Shown: positions 1-64,000 of the stretch, one piece after another
Layout of the letters: the number at the start of each line of letters is the position of its first letter
Numbering within the stretch: the first letter of the stretch is position 1
From: an uncultured Pelagibacteraceae bacterium
Lineage (GTDB): Bacteria; Pseudomonadota; Alphaproteobacteria; Pelagibacterales; Pelagibacteraceae
Length of the DNA stretch: 64,000 nt
Assembly (NCBI GenBank): GCA_902617025.1
Contig: CACMVB010000001.1
Span: forward strand, 186,001-250,000
Reading direction: 5' to 3'
Notes under the pieces: generated by a model
What the model was told of the DNA's origin: nothing
The model's input: the letters and a program-made list of their open reading frames with translations, nothing else
The model's database searches: none
Position numbers and translations under genes: made by a program

Positions 1-1141
1 CATTAGAAAAAAAATAAATTACAGAAAGTGAAATGATAAAACATAACGGAACTAAAAACATTACTTGTCTTATCTCATCGTATAAATGAAAATTAAAAAA
101 GATTACACTAAGCATTATTATTATTATAGATAATATTAATGATCCTATATTAATTGAGTGTAACTCATTTGAAAAAATTTTTTTATCTATTAGTGGTAAA
201 ATTAAAAAACCTACTAAAATTATTATTGGCAGTTTCACCAACAACCATAATGGAACATATGTAGAGGGGAGACTTTGAGCTTTCATACAATCCCCAAAAG
301 TTGTTGTGCAAACAGTTTGAATGTGCTGGCTCATGTAACTAATTGAGTCAAAAAAGATAAAAGGATTGGTCCAATAAGTAGGATGAAGTAAAAATAAGGA
401 CGATATGAAAGTTAATATGAACAATAATAATTTTGGAGTAATAATTTTTAAAAATTTTTTAAAATTTATTTTCGATATTTGATAAGTAAATAGTACAAAA
501 ACAAAAAACTCAAAAAAAATAAGAATTCCTGAAATTCTAATTGATATTAAAAATGATGTCAGAATCGCGAGTAAAAATAAGTCCAAATTTTTAATTTCAT
601 TTCTTTTGAAGAAAATATTTGAAATTTTAATTATGTAGAACGTACAGATTACCCAGATTGACATAAAAGGAATATCTTTGAAGTTGAAAAAACTATGTCC
701 TAAAAGGTAAGGATAGGAAAGATAGAAAATAGCAGATAAGCTTGCATAGGTTTTGTTTTGAACAATAAAATTTAAAATTTTTTGAAAATAAATACCCGAG
801 ATTGTAAAAATAATCACAATCGAGGGATGTTTTAACATTAGTGTTTTTCCCAACTCTGTAAGATCTAGATTGGAAAAAATTAAGTTGAAAATTAATTCGA
901 AAGGCAGAGAGAAAAAGTGAAATCCAACCCCATAATATTTCATCCCAAGATCCTCAAATTCAACAGAGAGATTTGAATTAAACAAATAATTCAGATAAAT
1001 ATTTTTTTTAATATTCCAAACATCTAAATTGTGAAACTCGTCATGAGTTATCCCAACATTTAAAGACGCGAATATAGAAACAATTAAATACAACAATATA
1101 AAATAATTAAAAAAATTGTTTTTAAAGTGAAGCATTTTCAT
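1..1141 (-). CDS. GT-C type membrane glycosyltransferase (PMT_2/family 39-like), 3' end outside window
   Basis: I translated this frame by hand; it is open from an ATG at 1141 to the window edge, giving at least 380 residues with no stop. The product is very hydrophobic, with many membrane spans. An acidic THDE motif sits near residue 40, after the first span, where GT-C enzymes carry their catalytic acidic residues. A later GHSFFNFKDIPF stretch (around residue 165) resembles the loop conserved in PMT_2 proteins. Such enzymes move a sugar from a polyprenyl-phosphate carrier to lipid, protein or glycan at the membrane. The acceptor cannot be read from sequence. It lies 5 bases beyond the stop of the methyltransferase and may be cotranscribed with it. 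The C-terminus is not visible. Confidence 0.72.
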   Translation of the reverse strand, partial: MKMLHFKNNFFNYFILLYLIVSIFASLNVGITHDEFHNLDVWNIKKNIYLNYLFNSNLSVEFEDLGMKYYGVGFHFFSLPFELIFNLIFSNLDLTELGKTLMLKHPSIVIIFTISGIYFQKILNFIVQNKTYASLSAIFYLSYPYLLGHSFFNFKDIPFMSIWVICTFYIIKISNIFFKRNEIKNLDLFLLAILTSFLISIRISGILIFFEFFVFVLFTYQISKINFKKFLKIITPKLLLFILTFISSLFLLHPTYWTNPFIFFDSISYMSQHIQTVCTTTFGDCMKAQSLPSTYVPLWLLVKLPIIILVGFLILPLIDKKIFSNELHSINIGSLILSIIIIMLSVIFFNFHLYDEIRQVMFLVPLCFIISLSVIYFFSN

Positions 1142-1145
1142 TACG

Positions 1146-1877
1146 TTATTTACTTATAAAACAAATATCGGAATGTTCAAAATTCCCTTTATGAAAGAAA
1201 ATGTTATCTATATTTTCGTGAAAATAAATTTGGGTTTGTTTGTCGAAGATTTTTGATTCGAAGAATTTTTTAGAAACAATATTTTTAAGCATATTATCGA
1301 CGAGGATATCATCAATATTTTTATTATATGAATAATAATTTGGGAATTTATAATCTTCAATTACATAGAGACCTCCTTTTTTAAGATATTTGAACATATT
1401 TTTAAACGCTATTAAGATATCTTCAAGATTATGTGACCCATCATCAATTATTAAATCAAAATGATTTTCTTCATTAATTCTATTTAAAATTTTTTTTACT
1501 TTATTGTAATCTTTGATATCCAATCCAAATACTTTTATGTTTTTTGAATTATAAATAAACTTAGAAATATTTATGTCAAAACAAATAATTTGAGGGTTTT
1601 CAAAAAACTTATTAAATGCTGCTGCGGATGCGCCAGAATAAGATCCAATTTCTAAAATATTTATTTTTTTTGTTTTAAATTTCTCAAAATATTTCGAGTA
1701 AAATTTTGAATAACCATGTCCTCTTGTATTTTGATTTTTGATAAAATTTGATTTATCGCTTCCATAATGAAAAAGCAACTTATCTAGATCTTGTTCCATT
1801 ACACCATCAGTATCAATATTAATTTTTTTTTTTAATTTGTAAATTAATTTCCTTTTGAAAAGACTAAAAAAATTCAA
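1146..1877 (-). CDS. SAM-dependent methyltransferase, MycE/cephalosporin-hydroxylase-like
   Basis: The protein carries a class I Rossmann methyltransferase core. A HYGSDKS and HGYSKFY segment (residues 37-60) leads into LEIGSYSGASA (about 75-85), the SAM-binding loop, then FDIN at the end of strand 2. The motif LIIDDGSHNLED (about 139-150) and an LKKGGLYVIED segment follow. This pattern is typical of sugar or macrolide O-methyltransferases of the MycE type. The start is uncertain: the longest frame uses TTG directly after the rpsD stop, while an ATG at 1799 (residue 27) just before the conserved domain gives about 217 residues and may be the true start. With the adjacent GT-C enzyme it suggests surface-glycan modification; substrate unknown. 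Confidence 0.7.
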   Translation of the reverse strand: MNFFSLFKRKLIYKLKKKINIDTDGVMEQDLDKLLFHYGSDKSNFIKNQNTRGHGYSKFYSKYFEKFKTKKINILEIGSYSGASAAAFNKFFENPQIICFDINISKFIYNSKNIKVFGLDIKDYNKVKKILNRINEENHFDLIIDDGSHNLEDILIAFKNMFKYLKKGGLYVIEDYKFPNYYSYNKNIDDILVDNMLKNIVSKKFFESKIFDKQTQIYFHENIDNIFFHKGNFEHSDICFISK

Positions 1878-2495
1878 TTATCTAGAATAGTATTCAATTA
1901 CTAAGTTAGGCTCCATTACTACTGGGTAAGGTACTTCGGAAAATTTTGGTAATCGTACTAGTTTAATAGTTTTATTTTTATCATCTAGTTGAATATATTC
2001 AGGAACATCTCTTTCTTTACTTTGTAATGAACCATCGATGATTGTAAGTTTTTTAGATTTATCTCTTACTTCAATTAGATCTGAATGTTTAACTGTATAG
2101 CTTGATATGTTAACTCTCTTTTTATTTACTTTAATATGTCCATGATTAATAATTTGTCTTGCTGAAAAGACTGTTGGTGCAAGTTTTGCTCTATACACAA
2201 CTGTATCCAGTCTGCTTTCTAATAAAGCTATTAAATTCTCCGTAGTGTCACCTTTTTTTGATAAAGCCTTTCTATAAATATTTCTAAATTGTCTCTCATT
2301 TATATTTCCATAATAAGCTTTAAGTTTTTGTTTAGCTTGTAATTGAATTCCGTAATCTGTCGGTTTACCTTTTTTGTTTTGACCATGTTGACCTGGTGGA
2401 TATGCCCTTGAATTAAATGGACTTTTCGGTCTACCCCAGATATTAGCTTTTAATCTTCGATCTACTTTATGTTTAGATTTTAGTCTTTTTGTCAT
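1878..2495 (-). CDS. rpsD: 30S ribosomal protein S4
   Basis: At 205 residues the protein is the normal length for alphaproteobacterial S4. It begins [15 protein letters not shown] and has the GRPKSPF segment and the PPGQHGQ motif near residue 33. The S4 RNA-binding domain lies at about 92-155 ([17 protein letters not shown], then [12 protein letters not shown]). S4 is a primary 16S rRNA binder that nucleates assembly of the small-subunit body. The gene stands apart from the alpha ribosomal operon, as is usual in alphaproteobacteria. A strong promoter lies just upstream and implies a very short leader. The stop codon directly abuts the possible TTG start of the downstream methyltransferase. 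Confidence 0.97.
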
Positions 2496-2509
2496 ATTTA
2501 ATTGAAGTG

Positions 2510-2537
2510 TTTATAAGATTTCATAAATGTTTGTCAA
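2510..2537 (-). promoter_or_regulatory. sigma70-like promoter of rpsD
   Basis: On the minus strand a perfect TTGACA (2537-2532) is followed by a 16-base spacer and TATAAA (2515-2510). A start site about 7 bases beyond the -10 element would lie near 2503, only about 8 bases before the rpsD ATG at 2495. The resulting leader is too short for an S4 translational operator. This is read from sequence only; the start site has not been measured. Confidence 0.6.
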
Positions 2538-2544
2538 TTATGGT

Positions 2545-3264
2545 TTAGAGCTTATTTTTGCTCAAAGTACTAATAATACTTGATAAAATCCTTAATTCTT
2601 TATCATTTGGCTCTAATCTATAAATTAAATTATTAATATTAAGTATCATTGAATGTTTTTTTTCATGAGGTAGAAAAAATTTTTTTCTTTCTAATAAATT
2701 TACTAGATATTTTACTACTGATGAAACTTTTGATTTAGAAGATATTTTCAAATTTTTCGCTTTTTTATTAAGTATCTTAAGATTAAGATTTTTAAAAATT
2801 TCGTAACAAATTAAAGTTACAGAGTGAGATAAATTTAAAGACTTAAAGTTTTTTACAGTTGGTATTTGCAAAATAAAATTTGATAATGAAAGATCTTTGT
2901 TAGAAAGGCCAGATGACTCCGGGCCAAACATGAGGCCAATATTTGATTTATTCCTTTTTGATAAAATTTTATTAAAGTCATACATTGTAATATGTTTTTT
3001 GTTTATATCTCTTTTTCTAGCGCTTAAAGAGATAACCATATCAAACTCGCTTACGGCTTCCTCAGTTGTTTTAAATAATTTTGTATTTTCTATAATATCA
3101 TAAGCTCCGACAGAGGTAACTTTAGTTTTGTGATTGGGAAAAGGAAATTTAGGTGTGACAAGAATTAGTTTTTTAAATCCAAAATTTTTCATTGAGCGTG
3201 CGCACGCACCAATATTTTCGCCTAATTGAGGCCTTATTAATACAAATCCAAATTTATTTCTCAT
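2545..3264 (-). CDS. trmJ: tRNA/rRNA 2'-O-methyltransferase, TrmJ-type (SPOUT)
   Basis: This 239-residue SpoU-family enzyme starts with FVLIRPQLGENIGACARSMK, in which the Asn and Arg of the SPOUT motif 1 are present. It has LMFGPESSGLS (about 117-127) for motif 2 and LNLSHSVTL (about 143-151) for motif 3, which together build the trefoil-knot SAM site. The C-terminal 80 residues are the TrmJ-type helical extension. TrmJ methylates the ribose of position 32 in several tRNAs. Its first 11 bases overlap the end of cimA, so it is translated from the same message. Assignment to the TrmJ subgroup is good; the exact tRNA target is inferred from the family. Confidence 0.88.
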   Translation of the reverse strand: MRNKFGFVLIRPQLGENIGACARSMKNFGFKKLILVTPKFPFPNHKTKVTSVGAYDIIENTKLFKTTEEAVSEFDMVISLSARKRDINKKHITMYDFNKILSKRNKSNIGLMFGPESSGLSNKDLSLSNFILQIPTVKNFKSLNLSHSVTLICYEIFKNLNLKILNKKAKNLKISSKSKVSSVVKYLVNLLERKKFFLPHEKKHSMILNINNLIYRLEPNDKELRILSSIISTLSKNKL

Positions 3265-4858
3265 TTAAATTTGCAGGAGCTTTTTCTTTGAAAAGTTTAT
3301 AATCAAGACTATCTATCAATGCTTTAAATGAAGCTTCAATTATATTTGGGGAAACTCCTACTGTAAACCAGCTGATACCCGACTTGTCAGTACTTTCAAT
3401 TAAAACTCTTGTAGTAGCTTCAGTACCAGTGTTTAAAATTCTTACTTTATAGTCAAGTAACTTCAAATCTGAAAAAAAATTATAATATTTTGTGACCTTT
3501 TTAAAATTTGTTCTTATAGCATTATCTAAAGCATTGACTGGTCCATTACCCTCACCAAGGCATTCGATTTCTTTTCCATCAATTAAAAAAATTACTTTAG
3601 CTTTTGTTTTTATTGTTTTTGTCTTTGACACGTTAATGTCGTAACTTTTTACTTTTAAGTATTCTGGAACTTTTCCTAATAATCTGTTTGCCAATAATTC
3701 AAATGATGCATCGGCTCCATCGTATGAATACCCGCTAAACTCTCTATCTTTTACTTCGTCTAAAATTTTTTGAACTTTTGGATCTTGTGAGTCGATCTGT
3801 ACTCCATATTTCTCAAGCCTAGACAATATATTGGATCTTCCTGATTGATTTGAAACAATGATATTTCTATGATTTCCAATTAATTGAGGATCTATATGTT
3901 CGTAAGTTTTAGGATCTTTTTTTACAGCGGAAACGTGTAAGCCGCCTTTATGTGAGAACGCAGAAGCTCCCACATATGCCATATTTTTATTCGGCTTTCT
4001 GTTTAGTATTTCATCTAGCAATCTTGAACAATCTGTTAAAGAGGATAATTTCTCTTTTTTAACATTTATCTCAAACTTCTCACTAAAAGATTTTTTAAGA
4101 CATAAATTAGGAATTATTGACATTAAGTTTGCGTTACCACATCTTTCTCCCAATCCATTTATAGTACCTTGAATTTGTCTTGCACCACATTCTACAGCCG
4201 CTAAAGAATTTGCTACAGCATTTTCAGTATCATTATGAGCATGAATACCAAGATTTTTTCCAGGAATTACTTTTGAAACTTTCGATACGATCTCTCTTAC
4301 TTCATTAGGCAAGGTGCCTCCATTTGTATCACATAAAACAACCCATCTTGCTCCATTATCATACGCTTGTTTCAGACAAGAAATTGCATAATCGGAGTTA
4401 GCTTTGTATCCATCAAAAAAATGTTCAGCATCAAATAAAAACTCTTTGTTATTTTTTACAAAATGTTTTGTAGTCTCTTTTATATTTTCCAAATTTTCCT
4501 CATTTTTTATGCCAAGAGCAACTTTGACATGAAAATCCCATGATTTTCCAACTACGCATACAGCAGGTGTATTGGCATTAATTAATGAGGCCAAACCAGG
4601 GTCGTTGTCGGCGCTTCTACCTGTTTTTTTTGTCATTCCAAACGCAGTAAATTGTGCATTATGCATTTTAGGAGGTTTCGAAAAAAATTTTGTATCAACT
4701 GGATTTGCTCCAGGCCAGCCCCCTTCTATATAATCAACACCTATATCAGATAAAACTTTTGCAATTTTATTTTTATCCTCAATTGTGAAATCAACGCCCT
4801 CTGTTTGGGCTCCATCTCTTAGTGTTGTATCAAAAATATAAATCTTTTCTTTTTTCAT
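3254..4858 (-). CDS. cimA: (R)-citramalate synthase
   Basis: The enzyme condenses pyruvate and acetyl-CoA to citramalate, the threonine-independent entry to isoleucine synthesis. The N-terminal DRE-TIM barrel opens with FDTTLRDGAQTEGV, giving the catalytic Arg and metal-binding Asp. HAHNDTENAVANSLAA and NGLGERCGN supply the metal His pair and the active-site loop. The C-terminal 130 residues (from about 400) match the LeuA dimer and regulatory domain. The order of motifs and the GGWPGANPVD segment favour CimA over isopropylmalate or homocitrate synthase. I chose the ATG at 4858, which forms an ATGA overlap with the cysS stop; a TTG at 4870 would add four residues. Confidence 0.9.
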   Translation of the reverse strand: MKKEKIYIFDTTLRDGAQTEGVDFTIEDKNKIAKVLSDIGVDYIEGGWPGANPVDTKFFSKPPKMHNAQFTAFGMTKKTGRSADNDPGLASLINANTPAVCVVGKSWDFHVKVALGIKNEENLENIKETTKHFVKNNKEFLFDAEHFFDGYKANSDYAISCLKQAYDNGARWVVLCDTNGGTLPNEVREIVSKVSKVIPGKNLGIHAHNDTENAVANSLAAVECGARQIQGTINGLGERCGNANLMSIIPNLCLKKSFSEKFEINVKKEKLSSLTDCSRLLDEILNRKPNKNMAYVGASAFSHKGGLHVSAVKKDPKTYEHIDPQLIGNHRNIIVSNQSGRSNILSRLEKYGVQIDSQDPKVQKILDEVKDREFSGYSYDGADASFELLANRLLGKVPEYLKVKSYDINVSKTKTIKTKAKVIFLIDGKEIECLGEGNGPVNALDNAIRTNFKKVTKYYNFFSDLKLLDYKVRILNTGTEATTRVLIESTDKSGISWFTVGVSPNIIEASFKALIDSLDYKLFKEKAPANLNEK

Positions 4859-6201
4859 TTTATTTTCCAAATTGTTTTTCCTTTTTGATCTTCAATCATT
4901 ATCCCTTTTGATAATAATTCTTTTCTTATTTTGTCAGCGAGATCAAAATTACCACTTTTTTTAGCTTTGGCTCTCTCTTCAATTTTTTTTGATATATAGC
5001 TTTCAGATACACTAATTTTGCTCTTTTTGGAACTCTCCCACTCTTCCTTGCTTACATTAAAAAGACCAATGAGTTTGCACGCTTGGTTAAATTTTGTTTT
5101 TTTTTCTTCGTCACCTTTAATAGCGTCACTATATAATTGATGTATCGTTGCTATGTACCCTGGAGTATTTAAATCATCTAATAATATTTCGTCGACATTA
5201 AATGTATTTTCTTTCTTTTCAGAATAAAGATTGTACCATTTGTTAAGAGTGCTTTGTTGGTTGTTTAATAGCTCATCATTCCAATCAAGCGGTTGACTGT
5301 AATGTGCGCTCAAGAGGGCTAGTCTGACTACTTGACCAGAATATTTGTTAACTGCTTCTGAGATTGTGATTATATTCCCTAAGGATTTTGACATTTTTTC
5401 TTTGTTGATTGTAACAAATCCATTATGAACCCAATAATTAGCAAAATTCTTCGTGTTATTATTACAACATGATTGAGCTATTTCATTTTCGTGATGAGGA
5501 AAAATTAAATCTAGGCCGCCACCATGTATATCAAAGTTTTTGCCCAAATATTTTTCACTCATTACAGAACACTCCAAATGCCAACCAGGTCTTCCTCTAC
5601 CCCACGGTGACTCCCAGCCAGGGTCCTCATTTTTCGATGGTTTCCATAAAACAAAATCCATAGGATTTTTTTTTAAATTAGAAATTTCTATTCTATTACC
5701 CGATTTTAACTCATACAAATTTTTATTGGATAATTTTCCGTAATCTTTATAAGAGTTTACAGCAAAATAAACATGTCCTTGATTTTCGTAGGCGTAACCT
5801 TTTGAAATTAATGAAGATGTCATTTCTATCATTCCTTTAATATGTTCAGTGGCTTTGGGTTCTATTGATGGCTTCAAACAATTTAAACTTTTACAATTTT
5901 CATGAAAAGTATTTGTTACTTTATTTGTAATCTCTTCAATACTCATTTTATTTTTATGAGATGCATCAATTATTTTATCGTCAACATCTGTAATATTCCT
6001 CACGTAAGTTACGTTAGATCTGTATAAAATTTTTAAAATTCGGTATAAAACATCAAATACAACTAAACTTCGAGCATTACCAACATGGGGACTATCATAA
6101 ACTGTAGGGCCACAAGCATATAAAGAAATTTTTTTTGGATTTATTGGTTTAAAAATTTCTTTCTTTCTTGTTAATGAATTGGTTAGTAGAAGATTACTCA
6201 T
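4855..6201 (-). CDS. cysS: Cysteinyl-tRNA synthetase
   Basis: This class I aminoacyl-tRNA synthetase charges tRNA-Cys. It shows YACGPTVYDSPHVGNARS at residues 28-45, holding the first zinc Cys and the HIGH-like HVGN motif. WHLECSVMS and HHENEIAQS supply the other zinc ligands, and KMSKSLGN (about 268) is the KMSKS loop. The 448 residues include a DALR-type helical C-terminal domain, normal for the family. It overlaps nadE by 8 bases upstream and cimA by 4 bases downstream, so nadE-cysS-cimA-trmJ reads as one operon on the minus strand. Confidence 0.97.
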   Translation of the reverse strand: MSNLLLTNSLTRKKEIFKPINPKKISLYACGPTVYDSPHVGNARSLVVFDVLYRILKILYRSNVTYVRNITDVDDKIIDASHKNKMSIEEITNKVTNTFHENCKSLNCLKPSIEPKATEHIKGMIEMTSSLISKGYAYENQGHVYFAVNSYKDYGKLSNKNLYELKSGNRIEISNLKKNPMDFVLWKPSKNEDPGWESPWGRGRPGWHLECSVMSEKYLGKNFDIHGGGLDLIFPHHENEIAQSCCNNNTKNFANYWVHNGFVTINKEKMSKSLGNIITISEAVNKYSGQVVRLALLSAHYSQPLDWNDELLNNQQSTLNKWYNLYSEKKENTFNVDEILLDDLNTPGYIATIHQLYSDAIKGDEEKKTKFNQACKLIGLFNVSKEEWESSKKSKISVSESYISKKIEERAKAKKSGNFDLADKIRKELLSKGIMIEDQKGKTIWKIK

Positions 6202-6931
6202 TGAATTTGCAAACTGGTATAGGATTCATTTTGTGTAAATTTTTTTCTCTTATCTCTAAATATTTTTGATAGTTTGGATCATTCTTGTTTACCATTGCTT
6301 TCTCAAGATCCTCATAGCTCATGCCAAGTTGTTGAACATCGTTTCTTCCATCATCCCATAAACCATCTGTTGGAGGAGTGTTTATAATATCTTTTGATAC
6401 TCCAAGATGTTTCCCGAGTTCCCAAACTTGTGTTTTAGTGCAGTCAGCTATTGGTGAAATATCAACTCCACCATCTCCATATTTAGTATAAAAACCAACA
6501 CCAAAGTCCTCAACTTTATTACCCGTACCAACAACTATTCCACTGTTAGCTGCAGCTACTTGATATAATGTTGCCATTCTTAATCTTGCTCTAGAATTTG
6601 CATATCCATGCTCATTATCAAATTTATTCAAAACTTGAGAAAAAGAGGTAAAAATTTTATCCATTTCTAATAAATGATGCTCAACATTATTATACTTTTG
6701 TTTTAACCACTTTGCATGTGAAAGACTTAAGTCATGTTGTGACTTAATTTGTTTGATTGGCATTGTTAACACAATTGTTTTTTTACCAGTATTTGCACAT
6801 AAAGTACTAACAACTGAAGAGTCAATTCCTCCTGAAATCCCAACAACTAATGCTTTAGGCTTATAAGATGACGAATCGCAATAGTTGTTAATCCATTCAG
6901 TTATAATTTTAGCTCTTTTTTTTACATCCAT
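6194..6931 (-). CDS. nadE: NH3-dependent NAD synthetase
   Basis: NadE amidates deamido-NAD to NAD using ATP. The 245-residue protein has only the synthetase domain, without the glutamine-amidase domain of the longer bacterial form, so it should use free ammonia. The PP-loop motif SGGIDSSVV lies at residues 34-42. GTGNKVEDFGVGFYTKYGDGGVD (about 141-163) and the ISPIADCTKTQV segment form the deamido-NAD site. It starts at an ATG at 6931 and heads the run nadE-cysS-cimA-trmJ. A hairpin separates it from the DAHP synthase gene upstream. Confidence 0.93.
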   Translation of the reverse strand: MDVKKRAKIITEWINNYCDSSSYKPKALVVGISGGIDSSVVSTLCANTGKKTIVLTMPIKQIKSQHDLSLSHAKWLKQKYNNVEHHLLEMDKIFTSFSQVLNKFDNEHGYANSRARLRMATLYQVAAANSGIVVGTGNKVEDFGVGFYTKYGDGGVDISPIADCTKTQVWELGKHLGVSKDIINTPPTDGLWDDGRNDVQQLGMSYEDLEKAMVNKNDPNYQKYLEIREKNLHKMNPIPVCKFNE

Positions 6932-6962
6932 AATTAGTACCTTACCTCTCTTTTAAGGTTTG

Positions 6963-6991
6963 GTCTTAATAATTACAATAATTATTAAGAC
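6963..6991 (-). terminator. AT-rich stem-loop between DAHP synthase and nadE
   Basis: A perfect 12-base inverted repeat (gtcttaataatt and its complement) with a 5-base loop overlaps the stop codon of the upstream DAHP synthase. The stem is AT-rich with one GC pair at each end. No clear U-tract follows on the minus strand, so it may be a weak terminator or an mRNA-processing hairpin rather than a classical terminator. Confidence 0.35.
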
Positions 6992-8361
6992 GCGGCTTGA
7001 ATAATTTTGTTTGATATTTTTGAATTTTTCTTGATTTCCTCAGAAATTAAGAAAGCTAATTCTAAAGCTTGATCTGCATTTAATCTAGGATCACAATGAG
7101 TCCTATATCTATTTGATAAATCGTTCTCAGATATTTTTTGGGCCCCACCAGTACACTCTGTCACATCTTGACCAGTCATTTCAACATGTAAACCCCCGGC
7201 ATAACTACCCTCTGATTGGCTTACTGCAAAGAAATTTTTAACCTCTTTAAGTACACTTTCAAAAGTTCTTGTTTTAAATCCTGTTGCAGCTTTAATAGTA
7301 TTTCCGTGCATTGGATCACAGGACCAAATTACTTTTAACCCTTCTTTTTTGATCGCTTTGATTAATTTTGGTAAATATTTTTCTACATTATCTGCACCAA
7401 ATCTTGATATCAATGTTAATCTACCTGGTTCATTATCTGGATTTAAAATATTACAAAGATTTACGAGTTCCTCCGGTTTTAATGTTGGTCCACATTTTAA
7501 ACCAATAGGATTTTTAATCCCTCTACAAAACTCTACATGTGCTCCATCAGGTTGTCTTGTTCTGTCTCCTATCCAAACAAAATGTGCAGAGGTATCATGG
7601 TACTCGCCTGTAGTTGAGTCAACTCTGGTCATAGACTCTTCAAAAGGTAAAAGCAAAGCCTCATGAGATGTATAAAAATTTACAGATCTTAATCTTCGAT
7701 TATTGTCAGAATTAATTCCACATGCTTCCATAAAAGCAAGAGCATCACTAATCTTATCCTCTATTTCTTTATACTTACCTTTAGTTTTATCTTTAATAAA
7801 TCCTAAGTTCCATAAATGGACTTGTCTTAAGTCAGCAAATCCTCCTTGCGAAAAAGCTCTTAATAAATTTAAAGTAGATGCAGACTGAGAATATGCTCTA
7901 AATAATCGTTTAGCATCTGGTATTCTAGCTTTTTCTGTAAATTCCATTCCATTAATATTATCACCTAAATAACTTGGTAATTCTTTACCATCTTTTTTTT
8001 CGGTAGGTGCACTTCTTGGTTTTGAAAATTGACCAGCAATTCTTCCAACTTTTACAACTGGCATCGAAGCCGACGCTGTAAGGACCAATGACATTTGTAA
8101 AAGAACTTTAAATGTATCTCTTATATTATCAGGGTGAAATTCAGCAAAACTTTCAGCACAATCTCCACCTTGTAATAAAAAAGCTTTTCCTTCGGCCACA
8201 TCAGCTAGGGCTTTTTTTAGAGACCTAGACTCTCCTGCAAAAACAAGAGGCGGGTATTTTTTTATTTTACTTAATACTAAATCAAGTTCATCTTTATCTT
8301 GATAAACAGGTAAATGTTTAGCAGGGAATTTTGTCCAACTATTTACGCTCCATTTTTTCAT
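6985..8361 (-). CDS. aroG: 3-deoxy-7-phosphoheptulonate synthase, class II
   Basis: The enzyme joins phosphoenolpyruvate and erythrose-4-phosphate in the first step of the shikimate pathway. It is the plant/Mycobacterium class II type. [13 protein letters not shown] (about 65-77) carries the metal-binding Cys, and [14 protein letters not shown] (about 104-117) binds phosphoenolpyruvate. [33 protein letters not shown] and [15 protein letters not shown] are further signature blocks. The 458-residue length fits. I took the ATG at 8361 because it gives the family start MKKWSVNSW; the frame also reaches a TTG two codons upstream. A 75-base gap upstream probably holds its promoter. Confidence 0.93.
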
Positions 8362-8442
8362 ATACAACTGATGGTATATATATATCGCAAATGCAGATTT
8401 TCCAAGTAAGAATTTAAAAATTAGTCTAAAAACTGCAATATA

Positions 8443-8856
8443 TCAAAATTTTTCTACTTTTTTATTTAAAGATAACAGAATAGTTTCGATCTTTAAATTA
8501 GGATATTTATTTTTAAATCTTTTTTTGATTTTAGAAAAAGAATTTTCATGAATTTTAGTTTCATGAAAATAATTAAATTTTTTTTTTCCATTGATAATTT
8601 TCGCTGCTCCACAATCACGATGATTAATGACTATCAATTTTTTGATCTTATGAAGCTTTATTGAAATTTCAAGATTGTCCCAAAATGTTTTATACCATTT
8701 TTTAAATTTTGGTGCAGTTACACCAATTGCAGAACCAGCGATTATGAAAGAACTATATTTTCCATTCAAATTTCTTTTTTTCAAATAATTAAAAACTATT
8801 GACTGAAACCTAGGATCTATACAAGATAGAACCATAGCTTGATATTTTTTTTTCAT
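8443..8856 (-). CDS. Small beta-carbonic-anhydrase-like protein
   Basis: This 137-residue protein keeps the zinc-site pattern of beta carbonic anhydrases. SCIDPRF at residues 11-17 gives the C-x-D-x-R motif, and NHRDCGAAK at about 79-87 gives H-x-x-C. It is much shorter than typical enzymes (about 200 residues) and lacks most of the usual C-terminal half. It could hydrate CO2, or be a beta-CA-fold protein with another role, as many short homologues are unproven. It begins 2 bases after the glmS stop, so it is probably translated from the glmU-glmS message. Confidence 0.6.
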   Translation of the reverse strand: MKKKYQAMVLSCIDPRFQSIVFNYLKKRNLNGKYSSFIIAGSAIGVTAPKFKKWYKTFWDNLEISIKLHKIKKLIVINHRDCGAAKIINGKKKFNYFHETKIHENSFSKIKKRFKNKYPNLKIETILLSLNKKVEKF

Positions 8857-8857
8857 T

Positions 8858-10675
8858 TTACTCTACAGTAACTGATTTTGCTAAGTTTCTAGGTTTGTCA
8901 ATATCACAATTTTTTAATAACGCTACGTGATAAGCAAGTAATTGTAAAGGAACTGTTAATAATAAAGGTGATAACAGGTTGTCAACACGAGGAACTCTTA
9001 ATCTAAATCTAATATTAGTACTTAAAAGTTTTTTTTTATTATCAGTTATAAAAAAAATTTTACCTCCTCTGGCTATTACTTCTTGAGTGTTTGATAAAGT
9101 TTTTTCATAATATCTATCATCTGGGGCGATTACAATTACAGGTAAACCCTCTTCAATTAAGGCTAATGGTCCATGCTTCATCTCACCTGCTGGGTATCCC
9201 TCAGCGTGTAAATAAGAAAGTTCTTTTAATTTAAGAGCGCCCTCAAGAGCAACTGGAAAAGAATTACCTCTACCTAAAAACATTGATCCTTTAGCATCTA
9301 AAAATTCTTTAGCCATTAATTGAATTTCACTCTCAAGTTTCAAAGTATTATTAATTGCGTCTGGAAGTTTTTGTAAATTGTTGAAATTATTTCTATAATT
9401 TTTTTGGTCAATATCTCCCCTAGTAGTAGCAAGCTTTAAAGTGAGGATATACAATACTATTAATTGTCCAAGAAAGGCTTTAGTTGAAGCTACTCCTATC
9501 TCTGGTCCAGCATGGATAGGTAACACCCAGTCACAATTTCTTGCAATTGTGCTTTCTACTACATTGACTATTGAACAAGTTTTCGCTTTATTTTTTTTAC
9601 ATATATCTAAAGCAGCTGCTGTATCTGCGGTTTCACCAGATTGAGAAACAAAAATATAAAGATTATTAGAATTAAACTTTAAATTTCTATATCTAAATTC
9701 TGAAGCTATATCGATTTCAACATCTAAAGAAGTTAGTTCCTCAAACCAATATTTTGCTACTAAACATGAATGATAAGCTGTACCGCAACCTATTAAAACT
9801 ATTTTATTAATTTTTTTAGGATTAATTGGAAAATTATAAATATTAATATCTTTTTTAAGACTATCAGTATACTCATTTAAACATTTTTTGATTGTTGTGG
9901 ATTGTTCAAAAATTTCTTTCGACATAAAGTTTTTAAAGTCTCCTTTGTCAGAAATATTTTCATCGTCTGAAACAATGTGTATCTTTTTATTTATTTTTTT
10001 TTGATTCACGTCATAAAACTCAATATTATCTTTATCCAAGATACATAATTCACCATCGTCAAGATAAGAAATTTTATTTGTCATAGATTTTAAAGCGTAA
10101 GAATCTGAGCCTAAATAATTTTCTTCTTTTGAATAACCAACTGCTAAAGGGCTCCCCCTCCTTGCTCCAATTATAATGTTTGAAAAATTTTTAAATATAA
10201 TACCTAATGCAAAACTCCCCTTTAATTTCTTTAAAGTCTTAAATACAGATTCTAAAGGTTTTGAGCTTTGTAAAAAATGAGTAACTAAAATCGTTATAAC
10301 TTCTGTATCAGTCTGTGATTTAAACTTAAAACCTTTAGACTCTAAATCTTTTTTTAATTCATCCGAATTTTCAATTATTCCATTATGAACAACTGAAACC
10401 TCATCTGAGGAGTGAGGATGGGCATTAATAATATTAGGAACCCCATGAGTAGCCCATCTAACATGACCTATTCCAATATTACCATTTGAAGGGTTCCTAA
10501 ATAGAATTTTCTCAAGTTCATCAACTCTTCCAGAGCATTTTTTCTCATCTATCAAGTTATTACTTAGGGTGGCTAAACCAGCAGAGTCGTAACCTCTGTA
10601 TTCTAATTTTTTTAAAGAATTAATTATATTAATTGAAACTGGTTTGTTACTTGCAATTCCTATAATCCCACACAT
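8858..10675 (-). CDS. glmS: Glutamine-fructose-6-phosphate aminotransferase
   Basis: GlmS makes glucosamine-6-phosphate from fructose-6-phosphate and glutamine, the first committed step to UDP-GlcNAc. The product starts MCGIIGIA, so Cys2 is the glutaminase nucleophile after Met removal. RWATHG and the NAHPH block belong to the same domain. Two SIS isomerase domains follow (about 285-430 and 455-595), with FVSQSGETADT, EIGVASTKAF and the C-terminal DKPRNLAKSVTVE end typical of the family. At 605 residues it is full length. The gene starts 2 bases after the end of glmU on the same strand. Confidence 0.97.
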   Translation of the reverse strand: MCGIIGIASNKPVSINIINSLKKLEYRGYDSAGLATLSNNLIDEKKCSGRVDELEKILFRNPSNGNIGIGHVRWATHGVPNIINAHPHSSDEVSVVHNGIIENSDELKKDLESKGFKFKSQTDTEVITILVTHFLQSSKPLESVFKTLKKLKGSFALGIIFKNFSNIIIGARRGSPLAVGYSKEENYLGSDSYALKSMTNKISYLDDGELCILDKDNIEFYDVNQKKINKKIHIVSDDENISDKGDFKNFMSKEIFEQSTTIKKCLNEYTDSLKKDINIYNFPINPKKINKIVLIGCGTAYHSCLVAKYWFEELTSLDVEIDIASEFRYRNLKFNSNNLYIFVSQSGETADTAAALDICKKNKAKTCSIVNVVESTIARNCDWVLPIHAGPEIGVASTKAFLGQLIVLYILTLKLATTRGDIDQKNYRNNFNNLQKLPDAINNTLKLESEIQLMAKEFLDAKGSMFLGRGNSFPVALEGALKLKELSYLHAEGYPAGEMKHGPLALIEEGLPVIVIAPDDRYYEKTLSNTQEVIARGGKIFFITDNKKKLLSTNIRFRLRVPRVDNLLSPLLLTVPLQLLAYHVALLKNCDIDKPRNLAKSVTVE

Positions 10676-10677
10676 TA

Positions 10678-11319
10678 CTATTTCTTTCTCCTATAATTCT
10701 TAATTTCAAGCTGTGGTGTCCTAGTTAAAGCTAATGATTTTTTTTTCACATTTTTTGTAATCACAGATCCGGCACCTACAACACTATTTTTATTCACAAC
10801 AACAGGTGCAACTAATGAAGAGTTAGACCCTATAAATACATTATCTGCGATTTTTGTTTTAGATTTTTTAACACCATCGTAATTACAAGTAATTGTACCT
10901 GCACCAATGTTTGAATTTTTTCCAACTGAAGTGTCGCCAATATATGAGAGATGACTCACTTTTGAATTCTGGTTGATGGAAGATTTTTTTGTTTCTACAA
11001 AATTTCCAATTTTGGTATTTTTTTTCAAAACAGTTCCTTCTCTTAACCTTGCGTAAGGACCTACAGTAACATTTTTTTCAATTTTGGTCCCCTCAAGATG
11101 ACTAAAAGATTTAATATGAGAATTGTCCCCAATTTTCACACTTGGACCGATTACGACATAAGGATCAATAGTTACGTTTTTTCCAAATAAAGTATCTTTT
11201 GATAAAAATATTGTTTCCGGTGCAATTAAATTTACACCTTTCTTCAAAGCTTTGTTTCTTAGTAATTCTTGTGAAAGCCTATAAGAATTAGCTTTATTTA
11301 ATTTATTATTTGTATTCAT
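10678..11319 (-). CDS. glmU: GlmU-like glucosamine-1-phosphate acetyltransferase, C-terminal half only
   Basis: The protein has the left-handed beta-helix of GlmU with its active-site signatures. These are RLREGTVL, GNFVETKKS, the His in SHLSYIGD, and NIGAGTITCNYDGVKKSKTK, followed by FIGSNSSLVAPV. It corresponds to the second half of the usual 450-residue enzyme, starting in the linker helix (NNKLNKANSYRLSQ). The uridylyltransferase domain with its LAAGxGTRM motif is absent. A full-length partner would have to be a separate gene outside this window. I chose the ATG at 11319; the frame extends upstream to a GTG at 11361, which would leave only 27 bases to the divergent gph gene. Confidence 0.85.
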   Translation of the reverse strand: MNTNNKLNKANSYRLSQELLRNKALKKGVNLIAPETIFLSKDTLFGKNVTIDPYVVIGPSVKIGDNSHIKSFSHLEGTKIEKNVTVGPYARLREGTVLKKNTKIGNFVETKKSSINQNSKVSHLSYIGDTSVGKNSNIGAGTITCNYDGVKKSKTKIADNVFIGSNSSLVAPVVVNKNSVVGAGSVITKNVKKKSLALTRTPQLEIKNYRRKK

Positions 11320-11388
11320 TAAAAATTTCTTTACATTATTAATGTAACTGAAATAAGTCACAAAATATTTCTTTTTAATACTTTAAAA

Positions 11389-12051
11389 ATGAATCAAATT
11401 TACACTATTCTTTTTGATCTGGACGGAACTATAGTAAATACCGCACCAGATTTAATGGCTGCTCATAACCATGTGATGAGAAAGTTTGGTCATTCAGAAA
11501 AAAAACTTGAAGATATTAAGTCACTTGCCGGAAAAGGTGCTTGGGTAATGATGCAGAGATCTTTTAAAGAGGAAATAAAAGATGAAAAAACAAAAAAAGA
11601 AATGACAAAAGAATTTATAGATTTTTATTCAAAAAATATTGATAAAAACAGTGTTCCAATAAAAGGCGTAATCGATTTTTTTAATTGGGCAAAAAATAAA
11701 AATATTTCAATGGCCGTTTGTACTAATAAACAAGAAAGGCTTGCAATAGAGTTATTAAAAAAACTCGATTTGTTCAAATTTTTTGAATATGTCGCTGGTT
11801 CAGATACTTTCTCATTTAACAAACCTGACCCAAGACACCTTACTGATGTTGTGGAAATAATTGGTGGTGATTTAAAAAAAACAATGATGATTGGAGATAG
11901 CGAAGTAGATGCTATGTCTGCATATAACGCTCGAATACCATTTGTTTTAGTGAAAGATGGATATACCGAAAAAACTGAAAAAGAAATTAAACACGATGAA
12001 CTAATTTCCGACTTTGTGAATTTTGAAAAAATTTTTGAAAAATATTTATGA
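11389..12051 (+). CDS. gph: HAD-family phosphoglycolate phosphatase
   Basis: This is a 220-residue HAD hydrolase. Motif I is FDLDGTIVNT at residues 8-17, with the two catalytic Asp residues. Motif II is CTNK (about 106), and motif III/IV is KPDP followed by MMIGDSEVDAMSA (about 167-179). A helical cap (residues 20-80) follows motif I, the layout of Gph enzymes, which dephosphorylate 2-phosphoglycolate formed in DNA repair or by oxygenation. Related HAD enzymes act on other small phosphates, so the substrate is inferred. It overlaps the next gene by an ATGA and starts the plus-strand run to 15783. Confidence 0.82.
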   Translation: MNQIYTILFDLDGTIVNTAPDLMAAHNHVMRKFGHSEKKLEDIKSLAGKGAWVMMQRSFKEEIKDEKTKKEMTKEFIDFYSKNIDKNSVPIKGVIDFFNWAKNKNISMAVCTNKQERLAIELLKKLDLFKFFEYVAGSDTFSFNKPDPRHLTDVVEIIGGDLKKTMMIGDSEVDAMSAYNARIPFVLVKDGYTEKTEKEIKHDELISDFVNFEKIFEKYL

Positions 12052-12647
12052 TTAGTTTTGCTCTCTTTTCAGCTTTAGCAACTTTTTATTTTACAATGTT
12101 TTTTACCCCAGGACCGAATAATGCAATGCTTACAGCATCAGGTATGAAATTTGGATTCATGAGAACGTTACCACATTTAATTGGAATTCCTTTAGGGCAT
12201 ATTTTTCAAATCGGGCTTACCTGTTTTGGTTTAGCAAATTTATTCTTGATTTATCCTCAAGTGCAATTCTATATGAAAATCCTATGTTTTATTTATTTAC
12301 TTTACTTAGGATGGAAAATGATTGGCTCATTTTCTATGGTTCAAAAAGAAACTGGAAGACCTTTGAGATTTTACGAAGCATCATTATTTCAATTTATAAA
12401 TCCAAAGGCTTGGTCAATTGCGGTCACAGTTGCATCAGGTTTTTTTCCGACTGAGGAAAATATTTTTGTAGGGGTCGCATTTGTTACTATTACTGCTGCA
12501 GTTATATGTTTTCCTACGATCAGTCTTTGGGCGCTATTTGGAAGCGGATTAAGAAAATTTGTGGGAGATGTTAAAACAAAAAAAATAATAGAATATGTTT
12601 TAGCACTTTTATTGGTTTTAACTGGTATATTTATTCTTATTAAATAA
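12048..12647 (+). CDS. LysE/RhtB-family amino-acid exporter
   Basis: The 199-residue protein has five to six hydrophobic segments and the family's N-terminal signature FFTPGPNNAMLTASG (about 19-33). A GIPLGH block follows on the next helix, and FINPKAWSIA is the conserved motif in the second half. LysE/RhtB proteins export amino acids such as lysine, homoserine or cysteine metabolites by proton exchange across the inner membrane. The substrate cannot be inferred here. Its ATG overlaps the gph stop by 4 bases. Confidence 0.82.
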   Translation: MISFALFSALATFYFTMFFTPGPNNAMLTASGMKFGFMRTLPHLIGIPLGHIFQIGLTCFGLANLFLIYPQVQFYMKILCFIYLLYLGWKMIGSFSMVQKETGRPLRFYEASLFQFINPKAWSIAVTVASGFFPTEENIFVGVAFVTITAAVICFPTISLWALFGSGLRKFVGDVKTKKIIEYVLALLLVLTGIFILIK

Positions 12648-12690
12648 TAGCCTTTGATTTTTATAATTCTCTTTAATATAAACTTTGCAG

Positions 12691-13587
12691 ATGCACTTTA
12701 CAAAAAAGAATAGTTCTGAAAAAAGATTAGAATTTGTAAAAAATTTACAATCCAAAAAACTTCTTAGATTTCCTGGCGCTTATAATCCGTTGTGTGCAAA
12801 ACTTATAGCTGAAATTGGATTTGATGGAGTTTACATTTCAGGCGGTGTTATGTCTAATGATCTAGGATTACCAGACATAGGATTAACGACTTTAGATCAA
12901 GTAAGTTACAGAGCTAACCAAATTTCTAGAGTTACAGACCTTCCTACCATAGTAGATGCTGATACAGGATTTAAAGATTGTGAAAAAACAATTATTACCT
13001 TTGAGGAAAAAGGTTTAGCTGGTTGTCATATAGAAGATCAGATAGCTGAAAAAAGATGTGGGCATTTAGATAACAAAGAACTTATTTCAAAAGATGAAAT
13101 GGTTAAAAAAATTAAAGAGTCTGTAAATGCTAGAAAAGATAAAAATTTTTTAATTATAGTAAGGACTGACGCAAATACTGTGGAAGGTATTGATAAAACA
13201 TTAGAAAGAATTAAATCTTATGAAGATGCTGGTGCTGACATGATTTTTCCAGAAGCAATGAAAGATGAAAAAGAGTTTGAAAAAGTCAGAAACATATCAA
13301 AAGGCTATTTACTAGCAAACATGACAGAGTTTGGAAAATCTAAATTATTAAATAGGTCTCAATTAGAAAATTTAGGCTATAATTTAGTTATTTATCCAGT
13401 GACAACACAGAGACTCGCCATGCAGAATGTTGAATATGGTCTTAAATCAATATTTAAAGATGGCCATCAAAATAATATCATTGACAAAATGCAGACTAGA
13501 AAAAGGTTGTACGAGTTAGTAGAATATGAGAAATACAATACGCCTGATAAGAAAATCACAGATTTTTCTACAGAGGGACATGAATAA
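12691..13587 (+). CDS. prpB: Methylisocitrate lyase-like enzyme (isocitrate lyase/PEP mutase family)
   Basis: The product is a TIM-barrel lyase of the ICL/PEPM superfamily. GAYNPLCAKLIAEIGFDGVY opens the barrel (about 28-47) and DADTGF supplies metal-binding Asp residues. The active-site loop reads HIEDQIAEKRCGHLDNK, with the KRCGH catalytic Cys of lyases. PrpB splits 2-methylisocitrate to pyruvate and succinate in propionate breakdown. The gene is joined to prpC by a 1-base TAATG overlap, which supports this assignment over generic PEP mutase. I chose the ATG at 12691 over the TTG two codons upstream. No prpD is in the window. Confidence 0.82.
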   Translation: MHFTKKNSSEKRLEFVKNLQSKKLLRFPGAYNPLCAKLIAEIGFDGVYISGGVMSNDLGLPDIGLTTLDQVSYRANQISRVTDLPTIVDADTGFKDCEKTIITFEEKGLAGCHIEDQIAEKRCGHLDNKELISKDEMVKKIKESVNARKDKNFLIIVRTDANTVEGIDKTLERIKSYEDAGADMIFPEAMKDEKEFEKVRNISKGYLLANMTEFGKSKLLNRSQLENLGYNLVIYPVTTQRLAMQNVEYGLKSIFKDGHQNNIIDKMQTRKRLYELVEYEKYNTPDKKITDFSTEGHE

Positions 13588-14711
13588 TGAGTGAAGAAAT
13601 TAAAAAAGGTTTGTTAGGTATAGTAGTTGATGAAACTACAATTTCACATGTAGTTCCAGAACTCAGTGCCTTAACTTACAGAGGATACACAGTACAAGAG
13701 CTTTGCGATAAATGTGATTTCGAAGAAGTTGCCTATTTAGTACTGAACGGAGAGCTCCCCAACAAAAGTCAGCTGAAAAAATTTATTAAACAAGAAAGAT
13801 CAGAAAGAAAACTTTCTAAACAAATATTAAATGATATTAAAAAAATGCCTCGTAACGCTCATCCTATGGACGTAATTAGAACTTGTGTAAGTTTAATGGC
13901 ATTAGAAGATAAGGACACAAAAGACAATTCTCCTAAAGCAAACATGAGAAAGGCAATGAGAATATTTGCTAAAACACCTACAGCTGTTGCTGCTTATTTC
14001 AGAACACGAAAAGGTAAATCAATTATAGCTCCAAGTAAGAAATTATCTTTTTCAGAAAATTTTTTCAAAATGATGTTTAATAAAGTTCCAGATAAGGAGA
14101 TAGTAAGAGCATTTGATATTTCGTTAATATTATACGCAGAACATAGTTTTAACGTTTCGACATTCACAGCTAGAACCATTACATCTAGCTTATCTGATTT
14201 ACATGGTGCAATAACTGGAGCCATAGCGTCTTTAAAAGGTCCATTACATGGTGGAGCTAATGAAGCAGTAATGCATATGATGAAAGAGATTGGAAAACCT
14301 GAAAAAGCAAAAGCTTGGATTGAAAATGCATTAAATAAAAAAAAGGTAGTAATGGGATTTGGGCACAGAGTTTACCGTACAGGAGACTCGAGAGTGCCAA
14401 CAATGAAACACTATATGTTTAAAGTAGCTAAGCTTTTGAAAAAAGAAAAATATACGAGAATGTATGAAATTTTAGAAAAAGTAATGTTACAAAGAAAAAA
14501 TATCCATCCAAATGTAGATTTTCCATGTGGTCCAACTTATTACATGATGGGTATTGATATAGATTTTTATACACCAATATTTGTAATGTCTCGTATTACT
14601 GGTTGGTCGGCTCATATTATGGAACAACACGCCTCAAACAAACTAATAAGACCATTGTCTAAATATAGAGGTGCTGAAGTGAGAGAAGTAATGTTGTTGA
14701 ATCAAAGATAA
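13587..14711 (+). CDS. prpC: 2-methylcitrate synthase/citrate synthase family protein
   Basis: At 374 residues this is a short type II-like citrate synthase. It has the two catalytic His blocks, AEHSFNVSTFTAR (about 193) and KGPLHGGANEAV (about 223), and NVDFPCG (about 310) with the catalytic Asp. GFGHRVYRTGDSR is the CoA and oxaloacetate loop. Position directly after prpB suggests condensation of propionyl-CoA with oxaloacetate. Sequence alone does not separate methylcitrate synthase from citrate synthase, so specificity rests on context. Confidence 0.82.
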   Translation: MSEEIKKGLLGIVVDETTISHVVPELSALTYRGYTVQELCDKCDFEEVAYLVLNGELPNKSQLKKFIKQERSERKLSKQILNDIKKMPRNAHPMDVIRTCVSLMALEDKDTKDNSPKANMRKAMRIFAKTPTAVAAYFRTRKGKSIIAPSKKLSFSENFFKMMFNKVPDKEIVRAFDISLILYAEHSFNVSTFTARTITSSLSDLHGAITGAIASLKGPLHGGANEAVMHMMKEIGKPEKAKAWIENALNKKKVVMGFGHRVYRTGDSRVPTMKHYMFKVAKLLKKEKYTRMYEILEKVMLQRKNIHPNVDFPCGPTYYMMGIDIDFYTPIFVMSRITGWSAHIMEQHASNKLIRPLSKYRGAEVREVMLLNQR

Positions 14712-14897
14712 ATGACTTTAACTAATTTATTATTATTTTTAATCTTAGTTACACTGGCTACATATACTTTTATGCCCTGGAAAGGTATTGATAAAGGTTC
14801 ATTAGTAAAAGTAGCATCTCAGTGGTTTATGTGGTTTGCTATTTTTGCACTCATTGTTTTAATATCTACTTTTTTTGGAATTGAAGTTTCTGGATAA
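14712..14897 (+). CDS. Small two-span membrane protein, unknown function
   Basis: A 61-residue reading frame starts at the base right after the prpC stop (TAA then ATG). It has two hydrophobic stretches, about residues 4-20 and 36-57, separated by a short loop with PWKGIDKGS. I recognise no family. The exact head-to-tail placement between prpC and the methyltransferase, with overlap into the latter, indicates a translated gene in the same operon. Confidence 0.55.
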   Translation: MTLTNLLLFLILVTLATYTFMPWKGIDKGSLVKVASQWFMWFAIFALIVLISTFFGIEVSG

Positions 14898-15783
14898 TAA
14901 TTTTTTTCAACGAACAAGAATTTTAGACGGGGGTATGGGCCAGGAACTCCTTAACCGGGGAGTTAAACCTCACGGAACTCTATGGGGAGCCTCAGCATTA
15001 TATAATCGAAAATATCACAAAACAGTTGTCAAAACGCATTTAGATTTTATAAAAGCTGGAGCAGAAATTATAGTGACTAATAGCTTTGGTAGTAGAAAAA
15101 GAAGGCTCATCGAAAATGCTTTGGTAAAAGAATATAAAAATCTTAACGTTCTAGCTGGAAAATTAGCTAAAAGAGCTGTTACGATGTCCAAGAAAAAAGT
15201 TTTAATTGCTGGAAGTTTGCCTCCTCAAAACTTTACTTATTTTGCTGATCTTGGAAAAGATTTAAAATTTATAAAGGAAAGTTTTAAATCTCAGGCAAAA
15301 TATCTCAATCCATATGTGGATTTCTTTTATCTAGATGTAATGAGTAGTTGGAAAGAATGTTCATTAGGTTTAAATGCAATTAAAAAATACAAGAAAAAAA
15401 TTTTAGTCGGTATCCACATTAGGAGTAAAGGATTGTTACCCTCAGGTGAAAAATTTATAACTGTTGCAAAAAAAGTTCAAAAACATAAACCCATTGGAAT
15501 TATGGCTTCTTGTGTTTCTTTTGAGGATTTAAACGAAGTAATACAAGACGCAAAAAAACTTAAAGTCCCATTTGGATTTAAAATCAATGCTTTTGAGCAT
15601 ATTCCGCCAGGTTGGAAACCCGACTCAAATAATCCTAAAGTTCAGCTTGGAAAAAGAAAAGATCTTACTCCCAAAAAGTTCCTTGAAATTTGTAAAAAAT
15701 TAAAGAGCAATGGAGCAAAAATCATTGGAGGATGTTGCGAAATTACTCCAAAACATATCGAAAAATTAAAGTCTTTAGTGTGA
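14875..15783 (+). CDS. Homocysteine S-methyltransferase family protein (MmuM/BHMT-like)
   Basis: The protein has the pterin-independent homocysteine methyltransferase barrel. RILDGGMGQELLNRG opens it, and TNSFGSRKRRL follows near residue 63. The zinc site is formed by the Cys in MASCVSFED (about 217) and the pair in IIGGCCEITPKHI (near 290). Family members pass a methyl group from S-methylmethionine, glycine betaine or sulfonium compounds such as DMSP to homocysteine, making methionine. The donor is unknown. No ATG precedes the conserved start, so I keep the TTG at 14875, inside the small membrane-protein gene; another TTG two codons on is possible. The 3' end overlaps the convergent permease gene by 9 bases. 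Confidence 0.82.
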   Translation: MELKFLDNNFFQRTRILDGGMGQELLNRGVKPHGTLWGASALYNRKYHKTVVKTHLDFIKAGAEIIVTNSFGSRKRRLIENALVKEYKNLNVLAGKLAKRAVTMSKKKVLIAGSLPPQNFTYFADLGKDLKFIKESFKSQAKYLNPYVDFFYLDVMSSWKECSLGLNAIKKYKKKILVGIHIRSKGLLPSGEKFITVAKKVQKHKPIGIMASCVSFEDLNEVIQDAKKLKVPFGFKINAFEHIPPGWKPDSNNPKVQLGKRKDLTPKKFLEICKKLKSNGAKIIGGCCEITPKHIEKLKSLV

Positions 15784-16626
15784 TTTAATTATTTTTTGTG
15801 TAATTCTATCTAATATAATTGCTAGAATTACAATTCCTGTTCCGCCAATAACTGCAGAACCAACATCGAGCCTTCCCAGAGCAATATATACTGTTAAGCC
15901 TAGTCCTCCTGCACCTATTAAAGCAGCAATAACTACCATAGATAAAGCAAGCATTAGAGTTTGATTAACTCCTGCCATTATAGTTTTTAAAGACAAAGGA
16001 ATTTCAATTTTAATTAATATTAAGAATCTTGTAAGTCCTAAACTTGATCCTGCCTCTTTAAATCCTTTACCAACTTGCCTAATACCTAAATTTGTTAATC
16101 GAATAATTGGTGGTAAAGCAAATATAATTGTAGCAACTACTCCAGGAGTTAAGCCAACTCCAAAAAGCATAACTACAGGTATTAAATATACGAAACTTGG
16201 TATTGTTTGCATTATATCAAGTATAGGACGTAAAATAATTTCAAAAGTGTTACTTCTCGAGGCAATAATGCCAAGAGGAATTCCAATTAACATACAAAAT
16301 AAAACAGCAGTAAAAATCATTGCAAGCGTGGTCATACTTTCTGACCAAAGGTCAACAAGATCAATAAAAACTAAACTTACAAAAGAAAATATTGCAAATT
16401 TAATTCCATTTGTTCTGTAAGCGAAAATTATAAATATTAAAAGTATGATCGGAAAAGGAATAAAATTAAAAAGAGAGTCTAAACTATTTAATACAGTGTC
16501 TATAGGTGCTGAAATTTTTTTAAAGAGTGGCCTTTGTTCAAACAGCCACTCTTTAATATTTCCTTCTATCCATTCACCTATTGGAATGTATATTTCGTAA
16601 TCTGATGGGGCTAATTTTAAACTCAT
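15775..16626 (-). CDS. proW: Glycine betaine/osmolyte ABC transporter permease (ProW/OpuAB-like)
   Basis: This 283-residue inner-membrane protein has about six spans. The EAA loop that contacts the ATPase is KEAGSSLGLTRFLILIKIEIPLSL (about 188-211). The N-terminus contains IPIGEWIEGNIKEWL, a segment conserved in ProW-like permeases. It should form the channel for betaine-type osmolytes delivered by the two binding proteins just upstream on the same strand. No ATPase gene (proV/opuAA) lies beside it or elsewhere in the window. The 19-base gap to the nearer binding protein indicates cotranscription. Confidence 0.87.
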   Translation of the reverse strand: MSLKLAPSDYEIYIPIGEWIEGNIKEWLFEQRPLFKKISAPIDTVLNSLDSLFNFIPFPIILLIFIIFAYRTNGIKFAIFSFVSLVFIDLVDLWSESMTTLAMIFTAVLFCMLIGIPLGIIASRSNTFEIILRPILDIMQTIPSFVYLIPVVMLFGVGLTPGVVATIIFALPPIIRLTNLGIRQVGKGFKEAGSSLGLTRFLILIKIEIPLSLKTIMAGVNQTLMLALSMVVIAALIGAGGLGLTVYIALGRLDVGSAVIGGTGIVILAIILDRITQKIIKSH

Positions 16627-16644
16627 TAAAATTAACCTGAACCT

Positions 16645-17586
16645 TTACTTGATCCAACTATCAAACGTACTTTGATTAGCTTTTATCCATTCAGCTGCGT
16701 GTTTCTTAATAGCTTTTTCGCTTTTCTCACCCTTGTTCATCTTCAAGTTCTGAGCAGCAATATCTCCAAGAGGTATTGAGGCTTTTTTAAGCATTTTTTC
16801 TACCTTTGGATTTGCTTTAAGAAAATCTACGTTAGCTGCTGGTCTAATGTCATCAGCACCAAAACCTAAATTTACTTTAGATTTTGTAGCATTAGCGATC
16901 TTAGTAGGTTTTGTTTTACTGTATGGAACTTCAATCCAAACTACATCTTTACCAAGTTTTAAAGCACCAACAGTCCAATTAGGCGTCCATGTGTAAAACA
17001 GAATTGATTTTCCATTTTTATACTTAGACACTGCATCTGCCATTGAAGCCGAGTAGTCTGCTTTTACTGGATTGATAAATTCACCTAATCCAAGTTCATC
17101 AAAGTGTTTTGTGATTTGTTTTTCACAACCCCAACCCGGAGGGCAAGCAACCATGTCTGCTTTTCCATCTCCATTAGAGTCAAACTCTTTTGCATGTTTT
17201 TTGATATCCATTACGCTTTTGATACCAAATTTATCTGCTGATTTTTTATCGATTAAGTAACCTTGGGCTCCTCCACCTTTCATTACATAACCAACTGGTT
17301 TAACTTTTCCTTTAGATTCTGAAATGTAACCATCATGAGTTCCGAACCAGCCGTTCACCCATAAATCAACATCACCTGATGTTGCCGCTACATAAAACAC
17401 TTGAGGTTTCATTACAGTTGGGCCTGAAACTTTGTAACCCATTTTCTCAAGAGCTGCCTTATAGATCTCAGCCTGAAAATAACCTGTATCCCAGTCTGCC
17501 TTACCCATTTTGATCTCATTGGCAAATACAGCACTACTAATAGTAAGAGCTGCAATTATTGATACTAAATGTTTAAAATATCTCAT
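16645..17586 (-). CDS. proX: Periplasmic glycine betaine/proline-type binding protein, copy 1
   Basis: The 313-residue precursor begins with a Sec signal peptide that ends VFAN (about residue 23). The mature protein is a type II solute-binding fold of the ProX/OpuAC family, with aromatic cage segments such as VNGWFGTHD and YTWTPNWTVG. A Cys pair in ACPPGWGCEK probably forms a disulfide. A strong AGGAGG ribosome site lies just before the ATG. It is highly similar along its length to the binding protein encoded immediately upstream, so the two are a tandem duplication. The likely ligand class is betaine or DMSP-like osmolytes, inferred from family. Confidence 0.88.
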   Translation of the reverse strand: MRYFKHLVSIIAALTISSAVFANEIKMGKADWDTGYFQAEIYKAALEKMGYKVSGPTVMKPQVFYVAATSGDVDLWVNGWFGTHDGYISESKGKVKPVGYVMKGGGAQGYLIDKKSADKFGIKSVMDIKKHAKEFDSNGDGKADMVACPPGWGCEKQITKHFDELGLGEFINPVKADYSASMADAVSKYKNGKSILFYTWTPNWTVGALKLGKDVVWIEVPYSKTKPTKIANATKSKVNLGFGADDIRPAANVDFLKANPKVEKMLKKASIPLGDIAAQNLKMNKGEKSEKAIKKHAAEWIKANQSTFDSWIK

Positions 17587-17667
17587 CTTCCCTCCTAAAT
17601 TTATAAAATTTTAACATGTATAAATTTTGAATGTAACCGTAATACAACTAAAAAGTGAGATATGTCT

Positions 17668-17693
17668 TATATGCGCACTATCGTGCGCATATA
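17668..17693. other. Perfect 11-bp inverted repeat between the two binding-protein genes
   Basis: The arms tatatgcgcac and gtgcgcatata flank a 4-base loop, with a GC-rich core that stands out in this AT-rich region. It lies about 21 bases downstream of the copy 2 stop and about 80 bases upstream of the copy 1 start. No U-run follows on the minus strand. It could stabilise or trim the upstream message, act as a weak terminator, or be a regulator site. Confidence 0.6.
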
Positions 17694-17714
17694 TTCTTAT
17701 TTGCTAATTTATTT

Positions 17715-18656
17715 TTAGTTTATCCAACTATTAAAAGTTTTTTGATTTGATTTAATCCACTCTTCAGCATGTTTCTTTATTGCTTTTTCACTTTTCTCAC
17801 CCTTGTTCATTTTTAAGTTCTGAGCAGCAATATCAGCTAAAGGAATAGATGCTTTTTTTAAAAACTTTTCTACTTTTGGATTAGCTTTTAAAAAATCAAC
17901 ATTTGCAGCCGGTCTAATGTCGTTCACACCAAATCCCATATTAAGTTTTGACTTTGTTGCATTTGGTACGCTAACAACTTTTGTTTCACTAAAAGGAGCT
18001 TCGATCCAAACTACATCTTCACCTAATTTTAAAGTGCCGACTGTCCAGTTCGGAGTCCAAGTATAAAATAAAACAGATTTACCATTTTTATATCTTGAAA
18101 TTATATCTGCCATAGCAGCTGAGTAATCTGCTTTTATTGGATTAATAAATTCACCCAGACCAAGTTCCTCAAAATGTCTTGATATAATTTTTTCGCAACC
18201 CCATCCTGGATGGCAAGCAACCATATCTGCTTTACCATCGCCATTTGAGTCAAACTCTTTAGCGTGATTTTTTATATCCATTACAGATTTAATGTTAAAT
18301 TTATCTGCAGTTTTTTTGTCAATTAAGTAACCTTGCAAGCCACCACTTTTTGCAACGAAACCAACAGGCTTAACCTTACCCATTGCCTCTTTGACATAAG
18401 AATCGTGATTTCCAAACCATCCATTAACCCAAAGATCCATATCTCCTGCAGCTGCCGCAACATAAAATACCTGTGGTTTCATAACAGTCGGGCCTGTAAC
18501 TTTATAACCCATTTTTTCTAGTGCTTTTTTATAAACTTCTGCTTGAAAATAACCTGTGTCCCAATCAGCTTTACCCATTTTTATTTCTTTTGCATTTATT
18601 GATAAACTTAATGTTGAAACAAAAACTATTGTTATTAATATTTTTAATAATTTCAT
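17715..18656 (-). CDS. proX: Periplasmic glycine betaine/proline-type binding protein, copy 2
   Basis: This paralogue has the same length (313 residues) and domain plan as its downstream neighbour, with a signal peptide ending SINA. The aromatic segments VNGWFGNHD and YTWTPNWTVG are kept. Differences fall in the signal peptide and at scattered surface or ligand-near sites, for example CHPGWGCEK in place of CPPGWGCEK. The pair may have diverged in ligand or expression level. It is first in the run copy 2, copy 1, permease, and a hairpin lies after it. Confidence 0.87.
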   Translation of the reverse strand: MKLLKILITIVFVSTLSLSINAKEIKMGKADWDTGYFQAEVYKKALEKMGYKVTGPTVMKPQVFYVAAAAGDMDLWVNGWFGNHDSYVKEAMGKVKPVGFVAKSGGLQGYLIDKKTADKFNIKSVMDIKNHAKEFDSNGDGKADMVACHPGWGCEKIISRHFEELGLGEFINPIKADYSAAMADIISRYKNGKSVLFYTWTPNWTVGTLKLGEDVVWIEAPFSETKVVSVPNATKSKLNMGFGVNDIRPAANVDFLKANPKVEKFLKKASIPLADIAAQNLKMNKGEKSEKAIKKHAEEWIKSNQKTFNSWIN

Positions 18657-18740
18657 AATTATCCTTCTGTTGATATTATATTAATTTATAAAGAATTTTA
18701 ATGAAAAGAGAGTATTGTCGCAGAAATATTTAAAGTTGAT

Positions 18741-19139
18741 TTAATCTTTTTTACACTTTTTACAGATACCAAAAAATTCTAAGTTAAATCTTTTAAATTT
18801 CATTCCTTTTTTATGATTAAAACCTGATAAATATTTTGAAAGTTTGGTATCGCTGATCTCATCAACCATTTCGCAACTTTCACAAATTGAAAATGCTGTT
18901 GCTTTTGAAATTTCACAATCTGAGCTTCTGCATGCAACAAAAGCATTTTTACTTTCTATTTTATGAATTTTTCCCATTCCAATCAACTTATCCAATGCTC
19001 GATAAATTTGTTGAGGGGCGTTAATTCCTTTTTTTTGTACATTAAATAATATGGAATAAGCTTTTAAAGGACCTTTTGCCTTCTGAATAATATCTAAAAC
19101 TATTTGTTGGTTTCTAGAAAGTGTTTGTGCTCTTGCCAT
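18741..19139 (-). CDS. zur: Zinc uptake regulator, Fur family
   Basis: The 132-residue protein has an N-terminal winged helix with INAPQQIYRALDKLIGMGKIHKI (about 38-60) as the recognition segment. The C-terminal domain has CESCEMVDE and CKKCKKD, the two CxxC pairs that hold structural zinc. Zur represses zinc uptake genes when zinc is sufficient. Its gene is the last of znuC-znuB-zur, and two matching operator boxes lie between znuC and znuA, which favours Zur over Fur or Mur. Confidence 0.88.
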   Translation of the reverse strand: MARAQTLSRNQQIVLDIIQKAKGPLKAYSILFNVQKKGINAPQQIYRALDKLIGMGKIHKIESKNAFVACRSSDCEISKATAFSICESCEMVDEISDTKLSKYLSGFNHKKGMKFKRFNLEFFGICKKCKKD

Positions 19140-19162
19140 AAATATAATTTACTAATTAATTA

Positions 19163-19966
19163 TCATTTTTTCAATTCGGAATATTTTTTAAACTTTAAAA
19201 GTGAAAAACAAAAAAGTATTAAAGCTGCGGTTATTATTGATGGACCTGATGCGGTATTAAATTCTAAAGAAGAAAATAATCCTATTAAAATAGATAATAG
19301 TCCTCCAATTGTCGATAAAATAACCATCTGTAATGGATTGTTAGATATATTTCTTGCAAGAGCTGCGGGAATTATTAGCATTCCAGTTATTAAAAGAAGT
19401 CCGACTATTTTAATTGAAATAGCAATTATTGCTGCCATCAAAATTGTGAATATTGCATTATACCTATCAGGGTTCATCCCTTCTGCTTTAGCTAAATCAT
19501 AATTTATTGTGGAAGCAAACAAAGGTTTCCAAATAATCTTTAAAATTATTAAAATAAATACGCCACCACCCCAAATTAATAACAAATCACTTTGACTTAC
19601 AGCTAATATATCGCCAAATAACAAACCCATAACATCAAATCTAATAGTTGTTAAAAATCCAATAATTACAAGTCCTATTGCTAGCGATGAATGGGCTAAT
19701 AAACCTAACAAAGCATCGTTAGGAAGATTTGTTTTAGTTTGTAATTGAAGGAGAAAAATTGCTAAAACTGCTGATATTAAAAAAACTGAAAAAGCAATAT
19801 TAAGTTCAAATACCAAAGCCATAGTTACACCTAATAAAGCTGAATGCGCAAGTGTACCTGCAAAAAAAGACAATCTTCTCCAAATTACAAAGCATCCTAT
19901 TGGACCTGTTATTAAAGCTATTCCAATTCCTGCAAGTAAAGCTCTTATAAAAAAATCATTAAGCAT
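19163..19966 (-). CDS. znuB: High-affinity zinc ABC transporter permease
   Basis: This 267-residue ABC-3 family permease has about eight hydrophobic segments. GPIGCFVIWRRLSFFAGTLAHSALLG (about 21-46) and the LAKAEGMN segment in the second half match metal ABC permeases. It should form the inner-membrane zinc channel. It lies 1 base downstream of znuC and is followed by zur after 23 bases. Confidence 0.93.
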   Translation of the reverse strand: MLNDFFIRALLAGIGIALITGPIGCFVIWRRLSFFAGTLAHSALLGVTMALVFELNIAFSVFLISAVLAIFLLQLQTKTNLPNDALLGLLAHSSLAIGLVIIGFLTTIRFDVMGLLFGDILAVSQSDLLLIWGGGVFILIILKIIWKPLFASTINYDLAKAEGMNPDRYNAIFTILMAAIIAISIKIVGLLLITGMLIIPAALARNISNNPLQMVILSTIGGLLSILIGLFSSLEFNTASGPSIITAALILFCFSLLKFKKYSELKK

Positions 19967-19967
19967 A

Positions 19968-20714
19968 TTATTTTTGATCTATTGTTCCATCTTGAGAGTG
20001 AGTATGATCATGTTTATGTTCATATAAAGATAAGATATTGGAAGCTCTATCTCCGAACAATTCCTTATATTTACTGTCTTTAACGACTTTATGAGGTGCT
20101 CCAGAACAACATACATGTCCATTTAAACATAATACAAAATCAGTTGCAGACATTACTACATGTAGATCATGTGAAATTAAAAGAATTCCACATTTCATTT
20201 TTTCTGAAATTTGTTTGATTAATTCATATAGAGCAATTTCACCTTTAAAATCAACACCTTGTACTGGCTCATCAAGAACTAATAATTCTGGTTTTTTAGA
20301 AATAGCTCTTGCTATCAAAACTCTTTGGAACTCTCCTCCAGATAAATTACTTAAACTTTTATTTTTTAGGTGTTCAACACCAGTTAAATTTAAAGCAATA
20401 TTAATTTGATCTTGAGTTAATTCTTCTGTCAAAGTCATAAAATCCAATACTCTTATTGGCAAGGTCCAATCTATTGAAATTTTTTGAGGCACGTATCCAA
20501 TTTTGTCAGTATATTTTTTAACTTTGCCATCTATCTTTTTATAAATTCCTAAAGCAATTTTTGCTGTTGTTGATTTCCCAGAGCCATTTGGACCTATCAA
20601 AGTGACTATCTCACCTTGTTTAATCTCAAATGAAACTCCTTTAACTAAAGATTTGTCGTTTATAGAAACGCCAGCATTTTCAACCTTTAGTAGAACTTTA
20701 TTTTTATTTTCCAT
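19968..20714 (-). CDS. znuC: Zinc ABC transporter ATP-binding protein
   Basis: The 248-residue ATPase has Walker A GPNGSGKST (about 38-46), the Q-loop YVPQK, signature LSGGEFQR and Walker B LLVLDEPVQGVD. An HDL switch His follows. A C-terminal tail with EHKHDHTHSQDG is His-rich, a feature seen in zinc transport ATPases. It powers import through ZnuB and is the first gene of the znuC-znuB-zur operon, which starts next to the Zur boxes. Confidence 0.94.
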   Translation of the reverse strand: MENKNKVLLKVENAGVSINDKSLVKGVSFEIKQGEIVTLIGPNGSGKSTTAKIALGIYKKIDGKVKKYTDKIGYVPQKISIDWTLPIRVLDFMTLTEELTQDQINIALNLTGVEHLKNKSLSNLSGGEFQRVLIARAISKKPELLVLDEPVQGVDFKGEIALYELIKQISEKMKCGILLISHDLHVVMSATDFVLCLNGHVCCSGAPHKVVKDSKYKELFGDRASNILSLYEHKHDHTHSQDGTIDQK

Positions 20715-20738
20715 ATTAAAAACCTTGACCTCAAATAT

Positions 20739-20751
20739 GTTATATTATAAC
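20739..20751. promoter_or_regulatory. Zur box 1 (znuC-proximal)
   Basis: The 13-base site gttatattataac is a 6+1+6 palindrome that matches the proteobacterial Zur consensus core. It contains a TATAAT on the minus strand, so a bound repressor could cover the -10 element of znuC. An identical copy lies 17 bases away. Confidence 0.82.
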
Positions 20752-20755
20752 AAAC

Positions 20756-20768
20756 GTTATATTATAAC
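20756..20768. promoter_or_regulatory. Zur box 2 (znuA-proximal)
   Basis: This is an exact second copy of gttatattataac, separated from the first by aaac. Its centre is 17 bases from that of box 1, and it ends 3 bases before the znuA ATG. Binding here should block znuA, and paired dimers may repress both directions together. Confidence 0.82.
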
Positions 20769-20771
20769 ACT

Positions 20772-21806
20772 ATGATAAACAAATTTATTAAGCTTACAAT
20801 TACTTTATTTTTTACATTAACTCTAAGTTTTTCTGCCAATGCAGAGATTAAAGTTGTGGCTTCTATTAAACCAATACATTCACTAGCTAGTTATTTGATG
20901 GATGGAGTGGGTAAACCAGATTTAATTGTTGATGGATATAATTCTCCACATGGATTTGCATTAAAACCATCACACGCTAAAATGTTGCAAAATGCTGACT
21001 TAATATTTTGGGTTGGCGAAGACTTAGAAACTTTTTTAGAAAAACCATTAAAATCAATAGCAAAAAAAGCTGAAAAAATAGAATTAATGGAAATCAAGGG
21101 TGTAAAAAAATTAGAATTCAGAGAAAGAAACATATTCGAAGGGCATGATGATCACGGACACGATGATCATAAAGAACATGGTCATAAAGAGGATAAACAT
21201 GATGATCATAAAGAACATGGTCATAAAGAGGATAAACATGATGATCATAAAGAACATGGTCATAAAGAGGATAAACATGATGATCATCACGAGCATGCTC
21301 ACGGCGAACACGATCCGCATATTTGGCTTGATCCAATAAACGCAAAAGCAATCTTAAGTGAGATGGCAGAGCATTTAATTGAAAAAGATCCAAACAATGC
21401 ATCTGCTTATAAAGCTAATTTAAAGAAGGCTCATAAAGCTTTAGACAATCTTACAAAAAAAGTTAAATCTGAGCTAAAAGGAGATTTTAAATCTATTGTA
21501 TTCCATGATGCCTACCAGTATTTTGAAAAAAGATTTAATGTAAATGTTTTGGGAGCTTTTACAGTTAATACAGATGTATTACCAGGAGCTGAGCAATTGG
21601 CTGAAATCAGAGAAATAATTGAACATGAAAAAGTAACTTGTGTATTTTCAGAACCTCAATTTAATCCAGATATTATAAAAGCAGTTGCAAAAGATACCAA
21701 TATTAAGACTGGAGTTATAGATCCATTAGGAGCAACTCTTGATCCAGGAAAAGATTTATACTTTGATTTAATAAGAAATATGTATGCTTCTTTTAAGAGT
21801 TGTTAA
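20772..21806 (+). CDS. znuA: Periplasmic zinc-binding protein with expanded His-rich loop
   Basis: The 344-residue precursor has a signal peptide ending SANA (about residue 24). It is a cluster A-I metal-binding protein. The zinc ligands expected for ZnuA are visible as the His in NSPHGFALKPS (about 60), the His in HDPHIWLDP (about 180) and the His in VFHDAYQYFEKRF. Between the first two lies a His/Asp/Glu/Lys-rich loop (about 125-175) made of three identical 13-residue units plus flanks. The loop probably gathers zinc for the main site. The gene is divergent from znuC across the Zur boxes. Confidence 0.94.
   Translation: MINKFIKLTITLFFTLTLSFSANAEIKVVASIKPIHSLASYLMDGVGKPDLIVDGYNSPHGFALKPSHAKMLQNADLIFWVGEDLETFLEKPLKSIAKKAEKIELMEIKGVKKLEFRERNIFEGHDDHGHDDHKEHGHKEDKHDDHKEHGHKEDKHDDHKEHGHKEDKHDDHHEHAHGEHDPHIWLDPINAKAILSEMAEHLIEKDPNNASAYKANLKKAHKALDNLTKKVKSELKGDFKSIVFHDAYQYFEKRFNVNVLGAFTVNTDVLPGAEQLAEIREIIEHEKVTCVFSEPQFNPDIIKAVAKDTNIKTGVIDPLGATLDPGKDLYFDLIRNMYASFKSC
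21162..21278 (+). repeat. Three perfect 39-bp tandem repeats inside znuA
   Basis: Units run 21162-21200, 21201-21239 and 21240-21278 with identical bases, followed by a 9-base partial unit. Each encodes DDHKEHGHKEDKH. Identity at the DNA level, including third positions, indicates recent expansion. The in-frame unit length keeps the gene intact. Confidence 0.95.
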
Positions 21807-21811
21807 ATAAT

Positions 21812-23254
21812 TTATCTTTCAATAACCATAGTATCTTTAGAGCCACCACCTTGAGAACTGTTTACAATAGTGCTTCCTTTTTTAAGAGCTACTCTAGTTA
21901 ATCCACCTGTTGTAACCCAGGTTTTTTTACCGGTTAATACAAATGGTCTAAGGTCTAAATGTCTTGGCTCAATTCCCTCTTCAGCAATTGTAGGGTTAGT
22001 GGATAAAATTTCTAATGGTTGAGCAATATAATCACAAGGATTAGCTTTTATCTTGTTAATCATATTTTCTCTCTCATCCTTTGAGGCCATCGGACCAATT
22101 AATATTCCATTACCACCTGATCCATTGGTAGGTTTTACAACTAATTTAGAGATATTTTCGATAACATGATCTTTATGGATTTTTTTTCTACATAAAAATG
22201 TTTTTACTTGTTTTAGTTTTGGTTCTTCGTTTAAATAAAACTTAATCATCTTATCAACGTAAGAATAGATAGCTTTATCATCTGCTATTCCTGTCCCAGG
22301 TGCATTTACAATACCAACATTACCTTTACGCCAACATTTAAATAAACCGGGTACTCCAAGCAAAGAATGTTTATAAAAAACTTTTGGATCTAAGAAGTTG
22401 TCGTCTATTCTTCTATAAATACAATCAACTTTCATAGGGCCTGTTACAGTTTTCATATAAACAAAATCTTTTTCAACGAATAAATCTTTCCCCTCTACAA
22501 GCGCGATACCCATTTGTTCAGCTAAAAATCTATGTTCGAAATAAGCTGAGTTATATCTTCCTGGAGTTAACACACACATGTGTGGGTTTCTTGTTTTTCG
22601 AGGGACACATTCAAGCATACAGTGATATAATTTGTTTGGATATTGATGAACTGAAGAAACTTTGTATTTTGTAAATAATTCAGGAAAGACATCTCGCATT
22701 ACCATTCGATTTTCAAGCATGTAAGAAACTCCTGATGGAACACGCAAGTTATCTTCTAGAACCATGAACTCACCATTGATATTTCTTATTAAATCAATTC
22801 CTGAAATGTTGGACCAAGCTTTATATTTTGGTGAAAAACCATAGCACTCTCTTAAATAAAATGGAGAATTAAAAACTAAATCTTCAGGAATAATATTGTC
22901 TTTAAAAATTTTTCTGTCGTTGTAAACATCGTCTATAAAAAGGTTAAGAGCTTTTACTCTTTGAAGTAGTCCTTTTGAAACCTTAGCCCAATCTTTTTTT
23001 AGAATAATTCTAGGAATAATATCTAAAGGCCACTTTTTTTCTTGGAGTTTTTTTCCTGATGAATAAACTCGAAAATTAATTCCCCTAGCATTTATTGTAC
23101 TTGCGCAGTTCTTTTCAATTTCATTTAACTTCTTGATGCCATGTCTCTCTAAAATGTGAGAGATAATAACAGCTTGCCTACGCAACTTATGGTCAGAGTT
23201 TAAGTACTCGTCATAAGTTTTTTTAGAATCGTATTTTTTCCACAAATTCACCAT
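21812..23254 (-). CDS. Circularly permuted ATP-grasp type 2 protein (DUF404/DUF407)
   Basis: The 480-residue protein matches the circularly permuted ATP-grasp family. GIDLIRNINGEFMVLEDNLRVPSG (about 150-173) is the conserved block, VKPTNGSGGNGI (about 372) resembles the ATP-grasp glycine loop, and an RPFVLTG stretch occurs near the end. Such proteins are thought to form peptide-like bonds, and elsewhere are often found with alpha-E and transglutaminase-like genes and an Anbu protease. Here Anbu is divergent and next door, but the other two partners are absent nearby. Reaction and substrate are unknown. Confidence 0.85.
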   Translation of the reverse strand: MVNLWKKYDSKKTYDEYLNSDHKLRRQAVIISHILERHGIKKLNEIEKNCASTINARGINFRVYSSGKKLQEKKWPLDIIPRIILKKDWAKVSKGLLQRVKALNLFIDDVYNDRKIFKDNIIPEDLVFNSPFYLRECYGFSPKYKAWSNISGIDLIRNINGEFMVLEDNLRVPSGVSYMLENRMVMRDVFPELFTKYKVSSVHQYPNKLYHCMLECVPRKTRNPHMCVLTPGRYNSAYFEHRFLAEQMGIALVEGKDLFVEKDFVYMKTVTGPMKVDCIYRRIDDNFLDPKVFYKHSLLGVPGLFKCWRKGNVGIVNAPGTGIADDKAIYSYVDKMIKFYLNEEPKLKQVKTFLCRKKIHKDHVIENISKLVVKPTNGSGGNGILIGPMASKDERENMINKIKANPCDYIAQPLEILSTNPTIAEEGIEPRHLDLRPFVLTGKKTWVTTGGLTRVALKKGSTIVNSSQGGGSKDTMVIER

Positions 23255-23359
23255 TTTATAATTCTTAATAGTTTGATGCCTTTATCAAATGCACAAATTC
23301 GATAATAGCTATGATAATTAAGAATTGAATATTTACTGTTTTTTAAATAAGAATTCACC

Positions 23360-24082
23360 ATGACATATTGTATAGGTATTAAGACTAATGAAGGCGTTGT
23401 GTTAGCTTCTGACTCTAGAACAAACGCTGGTTTAGATAATGTAAACATTTATTCTAAAATGCTTACTTACGACGTAGGTGACAGAACAGTTGTTATAGTT
23501 ACTTCAGGAAACTTGGCAACATCGCAAGCAGTTTTTAAGTCTATTGAGAAAGACATAAAAGAAAATTCATCGAACAATCTCAATAAATGTAAAGATTTTG
23601 AGCAAATAGCTTCATATGTTGGGAAACTTACTATTAAACACTCATCTCCAGACGGAGTGAACACTGACAGCCTTGTTTTAGGGGCTACATTTATTATTGG
23701 AGGGCAAATAAGAGGTCAAGATTTAGAATTGTACTTAGTTTATCCTCAAGGAAATTATATTAGGCCAGCAGATAGTAAACCGTATTTGGTAATTGGTGAA
23801 GTAAAGTATGGGAAGCCCATACTCGATAGAGTTATAACTCCTAATGTTTCAATAGGAGATGCATCTAGATGTGCATTAATATCTATGGACTCCACACTCA
23901 AAAGTGATTTAACAGTAGGCCCGCCAATTGATATTGCCGTCTATAAAAAAGATCAAAAAAAATTATCTTACCTTAAATGTTTAAATACATCTGATGAAGA
24001 TTACAAAAAAATTTGCAACCAATGGTCTGATAAAGTTCTTCAGGTATTTGATACTTTCCCAAAATTTGATTGGGAAAAATAA
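23360..24082 (+). CDS. Proteasome-type protease, Anbu-like
   Basis: The 240-residue product begins MTYCIGIKTNEGVVLASDSR. Thr2 should be the N-terminal nucleophile after Met removal, with Asp18 in ASDSR and a Lys near residue 33 completing the Ntn-hydrolase set. The length and the MTYC start fit Anbu, the bacterial proteasome-like family, rather than HslV, which is shorter and has an ATPase partner. No HslU gene is nearby. It is divergent from the ATP-grasp gene with a 105-base gap that should hold both promoters. The physiological substrate is unknown. Confidence 0.85.
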   Translation: MTYCIGIKTNEGVVLASDSRTNAGLDNVNIYSKMLTYDVGDRTVVIVTSGNLATSQAVFKSIEKDIKENSSNNLNKCKDFEQIASYVGKLTIKHSSPDGVNTDSLVLGATFIIGGQIRGQDLELYLVYPQGNYIRPADSKPYLVIGEVKYGKPILDRVITPNVSIGDASRCALISMDSTLKSDLTVGPPIDIAVYKKDQKKLSYLKCLNTSDEDYKKICNQWSDKVLQVFDTFPKFDWEK

Positions 24083-24085
24083 TCT

Positions 24086-25093
24086 TTAAGCAAAAACCTC
24101 GCCCCATGTACCTTTAGTAGAAGCTTTAGAATATTCTGTAGCTCTACCTTCAAAAAAGTTCATGTGCTCTACTCCGTTAAGCATAGTGTCCAACCACGTT
24201 AATGGATTTTTCTTAACATCGTAGATAGGATTTAAACCTAATTGCTCTAATCTTCTGTTACCAATAAATCTAATGTACTGTTTAACTTCTTCAGCTGTTA
24301 ACCCTTGCATTGGACCCATTTGAAAAGCAAGATCAATGAATGCATCTTCGTGGTGAACGATTGTTTTGCATGCCTCGTAAATTTCATTTTTTAATTTATC
24401 ATTCCAAATTTGTGGTTCTTCTTTAATGAAATCTCTAAAGAGTCTGATCATAGAATTACAGTGCAAAGTTTCATCTCTAACTGACCACGTTACTATTTGG
24501 CCCATCCCTTTCATTTTATTAAATCTAGGGAAGTTTAATAAGATTGCGAAACTAGCAAACAATTGTAAACCTTCTGTGAAAGCAGAAAATACAGCCATTG
24601 TCATTGCTATATTGTGTTTTGATTTAACATCAAAACCTTGCATGTAGTCATACTTATCTTTCATTTCTTTGTACTGTAAGAAAGCTGAGTACTCTGTTTC
24701 TGGCATTCCGATTGTATCTAATAGATGAGAATAAGCAGCAATATGCACTGTTTCCATTGCTGCAAAGGCTGTCATCATCATTAAAACTTCTGTTGGTTTA
24801 AATACTGTTGTGTAATGTCTTAAGTAGCAATTATTTACTTCAACATCTGCTTGAGTAAAAAATCTAAAGATATGAGTTAAAAGATTTTTTTCTTCAACTG
24901 ATAAATTTTTCTGCCAATCTCTAACATCGTCTCCTAGAGGAACCTCTTCTGGTAACCAATGAATTCTTTGTTGAGTTAACCAGGCATCGTAACACCATGG
25001 ATATCTAAAGGGTTTGTAAACTGGGTTTTCTACTAATAAACCCATTTTATTAGGCTGGATTATTGTTGGTTTAGTTTTTTCTGCTACTGACAT
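24086..25093 (-). CDS. nrdB: Ribonucleoside-diphosphate reductase beta subunit, class I
   Basis: This ferritin-like subunit has the radical and diiron residues. METVHIAAYSH (about 114-124) keeps the E-x2-H-x3-Y spacing of the tyrosyl-radical site. HIFRFFTQADVEVNN lies earlier, and DETLHC plus HHEDAFIDLAF supply later iron ligands. Its C-terminus (GTWGEVFA) is the tail that docks on NrdA. I chose the ATG at 25093, which overlaps the nrdA end by 10 bases; a GTG lies three codons upstream. It provides the radical for deoxynucleotide synthesis. Confidence 0.94.
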   Translation of the reverse strand: MSVAEKTKPTIIQPNKMGLLVENPVYKPFRYPWCYDAWLTQQRIHWLPEEVPLGDDVRDWQKNLSVEEKNLLTHIFRFFTQADVEVNNCYLRHYTTVFKPTEVLMMMTAFAAMETVHIAAYSHLLDTIGMPETEYSAFLQYKEMKDKYDYMQGFDVKSKHNIAMTMAVFSAFTEGLQLFASFAILLNFPRFNKMKGMGQIVTWSVRDETLHCNSMIRLFRDFIKEEPQIWNDKLKNEIYEACKTIVHHEDAFIDLAFQMGPMQGLTAEEVKQYIRFIGNRRLEQLGLNPIYDVKKNPLTWLDTMLNGVEHMNFFEGRATEYSKASTKGTWGEVFA

Positions 25094-27033
25094 GATAAAC
25101 ACTCCTCATAGTTATTGCTTTCATTATTTGATTCTTGTTTTCCAGAGTAAACATTTTTTGTCACATCTGTTGAAGATCCATTGTTTACATTTTCAGCTCT
25201 CTGGATTGATTTGGATCTACAGTAATAAAGGCTTTTCAGACCTTTTTTCCATGCTTGAAAATGAATATCGTGAAGTTCTTTTTTATGAATATCTGCTGGA
25301 ACAAAGATATTTACTGACTGTGCCTGTGAAATATGAGGCGTTCTATCTGCGCCAAGTTCAACAATCCATCTTTGATCAATTTCAAAAGCGGTTTTAAATG
25401 TATCTTTCTCATTCGCGGTTAAAAAATTTAAATGTGATACGGATCCTTGATTGGTTGTTATAGTTGACCATACTTCATCTGTATCCTTATTATATTTTTG
25501 AAGTATCTTTTTTAAATATTTATTTCTTACATTAAAAGAACCTGATAGCGTTTTATGAGTATAGCTATTAGCAGCAATTGGTTCTATTCCCGGAGAAGAG
25601 CCTCCGCAAATAATTGAGATAGAGGCTGTTGGAGCTATTGCTGTTTTGTTTGAAAACCTCTCCTTCATCCCATATTCTGCCGCATCAGGGCATGATCCTC
25701 TTTCATCAGCTAAAGTTTTTGATGCTTCATCAACTTTCTCTTGAATGTTTTGGAATATTTTTTTGTTCCACACTTTGCTCATTATTGACCCAAAAGGAAT
25801 ATTTTTTTGTTGAAAGTATGAGTGTAATCCCATAACTCCAAGACCAACACTTCTCTCTCTCATCGCTGAGTATTTTGCATGGGCAAATTCATCAGGGGCT
25901 CTATTAATAAAATCGGTCATAACATTATCTAAAAATCTCATTACATCTTCAACAAACTGTGGATCGTCTTTCCATTGATCATATGTATCTAAATTTAATG
26001 ACGATAGACAACAAACAGCTGTTCTTTGATTTCCCTCATTATCTATTCCAGTTGGTAAAGTGATTTCACTACAAAGGTTAGAAGTTTTAACTTTTAATCC
26101 TGCAAGTTTATGGTGTTGTGGAATTTGTCTGTTAACCGTATCAATATAAACAATATAAGGTTCTCCTGTTTCAATTCTTGCAGTTAATAATCTTATCCAT
26201 AAGTTTCTTGCTGGTATAGTTTGTTGAACAGATCCATCATAAGGACTTCTTAATGCCCATTGGCCACCTGTTTCTACTGCTCTCATAAACTCATCCGTTA
26301 CTAAAACTCCGTGATGTAAATTTAAAGATCTTCTATTAACATCTCCACCAGTCGGTCTTCTCATTTCAATAAATTCTTCAATTTCAGGATGATCAATTTG
26401 TAAATAACAAGCAGCTGAACCTCTTCTTAAAGAACCTTGGCTGATAGCTAAAGTTAAAGAATCCATCACTTTTATAAAAGGAATAATCCCTGAAGTCTTT
26501 CCAACTTTTCCTATTTTTTCTCCAATTGATCTTAGATTGCCCCAATAGCTTCCTATACCGCCGCCTCTAGCTGCAAGCCAAACGTTTTCTTCCCAAAGAT
26601 TTGTTATTCCCTCTAGGCTATCGCTAGCCTCGTTTAAAAAACATGAAATTGGCAGTCCTCTTTCTGTACCACCGTTAGATAAAACAGGTGTAGCAGGCAT
26701 AAACCATAAATTACTTATATAATTGTAAATTCGTTGTGCGTGTAAATTATCATCAGCGTAAACGCTCGCAACTCTAGCAAATAAATCTTGAAAACTTTCG
26801 TTCTGACCTAAATATCTGTCTGTAAGTGTAGCTCTTCCAAAATCAGTTAAGTTTTCATCTCTAGATCTATCAATCTTGATAGTGATACCCTTCTCGTTTT
26901 GGAATAATTCTGTCTCTCCAGATAAAGAGAATAAATCAGGCTTTTTGGGTCCGTTATTCTTTAGTTCGTTTTGGTTTTTTTGGCTTATGGAGCCGACAGC
27001 TTTCTCTATTGCCAATGATACACTTTTATTCAT
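25084..27033 (-). CDS. nrdA: Ribonucleoside-diphosphate reductase alpha subunit, class I
   Basis: The 649-residue catalytic subunit has LPISCFLNE (about 130), with the first active-site Cys, NLCSEITLPT with the N-x-C-x-E motif, and TASISIICGGSSPGIEP. The C-terminal ECLSC pair is the thioredoxin-reducible shuttle. The N-terminal 45 residues do not resemble an ATP-cone, so overall activity control by dATP through a cone is probably missing. Upstream are a promoter and two candidate NrdR boxes. nrdA precedes nrdB in one operon. Confidence 0.95.
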   Translation of the reverse strand: MNKSVSLAIEKAVGSISQKNQNELKNNGPKKPDLFSLSGETELFQNEKGITIKIDRSRDENLTDFGRATLTDRYLGQNESFQDLFARVASVYADDNLHAQRIYNYISNLWFMPATPVLSNGGTERGLPISCFLNEASDSLEGITNLWEENVWLAARGGGIGSYWGNLRSIGEKIGKVGKTSGIIPFIKVMDSLTLAISQGSLRRGSAACYLQIDHPEIEEFIEMRRPTGGDVNRRSLNLHHGVLVTDEFMRAVETGGQWALRSPYDGSVQQTIPARNLWIRLLTARIETGEPYIVYIDTVNRQIPQHHKLAGLKVKTSNLCSEITLPTGIDNEGNQRTAVCCLSSLNLDTYDQWKDDPQFVEDVMRFLDNVMTDFINRAPDEFAHAKYSAMRERSVGLGVMGLHSYFQQKNIPFGSIMSKVWNKKIFQNIQEKVDEASKTLADERGSCPDAAEYGMKERFSNKTAIAPTASISIICGGSSPGIEPIAANSYTHKTLSGSFNVRNKYLKKILQKYNKDTDEVWSTITTNQGSVSHLNFLTANEKDTFKTAFEIDQRWIVELGADRTPHISQAQSVNIFVPADIHKKELHDIHFQAWKKGLKSLYYCRSKSIQRAENVNNGSSTDVTKNVYSGKQESNNESNNYEECLSCQ

Positions 27034-27067
27034 ATTTTCCTTGTTTTTACTTGATTTGTTAACAAAA

Positions 27068-27083
27068 CAACTACATGTTGTGT
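27068..27083. promoter_or_regulatory. Candidate NrdR box 1
   Basis: The core ctacatgttg matches the NrdR box pattern CWAYATRTWG at all ten positions and lies 35 bases upstream of the nrdA ATG. A weaker second site starts exactly 31 bases away, the spacing usual for paired NrdR boxes. Confidence 0.6.
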
Positions 27084-27093
27084 TACAGATATG

Positions 27094-27121
27094 TTAATAT
27101 ACTATATAACATCGAAATCAA
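27094..27121 (-). promoter_or_regulatory. Candidate nrdAB promoter overlapping NrdR box 2
   Basis: On the minus strand TTGATT (27121-27116) and TATTAA (27099-27094) are separated by 16 bases. The second, degenerate NrdR-like site (27099-27114, 7 of 10 core matches) fills the spacer. Repressor binding there and at box 1 just downstream of the start would block nrdAB transcription. Confidence 0.45.
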
Positions 27122-27219
27122 TAGAACATTATAAGAACATCTGATTAATTTTGCAAGTGGAAAGTTTTGTTAATAAACATTTAATAACAAATGCCTATAT
27201 TCTCTAGTATTTATTACTA

Positions 27220-28662
27220 ATGAAAATCAATCCAAATGGTTTTAGAGAGTACGACGCGAGGTGGATCTTTGAAAAAGAGATCGATATTGAGGGAATCACT
27301 AATTTAGGCAAAGGCTTAGGAACTCAAATAATAAGCCACACCAAAAAAGATAATCCGAGAATAATAGTTGGTCATGATTATAGATCATACAGTGAGAAAA
27401 TTAAAAAAGCTTTAACTGAAGGTTTGATTTCAACTGGGTGTAATGTTGAAGATGTAGGTTTATCTCTTTCCCCAATGGTTTATTTTGCTCAGTTTAATTT
27501 AAACTCAGACGCAATAGCAATGGTAACTGCTAGCCATAATGAAAACGGTTGGACAGGTGTAAAAATGGGTATTCAAAAAGGTTTAACACATGCACCTGAA
27601 GAAATGGAAAACTTAAAAGATATTACTTTAAATAAAAAATATTTAAGTGGAAAAGGATCATTAAAAAAAATAGATAATTTTAAGAACGTATATATACAAG
27701 ATTTAATTAAAAAAAATAAGTTAAATAAAAAAATAAAAGCTGTGGTAGCTTGTGGAAATGGGACGGCAGGAATATTTGCGCCAGAAATTTTAAAAGGTAT
27801 CGGATGCGAAGTCATAGAATTAGATTGTAATTTAGATTGGTCCTTTCCTAAATATAACCCAAATCCGGAGGATCTTGAGATGCTCCATGCAATAGCTAAA
27901 GCCGTAAAAGATAATAAAGCTGATATTGGATTTGGTTTTGATGGAGATGGAGATAGATGCGGAGTTATAGATGAAAAAGGTAATGAAATATTCTCAGATA
28001 AAATTGGGTTACTAATTGCGAGAAATCTTTCAAACAAACATAGAGATACAACATTTATTGTTGACGTTAAATCAACTGGACTATTTAAAAATGATAAAAT
28101 ACTTAGAGAAAATGGATGTGAAACCATTTACTGGAAAACTGGTCATTCGCACATAAAAAGAAAAGTAAATAAAGAAAAAGCATTAGCTGGTTTTGAAAAG
28201 AGCGGGCATTTTTTCTTTAATCAACCCTTAGGGTATGGTTATGATGATGGGATAAATTCGGCAATACAAGTTTGTCATCTCATTGTAAATCAAAACAAAA
28301 AAATGAGTGAAATTATTAAAACATTACCAATAACTTATCAAACTCCAACAATGGCTCCATATTGCAAAGATGAAGAGAAATATAAAGTAGTTGATGAAAT
28401 GGTAAAAGAGGTAAAGAAATTAAAAGATGAAGGTATTAAGATTGATAATCAAAGTATTGTTGAAGTATTAACAATTAATGGCGTGAGATTTTCTTTAGAG
28501 GATGGATCATGGGGTTTAATTAGGGCATCATCCAATAAGCCCTCTTTGGTAATTGTGGCTGAAAGCACTAAGTCAGATGAAAAAAAGAAAAAAATTTTTG
28601 AATTTATAGATAATCTTTTGCAGAAAACTGGAAAGATTGGCGAATATGATCAAAAAATTTAA
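27220..28662 (+). CDS. Phosphomannomutase/phosphoglucomutase
   Basis: This 480-residue alpha-D-phosphohexomutase has all four domain marks. VTASHNENGW (about 106-115) holds the phosphoserine, GFDGDGDRCGVID (about 238-250) is the metal loop, and EKSGHFFF (about 324-331) is the sugar-specificity loop. The C-terminal phosphate-binding loop is RASSNKPSLV. It interconverts hexose 1- and 6-phosphates for nucleotide-sugar synthesis and fits the glycan genes elsewhere in the window. The E-K-S-G-H loop is typical of AlgC-like enzymes with dual mannose/glucose specificity, but this is inferred. Confidence 0.88.
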   Translation: MKINPNGFREYDARWIFEKEIDIEGITNLGKGLGTQIISHTKKDNPRIIVGHDYRSYSEKIKKALTEGLISTGCNVEDVGLSLSPMVYFAQFNLNSDAIAMVTASHNENGWTGVKMGIQKGLTHAPEEMENLKDITLNKKYLSGKGSLKKIDNFKNVYIQDLIKKNKLNKKIKAVVACGNGTAGIFAPEILKGIGCEVIELDCNLDWSFPKYNPNPEDLEMLHAIAKAVKDNKADIGFGFDGDGDRCGVIDEKGNEIFSDKIGLLIARNLSNKHRDTTFIVDVKSTGLFKNDKILRENGCETIYWKTGHSHIKRKVNKEKALAGFEKSGHFFFNQPLGYGYDDGINSAIQVCHLIVNQNKKMSEIIKTLPITYQTPTMAPYCKDEEKYKVVDEMVKEVKKLKDEGIKIDNQSIVEVLTINGVRFSLEDGSWGLIRASSNKPSLVIVAESTKSDEKKKKIFEFIDNLLQKTGKIGEYDQKI

Positions 28663-29489
28663 ATTTTAAAATACTCGTATAAAAATCTAGTTCCAATGAC
28701 TATTAAAAATAATCCAAAATATTTAGTCATTCTCATTTTATCAACTTTATGACTGGCCTTTGCGCCTAATCTTGCCATGAAAGCAGTAATAGGGAAAAAA
28801 ACTAAAAAGGCTGGAATATTCAAAAATCCAATACTCAAAGGTAAATCAGCTTCTAAGTATGAGCCTGAAATTAAAAAACCCCCTGCACCAAACAAAGCAA
28901 TAATAAATCCAATTGCAGCTGCACTACCAATAGCTTTATTTATTGGATAACCAAAAAATTTTAAAATTGGTACATTCATAACAGCTCCACCAATGCCCAT
29001 TGGTGCAGAAATAAAACCGCTTACAATACCTGAAATGGCTTTTGAGAATAATCCTATTTTGATTTCTATATTTGTCTCTTTTTCTTTTAAGAAAAGTAAG
29101 TAAAACGCAAGAACATATACAATTATAGTAAAAAATAATATCAAAGGTTTTGTTTCTAAACTTGCAGCAAATATTGTTCCTAAAATTACTCCAGTAGCAA
29201 CAAAGAACCCGAAACCTTTTACAATATTAAAATCTACAGCTTTATGTTGATGATGGGTTAACACAGAAACTGTTGAGGTAGGTATGATAATTCCAAACGA
29301 GGTTCCTACTGCTAAGTGCATAACATAAGCTGTTTCGATCCCAGAAAAGCTAAATATATAAAATAAAATAGGAACTGTTACTAATCCTCCCCCAATACCA
29401 AAGAGTCCAGCCGCAAACCCTGCTGGTATTGCTGTAGCAATCATAATTAAAACTAAATAAATTATTTCTGATTGAGAAAGGATATCCAA
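28659..29489 (-). CDS. TauE/SafE-family membrane transporter
   Basis: This 276-residue protein has about eight hydrophobic segments in two repeated halves. Each half has a Gly-rich signature, GLFGIGGGLVTVPI (about 29-42) and SAPMGIGGAVMNVPIL (about 160-175). TauE/SafE proteins are linked to export or uptake of sulfite, sulfoacetate and other organic anions. The direction and substrate are unknown. It follows dus by 2 bases and is probably the third gene of the rpoZ-dus-tauE run. Confidence 0.85.
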   Translation of the reverse strand: MDILSQSEIIYLVLIMIATAIPAGFAAGLFGIGGGLVTVPILFYIFSFSGIETAYVMHLAVGTSFGIIIPTSTVSVLTHHQHKAVDFNIVKGFGFFVATGVILGTIFAASLETKPLILFFTIIVYVLAFYLLFLKEKETNIEIKIGLFSKAISGIVSGFISAPMGIGGAVMNVPILKFFGYPINKAIGSAAAIGFIIALFGAGGFLISGSYLEADLPLSIGFLNIPAFLVFFPITAFMARLGAKASHKVDKMRMTKYFGLFLIVIGTRFLYEYFKI

Positions 29490-29491
29490 AA

Positions 29492-30475
29492 CTATCTCTC
29501 TAAAGAAACAGGATTATTTTTTCTTACTTGGTCCATAATATGATTTACTTTTTGTAAATCCGCATCTCTTATACACATATTTTTAGATAGATATTGCTTC
29601 CAAGTTTTTGAACCATTTTGTCCATGAAACAAACCAACCGTATGTCTCATAATATGATTTAACTGTACGCCTTTTGATGTTTGCTCTTGAATATAAGGAA
29701 TTAGATTTTCCATAACTTCTGTTCTTGTCGGTACATTTTCATTTTTAAAAATTTCTTTTTCAATATCTGCCAAAAAATAAGGTGAATGATATATAGCTCT
29801 ACCAATCATCACTCCGTCTACTTTTGCTAAATGATTTTTAATTTCTTCTGTTGTTTTTATCCCTCCATTAATAATTATCTCATCATCTTTAAAATAATCT
29901 TTCAATTTATAAACAAAATCATATTTAAGTGGTGGAATATTTAGATTTTCTTTTGGTGTTAGTTTTTTAAGTAAAGCTTTTCTTGCGTGAATTATAAATT
30001 TTTTTGAACCTGCATCTTTAGTAGTTTGAATAAAAGATTTTAAAAATTCAAAATTTTCAACATCGTTGTAACCAATTCTAGTTTTGATTGTTACAGGTAA
30101 TTTAGTTGCTTTAGTCATTGCTTCAACACATTTAGCCACAAGATCTGGTTCTTGCATTAAACATGCGCCAAATTTATTTTTTTGTACTTTTTTACTTGGA
30201 CATCCTAAATTTAAATTTATTTCTTTATATCCGTAATCTTCAGAAATCTTACATGCTTCGGATAGCTCGTTTGGATTCGATCCTCCTACTTGAAGTGTTA
30301 CCGGATTATTAATTTTTTTGAATGAAAGAAGTTTGTTTCTGTCTCCTCTTACAATTGCATTAGCAACAATCATTTCTGTATATAAATGTATATTTTTGCT
30401 TATAAGACTTAGAAAATAAATTTCGTGTTTGTCAGTGCAATCCATCATGGGCGCAACTGAAACAGTTTTCTTCAT
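29492..30475 (-). CDS. dusA: tRNA-dihydrouridine synthase, DusA-type
   Basis: The enzyme reduces uridine to dihydrouridine in tRNA D-loops with FMN and NADPH. VAPMMDCTDKHEIYFLSLI (about 7-25) opens the TIM barrel, and NLNLGCPSKKVQKNKFGACLM (about 93-113) includes the catalytic Cys. KTRIGY and IHARKALLKKLTPKENLNIPPL match the DusA subgroup, which keeps the longer loop. The 327-residue length fits. It lies 3 bases downstream of rpoZ. Confidence 0.93.
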   Translation of the reverse strand: MKKTVSVAPMMDCTDKHEIYFLSLISKNIHLYTEMIVANAIVRGDRNKLLSFKKINNPVTLQVGGSNPNELSEACKISEDYGYKEINLNLGCPSKKVQKNKFGACLMQEPDLVAKCVEAMTKATKLPVTIKTRIGYNDVENFEFLKSFIQTTKDAGSKKFIIHARKALLKKLTPKENLNIPPLKYDFVYKLKDYFKDDEIIINGGIKTTEEIKNHLAKVDGVMIGRAIYHSPYFLADIEKEIFKNENVPTRTEVMENLIPYIQEQTSKGVQLNHIMRHTVGLFHGQNGSKTWKQYLSKNMCIRDADLQKVNHIMDQVRKNNPVSLER

Positions 30476-30478
30476 AAT

Positions 30479-30979
30479 TTATTCTGATTTGTTTTCTTCG
30501 GCTACTGGAACTTCCTCACTTAACTCAAGAGGAGCTTCCTCTGTATCTAAATTTTCTTCTTTTATCTCAGGTTGCTCTGCTTTTAGCTCTGAAAGAGCTT
30601 CATCAGCTAAGCTTGGTTTTTTTACTTCTGGAATTCTTCTTGTTCTTTTTGATGGTAATATTGCAACTCCACTTTTAGAGACTTGTCCTTTGTAAAGATT
30701 TTCAAAGTCATCGTTAGTTTCTTCTTCGATTTCTTCCTGCTGTTCCACTTCGTCAGGTTCTTTTCTTAATCTTTTAATTGCACTAGCCTCAACATCTTTA
30801 ACATCAATTTTGCCATCTCCGATTTCTCTTAATGATATAATTGTTCGTTTGTCGTTATCTTCCTCAACCATCATTGGAGCTCCTGCATTTAATTGAACAG
30901 TTCTTTCCTTAGCTAGTAAAACTAGATCGTATTGGTTATCTACTTTTTCTAAACAGTCTTCTACGGTAATTCTTGCCAT
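30479..30979 (-). CDS. rpoZ: RNA polymerase omega subunit with long acidic tail
   Basis: The first 80 residues match omega: MARITVEDCLEKVDNQYDLV, then LLAKERTVQLNAGA. Omega helps fold and hold the beta-prime subunit. The protein is 166 residues, longer than most (about 70-130), because of a Glu/Asp-rich, low-complexity C-terminal half rich in EE and KSE runs. This tail is probably disordered. It heads the run rpoZ-dusA-tauE. Confidence 0.93.
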   Translation of the reverse strand: MARITVEDCLEKVDNQYDLVLLAKERTVQLNAGAPMMVEEDNDKRTIISLREIGDGKIDVKDVEASAIKRLRKEPDEVEQQEEIEEETNDDFENLYKGQVSKSGVAILPSKRTRRIPEVKKPSLADEALSELKAEQPEIKEENLDTEEAPLELSEEVPVAEENKSE

Positions 30980-31017
30980 GATGAAGAGTGTATATTCAAA
31001 TAATCTTAAGAAATCAA

Positions 31018-32232
31018 TTATTTTCTAAGCTTAGTAGGTTCAAGCTTATTTCTAATTAATATCAAAAGAACTAAAGAAATAACTATGTATATGCTTGATA
31101 CAAAAGCAATATTTTCAATTGTAAAACCATTGTCGATCATTAAACCAAACACTGCTGTTCCAAAAGCTGTTGAAAACACCATAAATGCGGTTGTCAAAGC
31201 TTTTATAGATCCAATAAATTTTACGCCATAAATTTCAGCCCAAGTAGAAGATCCAAGAACATTGGCTAATCCATTAGAAATACCTACTAAACCTAAAAAA
31301 ACAAATGCTGACATTTCATGTTGGTAATAAAATATTACAAACATAGCTATTAACAGAGGTATATTCATTATTGGAATTAATTTTCTACTTGTAAATTTAT
31401 CAACTAAAAAACCTGAGAAAAATAAAGTTATAATTGAAGCTAATGAATAAACCATAAATGCTTTTGGTATTGTGTAAATATTCCACATTTTTGAGTCTGA
31501 AATAAACGACTGATATACAAATACTCCAGTGGCTATCCAAGGCATTGCAAGCATATTAAGTGAGACAATATAAAATCTATAATCTTTAATTACTTCTCTT
31601 CTTCTCCAACTTTTTATTTTAAAATTTTTTTTAGGATCTAAATCTTTTTCTCTAGAGTCTAATTTAATTTGTTTGATTGTATTAAAAACAACAAATGGCA
31701 AAAATATAATTACAGTAATTGCTATTCCTTGCCAAACAGATCTCCAAGAATAAATTATAAACAAGTAAGTTACTAATACAGGTAAAATAAATTCTGCAGA
31801 TGATAATCCAAACCAAATTGTGCTTAGAGCTTTTCCCCTAGACTTTTCAAAAAATCTCGAGATTGTAGTCGTAGATGTGTGGCTCATTAAACCTTGGCCA
31901 GAAAATCTCATTAAAAATATACCGATTGATAAAAAAATAATACTATTGATGAAAGAAAAAAATAAAGATGAAAAAAATAATAATAGAATAACAAATAAAG
32001 AATAATAGATTATTTGATATTCATCGATTTTCTTTCCAACCCATATAAGTAAAAGACTAGAAAATATTGTTGCAGTGGCATAAATATTTCCGAATTGTCC
32101 GTGAGTAATACCTAATTCATTTCTAATTGGTGCGTTAAACAATCCCAAAAAAAAACTCTGTCCAAAACTTGAAAAAAATGTAAATATAAACCCGAATAAA
32201 ATTACTTTTTTATTTATTGAGAGGTTAATCAT
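31018..32232 (-). CDS. MFS transporter, unknown substrate
   Basis: The 404-residue protein has about 12 hydrophobic segments. A cytoplasmic loop with WVGKKIDEYQ after the second span resembles the MFS motif A region, and GFLVDKFTSRKLIPIM occupies the matching place in the second half. A charged central loop (about 185-215, KLDSREKDLDPKKNFKIKSW) separates the halves. MFS carriers are driven by ion gradients in the inner membrane. Nothing in the neighbours fixes the substrate. It is divergent from the dehydrogenase gene with only 2 bases between starts. Confidence 0.82.
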   Translation of the reverse strand: MINLSINKKVILFGFIFTFFSSFGQSFFLGLFNAPIRNELGITHGQFGNIYATATIFSSLLLIWVGKKIDEYQIIYYSLFVILLLFFSSLFFSFINSIIFLSIGIFLMRFSGQGLMSHTSTTTISRFFEKSRGKALSTIWFGLSSAEFILPVLVTYLFIIYSWRSVWQGIAITVIIFLPFVVFNTIKQIKLDSREKDLDPKKNFKIKSWRRREVIKDYRFYIVSLNMLAMPWIATGVFVYQSFISDSKMWNIYTIPKAFMVYSLASIITLFFSGFLVDKFTSRKLIPIMNIPLLIAMFVIFYYQHEMSAFVFLGLVGISNGLANVLGSSTWAEIYGVKFIGSIKALTTAFMVFSTAFGTAVFGLMIDNGFTIENIAFVSSIYIVISLVLLILIRNKLEPTKLRK

Positions 32233-32234
32233 TT

Positions 32235-33104
32235 ATGACTTGTAAAGTTGCTTTCATAGGTTTGGGTGTTATGGGATACCCTATGGCAGGTTATATATCA
32301 AAAGCTGGTCACGATGTAACAGTTTTTAATCGAACTAAAGCTAAAGCAGAAAAATGGATCAAGGAATACAAAGGCAAAACAGCAGATACTCCAATGGATG
32401 CTGCAAAAGAGTGCGATTTTATTTTTACATGTGTTGGAAACGATAATGATTTAAGAGAGGTGACTTTAGGTGGCAAAGGTTTATTTAAAACTGCAAAAAA
32501 AGGAGCGATCTACGTAGATAACACTACTGCATCTGCAAATATTGCCAGAGAACTTTACAAAGAGGCAAAATCAAAAGGTTTTGATTTCTTGGATGCACCT
32601 ATTTCAGGTGGGCAAGCTGGAGCTGAAGGTGGAATTTTAACAGTGATGGTTGGAGGAGATGAAGCTCCTTATAAAAAAGCTGAACCAGTAATCGATTGCT
32701 ATAGTAAAAAGATTAAACTTCTTGGTCCATCAGGAAGTGGTCAGTTAACTAAGATGGTAAACCAAATTTGTATTGCAGGCTTAGTACAAGGATTATCTGA
32801 AGCAATAAATTTTGGAATGAATGCAGGTTTAAATATGCATGATGTGATTGAAGTAATTTCAAAAGGTGCAGCTCAATCTTGGCAAATGGAAAATAGACAT
32901 AAAACAATGATTGAAGATAAATTTGATTATGGTTTTGCAGTTGATTGGATGAGAAAAGATTTAAAAATAGCGATGGATGAAGCTAAGAAAAATAACTCAC
33001 CTTTACCTATCACAAAAAAAATTGATGAATATTATGCTGAAGTCCAAAAAATGGGCGGTCAAAGATGGGATACTTCAAGTTTAATTAAAAGATTTAGAAA
33101 ATAA
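32235..33104 (+). CDS. 3-hydroxyisobutyrate dehydrogenase-family oxidoreductase
   Basis: This 289-residue beta-hydroxyacid dehydrogenase has the NAD(P) motif FIGLGVMGYPMAGYI (about 6-20). DAPISGGQAGAEGG (about 121-134) is the substrate loop, and GQLTKMVNQ (about 167-175) holds the catalytic Lys. The family includes 3-hydroxyisobutyrate, tartronate-semialdehyde and glyoxylate/succinic-semialdehyde reductases, which I cannot separate here. The NRTKAK segment after strand 2 suggests NADPH preference. A PPOX-fold gene follows after 3 bases. Confidence 0.85.
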   Translation: MTCKVAFIGLGVMGYPMAGYISKAGHDVTVFNRTKAKAEKWIKEYKGKTADTPMDAAKECDFIFTCVGNDNDLREVTLGGKGLFKTAKKGAIYVDNTTASANIARELYKEAKSKGFDFLDAPISGGQAGAEGGILTVMVGGDEAPYKKAEPVIDCYSKKIKLLGPSGSGQLTKMVNQICIAGLVQGLSEAINFGMNAGLNMHDVIEVISKGAAQSWQMENRHKTMIEDKFDYGFAVDWMRKDLKIAMDEAKKNNSPLPITKKIDEYYAEVQKMGGQRWDTSSLIKRFRK

Positions 33105-33107
33105 ATC

Positions 33108-33716
33108 GTGTCAGAAACAGTCAGTTACTACGAAGATTCAAAAGAGATTGAAAAAAAAATCTGGGATTTATTATCAAAAGCTGTCAAAGATAGATCTTCC
33201 GAATTTAGAACTCCAGTATTTATTTGCGGAAATGATAGAGATCTTGATGGTAGGGTTGTTGTTCTTAGAAAGGCAGATCAACAAAATAATTTTATTCAGT
33301 ACCATAGCGATATTAGATCTTCAAAAATTGAAAAAATTAAAAAAAATCCTAAGTGTTCTATTTTATTTTATGGTAAAGAAGAAAAAATACAGCTTAGAGT
33401 TAAGGCTGAATGCGAAGTAAATTATAATAATGATGTTACAAAAGAGTCTTGGGAAAAAACTGGCCATATCAGTAGAAAATGTTACTTAGTTACTAATGGA
33501 CCAGGAACAGAATCTGAAAAACCGACCTCAGGGTTAGATAATAAGTTTGATAATTTTGATTTTACTAAAGAAGAAAGCGAAGCTGGTTATAAAAACTTTT
33601 GTGTCATTAGATGTAAGGTTAAAAGTATTGAGTGGCTTTATTTGGCAGCCAAAGGTCATCGAAGAGCTTTAATTGATTTGAATGGATCTAAAAAATTTAC
33701 TTGGTTAGTTCCCTAA
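33108..33716 (+). CDS. Pyridoxamine 5'-phosphate oxidase-family FMN protein
   Basis: The 202-residue protein has the split-barrel FMN fold of the Alr4036-like group. The N-terminal half has DGRVVVLRKADQQ and YHSDIRSSKIEKI, where the FMN phosphate binds. The C-terminal segment VKSIEWLYLAAKGHRRALI matches the end of PPOX-type proteins. Substrate is unknown; it is not a clear PdxH. It uses a GTG start 3 bases after the dehydrogenase stop, so the two are likely translated together. Confidence 0.75.
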   Translation: MSETVSYYEDSKEIEKKIWDLLSKAVKDRSSEFRTPVFICGNDRDLDGRVVVLRKADQQNNFIQYHSDIRSSKIEKIKKNPKCSILFYGKEEKIQLRVKAECEVNYNNDVTKESWEKTGHISRKCYLVTNGPGTESEKPTSGLDNKFDNFDFTKEESEAGYKNFCVIRCKVKSIEWLYLAAKGHRRALIDLNGSKKFTWLVP

Positions 33717-34514
33717 TTTTTTGGTAACTTTTTCTTTTGTCGAGCCTAAATTAACTTCATCAAAATAAACAACCATATTTGGATAGGGTTTATCTCCATG
33801 TTCCCTTTTCCACCCGCTTACAAATGTCTGATAAATTCCAAAATCTAGTCCGACACCTCTTTTAGTGTATGGCGTAATATTTTTAATATTCTCAGCATTT
33901 AATATTAATTTATTATTAATCCAAACTTTCATGAATCCATTTTCTTCTCTTGAGTATCGAGCGTTAATTAGTACATCAGTCCATTTTCCTCTCATATCAT
34001 TTATCCTAATTGCCTTTTTCATTTCAACATACTCACCACTCCACATTCTTCCTACTTCTAACCATTCACCACTTCTATCTGTAATCATAAAAATAGGTTT
34101 CCAGCCTTTTTCATAAAGTTGAGCAAAAGTAGTTCTAACAGGGGCTACTGATTGATAGTCTTCGGGTAAATAAATTGATGCAGAATACCAATGATCTTTT
34201 TTACCCATTTGATGTTTTTTGAATTGAAGCTCAGTTCTTTGTCTATCTTTTTTACAATCATCATGTCCGCTATCTTTGCCACAATCACCTAATCTTACTT
34301 CAAATCTGTAAGATTTTTTTCCAGATCTTACAGGATGACCATCTTTACTATTAGCTAAAGTTAGAGAATATTTTTTTTTGTGAGAGATAGTTTTTCTTTT
34401 TACCTCAGTATTAGAGACATCTTTACTGTTTTTAGCTTCCAAATCTGAAAAGCCTGATAATAAAATGGCAAATAAAAAAAAACTATTTCTTATATTTTTT
34501 AATATTTTCAACAT
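33705..34514 (-). CDS. Secreted polysaccharide-lyase-like protein (heparin lyase I/PL7-like jelly roll)
   Basis: Starting from the ATG at 34514 the protein has an N-terminal signal sequence (SFFLFAILLSGFSDLEA). An upstream in-frame start at 34553 would put extra residues before it. The body looks like a beta-jelly-roll lyase: YRFEVRLGD, DRQRTELQF, WYSASIYLPEDY, TTFAQLYEKGWKPIFMI and LDFGIYQTF occur in the order seen in polysaccharide lyases. It may cleave or bind an acidic polysaccharide in the periplasm or outside. Catalytic residues cannot be assigned with confidence. It overlaps the end of the gamma carbonic anhydrase gene by 32 bases. Confidence 0.62.
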   Translation of the reverse strand: MLKILKNIRNSFFLFAILLSGFSDLEAKNSKDVSNTEVKRKTISHKKKYSLTLANSKDGHPVRSGKKSYRFEVRLGDCGKDSGHDDCKKDRQRTELQFKKHQMGKKDHWYSASIYLPEDYQSVAPVRTTFAQLYEKGWKPIFMITDRSGEWLEVGRMWSGEYVEMKKAIRINDMRGKWTDVLINARYSREENGFMKVWINNKLILNAENIKNITPYTKRGVGLDFGIYQTFVSGWKREHGDKPYPNMVVYFDEVNLGSTKEKVTKKLGN

Positions 34515-34986
34515 AGTCTCTGGCGTTTTCTTTAATATGTTGTATCTCTTCATCAGTAACTTGTCTGACTACTTTGCCAGGGCTTCCTAAGACAAGTGAT
34601 CTGTCTGGAATAACTTTATTTTCTGTGACTAATGAGTTTGCTCCGATGATACAATTTTTTCCAATCTTTGCTTTGTTTAAAATAGTTGAGCCTATTCCAA
34701 TAATACAATCATCTGAAATTTCACATCCGTGAAGCATAACCATATGACCTACTGTAACACCTTTGCCTACAATAGTTGGGCATCCTGGATCTGTGTGTAT
34801 TACGCTACCATCTTGAATATTCGAACCTTCGCCAATAATAATTGGTTCTAAATCACCTCTTAAAGTTGCATTAAACCAAATATTAGAATTCTTTTTTAAT
34901 TCAACTCTGCCAATGATAACTGCATTAGAAGCTACCCAGCTGTCTGGATCCATTTTTGGAGTGTGACCGTTAACATCGTAAATCAT
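34483..34986 (-). CDS. Gamma carbonic anhydrase-family protein
   Basis: The 167-residue protein is a left-handed beta-helix of hexapeptide repeats. The zinc His ligands of the gamma class appear in GSVIHTDPG (about 60-68) and VGHMVMLHGC (about 78-87). RGDLEPI and the GSPGKVVR ending are conserved in this family (YrdA/CaiE/PaaY-like). Many members lack proven CO2 hydration activity, so the role remains open. Confidence 0.85.
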   Translation of the reverse strand: MIYDVNGHTPKMDPDSWVASNAVIIGRVELKKNSNIWFNATLRGDLEPIIIGEGSNIQDGSVIHTDPGCPTIVGKGVTVGHMVMLHGCEISDDCIIGIGSTILNKAKIGKNCIIGANSLVTENKVIPDRSLVLGSPGKVVRQVTDEEIQHIKENARDYVENIKKYKK

Positions 34987-35027
34987 AAATTTGCTGTAAT
35001 GTATTATTAATTATCTTATAATATATT

Positions 35028-35585
35028 ATGGCTTTAACAAAGACACCAGTCTGCGATTTTGGAAAAAAAGCTGAGGATTTCAAACTAAAATCAATAGAAA
35101 ATAAAATAATCTCTTTAAATGATGTTAAAGGTGAAAAAGCTACACTTATTATGTTCATATGTAATCACTGTCCTTACGTAAAAGCTATTATTCGTGATTT
35201 AGCAAATGATTGTAACGAATTAAAAAAAGACGGGATTAACTCTGTTGCAATCATGTCTAATGATACTAAAAATTATCCAGAGGACTCGTTCGATAACATG
35301 ATTAAATTTGCAAAAGCAAATGATTTTGGTGAAATGCATTATTTGATTGATGAAACACAAGAGATAGCAAGAAAGTACGGTGCGGTTTGCACTCCAGACT
35401 TTTTTGGTTACAATAAAGATTTAAAACTTCAATATCGTGGAAGATTTAGAGAGCTTAAAGATTTAAAACCTATTTCAAAAGGAGATAGTGATTTAAAAGT
35501 AGCGATGAAAATGATTTCAAAAACTCAAGCTGGTCCAAAGGAACAAACTCCTAGTATGGGATGTAATATAAAGTGGTTTAATTAA
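35028..35585 (+). CDS. Peroxiredoxin/thioredoxin-like AhpC-TSA protein
   Basis: This 185-residue thioredoxin-fold protein has FICNHCPYVKAI (about 42-53) at the expected active-site position. The GRFRELKDLKP and SMGCNIKW segments match the family often annotated as thioredoxin-family or AhpC/TSA. The NHCPYV motif has one Cys in place of CxxC, so peroxidase activity is plausible but not proven. It shares one base (TAATG) with the following glycosyltransferase gene. Confidence 0.8.
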   Translation: MALTKTPVCDFGKKAEDFKLKSIENKIISLNDVKGEKATLIMFICNHCPYVKAIIRDLANDCNELKKDGINSVAIMSNDTKNYPEDSFDNMIKFAKANDFGEMHYLIDETQEIARKYGAVCTPDFFGYNKDLKLQYRGRFRELKDLKPISKGDSDLKVAMKMISKTQAGPKEQTPSMGCNIKWFN

Positions 35586-36670
35586 TGTTTTTAGTTTCTA
35601 CTAGAAATTTTCCTCCTGAACTTGGCGGGATGCAGAACCTTATGGAAGGTTTATCTAATGCTCTCATAGATCATGGTCCAGTAAAGGTTTTTGCAGATAA
35701 TCATGAGCATGCTGAAAACTATGATCAAAATTCAAAATTAAATATAGAGAGGATTTCAGGTTTTAAAATTTTTAGGAAGTATAGAAAAGCAAATTTAGTT
35801 AAAGATTTCATTAAACAAAATCAAATAAGAGCATGTTTCTTTGATCATTGGAAAAGTATTGAAAATATTGAATTAGACACCCTGAAGAAAACAAAATCTT
35901 TCTGCTTAATTCACTCAAAAGAAATAAATCATCCTGTTGGCTCTTCTTTAAATAAAAGAGTTTTAAAATCGTTGGGAAAGGCAGATTTCATAATTGCAAA
36001 TTCAAAATTTACTAAGGAATTAGGTTTAAAACTTGGATTAAAAGATATTCGTGTAATTAATCCTGGTTGTAACTATCCTATTGATGTTAGTGAAGAAGCT
36101 AAAGAATTTTCTAAAAATATTTATGGAAATTCATCACCAAAATTAATTACTATTTCTAGATTAGATGGGCGTAAAAGCCATCAAAATATTTTAATGTCAA
36201 TAAAAAATCTTTTACCAAAATTTCCAAATTTAAAATATGTATCAATTGGTGATGGAGATGAAAGAAAAAATCTTGAAAAATTGAGAAAAGAATTAGATTT
36301 GGAAAAAAATGTTGAATTCATTTTTAATTCTACAGAGCAAGAAAAAGTTGGTTTACTTGAACAATCAGATGTATTTGTAATGCCCTCGGTCGTCTATAAA
36401 AAATCTGTTGAAGGGTTTGGTATTACTTATATTGAAGCAGCATCCTACGGAAAACCATCAATTGGTGGAATTTATGGTGGTGAAGGAGATGCCATAAAAT
36501 CTGGTGTAACAGGATATCTATGTAATGGTAATGACTTAAACGCTATTTATGATACGCTTTCAAAGATTTTATCAAACGAAAAATATAAAGAACTTGGTGC
36601 TAATGCTTTTGAATTTTCAAAGGGCTTTAGTTGGAATAAAATAATAAAAAATTATATTAATTTAATTTAG
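35585..36670 (+). CDS. Family 4 glycosyltransferase
   Basis: The 361-residue GT-B enzyme has an N-terminal acceptor domain with PPELGGMQNLMEGL (about 10-23). The C-terminal donor domain has SRLDGRKSHQNIL (about 194) and the E-x7-E type motif EGFGITYIEAASYGKPSIGG. It transfers a sugar from a nucleotide donor, probably in lipopolysaccharide or other surface glycan synthesis. It converges on a family 9 transferase gene, overlapping by 14 bases. Confidence 0.83.
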   Translation: MFLVSTRNFPPELGGMQNLMEGLSNALIDHGPVKVFADNHEHAENYDQNSKLNIERISGFKIFRKYRKANLVKDFIKQNQIRACFFDHWKSIENIELDTLKKTKSFCLIHSKEINHPVGSSLNKRVLKSLGKADFIIANSKFTKELGLKLGLKDIRVINPGCNYPIDVSEEAKEFSKNIYGNSSPKLITISRLDGRKSHQNILMSIKNLLPKFPNLKYVSIGDGDERKNLEKLRKELDLEKNVEFIFNSTEQEKVGLLEQSDVFVMPSVVYKKSVEGFGITYIEAASYGKPSIGGIYGGEGDAIKSGVTGYLCNGNDLNAIYDTLSKILSNEKYKELGANAFEFSKGFSWNKIIKNYINLI

Positions 36671-37589
36671 ATTTAATTTTTTCTAAGACAGTTTCGACTT
36701 TTAAATTATTTAAATTCTCAACAGTTATCGCTTTAAAGTTAAAATTTTCAATACTTACTTTCTTTGCAGTCGTGTGGCTTCCAAAAAGTACAATTCCAAT
36801 TTTATCTAAGTGTGAAGCTATGTGAGCGGGTCCGGTATCATTTGCAATGATAAATTTAGCATTACTTATTAAAGATATTAACGTCTTAATATTAATTGGC
36901 TCGTTGTTATCTAAAACCACTTTAGCATTCAATTGATTGGCTTCATCAATTTCATCTGGACCAGGCGCTAATAAAACTGGATATCTATTTTTATAATCTT
37001 GTTTTAACCGTGAAATTAAATCTTTAAAAAAAGGCCATTTTTTTTGGGGATGTTTTTTTGAGCAAAATGGAAACAATAAAATATATTCATTATTTGCATA
37101 TTGTTTTCTTAATCTTGAGATATCTGAAATAGCCCAATCTAAATCTATATTTTTAACATACTCAGTTTGCACTCCGCTTTTTTTTAATTGAATTTCCATT
37201 CTATTAAGAACAGGATCTTTGTCAAAATCACTCTTTTTTTGACCAGGCTCTAATGAAGTTTCAGTGGATGACCATTCAATATTTTTTAAAATAAATCTTT
37301 TATAAAATTTAGTTCTACTTGAATTTTGTAAATCAAAGATTTTAGTAAAGTTATATTTTTTAAGATTCTTTTTTAGATTATTTAAGTAAAATAAATTCCA
37401 TCTAGGTAACCTTTTATCAATTATCACACCATCTAGATAGGGGCATTCCGACATAAAAATTGCATAAGGCTGAGCCGTAAGTAAAAATACTTTTCTGTTT
37501 TTGTAAAAATTTTTTATATCTTTAATGGCACCATTTGCTTGAATTAAATCGCCTAGAGAACCATGCTTTATTATTAATATATTTGACAT
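36657..37589 (-). CDS. Family 9 glycosyltransferase (heptosyltransferase-like)
   Basis: The 310-residue protein starts with ILIIKHGSLGDLIQANGAI, the GT9 N-terminal signature, and has FIIANDTGPAHIASHLDKIG (about 250-269), where ADP-heptose-type donors bind. KHPQKKWPFFKDLI is also family-typical. It is likely to add a core sugar to lipid A. The neighbouring DUF6165 gene and GT4 gene support a lipopolysaccharide role. Confidence 0.85.
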   Translation of the reverse strand: MSNILIIKHGSLGDLIQANGAIKDIKNFYKNRKVFLLTAQPYAIFMSECPYLDGVIIDKRLPRWNLFYLNNLKKNLKKYNFTKIFDLQNSSRTKFYKRFILKNIEWSSTETSLEPGQKKSDFDKDPVLNRMEIQLKKSGVQTEYVKNIDLDWAISDISRLRKQYANNEYILLFPFCSKKHPQKKWPFFKDLISRLKQDYKNRYPVLLAPGPDEIDEANQLNAKVVLDNNEPINIKTLISLISNAKFIIANDTGPAHIASHLDKIGIVLFGSHTTAKKVSIENFNFKAITVENLNNLKVETVLEKIKSKLN

Positions 37590-37635
37590 TATTATTTCGA
37601 AGTATATTTAATGATTAATATAGTCAAATATTAAT

Positions 37636-38031
37636 ATGAGCAAGAAAATGGACAAAATATTGGCAGAAATATCAGCCGGAGAATTAATAGATAAAATTAC
37701 CATTTTAGAAATCAAGAAGGAAAAAATAAGTAATAAAGAAAAATTAGTAGAAGTGAATAAAGAGCTAATTTCGTTAAATGAAACTTTAAAAAAATCGATA
37801 AATAATGAAAGTAAAATTGTTAGTTTTAAGAATGATCTTAAAAATATAAATTTGAAACTTTGGGATATAGAAGATGGAAAAAGATCAGCTGAAAAAAATA
37901 ATCAATTTGATGAAAAATTTATTGAACTTGCCAGAAGCGTTTATAAATTTAATGACGAAAGAGCAAAAATTAAATCAGCAATTAACGAAGCTCTTGGATC
38001 AAATATAAAAGAGGTAAAGTCTTACGAATAG
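37636..38031 (+). CDS. DUF6165 family protein
   Basis: This 131-residue protein is largely helical and charged. It starts EISAGELIDKITILEIKKEKI and continues with LWDIEDGKRSAEKNNQFDEKFIELARSVYKFNDERA, which I recognise as the DUF6165 pattern. Such proteins often lie next to heptosyltransferase genes. No enzymatic motif is visible; the function is unknown. It is divergent from the GT9 gene. Confidence 0.75.
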   Translation: MSKKMDKILAEISAGELIDKITILEIKKEKISNKEKLVEVNKELISLNETLKKSINNESKIVSFKNDLKNINLKLWDIEDGKRSAEKNNQFDEKFIELARSVYKFNDERAKIKSAINEALGSNIKEVKSYE

Positions 38032-38829
38032 TTAGTTGCTCTTTAAACTAGGTATTCTTAACCTAAGATTTTTTGATAGTTTTGGATTTATAGTTGCTGT
38101 AATTACACCCTCTGATTTCTTTAATTCTCTAATTATTTCACCATCAGGAGAAATGATTAATGAATGTCCAAATGTTTTTCTTCCATTATAGTGTGTTCCT
38201 CCTTGAGCAGGTGCAAAAATATAACAAAAATTTTCTATAGCTCTAGCTCTCAATAAAGAATGCCAATGTTTCTTGCCAGTTGTCTCAGTAAAGGCAGATG
38301 GAACAGTTAAAAATAACGATCCCGCCTTAGCCAGTTTTCTATATAGAATTGGAAATCTAAGATCGTAACAAATACTTAAACCAATCTTTCCCCAAGGTAA
38401 TTTAAATGTCTTTATTTTGTTTCCTGGATTAAAACTCTTTGACTCAAAATATTTTTCTTTTTTACTTAAATTAACATCATACATATGAATTTTATCATAA
38501 TATGTTCTAACTCTTCCACTTTTATCAATCAAAACAGATCTATTAACTAATTTATTTTTTTGAATTTTAATTATTAAAGATCCTATCAAAATCCATTTTT
38601 TATATTTTTTTGCAAGTTTTTTTATGCCATTAAGGTAAATATCATTTTGCATTGAGGTGCAAATTTTTAGCAGTTCTTTTTTATTTAAAGAGAAATGCGA
38701 AGAAACTTCTGGGGTAATTATAAAATCCGTTTTTTGCTTTACTGCTTTAATAATAAGTTTCGAAGTTTTGTCTAAATTGTAATGAATATTATTGTTTGAT
38801 CTTAATTGAATACAAGAAACACGGAACAT
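38032..38829 (-). CDS. Carbon-nitrogen hydrolase, Nit-type amidase
   Basis: This 265-residue nitrilase-superfamily enzyme has the Glu-Lys-Cys triad. Glu lies in IITPEVSSHFS, Lys in YDKIHMYDV and Cys in LSICYDLRFP. The HWHSLLRARAIENFCYIFAPAQ segment favours the Nit1/Nit2 group, which hydrolyses deaminated glutathione or omega-amides such as 2-oxoglutaramate. The ATG at 38829 shares a base with the speD-speE stop. The position could link it to omega-amidase work after a methionine-salvage transamination, but that is inference. Confidence 0.83.
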   Translation of the reverse strand: MFRVSCIQLRSNNNIHYNLDKTSKLIIKAVKQKTDFIITPEVSSHFSLNKKELLKICTSMQNDIYLNGIKKLAKKYKKWILIGSLIIKIQKNKLVNRSVLIDKSGRVRTYYDKIHMYDVNLSKKEKYFESKSFNPGNKIKTFKLPWGKIGLSICYDLRFPILYRKLAKAGSLFLTVPSAFTETTGKKHWHSLLRARAIENFCYIFAPAQGGTHYNGRKTFGHSLIISPDGEIIRELKKSEGVITATINPKLSKNLRLRIPSLKSN

Positions 38830-39869
38830 TACTTCATTATAGATGAAGCAAAATTCCATTTACAGTCAAAACTAGGGATATAAGCCCCAGATAATTTAAC
38901 ATTTCCAAAGCTTTTTCCTAAAACCTTGCACCATTTATCAACTTGTTTAGGTTTTTTATCCTGGCTTCCAACTTGAGCAGTAATTACACCACCTTTTTTA
39001 AGTATTCTTTTTAAACCTTTCATATTTTTTTTTGCTAAATCAATGCAATATTGATCATCATTTAAATCTACAAAAATTTTATCGTATTTTGAGTCCTCTA
39101 TATCTTTTATGCTTTTAAATGCATCTCCCCAGAAAGTTTTTATTTTATTACTCTTTTTAACTTTAGAGCAAACTTTAGGTAAATGGCGATAACACACATC
39201 TACTATCTCAGGATCTAGTTCAAACCAATCGATATAATTAGAATTGTTTTCTAAACATGCTCTAGCAACACCTCCGTCACCTCCACCAATAATCGCTACA
39301 TTATTATTTTTTTTACTTAGATCATAACTGGATTTAAAAAAATTTGAGCTATAGATTTTTTCATCCTTTTCGGCTACTTGAATTTCATGGTCTATAAATA
39401 ACGCGTGTCCAAATTCTTCTAGGTCCATTATTTCTACAAATTGCCCAACTTTAGAGGTAAATTTTTCTAATACATCTTTGACCACATAGAATTTTTTTTG
39501 GCCTGGGGAACTATAAATATCATCATAAAGACCTATACTACTTCGATCAAAAGCATTAGTCACAACTCTTTGATGGTCAATCTCTTTTCTTAAAATTTTA
39601 AGAGCAACTTTAGGGTTTACTTTCCCACACGTAAAAAAATCAAAACTTATAACGCCTCTTTCAGGGAAGGTATGAAAACTAAAATGACTTTCTGACAATA
39701 GAGCAACTAAAGTAAAGCCTTGTGGTTCAAATCTATGAGAAGCAACGTTTAATATTTCCACCTTTGCAGCTTTTGCTATTTTGTAGATAACTTTTTCGTA
39801 AAATTCTGGTGAATAGTCTTTTTTAACACCAAGAAAATCAATGGTAATGTGCTCACCAACTTTAATCAT
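38829..39869 (-). CDS. Fused S-adenosylmethionine decarboxylase and spermidine synthase
   Basis: Residues 1-120 are a SpeD domain. LLSESHFSFHTFPE places Ser61 as the autocleavage and pyruvoyl residue, with His66 and Cys81 at the spacing seen in class 1b enzymes. Residues about 130-346 are a SpeE-type aminopropyltransferase with IIGGGDGGVARA (SAM-binding loop), WFELDPEIVDVC and the C-terminal fold. The usual D-S-x-D-P block is replaced by FVDLNDDQYC. The fusion makes decarboxylated SAM and transfers its aminopropyl group, releasing methylthioadenosine. The next upstream genes, spaced by 5 bases, are MTA-salvage enzymes. Confidence 0.9.
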   Translation of the reverse strand: MIKVGEHITIDFLGVKKDYSPEFYEKVIYKIAKAAKVEILNVASHRFEPQGFTLVALLSESHFSFHTFPERGVISFDFFTCGKVNPKVALKILRKEIDHQRVVTNAFDRSSIGLYDDIYSSPGQKKFYVVKDVLEKFTSKVGQFVEIMDLEEFGHALFIDHEIQVAEKDEKIYSSNFFKSSYDLSKKNNNVAIIGGGDGGVARACLENNSNYIDWFELDPEIVDVCYRHLPKVCSKVKKSNKIKTFWGDAFKSIKDIEDSKYDKIFVDLNDDQYCIDLAKKNMKGLKRILKKGGVITAQVGSQDKKPKQVDKWCKVLGKSFGNVKLSGAYIPSFDCKWNFASSIMK

Positions 39870-39874
39870 AAAAA

Positions 39875-40519
39875 TTATCCTTTTTTATAATTTTTAAATT
39901 TTCCTAAGACAATTCTCATTTCTTTTTTTGAAAGAATCTTAGGTATACCAATTCTTATGGCATTTATATATTGATGGCAAATATTTTCAATCTCCTGAGC
40001 GAGCTCAAAAGTTTTTTCTAAATTTTCTCCAAAAGCAACCTGGCCGTGATTAGCAATTAAACATGCTGTTCTATTTTTTAGTGCTCTAATAATATTTCTT
40101 GAGAGAATTTTTGTACCAAAAGTAGCATATTTAGTGCATTTAATATCTTCCCCACCTGCCACTGCAACCATGTAGTGAAAAGCTGGGATACTTTTTTGAT
40201 GAGTAGAGACAGCTGTGGCACAAGTAGAGTGAGCGTGAACGATAGCTTTAGCCTCTTTTTTATTCACATAAATATCTTGATGAAATTTCCACTCTGAGGA
40301 TGGTTTACCCTTTTTTTTATCATAAACACCTTTAAGAGAAACAAAGACAATGTCTTTTGTTTTTAAAGAAGAATACTTTCTTCCAGATGGAGTAATATAA
40401 AAACCATCCACTCCTTTTTCTTTTGCTCTTACAGATATATTTCCTGATCTTAAAGCAGATAAATTTGTTATATTTAATTTTTTTGAATATTTTATGACTT
40501 CAGCTTTTTGTTTGCTCAC
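39875..40519 (-). CDS. Class II aldolase/adducin-family protein, probable methylthioribulose-phosphate enzyme
   Basis: The 214-residue protein is of the class II aldolase/MtnB type. IVHAHSTCATAVS (about 91-103) gives the H-x-H zinc pair, and IANHGQVAFG (about 154-163) gives the third His. Near the start are ALRSGNISVRAK and FYITPSGRKYSSL. In this setting it could dehydrate methylthioribulose-1-phosphate (MtnB) or cleave it to dihydroxyacetone phosphate and methylthioacetaldehyde (Ald2 of the DHAP shunt). No mtnC, D or E lies here, which leans to the aldolase reading. It overlaps mtnA by 4 bases. Confidence 0.78.
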   Translation of the reverse strand: MSKQKAEVIKYSKKLNITNLSALRSGNISVRAKEKGVDGFYITPSGRKYSSLKTKDIVFVSLKGVYDKKKGKPSSEWKFHQDIYVNKKEAKAIVHAHSTCATAVSTHQKSIPAFHYMVAVAGGEDIKCTKYATFGTKILSRNIIRALKNRTACLIANHGQVAFGENLEKTFELAQEIENICHQYINAIRIGIPKILSKKEMRIVLGKFKNYKKG

Positions 40520-41586
40520 TTAAATAAACCTTTCAAACCTTTTTCTGAAGCTTCACAAACGCCTTTTTCAGTTATTAAACCTGTAACAAGTTTAGCGGGT
40601 GTAATATCAAAAGCTAAGTTTAATGATTTACTTTTTTGTGGGTAAATTCTTACTTTTTTAATTTCATTATTTTCATCTATTCCTTCAACATATGATAATT
40701 CCTCTGAATTTCTTTCCTCGATGGGAATTTGTCTATGATCTTTAATGCTCCAGTCTATAGTTGAACTTGGTAATGCAACATAAAAAGGAATATTATTATC
40801 TTTTGCAGATAAAGCTTTTAAATAAGTTCCAATTTTATTGCATACGTCACCATTAGACAAAGTTCTATCGGTTCCAACGATGCACATATCTACTAGTCCT
40901 CTTTGCATTAAAATACCACCTGCATTATCTGTTATAACTGTGTTTGAAATTCCCTCTTCATTTAATTCATAAGAAGTTAAATTTGCTCCTTGATTTCTTG
41001 GTCTTGTTTCGTCTACCCAAACATGAATTTTAATACCTTTTTTATGAGCATGATATATCGGCGAAGTAGCAGTCCCCCAATCTATAGTTGCTAACCAACC
41101 TGCGTTGCAATGGGTTAAAATATTAACTGTACCCTTTTTTTTGTTAGCAATGTCTTCAATAATTTTAAGGCCATTCAAACCGATATCTTTACAAAATTTT
41201 TCATCCTCTTCTGTAATCGCCTTTGCCTCATCTAAAGCTATTTTCAAGATATCTTTTTCATTTACTCCTGATAACTTTTTCATCATTCTGTCTACAGCCC
41301 ACTTTAAATTTATTGCAGTGGGTCTAGAAGCAATTAACTCTTCACTAGATTTCTTTAAAAAAGATAAATCATTTTTTTCTATTATAGATAAGACTAAACC
41401 ATAGGAAGCAGTAGCACCAATTAATGGGGCACCTCTCACCTCCATAATTTTAATGGCATTAATCGCATCTTTTACAGTTTTTAAATCTTTAATGATAAAC
41501 TGATGAGGAAGCTTTGTTTGATCAATAATTTTAACTAAATTATTCTCAAACCAAATGGTCTTGTAAGCCTCTCCCATTATTTTCAT
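40516..41586 (-). CDS. mtnA: Methylthioribose-1-phosphate isomerase
   Basis: MtnA isomerises methylthioribose-1-phosphate to the ribulose form. The 356-residue protein has the family signatures MEVRGAPLIGATASYG (about 48-63), ILTHCNAGWLAT (about 158-169, with the catalytic Cys), VDETRPRNQGANLTSYE and GTDRTLSNGDVCNKIGTY (about 238-255, with the catalytic Asp). Both ends overlap neighbours by 4 bases, indicating coupled translation with the tautomerase upstream and aldolase downstream. Confidence 0.94.
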   Translation of the reverse strand: MKIMGEAYKTIWFENNLVKIIDQTKLPHQFIIKDLKTVKDAINAIKIMEVRGAPLIGATASYGLVLSIIEKNDLSFLKKSSEELIASRPTAINLKWAVDRMMKKLSGVNEKDILKIALDEAKAITEEDEKFCKDIGLNGLKIIEDIANKKKGTVNILTHCNAGWLATIDWGTATSPIYHAHKKGIKIHVWVDETRPRNQGANLTSYELNEEGISNTVITDNAGGILMQRGLVDMCIVGTDRTLSNGDVCNKIGTYLKALSAKDNNIPFYVALPSSTIDWSIKDHRQIPIEERNSEELSYVEGIDENNEIKKVRIYPQKSKSLNLAFDITPAKLVTGLITEKGVCEASEKGLKGLFK

Positions 41587-42029
41587 TTACTTTTTTCCAT
41601 TTTTTTTAATCTTTTTCTTAAACTTGGTGGTAAAGAATTAAACCATTTTTTTTCCTTTCCTGATTTAGGCAAAACTTCTCCATATTCAATCATTTGATCC
41701 GGTATCAAATCTTCCAAGTAAACCCAAACAAAATCGCTCTGTAACTTTGTGTTCTTAATTAAAATTTTTTTCAAACCTAAAATTAATTCTTTTTTGACTT
41801 TTGATGTTCTTCCGGCTCTTATTTGTCCATTTAAGAAAATTTCCTTAGTTTTAACTAATTTTCCACCCATGAAATGAGCATTTTTTTGATTTTTTTGAAA
41901 AATTACTTGAGCAAAAAATGTATTTGCTCCCGTATATTTACTGTGAGTATTCGTAATAGCTTTGGCAATAGAATTTTTTTGTTTTGGTGAAAGATTTATA
42001 TTTGAATATTTTACCGTATAAGTTGGCAT
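41583..42029 (-). CDS. cis-CaaD-like tautomerase
   Basis: The 148-residue protein starts MPTYTV, so Pro1 (after Met removal) can act as the catalytic base. Numbering from that Pro, His28, Arg70, Arg73, Tyr103 and Glu114 all fall at the positions used by cis-3-chloroacrylic acid dehalogenase. The surrounding segments FFAQVIFQ, GQIRAGRT, WVYLEDLIPDQMIEYG and EKKWFNSLP also resemble that family. It is set between mtnP (5-base gap) and mtnA (4-base overlap), so a role in methylthioribose metabolism is likely but undescribed as far as I know. True dehalogenase activity is not implied. Confidence 0.85.
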   Translation of the reverse strand: MPTYTVKYSNINLSPKQKNSIAKAITNTHSKYTGANTFFAQVIFQKNQKNAHFMGGKLVKTKEIFLNGQIRAGRTSKVKKELILGLKKILIKNTKLQSDFVWVYLEDLIPDQMIEYGEVLPKSGKEKKWFNSLPPSLRKRLKKMEKSK

Positions 42030-42034
42030 TGAAA

Positions 42035-42910
42035 TTATTTTTTATTTAAAACTCTTCCAGCTATATTTTTTAATCTTTTAATTGTTTTTTTTGTTCTTAA
42101 CTTTGGATCAGTAATTATGGCAACATCTAAACAATCGTTAGCAGGATCTTTTTCAACTGAATAGTCTTTAAATGTATTTATTATTTCTTTGATCATATTC
42201 TGTGCATTAGCGGCATTTTTCATTAAAGTTTTAACTACCATGCTTACATCAACTTCACCATGGTCAGGATGCCAACAATCGTAATCTGTGACCATAGCAA
42301 CAGTGGTATATCTAATTTCTGCTTCTCTAGCTAATTTTGCTTCAGGCATATTAGTCATACCGATTACATCAGCTCCCCAAGATCTATATAAATTCGACTC
42401 GGCTAGGGTAGAAAATTGAGGTCCTTCCATTACTACATATGTGCCTCCGAATTGATAATTAATATTTAATTTCTTTAAAGCGGCCTCACAACAAGTTGAA
42501 AGTCCTGGACTTGTCGGTTTAGCCATTGAGACGTGGGCTACAATTTCCTCATCAAAAAACGTTTTTATTCTTGAAAATGTTCTATCAATAAATTGGTCTA
42601 CAATTACAAATTTTCCAGGTTCTAAATTTTCTTTAAGAGACCCTACAGCAGATACTGAGATTATATCCGTTACTCCTAATTGTTTCATCGCATCAATATT
42701 AGCTCTAAAATTTATATTTGATGGATTGATTTTGTGACCTCTTGAATGCCTAGGAATAAAACAAATTTCCTCTTTTCCCAAACTAGCTAATAAAATTTCA
42801 TCTGAAGGTTTTCCCCAAGGTGTATTAATTTTTTTCCATTTAGTTTTTTGAAAACCTTCCATTTTATAAAGGCCACTACCACCAATTATCCCAAGCTTTC
42901 TTTTTTTCAT
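42035..42910 (-). CDS. mtnP: 5'-methylthioadenosine phosphorylase
   Basis: The 291-residue enzyme phosphorolyses MTA to adenine and methylthioribose-1-phosphate. IGGSGLYKMEGF opens the fold, with PRHSRGHKINPSNINFRANI (about 53-72) for phosphate and subunit contacts. MEGPQFSTLAESNLYR (about 161) and GMTNMPEAKLAREAEI (about 181) are purine and ribose-binding blocks, with a conserved DYDCWH. The block order is that of MtnP rather than ordinary purine phosphorylase. It starts the six-gene salvage operon, and apt, which recycles the adenine, is divergent with a 45-base gap. Confidence 0.93.
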   Translation of the reverse strand: MKKRKLGIIGGSGLYKMEGFQKTKWKKINTPWGKPSDEILLASLGKEEICFIPRHSRGHKINPSNINFRANIDAMKQLGVTDIISVSAVGSLKENLEPGKFVIVDQFIDRTFSRIKTFFDEEIVAHVSMAKPTSPGLSTCCEAALKKLNINYQFGGTYVVMEGPQFSTLAESNLYRSWGADVIGMTNMPEAKLAREAEIRYTTVAMVTDYDCWHPDHGEVDVSMVVKTLMKNAANAQNMIKEIINTFKDYSVEKDPANDCLDVAIITDPKLRTKKTIKRLKNIAGRVLNKK

Positions 42911-42955
42911 TATTTAATTATTAATGCTTTTTTGTTAGAACTTGAAGCATAATTT

Positions 42956-43483
42956 ATGGATTTAAAAAAATACATTCGGTCTATTCCAGACTATCCTAAA
43001 AAGGGAATTTTATTTAGAGACATTACAACTCTGATAAAAAATGCTGAGGCTTTTACGTATACCAATAATAAAATTATTGAATTATCAAAAAAAATTGAAT
43101 TTGATAAAGTTGCAGCAATTGAATCTAGAGGATTTGTTTTCGCAGCACCTCTATCACATCAACTAAAAAAACCATTCATTCTTTTGAGAAAAAAAGATAA
43201 ACTTCCAGCTGATACTCATTCTGTTGATTTTGAGCTCGAATATGGAAAAGCCTCGATTGAGGTTCACAAGGACTCTATACAAAAAAACGAGAATATATTG
43301 ATAATAGATGACCTTATTGCTACAGGTGGCACAGCTGAAGCAGCTGCAAAACTTGTAGAAATTTCTGGAGGCAAAGTTGCAGGTTTTATATTTGTGATAA
43401 ATTTGTTTGATTTACCTGGAAATGATCTTCTAAAAAAAAAAGGTTATATAACTAATAGTTTAATTGAATTTCCTGGACATTAA
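42956..43483 (+). CDS. apt: Adenine phosphoribosyltransferase
   Basis: This 175-residue PRTase has IRSIPDYPKKGILFRDITTL at its start, typical of Apt, AAIESRGFVFAAPLS (about 54-68), and the PRPP loop NILIIDDLIATGGTAEAA (about 113-130). It converts adenine and PRPP to AMP. It faces mtnP, which releases adenine. The 3' end overlaps the convergent epimerase gene by 4 bases. Confidence 0.95.
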   Translation: MDLKKYIRSIPDYPKKGILFRDITTLIKNAEAFTYTNNKIIELSKKIEFDKVAAIESRGFVFAAPLSHQLKKPFILLRKKDKLPADTHSVDFELEYGKASIEVHKDSIQKNENILIIDDLIATGGTAEAAAKLVEISGGKVAGFIFVINLFDLPGNDLLKKKGYITNSLIEFPGH

Positions 43484-44496
43484 ATTTCTTTATTTTTCCA
43501 AGTTACGGGAGTTAGCTCGTTATCTATTTCAATCTTAATATTATAATCGAATGGTCTTACACCTCTTGACTTTATGTAATTAAATGTTTTTTTTATTCCA
43601 TCGTTCAAAGATACTTTGGTTTTGTAATTTAATAATTTTCTTGCTTTATCAGCAGAGCATGTAGCGTGCTTGACTTCTCTAGGTCGATCTTTTTTGTGAA
43701 TAGGATTTAAATTTATACCAGTGATATTTGAACAAATTTCCGCAATTTTATTAATTGTAACAAATTCCTCATCTGGCCCAATATTTATTATTTCTTTGTT
43801 TAAATTTTTCTGATCTAACATAGGTATTAAGCAGTCTAGACAGTCATCTATGTAAGAAAAACACCTCGTTTGATTGCCATCTCCATAAATTATAGGTGCT
43901 TTACCTTGGAGCATACGATTTATCATAATTGAAACTACGTTTCTAAAGGGATCATCATATTTCTGTCTTGGGCCAATAATGTTATGAGGAATTGCAATTA
44001 CCCATTCAATACCATTTAATTCGCATAGATTTTTTAAAACTTCTTCAGCTGCAACTTTAGAAATTGCATAAGGGTCAACTGGCTTTGGCCTCATTGCTTC
44101 TGTAAAAGGAGCATTTTGATCTCCATATCTTGCCATTGAAGAACAGAAAACTATTCTCTCAACTTTTTCATTTGTAGCAGCAGAAAAAACAGAAACAGAA
44201 GCTAGGTAATTATTTTTTGTTATTTCAAAAGGAGAAAAAACTGACAAACCCTCATGGGCTGTAGCTGCACAGTGATAAACTACATTAATACCTTTCATGA
44301 TAGATTTTATTTTTTCAAAATCACAACAATCTATTTTATGAAACTGAATTTTTTTCGGGATATTGTCTTCATATCCACCTAACATATTATCTATCCCTAC
44401 TACGTCATGACCTAAATCAGCGAGTTTTTCACTTAAATGTGAACCCAAGAAACCTGCAGCACCAGTTACCAAGACTTTTTTGATTTTTGAGGGCAT
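43480..44496 (-). CDS. NAD-dependent sugar-nucleotide epimerase/dehydratase
   Basis: The 338-residue extended SDR protein has VTGAAGFLGSHLSEKL (about 10-25) for NAD binding, a VYHCAATAHE block, and the catalytic Y-x3-K in PYAISKVAAEEV (about 147-158). IPHNIIGPRQ and GDGNQTRCFSYIDD are typical of UDP-sugar epimerases and dehydratases. It may make a galactose or uronic-acid derivative for surface glycans. It starts the glycan island that runs to the tRNA gene. Confidence 0.83.
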   Translation of the reverse strand: MPSKIKKVLVTGAAGFLGSHLSEKLADLGHDVVGIDNMLGGYEDNIPKKIQFHKIDCCDFEKIKSIMKGINVVYHCAATAHEGLSVFSPFEITKNNYLASVSVFSAATNEKVERIVFCSSMARYGDQNAPFTEAMRPKPVDPYAISKVAAEEVLKNLCELNGIEWVIAIPHNIIGPRQKYDDPFRNVVSIMINRMLQGKAPIIYGDGNQTRCFSYIDDCLDCLIPMLDQKNLNKEIINIGPDEEFVTINKIAEICSNITGINLNPIHKKDRPREVKHATCSADKARKLLNYKTKVSLNDGIKKTFNYIKSRGVRPFDYNIKIEIDNELTPVTWKNKEI

Positions 44497-44526
44497 AAAA
44501 GTTTTATATATAAAATTATAATTTTA

Positions 44527-45375
44527 TCAATTAGTTATTATTTTAGGTCTATACCAAGATTTCTTCCCGATTATTGAATTTATTAAACCAGACAATCTAT
44601 GAGCATAAATTTCCTTTTTTTTTTTATTAAAAACACTTGCGTAAAAAATAAGTTTTATTACTGAAGAAAATAATTTTCCGCTAATCGTTATTAATGCCAT
44701 AGTAATTCCAAAATGTTTTTTATTAAAATAATAGGTTGACCACATCCAATGCCAGTTTCTTGATAGTTCCATTTCAAAATTTATAGACTCATTATGAGAA
44801 CTGCCCCCCAAATGATGAACAACAATTTTTTTATCTAAGTATATTTTTTTTCTTTTATTTTTAAGTCTTTTACATAAGTCTATTTCTTCTAAATAAATAA
44901 AAAAATTCTCATCAAAAAAACCAATATCGTCAAATTGTTTTAAATTTAAAAACATAGCAAAACCTTTGATGCTATTCACTTCAACTAATTCCTTTTGACC
45001 ATTTTTGATAACTTCTGGTTTATGCTCATCTTGTTTTGCAGGGCCGATCAATGAAAAGTCTTTAATTTTGTTTGCAGTGATAAAAAAATTTTCAACAGTA
45101 TTTTTTCCTAATTTAGCATCTGGGTTCAAAACGAGTGCATAATTAGTTTTTACTTTTGATAAACCCAGATTGTTTCCTTTGGCATAGCCTAAATTTTCAC
45201 CAGTGAGTATACATTCAACATTTTTATAACTTTCTTCTATTTTTTTTTTAAAATTTAAGTTACTCGAGTTTTCTACAACTATTACCTTGTGATTTGTGGG
45301 TAATGAGCTAAGGCAATCGTCGATTTTATCTTCACTATTAAACGTGTTTATAACAATCGTAAGTTCTTTTTCCAT
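44527..45375 (-). CDS. Family 2 glycosyltransferase (rhamnosyltransferase-like)
   Basis: The 282-residue GT-A enzyme begins LTIVINTFNSEDKIDDCLSS, with GENLGYAKGNNLGL (about 58-71) and ALVLNPDAKL, in which NPD takes the metal-binding D-x-D role. FFDENFFIYLEEIDLCKR (about 153-170) is the acceptor and catalytic block seen in WbbL-like transferases. Association with rmlBADC suggests dTDP-rhamnose as donor, which is inference. A hydrophobic stretch near 225-250 may anchor it to the membrane. Confidence 0.83.
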   Translation of the reverse strand: MEKELTIVINTFNSEDKIDDCLSSLPTNHKVIVVENSSNLNFKKKIEESYKNVECILTGENLGYAKGNNLGLSKVKTNYALVLNPDAKLGKNTVENFFITANKIKDFSLIGPAKQDEHKPEVIKNGQKELVEVNSIKGFAMFLNLKQFDDIGFFDENFFIYLEEIDLCKRLKNKRKKIYLDKKIVVHHLGGSSHNESINFEMELSRNWHWMWSTYYFNKKHFGITMALITISGKLFSSVIKLIFYASVFNKKKKEIYAHRLSGLINSIIGKKSWYRPKIITN

Positions 45376-45455
45376 AATAGTTAAAATTATTGATTTACTT
45401 AACTTATTATCTTATTACATAATATTATATAAATGTCTCTCAAATCTAAATTTTA

Positions 45456-46481
45456 ATGAAAAAATTAATTGTAACTGGTGGTAGCGGATTTATAGGCAGT
45501 AACTTAGTCGATTTTTTGATCAAAAAAAAATATTTTGTGATTAACATTGATTTAAACAAGTATTCCAAAAGTTCTTTTTTGATAAATAAAAGTAACATTA
45601 AAAAAAATTATAAATTTTATAAACTTGATATTAACAGTAACAAACTTTTACAAATTTTAATAAAATATAAGCCCGATGCAATTTTTAATCTTGCTGCAGA
45701 AACACATGTTGATCGGTCGATAGAATCTCCTGGGGAATTTATCAAAACAAATATTTCTGGTACCTTCAATATTTTGGAGCAAATGAGAAAATATATTAAA
45801 AAAACAAAAAAAAAGATTAGGTTAATACATGTTTCTACAGATGAAGTTTATGGTGATTTAAAAAAAAATGAGAAATCTTCCGAAAAAAGTCAATATCGGC
45901 CAAGTTCCCCTTACTCTGCAAGTAAAGCAAGCGCTGACCATTTGATAAAATCCTACGTGAGAACTTTTAAAATTGATGCAGTGGTATCAAATTGTTGTAA
46001 TAACTTTGGGCCAGCTCAATTTCCAGAAAAATTAATACCAACTCTGATTTTTAATGCATTAAATAATAAGCCATTGCCAATTTATGGAAGAGGGCAAAAT
46101 TCAAGAGAATGGATATACGTTCAAGATCACTGCAAAGGATTGTATGTAATATATAAAACAGGAAAAAAGGGTGAAAGTTATAACATAGGTACTGGTAAGG
46201 TGATAACAAATCTTAATTTAACCAAAATTTTATTAAAGATTATTAATGATAAAATTTCTTTAAGTAAAAAAGTAAAAATTAAATTTGTTAAAGATAGACC
46301 AGGACATGATATGAGATATGCACTTGATAGTAAAAAAATTAGAAAAGAGTTGAATTGGAAACCATCAATGAAATTTAATGATGGTCTAAGAAAGACTTTT
46401 GAATGGTACTTTGAAAATAAAAAATTTTATAATCATTTTTCAAAGAAAAAATTTTTTAAAAGAATTGGTTTAAAGGTATGA
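45456..46481 (+). CDS. rmlB: dTDP-glucose 4,6-dehydratase
   Basis: The 341-residue SDR enzyme has IVTGGSGFIGSNLVDFL (about 4-20), NLAAETHVDRSIESP (about 80-94), HVSTDEVYGDL (about 123) with the catalytic Asp and Glu, and YSASKASADHL (about 151-161) with the Tyr and Lys. It converts dTDP-glucose to the 4-keto-6-deoxy sugar. It overlaps rmlA by 4 bases and heads the set rmlB-rmlA-rmlD-like-rmlC. Confidence 0.94.
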   Translation: MKKLIVTGGSGFIGSNLVDFLIKKKYFVINIDLNKYSKSSFLINKSNIKKNYKFYKLDINSNKLLQILIKYKPDAIFNLAAETHVDRSIESPGEFIKTNISGTFNILEQMRKYIKKTKKKIRLIHVSTDEVYGDLKKNEKSSEKSQYRPSSPYSASKASADHLIKSYVRTFKIDAVVSNCCNNFGPAQFPEKLIPTLIFNALNNKPLPIYGRGQNSREWIYVQDHCKGLYVIYKTGKKGESYNIGTGKVITNLNLTKILLKIINDKISLSKKVKIKFVKDRPGHDMRYALDSKKIRKELNWKPSMKFNDGLRKTFEWYFENKKFYNHFSKKKFFKRIGLKV

Positions 46482-47347
46482 TAAAGAAGGGAATAATACT
46501 AGCTGGTGGTTATGGTACAAGAATGAGTCCACTCACAAAAGCCGTGAATAAGCAATTACTTCCTATATACGATAAACCTCTAATTTTCTATCCTCTTTCA
46601 ATTTTAATGCTTGCAGGGATAAAAAATATTTTAATCGTTGTTAATAAAGGTCAATTAAATCAATTTAAGAAGATACTTCAGAATGGAAAAAGAATAGGCA
46701 TAAATATTAGTTATATTGAGCAAAGCAAACCTAGAGGATTGCCTGATGCTTTTATTCTTGGTGAGAAATTTATTGGAAAAGATAAAGTTGCAATGGTGTT
46801 GGGTGACAATTTTTTTTACGGTCAGAGTTTGACAAAAAAATTAAAAGACTGTGTTAAGCTTAATACAGGTTGTAAAATACTTGTTCATCCTGTCGTGAGA
46901 CCAGAGCTTTATGGAATTGCTAACATAAAAAAAGGTAAGAAAATTGTCTCAATTAAAGAAAAGCCCAAAAATTCAAAGTCTAATTTAGCTATTACCGGTT
47001 TGTATTTCTTTGATAATAAAGTAATTGAATACAGTAAGGCTTTAAGACCGTCTAAGAGAAATGAGTTGGAGATAGTGGATTTATTAAACAAATATAGAAA
47101 AAAAAATAGTTTAAGAGCAGAATTTTTAGGAAGAGGCGGTGCATGGTTAGATACAGGATCAATGGAAGACTATTATAATACGTCCATTTTTGTCTCAAGT
47201 TTGGAAAATCGTCAAGGTTTAAAAATAGCTTGTTTAGAAGAAATAGCTTTAAATTATAATTGGATTAATCGAAACAAAATTAAAGAGTCAATAAATTTTT
47301 ACGGAAACTGTAATTATTCGAATTATTTAAAAAAACTTATTAAGTAA
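46478..47347 (+). CDS. rmlA: Glucose-1-phosphate thymidylyltransferase
   Basis: The 289-residue enzyme starts KKGIILAGGYGTRMSPLTKAV, the nucleotidyltransferase loop, followed by NKQLLPIYDKPLIFYPL. GDNFFYG (about 109-115) holds the metal-binding Asp. GRGGAWLDTGS (about 222) is part of the sugar-binding end. It makes dTDP-glucose for RmlB. It overlaps rmlB and directly abuts the following gene. Confidence 0.95.
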   Translation: MIKKGIILAGGYGTRMSPLTKAVNKQLLPIYDKPLIFYPLSILMLAGIKNILIVVNKGQLNQFKKILQNGKRIGINISYIEQSKPRGLPDAFILGEKFIGKDKVAMVLGDNFFYGQSLTKKLKDCVKLNTGCKILVHPVVRPELYGIANIKKGKKIVSIKEKPKNSKSNLAITGLYFFDNKVIEYSKALRPSKRNELEIVDLLNKYRKKNSLRAEFLGRGGAWLDTGSMEDYYNTSIFVSSLENRQGLKIACLEEIALNYNWINRNKIKESINFYGNCNYSNYLKKLIK

Positions 47348-48049
47348 ATGCCTACAAAAATAATTGTAACAGGTGGTGAGAGCAGATTTGCTAGAGAGCT
47401 AAAAAAAATTAAAACAAATTATAAATTAATTTTTAGAAATAAAAATCAATTAAATATTTTATCCTCAAATTCTATAAAAAAAAATCTTAAAAAATTTAAA
47501 CCTAAATTTATTCTTCATTTAGCTGGTTTATCAAGGCCTATGAAGTTACACGATAAAAACATCGAAAAAAGTATAAACCTAAATATCATCGGTACATCAA
47601 ATATTGTTAAAGAGGCTGCAAAATTAAATATTAAAGTAATATATCTTTCTACAAGTTATGTTTATCCCGGAACAAAAGGTAATTACAAGGAAATAGATCC
47701 ACTAAAACCCTGGAATAATTATTCATGGTCGAAATTAGGAGGTGAATGTGCGGTTCAAATGTATAAAAATTCTTTAGTGGTAAGACTTTGTATGACTCAA
47801 AAACCTTTTTTACACAATAAAGCTTATTCTAATGTAAAATTAAATTTTATATTTCAAGATAAAGCTGCAAATTTATTGTTGAAAATTTTAAATAAGAAAG
47901 GAATTATTAATTTAGGTGGCCCAAGTCAGACAGTTTATAAATTTGCAAAAAAATATGATAAATCAATAAAAAAGAAGTTGTCTAAAGGGGAATTTCCTTT
48001 AAGGGCAGATATGAACCTAGGAAAATTAAATAAAATAATCAAAAAATGA
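47348..48049 (+). CDS. Short NAD-dependent sugar reductase, RmlD position
   Basis: At 233 residues this SDR-like protein is shorter than RmlD (about 290-300). It has IIVTGGESRFAREL (about 5-18) with an altered glycine motif, ILHLAGLSRP, and the catalytic pair in NNYSWSKLGGE (about 126-136). It fills the rmlD place between rmlA and rmlC and overlaps rmlC by 4 bases. The truncation lies mainly in the C-terminal substrate domain, so it may reduce the 4-keto sugar or a related one. Confidence 0.72.
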   Translation: MPTKIIVTGGESRFARELKKIKTNYKLIFRNKNQLNILSSNSIKKNLKKFKPKFILHLAGLSRPMKLHDKNIEKSINLNIIGTSNIVKEAAKLNIKVIYLSTSYVYPGTKGNYKEIDPLKPWNNYSWSKLGGECAVQMYKNSLVVRLCMTQKPFLHNKAYSNVKLNFIFQDKAANLLLKILNKKGIINLGGPSQTVYKFAKKYDKSIKKKLSKGEFPLRADMNLGKLNKIIKK

Positions 48050-48579
48050 AAATTCAAAATACAAAGTTTAAAGGCTTATATATTGTAAAACAAAAAGATA
48101 ATTCAGATAAAAGGGGAAGTTTAAGGGAAACTTTTAATGAAAAAATAATAAAAAAAAAATTCGTTTTTGAATATTGCACTCACTCAAAAAAGAATGTCTT
48201 AAGAGGCTTTCATTTTCAAACAAAAAGCAAGCAGTCAAAATTCGTTAATGTATTAAAAGGTAAAATATTAGATGTTGTTGTGGATTTAAGAAAGAATTCA
48301 ACAACGTTTGGAAAAGTATTTAAAATAATATTATCAAAAAATAATGCCTTAGGATTATATATACCTGCCGGTTTTGCCCATGCATATTATAGTTACGAAA
48401 AAGAAAATATAATTTATTATAAATTAGACAATTACTACGCACCTCAATATGAAAGCGGAATAGTATATAATGATAAAAATTTGAAAGTGAGATGGCCTTC
48501 AAAAAGAATGATTATCTCGAAAAAAGATAAAATACTTCCAACATTTGAATTTTTCAGAAAAAAAATTAGATATCTTTAA
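48046..48579 (+). CDS. rmlC: dTDP-4-dehydrorhamnose 3,5-epimerase-like protein
   Basis: The 177-residue cupin has RGSLRETFNEK (about 22-32), NVLRGFHFQTK (about 49-59) with the catalytic His, VLKGKILDVVVDLRKNS (about 69-85), and LYIPAGFAHAYYS (about 104-116). These match RmlC-type epimerases. The position after rmlB-rmlA supports dTDP-sugar substrate, but relatives act on other 4-keto sugars. The 3' end meets a convergent gene. Confidence 0.87.
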   Translation: MKIQNTKFKGLYIVKQKDNSDKRGSLRETFNEKIIKKKFVFEYCTHSKKNVLRGFHFQTKSKQSKFVNVLKGKILDVVVDLRKNSTTFGKVFKIILSKNNALGLYIPAGFAHAYYSYEKENIIYYKLDNYYAPQYESGIVYNDKNLKVRWPSKRMIISKKDKILPTFEFFRKKIRYL

Positions 48580-49382
48580 TCTACCTCATTTAAATCTTTA
48601 AAAATTATCGGCAATGTTGTAAATTTTGTATATTTGCTAAACCAGTAAGACATAAATCTCTCTGCCAAAAATCCATAAATTCTCTTTAATCCATATCCCT
48701 CCAGACTAAATCCAAAAACTTTTTCACATCTTTCAAGCCAAGGGAAAATTGAATTATAATATTGTTTAAGAGTATCTGAAGATTTGCAAATAAACATATT
48801 ATGCGGGTAGAAAAATACGTTTGAATTAACATAATTTAAGAAATCCTTTTTATCTTTTTTATCTAAAAGATCTATCGCTTTATCTAAATTTCCTTTGCCA
48901 TGCATCATATCGAAATGAAATTTAATATTTCTTTTTTCTTTATTAAAGAATAAAGATGGCTCTTTAATCATTGTTATAAAATTTTTTTTGATAAACTTTG
49001 AAAATCTAAATTGATTTACATAGAAAGGTTCTACCAGAATACTTTCGTATTCCCTTAATGATTTAGGAATTTCTTTTAAAATGTCTTGAGAAAGTTGTTC
49101 CAAGGTTTTTATGCTTTTGTTCTCATTGAGTGATGACCAGTGTTTTCTATACTGGCAAAAGCCAATCCACTCTTCTTTTGGGCTTAGAATATCATTTTTC
49201 CATAACCAATAGTGAAAGGTATATTCGCCATAAAAAGGATTTTTTTTGGAAATATTGATTTTTGTTTTATCATTTATAAATTTGTCAGACTTAATATTTT
49301 CTCCAAGACCTACGGGCAGATATCCCAATTTTTTAATTTTATCAAAATGATCATCAAAAATAGTTAAACAAAACATTTTCAT
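48576..49382 (-). CDS. DUF4422-like glycan-island protein
   Basis: This 268-residue protein has YTFHYWLWKNDIL (about 54-66) and WIGFCQYRKHW (about 73-83), which resemble DUF4422, a group thought to be glycosyltransferases. A later NMFICKSSDTLKQYYNSIFPWLE segment also fits. No standard D-x-D is obvious, so activity is unproven. It lies between rmlC (convergent) and a methyltransferase on the same strand. Confidence 0.6.
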   Translation of the reverse strand: MKMFCLTIFDDHFDKIKKLGYLPVGLGENIKSDKFINDKTKINISKKNPFYGEYTFHYWLWKNDILSPKEEWIGFCQYRKHWSSLNENKSIKTLEQLSQDILKEIPKSLREYESILVEPFYVNQFRFSKFIKKNFITMIKEPSLFFNKEKRNIKFHFDMMHGKGNLDKAIDLLDKKDKKDFLNYVNSNVFFYPHNMFICKSSDTLKQYYNSIFPWLERCEKVFGFSLEGYGLKRIYGFLAERFMSYWFSKYTKFTTLPIIFKDLNEVD

Positions 49383-49396
49383 AATATTTAAAGACT

Positions 49397-50071
49397 CTAA
49401 AAGATTTTTTCTAAATTATCATAATTTATTAAATTCATAAATTTCATATGATTATTGTAGTAATCAGCATACTTTAACTTTTTAAAGTTAGTAATTTTTA
49501 GATTTAATAAATTTCTATTTTGTCTCTTAAAAATAATGCCCAAACCATGATCAGCTATAATTGTATAAGTATCTGCTTGGTCAAAAGTTCTTGAATGTAC
49601 TATTGCTTTCCAAACATCTCCGTTCCAATGACCATAAACTCTCGGAACTATTTGATTCCAAATTTTTTTTGGTAAACAGTCATGAATTAAGATAACTCCC
49701 TTTTCAGAGATTATGTTCAAGGAATTTTGAATATCTTTTATCGTTTGCTCATAAGTGTGAAGACCATCAAGAAATATAATATCGAAATTTTCTTTATTTT
49801 TTTTGAAAAATTCGTCACTTGTCATTCTTATAGTTCCCCCTCTCTGTGGATCAACGCCAATTTTAATTTTTGCCTGTATTTTAGAAAAGTTATCATCTTT
49901 GTCACAACCAATCTCAAGATATTTCTCGTAATTTTTTTTATTTATAATATTTTGAATTATTTCAGTTCTTGAGGGTAAACTTTTCCAATCATAATTTAAT
50001 CTTTTAAAAAATTTTTCTCCGTGCAAATAATAAAGGACTCTTTTGAAAAGGAATTTATATTTTTGTTTCAT
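49397..50071 (-). CDS. SAM-dependent methyltransferase, glycan-island type
   Basis: From the ATG at 50071 the protein is about 224 residues. YEKYLEIGCDKDDNFS gives the SAM loop, KIGVDPQRGG the strand-2 acid, and IIFLDGLHTYEQTIKDIQ plus GVILIHDCLP the later core, a pattern seen in Methyltransf_24-type enzymes. An upstream in-frame start would lie inside the tRNA gene, so I rejected it. The start codon is only 6 bases after the tRNA CCA. Its substrate is probably a sugar or surface glycan, inferred from neighbours. Confidence 0.72.
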   Translation of the reverse strand: MKQKYKFLFKRVLYYLHGEKFFKRLNYDWKSLPSRTEIIQNIINKKNYEKYLEIGCDKDDNFSKIQAKIKIGVDPQRGGTIRMTSDEFFKKNKENFDIIFLDGLHTYEQTIKDIQNSLNIISEKGVILIHDCLPKKIWNQIVPRVYGHWNGDVWKAIVHSRTFDQADTYTIIADHGLGIIFKRQNRNLLNLKITNFKKLKYADYYNNHMKFMNLINYDNLEKIF

Positions 50072-50077
50072 TTTTTT

Positions 50078-50154
50078 TGGTAGCGGGAAGTGGGATCGAA
50101 CCACTGACCTCGGGCTTATGAGTCCCGCGCTCTAACCAACTGAGCTACCCCGCC
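50078..50154 (-). tRNA. tRNA-Met (anticodon CAT)
   Basis: A 77-base cloverleaf reads on the minus strand from GGCGGGG (50154) to an encoded CCA (50078). It has a GCTC/GAGC D-stem, anticodon loop CTCATAA and T-arm AGTGG-TTCGATC-CCACT. The acceptor stem pairs with G-U at both ends. The last pair of the anticodon stem is A-G, a mismatch. Loop and body fit elongator Met, but a CAT anticodon can also mean Ile2 with lysidine; I favour Met. Confidence 0.88.
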
Positions 50155-50235
50155 GCTAGTGATTGTTTTTATAGTATATTTAGAACACTAAATCATTAGT
50201 TTAGTTTTTTAAGAATTTGTTGGTATTGTTGGATT

Positions 50236-50418
50236 TTAAAGAGTTAAAATTATCCCAAAAACAGTTACAGCTGAAACTGCCGCAACACTTAAAGCTAAGT
50301 TTCTATTTCTTTCGATTTTTTTCTCTTCATTAATTCTTGATAAAAGGTCAGTAAGCTTTACTTTGCTTTGTTGCCTTAATTCTTCAGCATGATTTTCAAA
50401 TTTGTATTGCGAACTCAT
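50236..50418 (-). CDS. Small membrane-anchored protein, unknown function
   Basis: The 60-residue protein has a charged helical N-terminal part (KFENHAEELRQQSKVKLTDLL, then EEKKIERNR) and one hydrophobic segment at about 41-60. It looks like a tail-anchored coil. I recognise no family. It stands alone between the tRNA and the aminotransferase on the same strand; reading frame and composition are consistent with a real gene. Confidence 0.5.
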   Translation of the reverse strand: MSSQYKFENHAEELRQQSKVKLTDLLSRINEEKKIERNRNLALSVAAVSAVTVFGIILTL

Positions 50419-50511
50419 AAAATAATTAAATCACAATTTAATAGATTTTAAATAATCTTTTTGATCATATTGGTCTAGAAGAGGTGATTCGGCCCAAAAT
50501 GAATAAAATAA

Positions 50512-51849
50512 TCAAGATTTTATATGAGCAGAGATCCCTCTACGCATCTTTTCAATTATTTCATCAATATCTTTTTTTTCACAAACAAATGGTGGCGCAA
50601 TAATTAGAGCGTCTCCCGTGGGTTTTATATTTACCCCTGCTTCATAACATTTTTTGTAAACATTAAAACCAGCTTTACCAGGTTTATCACGCATTGAAAT
50701 ATCAATTCCACCTAATAATCCGTAATTTCTTATACTATCTACACAACTCAAATCCTTTAATGAATGTAATCCGTCTTGAAAATATTTAGACAATTTCTTA
50801 ACTCTGTTAAAGATATCTTCCTTTTCAAATATTTTTTGCACAGCAATTGCTGCTGATACTGCCACAGGTATTCCTGAATATGTATATCCATGAAATAATT
50901 CTACTGCTCCATCTGGAGACGCATCCATAACAGATTGATAAATTTTTTCTCTCACGGCAACAACTCCCATTGGAACTATTCCATTAGTTGTTGCTTTTGC
51001 CATAGTAATTATATCAGGCGTTACTCCAAATTCTTGTGCAGCGAAAGCTGATCCAGTTCTTCCCCAACCTGTTACAACTTCATCAAATATTAAAAGTATT
51101 CCGTGCTTATCACAAATTTTTCTTAACTTTTGTAAATAATTTTTAGGGGGAATTAAAGTTCCAGTTGATCCTGCAATAGGTTCAACAATACATGCGGCTA
51201 TGTTTTCACCACCTAATTTTTTAGCAATAACCTCTAAATCATCTGCTAACTCAGATCCTGTATCGGGTTGGCCTTTAACAAACTTATGTTCAGGTAAAAA
51301 AGTGTGTCTCATATGCTCTACACCTGGCATTAAGATATTTTTAAACTCTTTTGAATTATTTGGTATGCCACCTACAGTCAAGGCTCCGATGTTCATGCCA
51401 TGATAACCTCTTTCTCTTCCAACAAATTTAAATCTATTCGATTGACTAATTGACCTAAAGTAAGCTACCGCAATTTTAATTGCTGTCTCTACGGCAGTAG
51501 ATCCACAAATAGTATAAAAAATTCTGTTTAAATCCTCTGGAGTTTTTTGAGCTATCATCGTTGCTAATTCGAAAGATCCACCATAACCTTGTTGAAAAGG
51601 CATTGTGTAATCTAAATTTTCTAATTGATTTTTAATTGCTTCGATAATCTCTTTGCGACCATGACCAAGAGGATTACAATACAATCCAGAACTACCATCA
51701 ATTAAAGTTTTCCTATCATGAGTATGAAGATGAATACCCTCTGCTTTTACTATGATACGAGGGTTTTTCTTAAAGTCTTTATTAGATGAAAATGGCATCC
51801 AATGTTCGTTTAAAGAATTAGGTATTTTTGATTGAAATGAAGTACTCAC
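50512..51849 (-). CDS. Class III aminotransferase, omega-amino acid-pyruvate type
   Basis: This 445-residue PLP enzyme starts LNEHWMPFSSNKDFKKNPRI, like beta-alanine-pyruvate aminotransferases. ICGSTAVETAIKIA (about 113) binds cofactor phosphate, LLIFDEVVTGWGRTG (about 254) holds the PLP Asp, and TMAKATTNGIVPMG (about 284) the Schiff-base Lys. It may transaminate beta-alanine, taurine or related omega-amines. Nearby genes do not fix the substrate. Confidence 0.87.
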   Translation of the reverse strand: MSTSFQSKIPNSLNEHWMPFSSNKDFKKNPRIIVKAEGIHLHTHDRKTLIDGSSGLYCNPLGHGRKEIIEAIKNQLENLDYTMPFQQGYGGSFELATMIAQKTPEDLNRIFYTICGSTAVETAIKIAVAYFRSISQSNRFKFVGRERGYHGMNIGALTVGGIPNNSKEFKNILMPGVEHMRHTFLPEHKFVKGQPDTGSELADDLEVIAKKLGGENIAACIVEPIAGSTGTLIPPKNYLQKLRKICDKHGILLIFDEVVTGWGRTGSAFAAQEFGVTPDIITMAKATTNGIVPMGVVAVREKIYQSVMDASPDGAVELFHGYTYSGIPVAVSAAIAVQKIFEKEDIFNRVKKLSKYFQDGLHSLKDLSCVDSIRNYGLLGGIDISMRDKPGKAGFNVYKKCYEAGVNIKPTGDALIIAPPFVCEKKDIDEIIEKMRRGISAHIKS

Positions 51850-51894
51850 TATTAAATTATAGCAAAGTAATTTTTTGAATGCTATCTAAATATT

Positions 51895-52605
51895 ATGAAA
51901 AAATTAAAAAACTGGGACAACCAAACTTGGTTATCTTCAAAAAATTATATTTTTCAGTTCAATAAATTTTTAAATAAAAGGGTAAGATTTAATAAAAATA
52001 CAAAAATACTTGATATTGGCTGCGGTAGAGCAAATATAATAAGCAGCTTACAAAAAAGGTATAAATTCAGAGAAAAACCAATTGGTCTGGATATTATAAA
52101 AAATAAAGGAATAAAAAAAAATATTATTTTTAAAAAAATAGATGGCTATAATTATTTAAAGATTAAAAATAAAAAATATGATTTAATTTTATTGAAACAA
52201 ACTATTCATTTTTTCTCTTCTTCAAAGCTGAAATCTTTAATAAATATTGCAAAAAAAAGATTGGAAAGTGGAGGAAAAATATTAGTTTTTTCCCTTAAAA
52301 CTAAAAATAATAAAATTCCATGCTTTAAAAAGATGAGACAAAAGCTCGATAATAGTCTTAAGAGAGATGAAAAATTATTTAAGATAATTGATAAAAAATT
52401 AAAAAAAACTAGTGTGACTTATTTCAATTTTAAAGTAAATATTTCAAAACAAAAATATTTAAAGATGGTAAAATCAAGATACATTTCTTGCTTACTTGAT
52501 TTAAAAAATTATGAAATTTCAAAAGGTATCAGTGAGCTTCAATCTAAGTATAAGCATCAAATAAAATTCACTGATACCTTGAAATGTATTTCTTACAAAA
52601 AATAA
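51895..52605 (+). CDS. Class I SAM-dependent methyltransferase
   Basis: The 236-residue protein has TKILDIGCGRANIIS (about 38-52), GLDIIKNKGI and YDLILLKQTIHFFSS (about 95-109), the Methyltransf_11-like core. The rest is very Lys-rich. It resembles small-molecule methyltransferases, with no clear substrate. It is divergent from the aminotransferase by about 45 bases and ends against the GYD gene. Confidence 0.72.
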   Translation: MKKLKNWDNQTWLSSKNYIFQFNKFLNKRVRFNKNTKILDIGCGRANIISSLQKRYKFREKPIGLDIIKNKGIKKNIIFKKIDGYNYLKIKNKKYDLILLKQTIHFFSSSKLKSLINIAKKRLESGGKILVFSLKTKNNKIPCFKKMRQKLDNSLKRDEKLFKIIDKKLKKTSVTYFNFKVNISKQKYLKMVKSRYISCLLDLKNYEISKGISELQSKYKHQIKFTDTLKCISYKK

Positions 52606-52929
52606 TTATTTACCAGGTTCTTTGTAAGAGGATGCCATTTTCTGAGCAGTCTTAGCTATTTCATTTAGATTTACGTCTTCTAAAATTGTAAAATCTGAAA
52701 CAGCACCACTAGAAACAGCAACCATTGCAGCTGCAGCAGCTTGTTCAAAAGTTCCTTCAATCACTGCCATGAAATCATATTTTCCTCTTAGGCCTGAGTA
52801 TTGAGTTACTTTAGCTCCCACAGAAGCAGCAAGTGCAGATGTTGCAGCTTTTCTATCTGTAGACGGATTGCTTACAAACCCTCCGAGACCTTTAGCTGTG
52901 TAACATCCAAGTGTATAAAATTTTGCCAT
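52606..52929 (-). CDS. GYD domain protein (dimeric alpha/beta barrel)
   Basis: The 107-residue protein has the GYD pattern: MAKFYTLGCYTAKGLGGF, YSGLRGKYDFMAVIEGTFEQAAAAAM (about 44-69) and a VSDFTILED ending. GYD proteins adopt a ferredoxin-like fold and usually dimerise. Function is unknown. It is the last of a seven-gene minus-strand cluster and has its own good ribosome site (AAGGGG). Confidence 0.78.
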   Translation of the reverse strand: MAKFYTLGCYTAKGLGGFVSNPSTDRKAATSALAASVGAKVTQYSGLRGKYDFMAVIEGTFEQAAAAAMVAVSSGAVSDFTILEDVNLNEIAKTAQKMASSYKEPGK

Positions 52930-52942
52930 TGTTACCCCTTTC

Positions 52943-53236
52943 CTATTTCTCGATTACAACTGTACCAGAATGAGGATCAGTTACTCCTAAATCTGATGAC
53001 AGTTCTTCTAAAGTGTGCCTAAGCGAATCCAAAAATTCAATCATTTTCGGTCTTGCTTTAGCAATATCATCTTCAGAATTCCATTCACCAATCATAAAAA
53101 ATTCGTTTGGTTTAGTTTCAACGTACTTTGCTGAAATTTGACCGTCGAACTTTGGCCGCTCATCAATTTTTTTTAAATATTCTTCTCTGCTAGATGATTT
53201 TACTTTGCATCTAACAATATTCATAAACTTTGCCAT
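52943..53236 (-). CDS. Antibiotic-monooxygenase-like dimeric barrel protein
   Basis: The 97-residue protein starts MAKFMNIVRCKVKSSSREEYLKKI and has EFFMIGEWNSEDDIAKARPKM (about 45-65), the strand-helix rhythm of ABM/DABB proteins. Such folds bind haem, quinones or aromatic ligands in some members; none of those residues is evident. An AAGGAG site precedes the ATG. It lies 8 bases downstream of the membrane-protein gene and before the GYD gene. Confidence 0.65.
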   Translation of the reverse strand: MAKFMNIVRCKVKSSSREEYLKKIDERPKFDGQISAKYVETKPNEFFMIGEWNSEDDIAKARPKMIEFLDSLRHTLEELSSDLGVTDPHSGTVVIEK

Positions 53237-53244
53237 TTTACTCC

Positions 53245-53661
53245 TTAAACGTAAATTTTATCTGCTAAACCGTAACAAAGAATAGCGCTGATAATAACAA
53301 GAACGAGTGGAGCATATATTCCATCGTTTCTAGTTTTTTTAGTTAAACCTGTTTTATCAATCTTTAATGTATAAAAATTTACAACTAATATCGAAACATT
53401 CATTATAAAAACTAAGTTAAAGAAAGCCCAAGTAGCCTCTACACCGCCTGATCTAATAAAAGCGATATATATTGCCATTAAAACAGTAGCAATCATGAAT
53501 GAGCCTGCAAATCTCGTAATCAAGGTAGCAGTTTTATCTACCCCTCTGCCTTTTAGAAATTTTTTCGTATCAAAGACTAATTGATAAGCGTAGCTACCAA
53601 CTATAATAAAATGTGCTAAGTAAATTATTAAATAAAATGCGTTTCCAAATTTATCGATCAT
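53245..53661 (-). CDS. Four-span membrane protein of the small-barrel cluster
   Basis: From the ATG at 53661 the protein is 138 residues, with hydrophobic segments near residues 8-26, 48-67, 75-95 and 115-135. I recognise no family. An upstream frame start inside the previous gene would remove the clear MIDKFGNAFYLI beginning and is less likely. It lies among five small soluble proteins and may anchor a complex or transport their ligand; this is speculation. Confidence 0.6.
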   Translation of the reverse strand: MIDKFGNAFYLIIYLAHFIIVGSYAYQLVFDTKKFLKGRGVDKTATLITRFAGSFMIATVLMAIYIAFIRSGGVEATWAFFNLVFIMNVSILVVNFYTLKIDKTGLTKKTRNDGIYAPLVLVIISAILCYGLADKIYV

Positions 53662-53668
53662 AAATATC

Positions 53669-53956
53669 CTATGCGTTATAGTCCATGACTTGATCTGTGC
53701 ACTCAACAAACTTATGAGGAGTAAAAAAATCATTCATTTGACCTAGTTGATTAATAATTGCTTGCTCATCTTTTCCTTTCCACCAACAATACATTTCCAT
53801 TGTATCTCCTGGCGTGTTCCAAGTCATTTGACAAGCTGCATTGTCACTTTTCATGCTCTTAACAATGTCCTCCATCTTCATAGAAGCCACTGTATCAGTA
53901 AATTTTTTTTTCATTTCAGCAGATTTAAAAGTATGCGTTACCATATAGTTTTTCAT
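53669..53956 (-). CDS. Small ferredoxin-fold-like protein A, unknown function
   Basis: The 95-residue protein starts MKNYMVTHTFKSAEMKKKF and has a central DTMEMYCWWKGKDEQAI segment. The strand-helix-strand order resembles dimeric alpha/beta-barrel proteins. Three Cys residues and a tight Trp pair are notable. A perfect AAGGAGG ribosome site precedes its ATG, so it should be well expressed. No family name is assigned. Confidence 0.58.
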   Translation of the reverse strand: MKNYMVTHTFKSAEMKKKFTDTVASMKMEDIVKSMKSDNAACQMTWNTPGDTMEMYCWWKGKDEQAIINQLGQMNDFFTPHKFVECTDQVMDYNA

Positions 53957-53966
53957 TTTTCCTCCT

Positions 53967-54257
53967 TTATAGATTTATTTTTGATAGCTCATATAACTGA
54001 GCACTATCTACACATTCTGCATAAATCGCTTTAGCTGTAGGATTGTTCCCAGTTACAAACTCTTTCATCCCAGCTTCGTTATGAACATTAACTTTAAATA
54101 ACATTCCACTTTTATCAGGAATCATAGCCCCGACGGTTTTTTCTGGGTAAGCAACACTCTTTCTAACGCCCATACCTTCATCTGATTGCATCCAGCTAGT
54201 AAAAGTTTCTAATTTGCCCTCTTTAAATTTAAGATGTACTAACATTTCTTTTTCCAT
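53967..54257 (-). CDS. Small ferredoxin-fold-like protein B, unknown function
   Basis: This 96-residue protein starts MEKEMLVHLKFKEGKLETFTSW and has a GMLFKVNVHNEAGMKEFV segment, again strand-helix-strand. The predicted size and rhythm match dimeric barrels. One Cys (about 83) and no catalytic motif are visible. An AAGGA ribosome site lies upstream, with 10 bases to the next gene. Confidence 0.55.
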   Translation of the reverse strand: MEKEMLVHLKFKEGKLETFTSWMQSDEGMGVRKSVAYPEKTVGAMIPDKSGMLFKVNVHNEAGMKEFVTGNNPTAKAIYAECVDSAQLYELSKINL

Positions 54258-54272
54258 TTTTTTTCCTTTTAT

Positions 54273-54560
54273 TTAAATTCCTTTAATTATTATTCCATTA
54301 GCTACTGAGTTTGCTAATCGAATTGGTTTTACTGGTTTATATTCTTTAGAGTCGTACCACTCTAAAGCTTTTTCATAAGTTGGAAATTTAATTACTACCG
54401 TTCTAGGATATTTCCACTCACCATCTATGACTTTGTACTCCCCAGCACGTACAAGGTATTCACCTCCAAATTTTTGGACTGTTGGAACCACTTTTCCAAC
54501 GTACTCTTTGTAAGCTTCAGGGTTTTTGACGTCTATATTAGCAATTACGTATCCACTCAT
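54273..54560 (-). CDS. DUF1330 family protein
   Basis: The 95-residue protein has the DUF1330 pattern: YVIANIDVKNPEAYKEYVGKV (about 4-24), GGEYLVRAGEYKVIDGEW and TVVIKFPTYEKALEWYDSKEY (about 55-75). It is a dimeric alpha/beta barrel of unknown role. It overlaps nothing but lies 2 bases after the exported-protein gene, so both are read together. Confidence 0.82.
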   Translation of the reverse strand: MSGYVIANIDVKNPEAYKEYVGKVVPTVQKFGGEYLVRAGEYKVIDGEWKYPRTVVIKFPTYEKALEWYDSKEYKPVKPIRLANSVANGIIIKGI

Positions 54561-54562
54561 GT

Positions 54563-54946
54563 TTACCCTGCGTAAATTGTTCTGGATAGTTTCTCAATTT
54601 TTTCTTCTGAACCTTTAATTTGCTTATATATAAATTTATTACACTCAGAATTTTTAGATTTATTAAAAGGCTTGCCATAAACTTTATCAACGTAAACATT
54701 CATGCCTTTATTCATTTCATTTTCTTTTACGCCTTCAGACGCAAGATACTCCCTAATTACTTTTACCGAAGCTAAAGCTAATTCCATATTTTTAACTTCA
54801 ATAGTTTCTGCAGGTAAAACAGCTGTAGCGCTGTAGTGTCCTAAACACTCTATTGTTTTTTCTTTTTGAGCTTTTGTTATATGTCCCGCAGCTATCGCTG
54901 AGCCCATAAATAATAGAGTTGCAATTAAAATAAATTTAAATTTCAT
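54563..54946 (-). CDS. Exported protein, first gene of the small-barrel cluster
   Basis: The 127-residue precursor has a signal peptide (MKFKFILIATLLFMGSAIAA) with cleavage near residue 20. The mature part is helical and charged, with two Cys residues (TIECLGHY, and NSECNKF) that may form a disulfide in the periplasm. I recognise no family. It is the first gene of the minus-strand cluster and has an 86-base region upstream that probably holds the promoter. Confidence 0.6.
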   Translation of the reverse strand: MKFKFILIATLLFMGSAIAAGHITKAQKEKTIECLGHYSATAVLPAETIEVKNMELALASVKVIREYLASEGVKENEMNKGMNVYVDKVYGKPFNKSKNSECNKFIYKQIKGSEEKIEKLSRTIYAG

Positions 54947-55032
54947 AATTAAATCTTAATTAAAATTTTAATAGTTTAACTATGTTTAAATTTAATTACA
55001 GGTATGCAAATTGTCTACAACTTGAAGATGAT

Positions 55033-55794
55033 TTATTTCCAATTAGGCTTTGTTTTACTAAGAAAACTTTTTATTCCAATTTTTTTATTATCGCTATCAA
55101 GCAATTTATAAAATTCCTGTCTCTCTTTTTTAAGTGATTTTTTTAAATTTTCTTCTAAGTTAACTAAATTTTTAATAATTTGAAGTGACTTTTTTGGCTT
55201 AGATGAAATTTTATTTAAAAAGTTTAAAGTAAATTCTTTAAAATTTTCTTTGGGAATAATTTGTGAAACAATTCCATACCTCATTGCAGTTTCAGCATCA
55301 ATAATTTCACCCGACATTGCTAAATATTTTACATTTTGATTTGAAGTAAATTTTTTTGTTTTTTGTGTACCACCAATACCCGGAATTAATCCTAAATTAA
55401 TTTCAGGCAAACCAAATTTCGCTTCGGAGCTTGCAATGATTAAATCACTTGAGAGAGCAAGCTCAAAACCACCTCCTAATGCATAGCCCTCGACAAATGA
55501 GATAATTGGGATATCGATTTTTTGTAAATCATCAACTTTAGAAAAAAGTTTTTGTTTTTTTGCTTTTTTTGAGTCAAGTTTTTCAATTTCTTTAATATCG
55601 GCTCCAGGCGAAAAAAACTTTGGACCTCCAATTAAACCAATGCATTTTATCTCTTTTGATTTATTCAAATTTTTGGTTGCATCACCAATTTCATTAAGCG
55701 TTTTTTGATCTAAACTATTATTTTTATTGTTAGCAATTTCGATAATTGCGTAATTTTCTCGCTTTTCTACTTTAATATTTTTATAGTTCATCAA
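55033..55794 (-). CDS. Enoyl-CoA hydratase/isomerase-family protein
   Basis: The 253-residue crotonase has the oxyanion-hole segments KFFSPGADIKEI (about 58-69) and GYALGGGFELALSSDL (about 104-119), and FGLPEINLGLIPGIGG (about 127-142) with a catalytic Glu. It probably hydrates enoyl-CoA in fatty or amino acid degradation. Members vary in reaction. No fatty-acid partners are adjacent. Confidence 0.85.
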   Translation of the reverse strand: MMNYKNIKVEKRENYAIIEIANNKNNSLDQKTLNEIGDATKNLNKSKEIKCIGLIGGPKFFSPGADIKEIEKLDSKKAKKQKLFSKVDDLQKIDIPIISFVEGYALGGGFELALSSDLIIASSEAKFGLPEINLGLIPGIGGTQKTKKFTSNQNVKYLAMSGEIIDAETAMRYGIVSQIIPKENFKEFTLNFLNKISSKPKKSLQIIKNLVNLEENLKKSLKKERQEFYKLLDSDNKKIGIKSFLSKTKPNWK

Positions 55795-55816
55795 TTAATA
55801 AGATATAAATTTCATT

Positions 55817-56389
55817 ATGACAGAGCAACTAATTATATTGATAGAAATCATCCTTATTGACTTGGTCTTAGCAGGAGATAATGCAATTATTATTGGTATG
55901 GTTGCTTCAAAATTCGAAGATTCAAATAGAAAGAGAATAATTTTCTGGGGCATTGGTGGAGCTGTTATTTTGAGAATTCTTTTTACTTTTATTACAGCTT
56001 ATTTATTGCAAATCTCAGGTTTAAGATTAATTGGTGGAATTTTATTACTTTATATCTGCTACAAACTTTACAGAGATGTAATTCAAAATAAAATTGAAGA
56101 AAAAAATATCGAAGTTGACAACTCAAATCTTAAAAAAGCAATTTTTACAGTAATTCTTGCAGATGTAACAATGAGTTTAGACAACGTTTTAGGTGTAGCT
56201 GGCGCAGCTGGAGATCATTATACTCTCCTTGCTTTCGGCTTAGGTCTATCAATATTATTAATGGCTTTTGCAGCTAATTATACTGCAAAACTTATAAAAA
56301 AATATTCTTGGATTAGTTGGGTTGGGTTAATTGCAATTCTTTTTGTAGCTGTTCAATTGATATATGAAGATTTACGAATTTTATTATGA
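55817..56389 (+). CDS. TerC-family membrane protein (YjbE-like)
   Basis: The 190-residue protein has about six hydrophobic segments. Two Asp-bearing motifs, DLVLAGDNAIIIG (about 16-28) and ADVTMSLDNVLGVAG (about 116-130), are the family marks and may bind a metal. YjbE-like proteins are linked to manganese or other metal export. Substrate is inferred. It overlaps the M23 peptidase gene by 4 bases. Confidence 0.85.
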   Translation: MTEQLIILIEIILIDLVLAGDNAIIIGMVASKFEDSNRKRIIFWGIGGAVILRILFTFITAYLLQISGLRLIGGILLLYICYKLYRDVIQNKIEEKNIEVDNSNLKKAIFTVILADVTMSLDNVLGVAGAAGDHYTLLAFGLGLSILLMAFAANYTAKLIKKYSWISWVGLIAILFVAVQLIYEDLRILL

Positions 56390-57174
56390 TTAAATTTATA
56401 ATATTTTTTTTATTAATATTTAATATTTCTCACGCGGTTGAATTTTTAGGGAATTTCAAACAAGGTTCTTTTATCTTAGGAAAGACAGATCCTAATTCAA
56501 AAGTATTTATTGATGAAAGAAAGGTAAGAGTTTCAAATGATGGTTATTTTGCTTTTGGTTTAGATAGAGATAGAAAAAATAATGTCTTAATAAAAATAAT
56601 AAATAAAAGAGAAACTAAATTAATTGAAAAAAAAGTTTTTAAAAGAAAATATAAAATACAAAGAATTGATGGTCTTCCTCCAAAACAGGTAACACCTCCA
56701 CCAGAAGTTTATGAGAGAATTAAAAAAGATAATATTTTAATTGGAAAAGCTAGAGCAATTGATAGTAAGTTAATTTTTTTTAAAGATAAATTTATCTATC
56801 CTATCGATAAATATATCGTGACTGGCGTTTATGGTAGTCAAAGGATTTTAAATGGTAAGCCAAGAAGACCTCATTACGGAATAGACTTTCATGCTCCAGA
56901 GGGAACGCCAGTTAAGTCAATGATGGATGGAGTAGTTACATTAGTAGAAAGTGACATGTATTTTACTGGAGGAACAATTATTTTTGATCATGGTCATGGT
57001 ATTAGTACACTATACATGCATATGAAAGATATAAATGTTAAAAAAGGACAAAAAGTAAAAAAGGGAGAAATAGTTGGAACGCTTGGTCAAAGTGGAAGAG
57101 CGACAGGTCCACATCTAGATATTCGTCTTAATTGGTTTGAAATTAAATTAGATCCAATGACTATTTTAAATTAA
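56386..57174 (+). CDS. M23 metallopeptidase (LytM-like), Asp in place of last His
   Basis: The 262-residue exported protein starts with a hydrophobic signal (IIFFLLIFNISHA). The LytM-like domain is C-terminal: HYGIDFHAPEGT (about 163-174) gives H-x3-D, and LYMHMKD (about 205) a further His. The end block reads GPHLDIRLNW, where most members have HLH, so the last His is Asp. It may cleave or bind peptidoglycan cross-links in the periplasm. The start overlaps the TerC gene; a TauE gene follows after 4 bases. Confidence 0.82.
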   Translation: MIKFIIFFLLIFNISHAVEFLGNFKQGSFILGKTDPNSKVFIDERKVRVSNDGYFAFGLDRDRKNNVLIKIINKRETKLIEKKVFKRKYKIQRIDGLPPKQVTPPPEVYERIKKDNILIGKARAIDSKLIFFKDKFIYPIDKYIVTGVYGSQRILNGKPRRPHYGIDFHAPEGTPVKSMMDGVVTLVESDMYFTGGTIIFDHGHGISTLYMHMKDINVKKGQKVKKGEIVGTLGQSGRATGPHLDIRLNWFEIKLDPMTILN

Positions 57175-57178
57175 TTGT

Positions 57179-57928
57179 ATGTTAACTGCTATAGATTTAT
57201 CATTTTTCGAATTCATATTTTTTTGTGGAATTATCTTATTTGCCTCAACTGTAAGAGGTTTTAGTGGGTTTGGTTTTTCTGCCTCAAGTGTTTCTTTATT
57301 ATCTTTTATTCTTCCACCAAAAGAAATCGTTCCTATCATTTTGTTATTAGAGATTATTGCTAGTTTTTTTATGATACCAAGTATTTGGAAAAAAATTAAT
57401 TGGAAATTTGTTCTTTATTTGCTTGTAGGTGTATCTATTGGAACACCGTTTGGTATTCATTTATTATCAATATTAGAACCAAAAATTACTCATTTAATAA
57501 TTTCAATTACTGTTCTTTTGTTTGCAGTTTTATTATTACGCGGATATAAGAATAAAAAGCTAAATCATAATATTTCAAAATTTTTTGTAGGTGCTACTGC
57601 AGGAACTGTTAATGGTTTTGGAACTTTAGCTGGATTGCCAATTGCATTATATTTTCTAATTATTGCTGCTGAACCTGCAGTTATTAGGGCATCTCTTGCA
57701 GCTCTTTTTTTTTTCACAGATTTGTATGCACTGTTGCTAGCTTATCTAAGTGATATTTTAAGTAATACAGTAATTTATAGAACATTACCTTTAATTTTAA
57801 TTGTCCCGTTTGGTGTTTCAATCGGAACAAAATTATTCACAGGAAGCACCAAAGAAAATTACAAAAAATATGTTCTTTATTTTTTAATTGTGGTCTCAAT
57901 TTTTGGACTTATAAGAGCTTTTATTTGA
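57179..57928 (+). CDS. TauE/SafE-family transporter, 249 residues
   Basis: The protein has about eight hydrophobic segments. RGFSGFGFSASSVSLLSFI (about 24-42) replaces the usual Gly-rich signature of the first half, and GATAGTVNGFGTLAGLPIAL (about 137-156) marks the second half. It probably moves an organic or sulfur-containing anion. It is convergent with another family member and overlaps it by 8 bases. Confidence 0.8.
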   Translation: MLTAIDLSFFEFIFFCGIILFASTVRGFSGFGFSASSVSLLSFILPPKEIVPIILLLEIIASFFMIPSIWKKINWKFVLYLLVGVSIGTPFGIHLLSILEPKITHLIISITVLLFAVLLLRGYKNKKLNHNISKFFVGATAGTVNGFGTLAGLPIALYFLIIAAEPAVIRASLAALFFFTDLYALLLAYLSDILSNTVIYRTLPLILIVPFGVSIGTKLFTGSTKENYKKYVLYFLIVVSIFGLIRAFI

Positions 57929-59003
57929 TAACAAATATATGCTTATAATTACTTAATAATTTTCTTCCCCCTGCACCTATCGCTCCCAAAGTTATTGCCA
58001 AGAGTATTGCTAATGATCCATAAAGAAGTGGGTTATTATCAGATAGTTTTGATATAAATTTTGAAAAAAAATTAAGATTTTCATAATTTACCACTTCAAC
58101 ACTTTTTAATTGTTTCACTCCCTCATAAAAAAATGTGTCGTAGGCTATTGCAATGGCTACAGTGCATAATAACATTGCAAATAATGTTTTTAAATGAGAG
58201 CTGTCTAAGTATTGACCTACTTTTTGGCCAACTTGAACCCCGATAATAGAGCCTACTACTAAAACTATAACTAATATTAAATCAATCGAACCATAATTAA
58301 ATGCATGTAAAACTGTAACTAAAGCGCTTATAAAAACTGTAACAAATAGAGAAGTTCCTGGAATTAATTTCACTGGCATTCCAATTAGATAAATCATTGC
58401 CGGAACCATTAAAAAGGCTCCTCCAACTCCAATCAAAGCAGCAATAAAACCTACTATAACTCCGAGGATAATAGGAGTAAAAGCACTTTCATATAGTCTA
58501 GACTTTGGAAAACGAAGCTTAAATGGAAGGCCATGTATCCAATAATGAGTATGAAGCTTTTGCTTTAAAATTAATTTTTTTCTTGCCCTGTCAATTTCTT
58601 TAGCTCCTTCGATAAGCATCAATGTGCCGATAATAGCAAGAAGATACATATACGATAATGAGATAATTAAACTTAATTTTCCAATCTCTTTAAAAAAAGT
58701 AAAAGTAATCATTCCCAAAATAGTTCCTACGATCCCTCCAATTATTATCATCATACCCATTTTATAATCCAAAGTATTCTTGAACCAGTGAGTTATTGAA
58801 CCAGACACAGAAGTAGCTAAAATATTATTAATTTCATTTGGTACTGCATACGTTGGTGGAATGCCTAGAAAAATTAAGAATGGAGTCATTAAAAATCCCC
58901 CTCCAACACCAAAAAGTCCAGATAATACACCAACACCAAAGCTTAAAAATAAGATAAAAATTATGTCAATATGAACTTGAACAATCGGAAGATAAATTTC
59001 CAT
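57921..59003 (-). CDS. TauE/SafE-family transporter, 360 residues
   Basis: This longer member has GLFGVGGGFLMTPFLIFLG (about 29-47) and GFIAALIGVGGAFLMVPAMI (about 185-204), the paired signatures. A polar insert (residues 125-165, rich in Lys and Arg) and a C-terminal extra span (about 335-350) account for the extra length. Function is inferred from family only. Confidence 0.85.
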   Translation of the reverse strand: MEIYLPIVQVHIDIIFILFLSFGVGVLSGLFGVGGGFLMTPFLIFLGIPPTYAVPNEINNILATSVSGSITHWFKNTLDYKMGMMIIIGGIVGTILGMITFTFFKEIGKLSLIISLSYMYLLAIIGTLMLIEGAKEIDRARKKLILKQKLHTHYWIHGLPFKLRFPKSRLYESAFTPIILGVIVGFIAALIGVGGAFLMVPAMIYLIGMPVKLIPGTSLFVTVFISALVTVLHAFNYGSIDLILVIVLVVGSIIGVQVGQKVGQYLDSSHLKTLFAMLLCTVAIAIAYDTFFYEGVKQLKSVEVVNYENLNFFSKFISKLSDNNPLLYGSLAILLAITLGAIGAGGRKLLSNYKHIFVIK

Positions 59004-59055
59004 ATCTTGAAAGCAGGTTATCCCCTAAATTTGATTTGTCAAATCAGAAAGAGTA

Positions 59056-59436
59056 TTATTTGAGTTTACCCTCTTTTCTCATCTGTTCTCGAATTTTTGT
59101 AGCAGAAATTTCTTGTGTTTTTTTGTCTAAAACTACCTCTTCAATTTTATAACCTACTCCTCTTCCATAGCAAATATTGGTAATATTTGGCACTAAAGTT
59201 ATTTTAATCCTGTTTTTAAAATCTTTTAAAGCTACAAGTATATTTGCTTTAACTGTTTCAAAATCAAATGGATTATCACCTACCCCTTGTACATCTCTAA
59301 CCATGATATTTACTTGCCCTGTTTTCTTTAAGATTTCCTCAAAAAGTTTTTGATGACCCTCATGCCATGGCTGCCAACGTCCCAACATTTGAGCTGTAGG
59401 ATGTTTGTTGTCCCAAACGTGATTATCGTTTTTCAT
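59056..59436 (-). CDS. Small nucleotidyltransferase, cytidylyltransferase-like
   Basis: The 126-residue protein has MLGRWQPWHEGHQKLFEEI (about 17-35), whose HEGH is the H-x-G-H motif of nucleotidyltransferases. Near the end is EISATKIREQM, the I-S-x-T-x-I-R block. Family members add a nucleotide to phosphate-bearing substrates such as NMN, pantetheine phosphate or glycerol phosphate. The substrate is unknown. It follows the CADD-like gene by 22 bases. Confidence 0.78.
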   Translation of the reverse strand: MKNDNHVWDNKHPTAQMLGRWQPWHEGHQKLFEEILKKTGQVNIMVRDVQGVGDNPFDFETVKANILVALKDFKNRIKITLVPNITNICYGRGVGYKIEEVVLDKKTQEISATKIREQMRKEGKLK

Positions 59437-59458
59437 TAGTAATTAATTTAATTATTCT

Positions 59459-60130
59459 CTAGGCTGCAATAATTTGAAGCTTATGCTTAGAAACCATTCC
59501 GCTTAGAAAGTTCCAAAGATATCTTGCTGTAAGTAATGAAGCTTCTTGAGCTTTTTTCTGTTCTTCTTCTGAAAGATCATCTAAAAGCTTTTCACATTCA
59601 GCTCTATGAATTACATCAGCAGATTTATGAGCTTCGAAAAATTCTAATCCCTCTTTAGAATTAACTCCATAGAATTTTTTTAAACCTTGTATTTTTGTCT
59701 CAGCAATCTCAGGTATTTGTCTTTCATAAGTATATAAAGATGCTAAACCTTCTGCGTAAGATTTTCTTGCTTGAACAAAAAAATTATCAATCATGTCTTG
59801 AGTAAACCAATCAAGTTTGACATTTTCTATTTTTTTCTCGTCTGCACCAAGTGCTTTTGCAAAGTTTTTCCAAAGTTTAGGGTGGTCACCGTCTTTATTT
59901 TCTTCGTCTTGTAAATTTTCTAACAAAATTCTTCTTTTTTCCAAATCTTCACAAATCGAATGTGTAGCGCTGATATATCTTGGGAACGCCTTGACGTGTT
60001 GGTAGTATTGTTCAGCGTAATCTTTTATTATTTCTCTATTTAATTTACCCTCGTTCCAATAAACTTGATAAAATGGATGTTTAAGTAAATGATATCTATC
60101 TAATTTTTCTCCTAATTTTTTTGAAAACAT
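59459..60130 (-). CDS. CADD-like haem-oxygenase-fold diiron protein, putative p-aminobenzoate synthase
   Basis: The 223-residue helical protein matches the CADD folate-related group of the TenA/PqqC superfamily. DEENKDGDH (75-83) gives Glu and His seven apart. YTYERQ, then AHKSADVIH, give Glu, His, Asp and His at +0, +32, +36 and +39, the ligand spacing I recall for chlamydial CADD. A Lys at +10 from that Glu matches the amino-donor Lys, and HPFY near residue 20 carries the matching Tyr. Homologues make p-aminobenzoate by self-sacrifice of their Tyr and Lys. No pabABC is in the window, so this may be the source; that is inference. Confidence 0.82.
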   Translation of the reverse strand: MFSKKLGEKLDRYHLLKHPFYQVYWNEGKLNREIIKDYAEQYYQHVKAFPRYISATHSICEDLEKRRILLENLQDEENKDGDHPKLWKNFAKALGADEKKIENVKLDWFTQDMIDNFFVQARKSYAEGLASLYTYERQIPEIAETKIQGLKKFYGVNSKEGLEFFEAHKSADVIHRAECEKLLDDLSEEEQKKAQEASLLTARYLWNFLSGMVSKHKLQIIAA

Positions 60131-60236
60131 AATGACCTCCGTGTACTTAGACTAATAAAAAAAAGAGTCACTTCAAACCATAATTATTAATTTTATCCAC
60201 ATCCTTGAGTTGAAATAATTCAAATGTTCACGTTTT

Positions 60237-60278
60237 GATTCACTTTTGACTCATTATTGGACTCATTTTACAACTCAG
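60237..60278. repeat. Short direct repeats TGAYTCA/GACTCA upstream of CADD-like gene
   Basis: Four related copies lie about one helical turn apart: tgattca at 60237, tgactca at 60247, gactca at 60260 and aactca at 60272. They fall in the divergent region between the CADD-like gene and a TauE gene. They could be a regulator array, but AT-rich sequence makes chance repeats likely. Confidence 0.35.
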
Positions 60279-60298
60279 AAGTGTTATACACATTATTC

Positions 60299-61024
60299 AT
60301 GGATCAAATTTTTGAGATAATAACTTTACTGGCGCTTATAATTATTCAGTCAATTTTTGGTGTTGGCCTTTTATTGTTTGGAACGCCCACTTTTTTAATC
60401 TTGGGTTATGATTTTGCAAACACTATAAATATTTTAATGCCAGTTTCAATTACAATAAGTTTTTTGCAGTTTTATAGATCAAAAGTGACTGATCGCAATT
60501 TTATAAAAAACTACAATATTTATTGTCTACCTTGCTTAGTAATTTTTTTAATTATCGCTTTAAATTTTAAATATTTTTTTGATTTTAACTTGATGGTAGC
60601 GTTATTATTAATTTTTTCATCTACTTTAATCCTTAATAAAAGAAGATTCTCAAAATTTAAAAAAACTTTTTTTAAACTTAAAAATTTAGTCTTGATGGGA
60701 ATTGGAAGTATACATGGATTAACTAATATGGGAGGTAGCTTTCTAGCAATTTATTCAACTTTAGTTAGTAATAATGTTAAAGAAAAAACGAGATACTATA
60801 TTTGTTACGGATACTTGATAATGGGTATATTTCAATATTTTGTAGTAGTGATAATTAGTAATAATTCAATAAATTTTTCAAAGCTCTATTATATTCTTGT
60901 TGCTTTAATTATTTATTTTCCTATTCAAAAAATTTTTAATAATATTAATGATAAAAAATTTTCAAAATATATTAATGTTTTGGCTTTGATCTATGGTTTT
61001 TTAATATTAATCAACCATATTTAA
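60299..61024 (+). CDS. TauE/SafE-like membrane protein, 241 residues
   Basis: I chose the ATG at 60299, which gives MDQIFEIITLL; the longer frame begins at a TTG at 60257. The protein has about eight hydrophobic segments and a family-like IFGVGLLLFGTPTFLILGY (about 20-38) and GIGSIHGLTNMGGSFLAIY (second half). The signatures are less conserved than in the other three copies. Substrate unknown. The end overlaps the convergent MFS gene. Confidence 0.75.
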   Translation: MDQIFEIITLLALIIIQSIFGVGLLLFGTPTFLILGYDFANTINILMPVSITISFLQFYRSKVTDRNFIKNYNIYCLPCLVIFLIIALNFKYFFDFNLMVALLLIFSSTLILNKRRFSKFKKTFFKLKNLVLMGIGSIHGLTNMGGSFLAIYSTLVSNNVKEKTRYYICYGYLIMGIFQYFVVVIISNNSINFSKLYYILVALIIYFPIQKIFNNINDKKFSKYINVLALIYGFLILINHI

Positions 61025-62244
61025 GATTGACTTAATTTTTTTTCTAGCGGTCTTTCATCTATAGGTAGGTGTAATGCAGAAGCGACAAAAGATAAAATTA
61101 TTGCTAGATACCAAGCATAATTGAAACTTCCAAACTGATCATAGAAATAGCCCCCAAGATATGCGCCTAAAAAGGATCCAAATTGATGATTTAAAAAGAC
61201 TATACCAAATAAAAGCGTTAGGTTTTTGGTGCCAAATATTTGTGCAACTATACCATTAGTTGCTGGAACTGTAGCAAGCCATAGTAATCCGAATGAAGTT
61301 CCGAATAAAATAGCTGACAAATTGGAAACTGGTAAAAATATAAATAGCATTAAAGTTATTCCTCTTAAAAAATATAATCCACTTAATAGAATCTTTTTGC
61401 TATATTTATCTCCTAAGTAGCCCATAATTAATGTTCCTATAATATTAAAAAAACCTATTAATGCTAAAATGGCCATTCCGGTCCAATCAGCTAAACCTTT
61501 GTCTTGTACATATCTAGGTACATGAGTTGCGATCAAAGTTATTTGAAAACCGCAAACAAAAAAACCTAAAACTAGTAGTCTAAAACCTCTATGTGCGAAT
61601 GACTCTTTAAGCACCTGATTTAAACTTCGTTCATCTACATTTTTATTACTGGATATTACACTTTGTTGGGGTAGTTTCACAAACAGTCCGGGAATACACA
61701 TTAAAAATAAAATTATTGAAAAGAAAATAAAAGAAAGTTGCCAGGTCGAAATATTTTTAAATACATTTGCTAAAACTGGAAAAACAAACATTCCTAAACC
61801 ACCGCACGCAGTTACAATACCTGCGGCTTTACTCCTATTTTCGTTAGGAAAATGTTTTGAAACCATAGGAGTTAAAATAGTTCCAGCTGCTCCGGCTAAA
61901 CCTAAGCCTACTAATAAACCAAGATTGACTTGTAACCACACGCCTGAGATATAATTGTTACCCATCAAAAACATTGCAATAGAGTAAAAAATTAAAGCAG
62001 GTATTATTACTACGTAACCTCCCAATTTATCAGAAATCCTGCCAAATATTGGAGTGAAAATTCCCCAAAATATAGCGTGAATAGCAATAGCTAATCCAAA
62101 TTCTGTATTAGAAGTTCCACCACTAGATTCAAATTGACTGGAATAAAGACCGAAAGTCTGTCTCACTCCCATTGTCGCACAAACAACAAAGCATGCAGCC
62201 ACTAACGCATATAACGCAGTTTTATTTGGAAAAAAATTTTTCAT
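61021..62244 (-). CDS. MFS transporter, oxalate/formate-antiporter-like
   Basis: The 407-residue protein has about 12 spans. RQTFGLYSSQF (about 28-38) on the first loop, GRISDKLGGYVVIIP (about 68-82) for motif A and GYLGDKYSKKILLS in the second half match MFS carriers. The layout resembles the monocarboxylate or oxalate-formate group. It shares a base with the metC stop, so it probably moves a metabolite tied to that gene, but this is only a guess from position. Confidence 0.82.
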   Translation of the reverse strand: MKNFFPNKTALYALVAACFVVCATMGVRQTFGLYSSQFESSGGTSNTEFGLAIAIHAIFWGIFTPIFGRISDKLGGYVVIIPALIFYSIAMFLMGNNYISGVWLQVNLGLLVGLGLAGAAGTILTPMVSKHFPNENRSKAAGIVTACGGLGMFVFPVLANVFKNISTWQLSFIFFSIILFLMCIPGLFVKLPQQSVISSNKNVDERSLNQVLKESFAHRGFRLLVLGFFVCGFQITLIATHVPRYVQDKGLADWTGMAILALIGFFNIIGTLIMGYLGDKYSKKILLSGLYFLRGITLMLFIFLPVSNLSAILFGTSFGLLWLATVPATNGIVAQIFGTKNLTLLFGIVFLNHQFGSFLGAYLGGYFYDQFGSFNYAWYLAIILSFVASALHLPIDERPLEKKLSQS

Positions 62245-63440
62245 TATTTAATCTTTCTAAGTCCTTTTTTTAAATCTTGAATTAAATCCTTTGGATCCTC
62301 TAAACCAATATGAAGTCTTACTATAAATTCATCTTTTTTAAATCGATAAAATTGACGTCCTTTTAAGTATTCATCTTTCTTAGTACTCTTGATTTCTTGA
62401 AGTATTGCCAAACTTTCAAATCCGCCCCAACTATAACCAATTCCGAATAATTCTAAAGAATTTATGAATGCTATAACAGATGATCTCTTTTTACTTTTGA
62501 TAACGATTGATAGTAGCCCAGTAGCGCCAGAGTAATATTTTTTCCAAAGTTTATAATTTTTACTGGACGGATTATGTGGATAAAGAATTTCCTTAATTTT
62601 TTTTTGTTTTTTAAGAAAATTAATTATGATCCTTGTATTATCACTATGTTGTTTTAGTCTTGTGTCCAGTGTCCTTAATCCTCTAATTATAAGATAAGCT
62701 TCATCAGCTGACATTCTATAGCCAGATAATTTGTAGAAAAACATAATTTTCTTAAAAACTTTTTTATTGACTGCGAGCGAACCGCCCATAGCATCTGAAT
62801 GACCTGAAAAGTATTTTGTGGCAGAACAGAAAGACATATCGAAACCAACTTTTAATGGCTTTAGGTATAAAGGTGTTCCCCAAGTATTATCTAATAAAGA
62901 ATAAATTTTTTTTCTTTTTGCTAATTGAGTAATTTTTCTTAAATCCTGGAATTCGAAGGTATTACTCCCAGGATTTTCAACCAAAATCATTTTAGTCTTT
63001 TTTGAAATCTTTTGTTTTAAATCATAAAAAGAATCAGGATTGTAAAATTTAGCGGTGACATTAAATTGTTTCATAAGATCTTGTGATATTTCTTTAGTAG
63101 GACCGTATACGTTATCTGACACTAAAATTTCATCTCCAGGTCTACATAATGACATTAAAGCTAATGCTATTCCTCCAAACCCTGTGCCAGTCAAAAAAAC
63201 GTGGTAGGCTTGCTCTAACTCTTTTAAAATATTTTCTAGCTCAATGGTTGTTGTACTGCCATATCGCCCATAGGTATAATGTGATACCTTCTTATGTTTT
63301 CTTATTTTCAACTCATGTTGATGCATTTCTTGCATAGAGTTGAATAAAATTGTAGAGGCTCTAGTTACTGGTGGGTTTGCAGACCTATTAGCATTATCTT
63401 TTGTAGGATGCTTAAGTATTGTGCTTATAGACTTTTTCAT
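62244..63440 (-). CDS. metC: Cystathionine beta-lyase
   Basis: The 398-residue PLP enzyme is of the Cys/Met metabolism family. HYTYGRYGSTTTIELE (about 53-68) gives the phosphate-binding Tyr and Arg, SDNVYGPT an active-site Tyr, and CSATKYFSGHSDAMGG (about 203-218) the Schiff-base Lys. Cystathionine beta-lyase makes homocysteine, ammonia and pyruvate. I favour MetC over MetB or MetZ from the overall pattern, but the subgroup is not certain. Confidence 0.85.
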   Translation of the reverse strand: MKKSISTILKHPTKDNANRSANPPVTRASTILFNSMQEMHQHELKIRKHKKVSHYTYGRYGSTTTIELENILKELEQAYHVFLTGTGFGGIALALMSLCRPGDEILVSDNVYGPTKEISQDLMKQFNVTAKFYNPDSFYDLKQKISKKTKMILVENPGSNTFEFQDLRKITQLAKRKKIYSLLDNTWGTPLYLKPLKVGFDMSFCSATKYFSGHSDAMGGSLAVNKKVFKKIMFFYKLSGYRMSADEAYLIIRGLRTLDTRLKQHSDNTRIIINFLKKQKKIKEILYPHNPSSKNYKLWKKYYSGATGLLSIVIKSKKRSSVIAFINSLELFGIGYSWGGFESLAILQEIKSTKKDEYLKGRQFYRFKKDEFIVRLHIGLEDPKDLIQDLKKGLRKIK

Positions 63441-63453
63441 AAAATAAGTATAA

Positions 63454-63482
63454 TTGAAGTTTATATATTACTTTAGTTATTA
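63454..63482 (+). promoter_or_regulatory. Candidate promoter of the small basic protein gene
   Basis: TTGAAG (63454-63459) is followed by a 17-base spacer and TTATTA (63477-63482). The start site should lie about 18 bases before the ATG at 63507. The site is in the short region divergent from metC. AT-rich sequence makes this call moderate at best. Confidence 0.35.
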
Positions 63483-63506
63483 AGATATAAAAAAGGAGGC
63501 AAAAAT

Positions 63507-63590
63507 ATGGGTTATCCAAAAAAGCACCGAGGAAGAAGAAAAATTGGCTCAAAAAAAAGAAGAGCAAGAAAAAGAAATAAGAAAAAATAA
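63507..63590 (+). CDS. 27-residue highly basic protein, possibly bTHX-like
   Basis: A clear ATG frame of 27 codons is preceded by a perfect AAGGAGG (63493-63499) 7 bases from the ATG, one of the best ribosome sites in the window. It encodes MGYPKKHRGRRKIGSKKRRA and then RKRNKKK, with 16 Lys or Arg residues and no acidic residue. The size and M-G start recall the small ribosomal protein THX, but the match is loose. It could bind RNA, ribosomes or DNA. The next gene starts 14 bases downstream. Confidence 0.65.
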   Translation: MGYPKKHRGRRKIGSKKRRARKRNKKK

Positions 63591-63604
63591 TCATTTATTA
63601 AGAT

Positions 63605-64000
63605 ATGCCTGAAGTAACTCAAATTAGAAAATTGAGTATATGGATTTTTTTAATTCCATTACTAGCGATAAATCTATGTTTGTATATATCTCAAAATCCA
63701 GATTTTTTAGAATATACAATTTTTAAAGTTGATCAAATTGGGAGATCTGCTTTTTCCATACCCTACCTAGATGGTAGTCTATCAATAAGTAGAGCTTCTA
63801 GAACCTATCCTCAATATTTAATTTTTAAACCTTCAATGATTTTAACTGCGATTTTATTATACTATTATTGGAAATATAATAATGGTTTAGTTAATAAATT
63901 ATATTCTACTGACAAAAATTTTAAGTTTAAAACTTTTGGAATTTTATCTGCTATATTTTTAGCAATTCACTCAATTTTTCTTGGAATTAAATTTGATATT
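63605..64000 (+). CDS. Membrane protein, unknown family, 3' end outside window
   Basis: An open frame from ATG at 63605 runs to the window edge (132 residues). It begins MPEVTQIRKLSIWIFLIPLL, with hydrophobic segments near residues 11-28, 75-90 and 110-125. A periplasmic-side loop with IPYLDGSLSISRASRTYPQ may be loosely like Frag1/DRAM-type membrane proteins, but I am not confident. It is 14 bases after the small basic gene and probably cotranscribed. Confidence 0.6.
   Translation, partial: MPEVTQIRKLSIWIFLIPLLAINLCLYISQNPDFLEYTIFKVDQIGRSAFSIPYLDGSLSISRASRTYPQYLIFKPSMILTAILLYYYWKYNNGLVNKLYSTDKNFKFKTFGILSAIFLAIHSIFLGIKFDI

Follow-up and report, generated by a model that had tools for sequence, protein, structure and literature searches.

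In cis-3-chloroacrylic acid dehalogenase (cis-CaaD) Glu114 activates water, and in the related protein Cg10062 decarboxylation leads to acetaldehyde. The part of PMC5818174 available to us lists Pro1, His28, Arg70, Arg73, Tyr103 and Glu114 for cis-CaaD and ascribes the same six residues to Cg10062, which is yet an inefficient cis-CaaD, so that the residue set does not fix the reaction; Cg10062-type proteins appear there as proteins without a known natural role. Excerpts of PMC11641302 assign substrate binding in cis-CaaD to Arg70 and Arg73 and a part in specificity and catalysis to His28 and Tyr103, give malonate semialdehyde as the product and name carboxylic acids as substrates. Likewise, the substrates in the PDB titles of cis-CaaD are carboxylic acids, and for cis-CaaD as well as Cg10062 such titles describe mutants with covalent intermediates from the hydration of acetylenecarboxylate. 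A second described system that bears on the present locus is the DHAP shunt, of which an MtnP variant is mentioned in an extract of PMC10986504, while a multidomain SpeE originating from gene fusion in SAR11 is mentioned in an extract of PMC8437039. In this study we consider a SAR11 operon in which a relative of cis-CaaD lies amid genes of methylthioadenosine (MTA) metabolism.

The operon and its tautomerase

The window, that is, the whole stretch of 64,000 nucleotides analysed, belongs to a genome of 1.04 Mb that is 98.8% complete and whose nearest named relatives mark it as one of the Pelagibacteraceae, and contains the following genes at the locus.

38032..38859, minus strand: carbon-nitrogen hydrolase, NIT2/deaminated-glutathione-amidase-like (PF00795, E 1.3e-48)
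38829..39869, minus strand: speD-speE fusion, AdoMet decarboxylase and spermidine synthase, source of MTA (PF02675 and PF01564)
39875..40519, minus strand: class II aldolase, FucA/Ald2-like, presumed 5-methylthioribulose-1-phosphate aldolase of the DHAP shunt (PF00596, E 3.7e-47)
40516..41586, minus strand: mtnA, S-methyl-5-thioribose-1-phosphate isomerase (TIGR00512, 415 bits, cut-off 279)
41583..42029, minus strand: cis-CaaD/Cg10062-type tautomerase-superfamily protein, 148 aa, with the six cis-CaaD catalytic residues
42035..42910, minus strand: mtnP, S-methyl-5'-thioadenosine phosphorylase (TIGR01694, 315 bits, cut-off 275; NF006492, 442 bits, cut-off 437)
42956..43483, plus strand: apt, adenine phosphoribosyltransferase, divergent from mtnP (TIGR01090, 199 bits, cut-off 186)

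The tautomerase is read from 42029 to 41583 and begins with MPTYTV; frame 1 of the plus strand contains many stops across the same stretch. The gene starts after a 5-base gap from the mtnP stop (42035 to 42029) and its own stop at 41583 overlaps the mtnA start at 41586 by 4 bases; this gap and overlap agree with the initial annotation, which named no strand, and all three genes are on the minus strand. Both neighbours pass their NCBIfam cut-offs. The tautomerase is probably co-transcribed with the mtnP-mtnA operon. The aldolase is closest in the PDB to FucA (E 9e-46), with 6btd at E 1.7e-36; against the MtnB model TIGR03328 it scores 68 bits, far under the cut-off of 137, and no NCBIfam aldolase model reaches its cut-off among the best 25 of 29 matches. 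The carbon-nitrogen hydrolase, which overlaps speDE, finds NIT domain proteins as its best PDB matches and stays under the NCBIfam cut-offs. Acireductone dioxygenase (MtnD, PF03079), the mark of universal methionine salvage, was not found in this 98.8% complete genome by a profile that, in a control, matched 5 of 14 named genomes and exceeded its cut-off in 2. With mtnP, mtnA and an Ald2-type class II aldolase, the substrate of which is presumed, in one operon and no acireductone dioxygenase in the genome, we therefore read the locus as a putative MtnP-type DHAP shunt rather than as universal methionine salvage, one that would be fed by MTA from spermidine synthesis. A search of the whole window with Rfam at gathering thresholds revealed no riboswitch at the operon, the sole match being a tRNA at 50081-50154 (minus strand). 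Elsewhere in the window a Polysacc_lyase match (PF14099, E 6.7e-23) lies at 33705-34553 (minus strand), a few kb from a surface-sugar gene region.

Counting from the Pro after the start Met, residues 1, 28, 70, 73, 103 and 114 of the tautomerase are P, H, R, R, Y and E, and all six are invariant in the 57 aligned copies from the order (57 of 58, the G237 copy being truncated by its contig end). The complete set of cis-CaaD residues claimed from the first inspection is thereby borne out, as is the kinship to Cg10062, which is the closest solved relative: the alignment to Cg10062 is gap-free with 55 of 146 positions identical (38%), and that to cis-CaaD, for which the sequence used was a T34A mutant, is likewise gap-free with 50 of 138 identical (36%). 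Among PDB sequences phmmer ranks Cg10062 first (3n4g, E 9.6e-28) and finds cis-CaaD 2flt at E 7.2e-21. The Pfam family Tautomerase_3 (PF14832) matches at 39.9 bits against a gathering score of 25.7 (E 6.4e-10), which together with Pro1 in 57 of 57 copies places the protein in the tautomerase superfamily.

An AlphaFold model, built from 24 natural sequences, has a pLDDT of 90 and a pTM of 0.84. In a Foldseek search with this model the first 39 rows comprise cis-CaaD, Cg10062, their chimera, the relatives N1 and Ps01740, and one designed protein, with E about 1e-13 and probability 1 for cis-CaaD and Cg10062. The VIA superpositions extend over 107-108 residues, with Z from 13.4 to 16.3 across the cis-CaaD and Cg10062 entries (16.3 to Cg10062 3n4g, 15.1 to cis-CaaD 2flt). 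Since they place model residues 2-109 on chain residues 1-108, the fold of the cis-CaaD subgroup is found over residues 2-109, and the superposition on cis-CaaD proposed at the outset confirms the fold and five of the six residues; the C-terminal 39 residues, including Glu114, lie outside it, so that the assignment of Glu114 rests on the gap-free sequence alignment. The whole-chain Foldseek rmsd is 16-17 Å for full-length entries, which presumably reflects a different placement of the C-terminal part in the model. The likeness to cis-CaaD and Cg10062 is not due to chance, and the protein is a further member of the known cis-CaaD subgroup by its six residues and fold, with a putative enzymatic activity.

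Distribution, gene settings and history

Of the 297 genomes sampled from the order, 58 have the tautomerase, always as a single copy; mtnA was found in 205 and aldolase matches, weak ones included, in 230. For every copy but that of the window (57 in all), and for further mtnA loci, the flanking DNA was fetched, and the settings were assigned by an automatic rule on neighbours, their Pfam families being taken from example loci. Setting A, between mtnP and mtnA, accounts for 15 of the 58 copies (13 complete loci, that of the window, and one that breaks off at a contig end after mtnP). The commonest is setting B (28 of 58), at most two genes from a hexapeptide-repeat or PNPOx-like protein. Eight copies are in setting C, flanked on one side by an SSF symporter and an M50 peptidase and on the other by an ABC transporter; four are in setting D, with an ABC transporter on one side and a Methyltransf_4 gene on the other; the three others include L087, although the only flank visible there looks like setting C. 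Setting B belongs to the same variable region as setting A and is not independent of it: in at least 15 of its 28 copies the distance to mtnA, on the shared strand, is 5.6-13.7 kb. The gene order mtnP-tautomerase-mtnA that the initial annotation proposed to survey is seen in 15 copies, and the other 43 lie in other settings. Among 80 named loci, 63 fall in setting A (one of them ending before mtnA), 11 in B, one in C and five elsewhere, three of the last being from Polynucleobacter; these loci are the best 80 of 251 by similarity to a query headed by the window protein, a ranking that favours setting A, and some of their genomes are also in the order sample. No constant partner gene emerged among the examples scanned across settings, and the three Polynucleobacter loci also differ. 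At L051 (10379-12508) the gene after the tautomerase is an aldehyde dehydrogenase, accompanied by a DUF779 gene, this being the locus scanned; at L058, L064, L073 and L082 the same pair was judged by length and position.

Wider surveys found matches in 15 of 337 genomes of the class, several of them weak, and in 10 of 398 genomes of the phylum, the window included in both. Seven of the ten phylum genomes were examined further, G745 and G635 being left out. Around twelve relatives outside the order (nine class or phylum survey matches and the three Polynucleobacter loci, two of whose contigs end within 0.5 kb of the tautomerase) tblastn detected no mtnP, mtnA or aldolase in any of the fetched flanks. 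Ten of the twelve carry all six residues. The other two, from one genus, have Ala in place of Pro1 (MATY...) with His28, Arg70, Arg73, Tyr103 and Glu114 intact (L218:7187-7627, minus strand; L219 near 7118-7540, minus strand).

Within the order no mtnA was detected in 11 of the 58 carriers, and only one of these 11 belongs to setting A. Taken over all carriers, mtnA is somewhat more frequent (47 of 58) than in genomes lacking the tautomerase (158 of 239; p 0.028), 14 of the 47 being adjacent by definition; outside setting A it is not clearly more frequent, at 33 of 43 against the same 158 of 239 (Fisher p 0.22). Both tests ignore phylogeny and genome incompleteness, and incomplete genomes may hide some mtnA. 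The consistent co-occurrence to be expected of an enzyme of MTA salvage is thus not seen. Genome G154 has kept apt and speDE, separated by 594 bp, and has its tautomerase elsewhere; a tblastn search of the fetched stretch detected none of mtnP, mtnA and the aldolase.

A tautomerase tree was made by a quick method from Cg10062 and 62 of the 126 distinct rows, of which 20 came from the mtn setting and 18 from setting B, together with all 24 from elsewhere. In it setting A forms one clade (SH-aLRT 93), in which AG-430-F02, locus L175, branches deepest. Eleven of the 15 class-survey loci are outside this tree, ten because no ORF was recognised as the tautomerase and L191 because it is the window itself; one of the eleven, G620, was later examined (refetched as L226). 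At the deep-branching L175 locus mtnP-tautomerase-mtnA is followed by genes of 186, 252 and 553 aa, which by eye resemble biotin-protein ligase, type III pantothenate kinase and ribonuclease J. The notion that the tautomerase stands in for a missing salvage enzyme (MtnB, C, D or W) was discarded, the genes suspected there of being mtnD and mtnC looking otherwise. When mtnP and mtnA proteins are concatenated and a tree is made of them, the setting A rows appear in three places among rows without a tautomerase at the junction. Both an old insertion with several losses and a later transfer of the cassette fit the trees.

Other clades of the same genus keep mtnP and mtnA without a tautomerase between them. 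In 28 mtnP-mtnA junctions the two genes adjoin directly, 26 with overlaps of 4 or 1 bases and two, by our own start calls, with overlaps of 35-38, and in relatives seven junctions hold other genes, for example:

L090:9852-11033: DUF1574-like protein of 393 aa
L110:8504-8956: GFA-family protein of 150 aa
L109:8199-8861: outer-membrane barrel, on the opposite strand

Because the junction is empty in 28 loci and occupied by other genes in seven, it is best described as a site that tolerates insertion. Between mtnA and the aldolase there is another such site (for example L040:11362-12288 and L045:7454-8584), where 11 loci have just a 308-aa gene, five just one of 376 or 377 aa, and three have both, some genomes being counted twice; of the single representatives scanned, the 308-aa gene of L040 is Abhydrolase_2 and the 376-aa gene of L045 has no Pfam match. 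At L168 (7511-9055) the ORF after mtnA looks by eye like a GDSL-type surface protein in its first half and a malate/lactate dehydrogenase in its second, which we read as a recombination junction or a single-cell amplification chimera.

Where the tautomerase is inserted, the arrangement is tight. The gap after mtnP is 4-6 bases in 70 of 76 loci, and mtnA follows at a spacing between -4 and +1 in 63 of 75; in the other 12 the ORF caller placed the mtnA start about 60 bases upstream. The dN/dS of the window tautomerase against 76 setting A rows has a median of 0.067 and a maximum of 0.21, so that the protein is under purifying selection; loci L031-L087 and L111-L190 share genomes, and these 76 rows and the junction counts are therefore not all independent.

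Possible functions

The reading that we favour, and that we hold to be somewhat better than an even bet, is an autonomous, cofactor-free hydratase of the cis-CaaD/Cg10062 type, an accessory enzyme that would act on a small unsaturated carboxylate and was inserted into the operon. From the residues of the tautomerase and the known mechanism of cis-CaaD, such a carboxylate is the most likely compound to be hydrated. In the mechanism that we envisage, a small acid, either a cis-3-substituted acrylate or one of the propiolate type, would be bound through its carboxylate by Arg70 and Arg73. Water, activated by Glu114 together with Tyr103 and His28, would attack C3, and Pro1 would take care of the C2 proton. 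This would yield malonate semialdehyde, which might then be decarboxylated to acetaldehyde. As to a malonate semialdehyde dehydrogenase as partner, a candidate considered and not retained, TIGR01722 (methylmalonate-semialdehyde dehydrogenase) matches two aldehyde dehydrogenases in the source genome, both below its cut-off. Such an enzyme could have a self-contained role in scavenging or detoxification, would be no fixed step of MTA salvage, and in one SAR11 lineage would have come to lie between mtnP and mtnA of a DHAP-shunt operon. A hydratase or decarboxylase as in Cg10062 was the alternative offered in the initial annotation, and it is the one preferred here. Against its independence stands the coupling to mtnP (70 of 76 loci) within a single setting A clade, an arrangement long kept, as a functional link predicts.

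This coupling leads to the next alternative, which we consider unlikely: that the tautomerase is a clade-specific helper of the DHAP shunt, useful and dispensable, removing a by-product of methylthioacetaldehyde or of acetaldehyde derived from 5'-deoxyadenosine. According to the available extract of PMC10986504 the shunt yields 2-methylthioacetaldehyde or acetaldehyde, and the strong purifying selection, the at least 15 of 28 setting B copies still within 14 kb of mtnA, and the gene of 515-590 aa that follows the tautomerase at L051, L058, L064, L073 and L082 would all suit such a helper. The tautomerase is, however, also present in several other settings and in genomes without detected mtnA, the other clades of the genus manage with mtnP-mtnA without it, and the shunt aldehydes offer no carboxylate to the two arginines.

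Less probable again, the protein could be an ordinary keto-enol tautomerase that acts, say, on acids resembling phenylenolpyruvate and has only retained cis-CaaD-like residues. Membership of the superfamily is consistent with this idea, and in the part of PMC5818174 available all linker-set enzymes, cis-CaaD and CgX included, have phenylenolpyruvate tautomerase activity. That activity, however, is described in the same source as dropping stepwise away from 4-OT, whereas the nearest relatives here are cis-CaaD and CgX, and the invariance of Glu114, Tyr103 and His28 in 57 of 57 copies also argues otherwise.

The main idea of the initial annotation, that the protein catalyses a genuine step in MTA salvage with MTRu-1-P or the corresponding enol as substrate, has become very improbable. 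Its strength lies in the order mtnP-tautomerase-mtnA in 15 of 58 copies in the order and in 63 of the 80 best-ranked named loci; yet only those 15 copies lie beside mtnP or mtnA, ten carriers outside setting A show no mtnA, and related genomes have the 28 empty junctions and the seven with other genes. The proposed substrates fit poorly, MTRu-1-P being a phosphate ester and both it and methylthioacetaldehyde being without a carboxylate for Arg70 and Arg73, and in the accessible text of PMC10986504 the MtnA-Ald2 route works elsewhere without a tautomerase. The accompanying statement that MTA salvage has no known tautomerase step agrees with print as far as we searched it: among open-licence PMC papers, a weak basis for absence, none linking tautomerase, methylthioadenosine and mtnA was found, those listed for tautomerase with methylthio contained nothing relevant by title, and tautomerase with Pelagibacter returned, in the text available, an archaeal 4-oxalocrotonate tautomerase alone.

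SAR11 is a highly abundant ocean bacterium that requires sulfur. Hydrolysis of a C-S bond without a cofactor, releasing methanethiol and malonate semialdehyde from cis-3-(methylthio)acrylate or from a similar vinyl thioether acid that arises in the metabolism of methylthio compounds or DMSP, would, if true, give SAR11 a methanethiol route and explain the recruitment into a methylthio-handling operon, but it is drawn by analogy with chloride loss in cis-CaaD and is the least probable of the readings considered.

Comparison with described systems

The operon resembles the DHAP shunt (MtnP or Pfs with MtnK, then MtnA and Ald2) in that mtnP, mtnA and a FucA/Ald2-like aldolase are likewise together; it differs in the speD-speE fusion and the carbon-nitrogen hydrolase further along on the same strand, and in the tautomerase, which does not figure in the pathway in the extract of PMC10986504 available. 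In this context the locus is a warning that membership of an operon in the streamlined SAR11 genomes can mean insertion at a permissive junction rather than a common pathway. With cis-CaaD the tautomerase shares the six residues and the fold at 36% identity over 138 positions, and differs at position 34, which is Thr in cis-CaaD and Ala in the SAR11 protein; the six other operon-region proteins scanned include no haloacrylate catabolic enzymes. Cg10062 (CgX, PDB 3n4g) comes nearer, having the same six residues and likewise Ala34 at 38% identity over 146 positions, although its source, Corynebacterium glutamicum, is an actinobacterium, unlike that of the SAR11 tautomerase. With its full residue set, its spread over roughly one in five genomes sampled from the order and its varied gene settings, this family could provide both an ecological setting in which to seek the role of Cg10062 and many natural variants of it.
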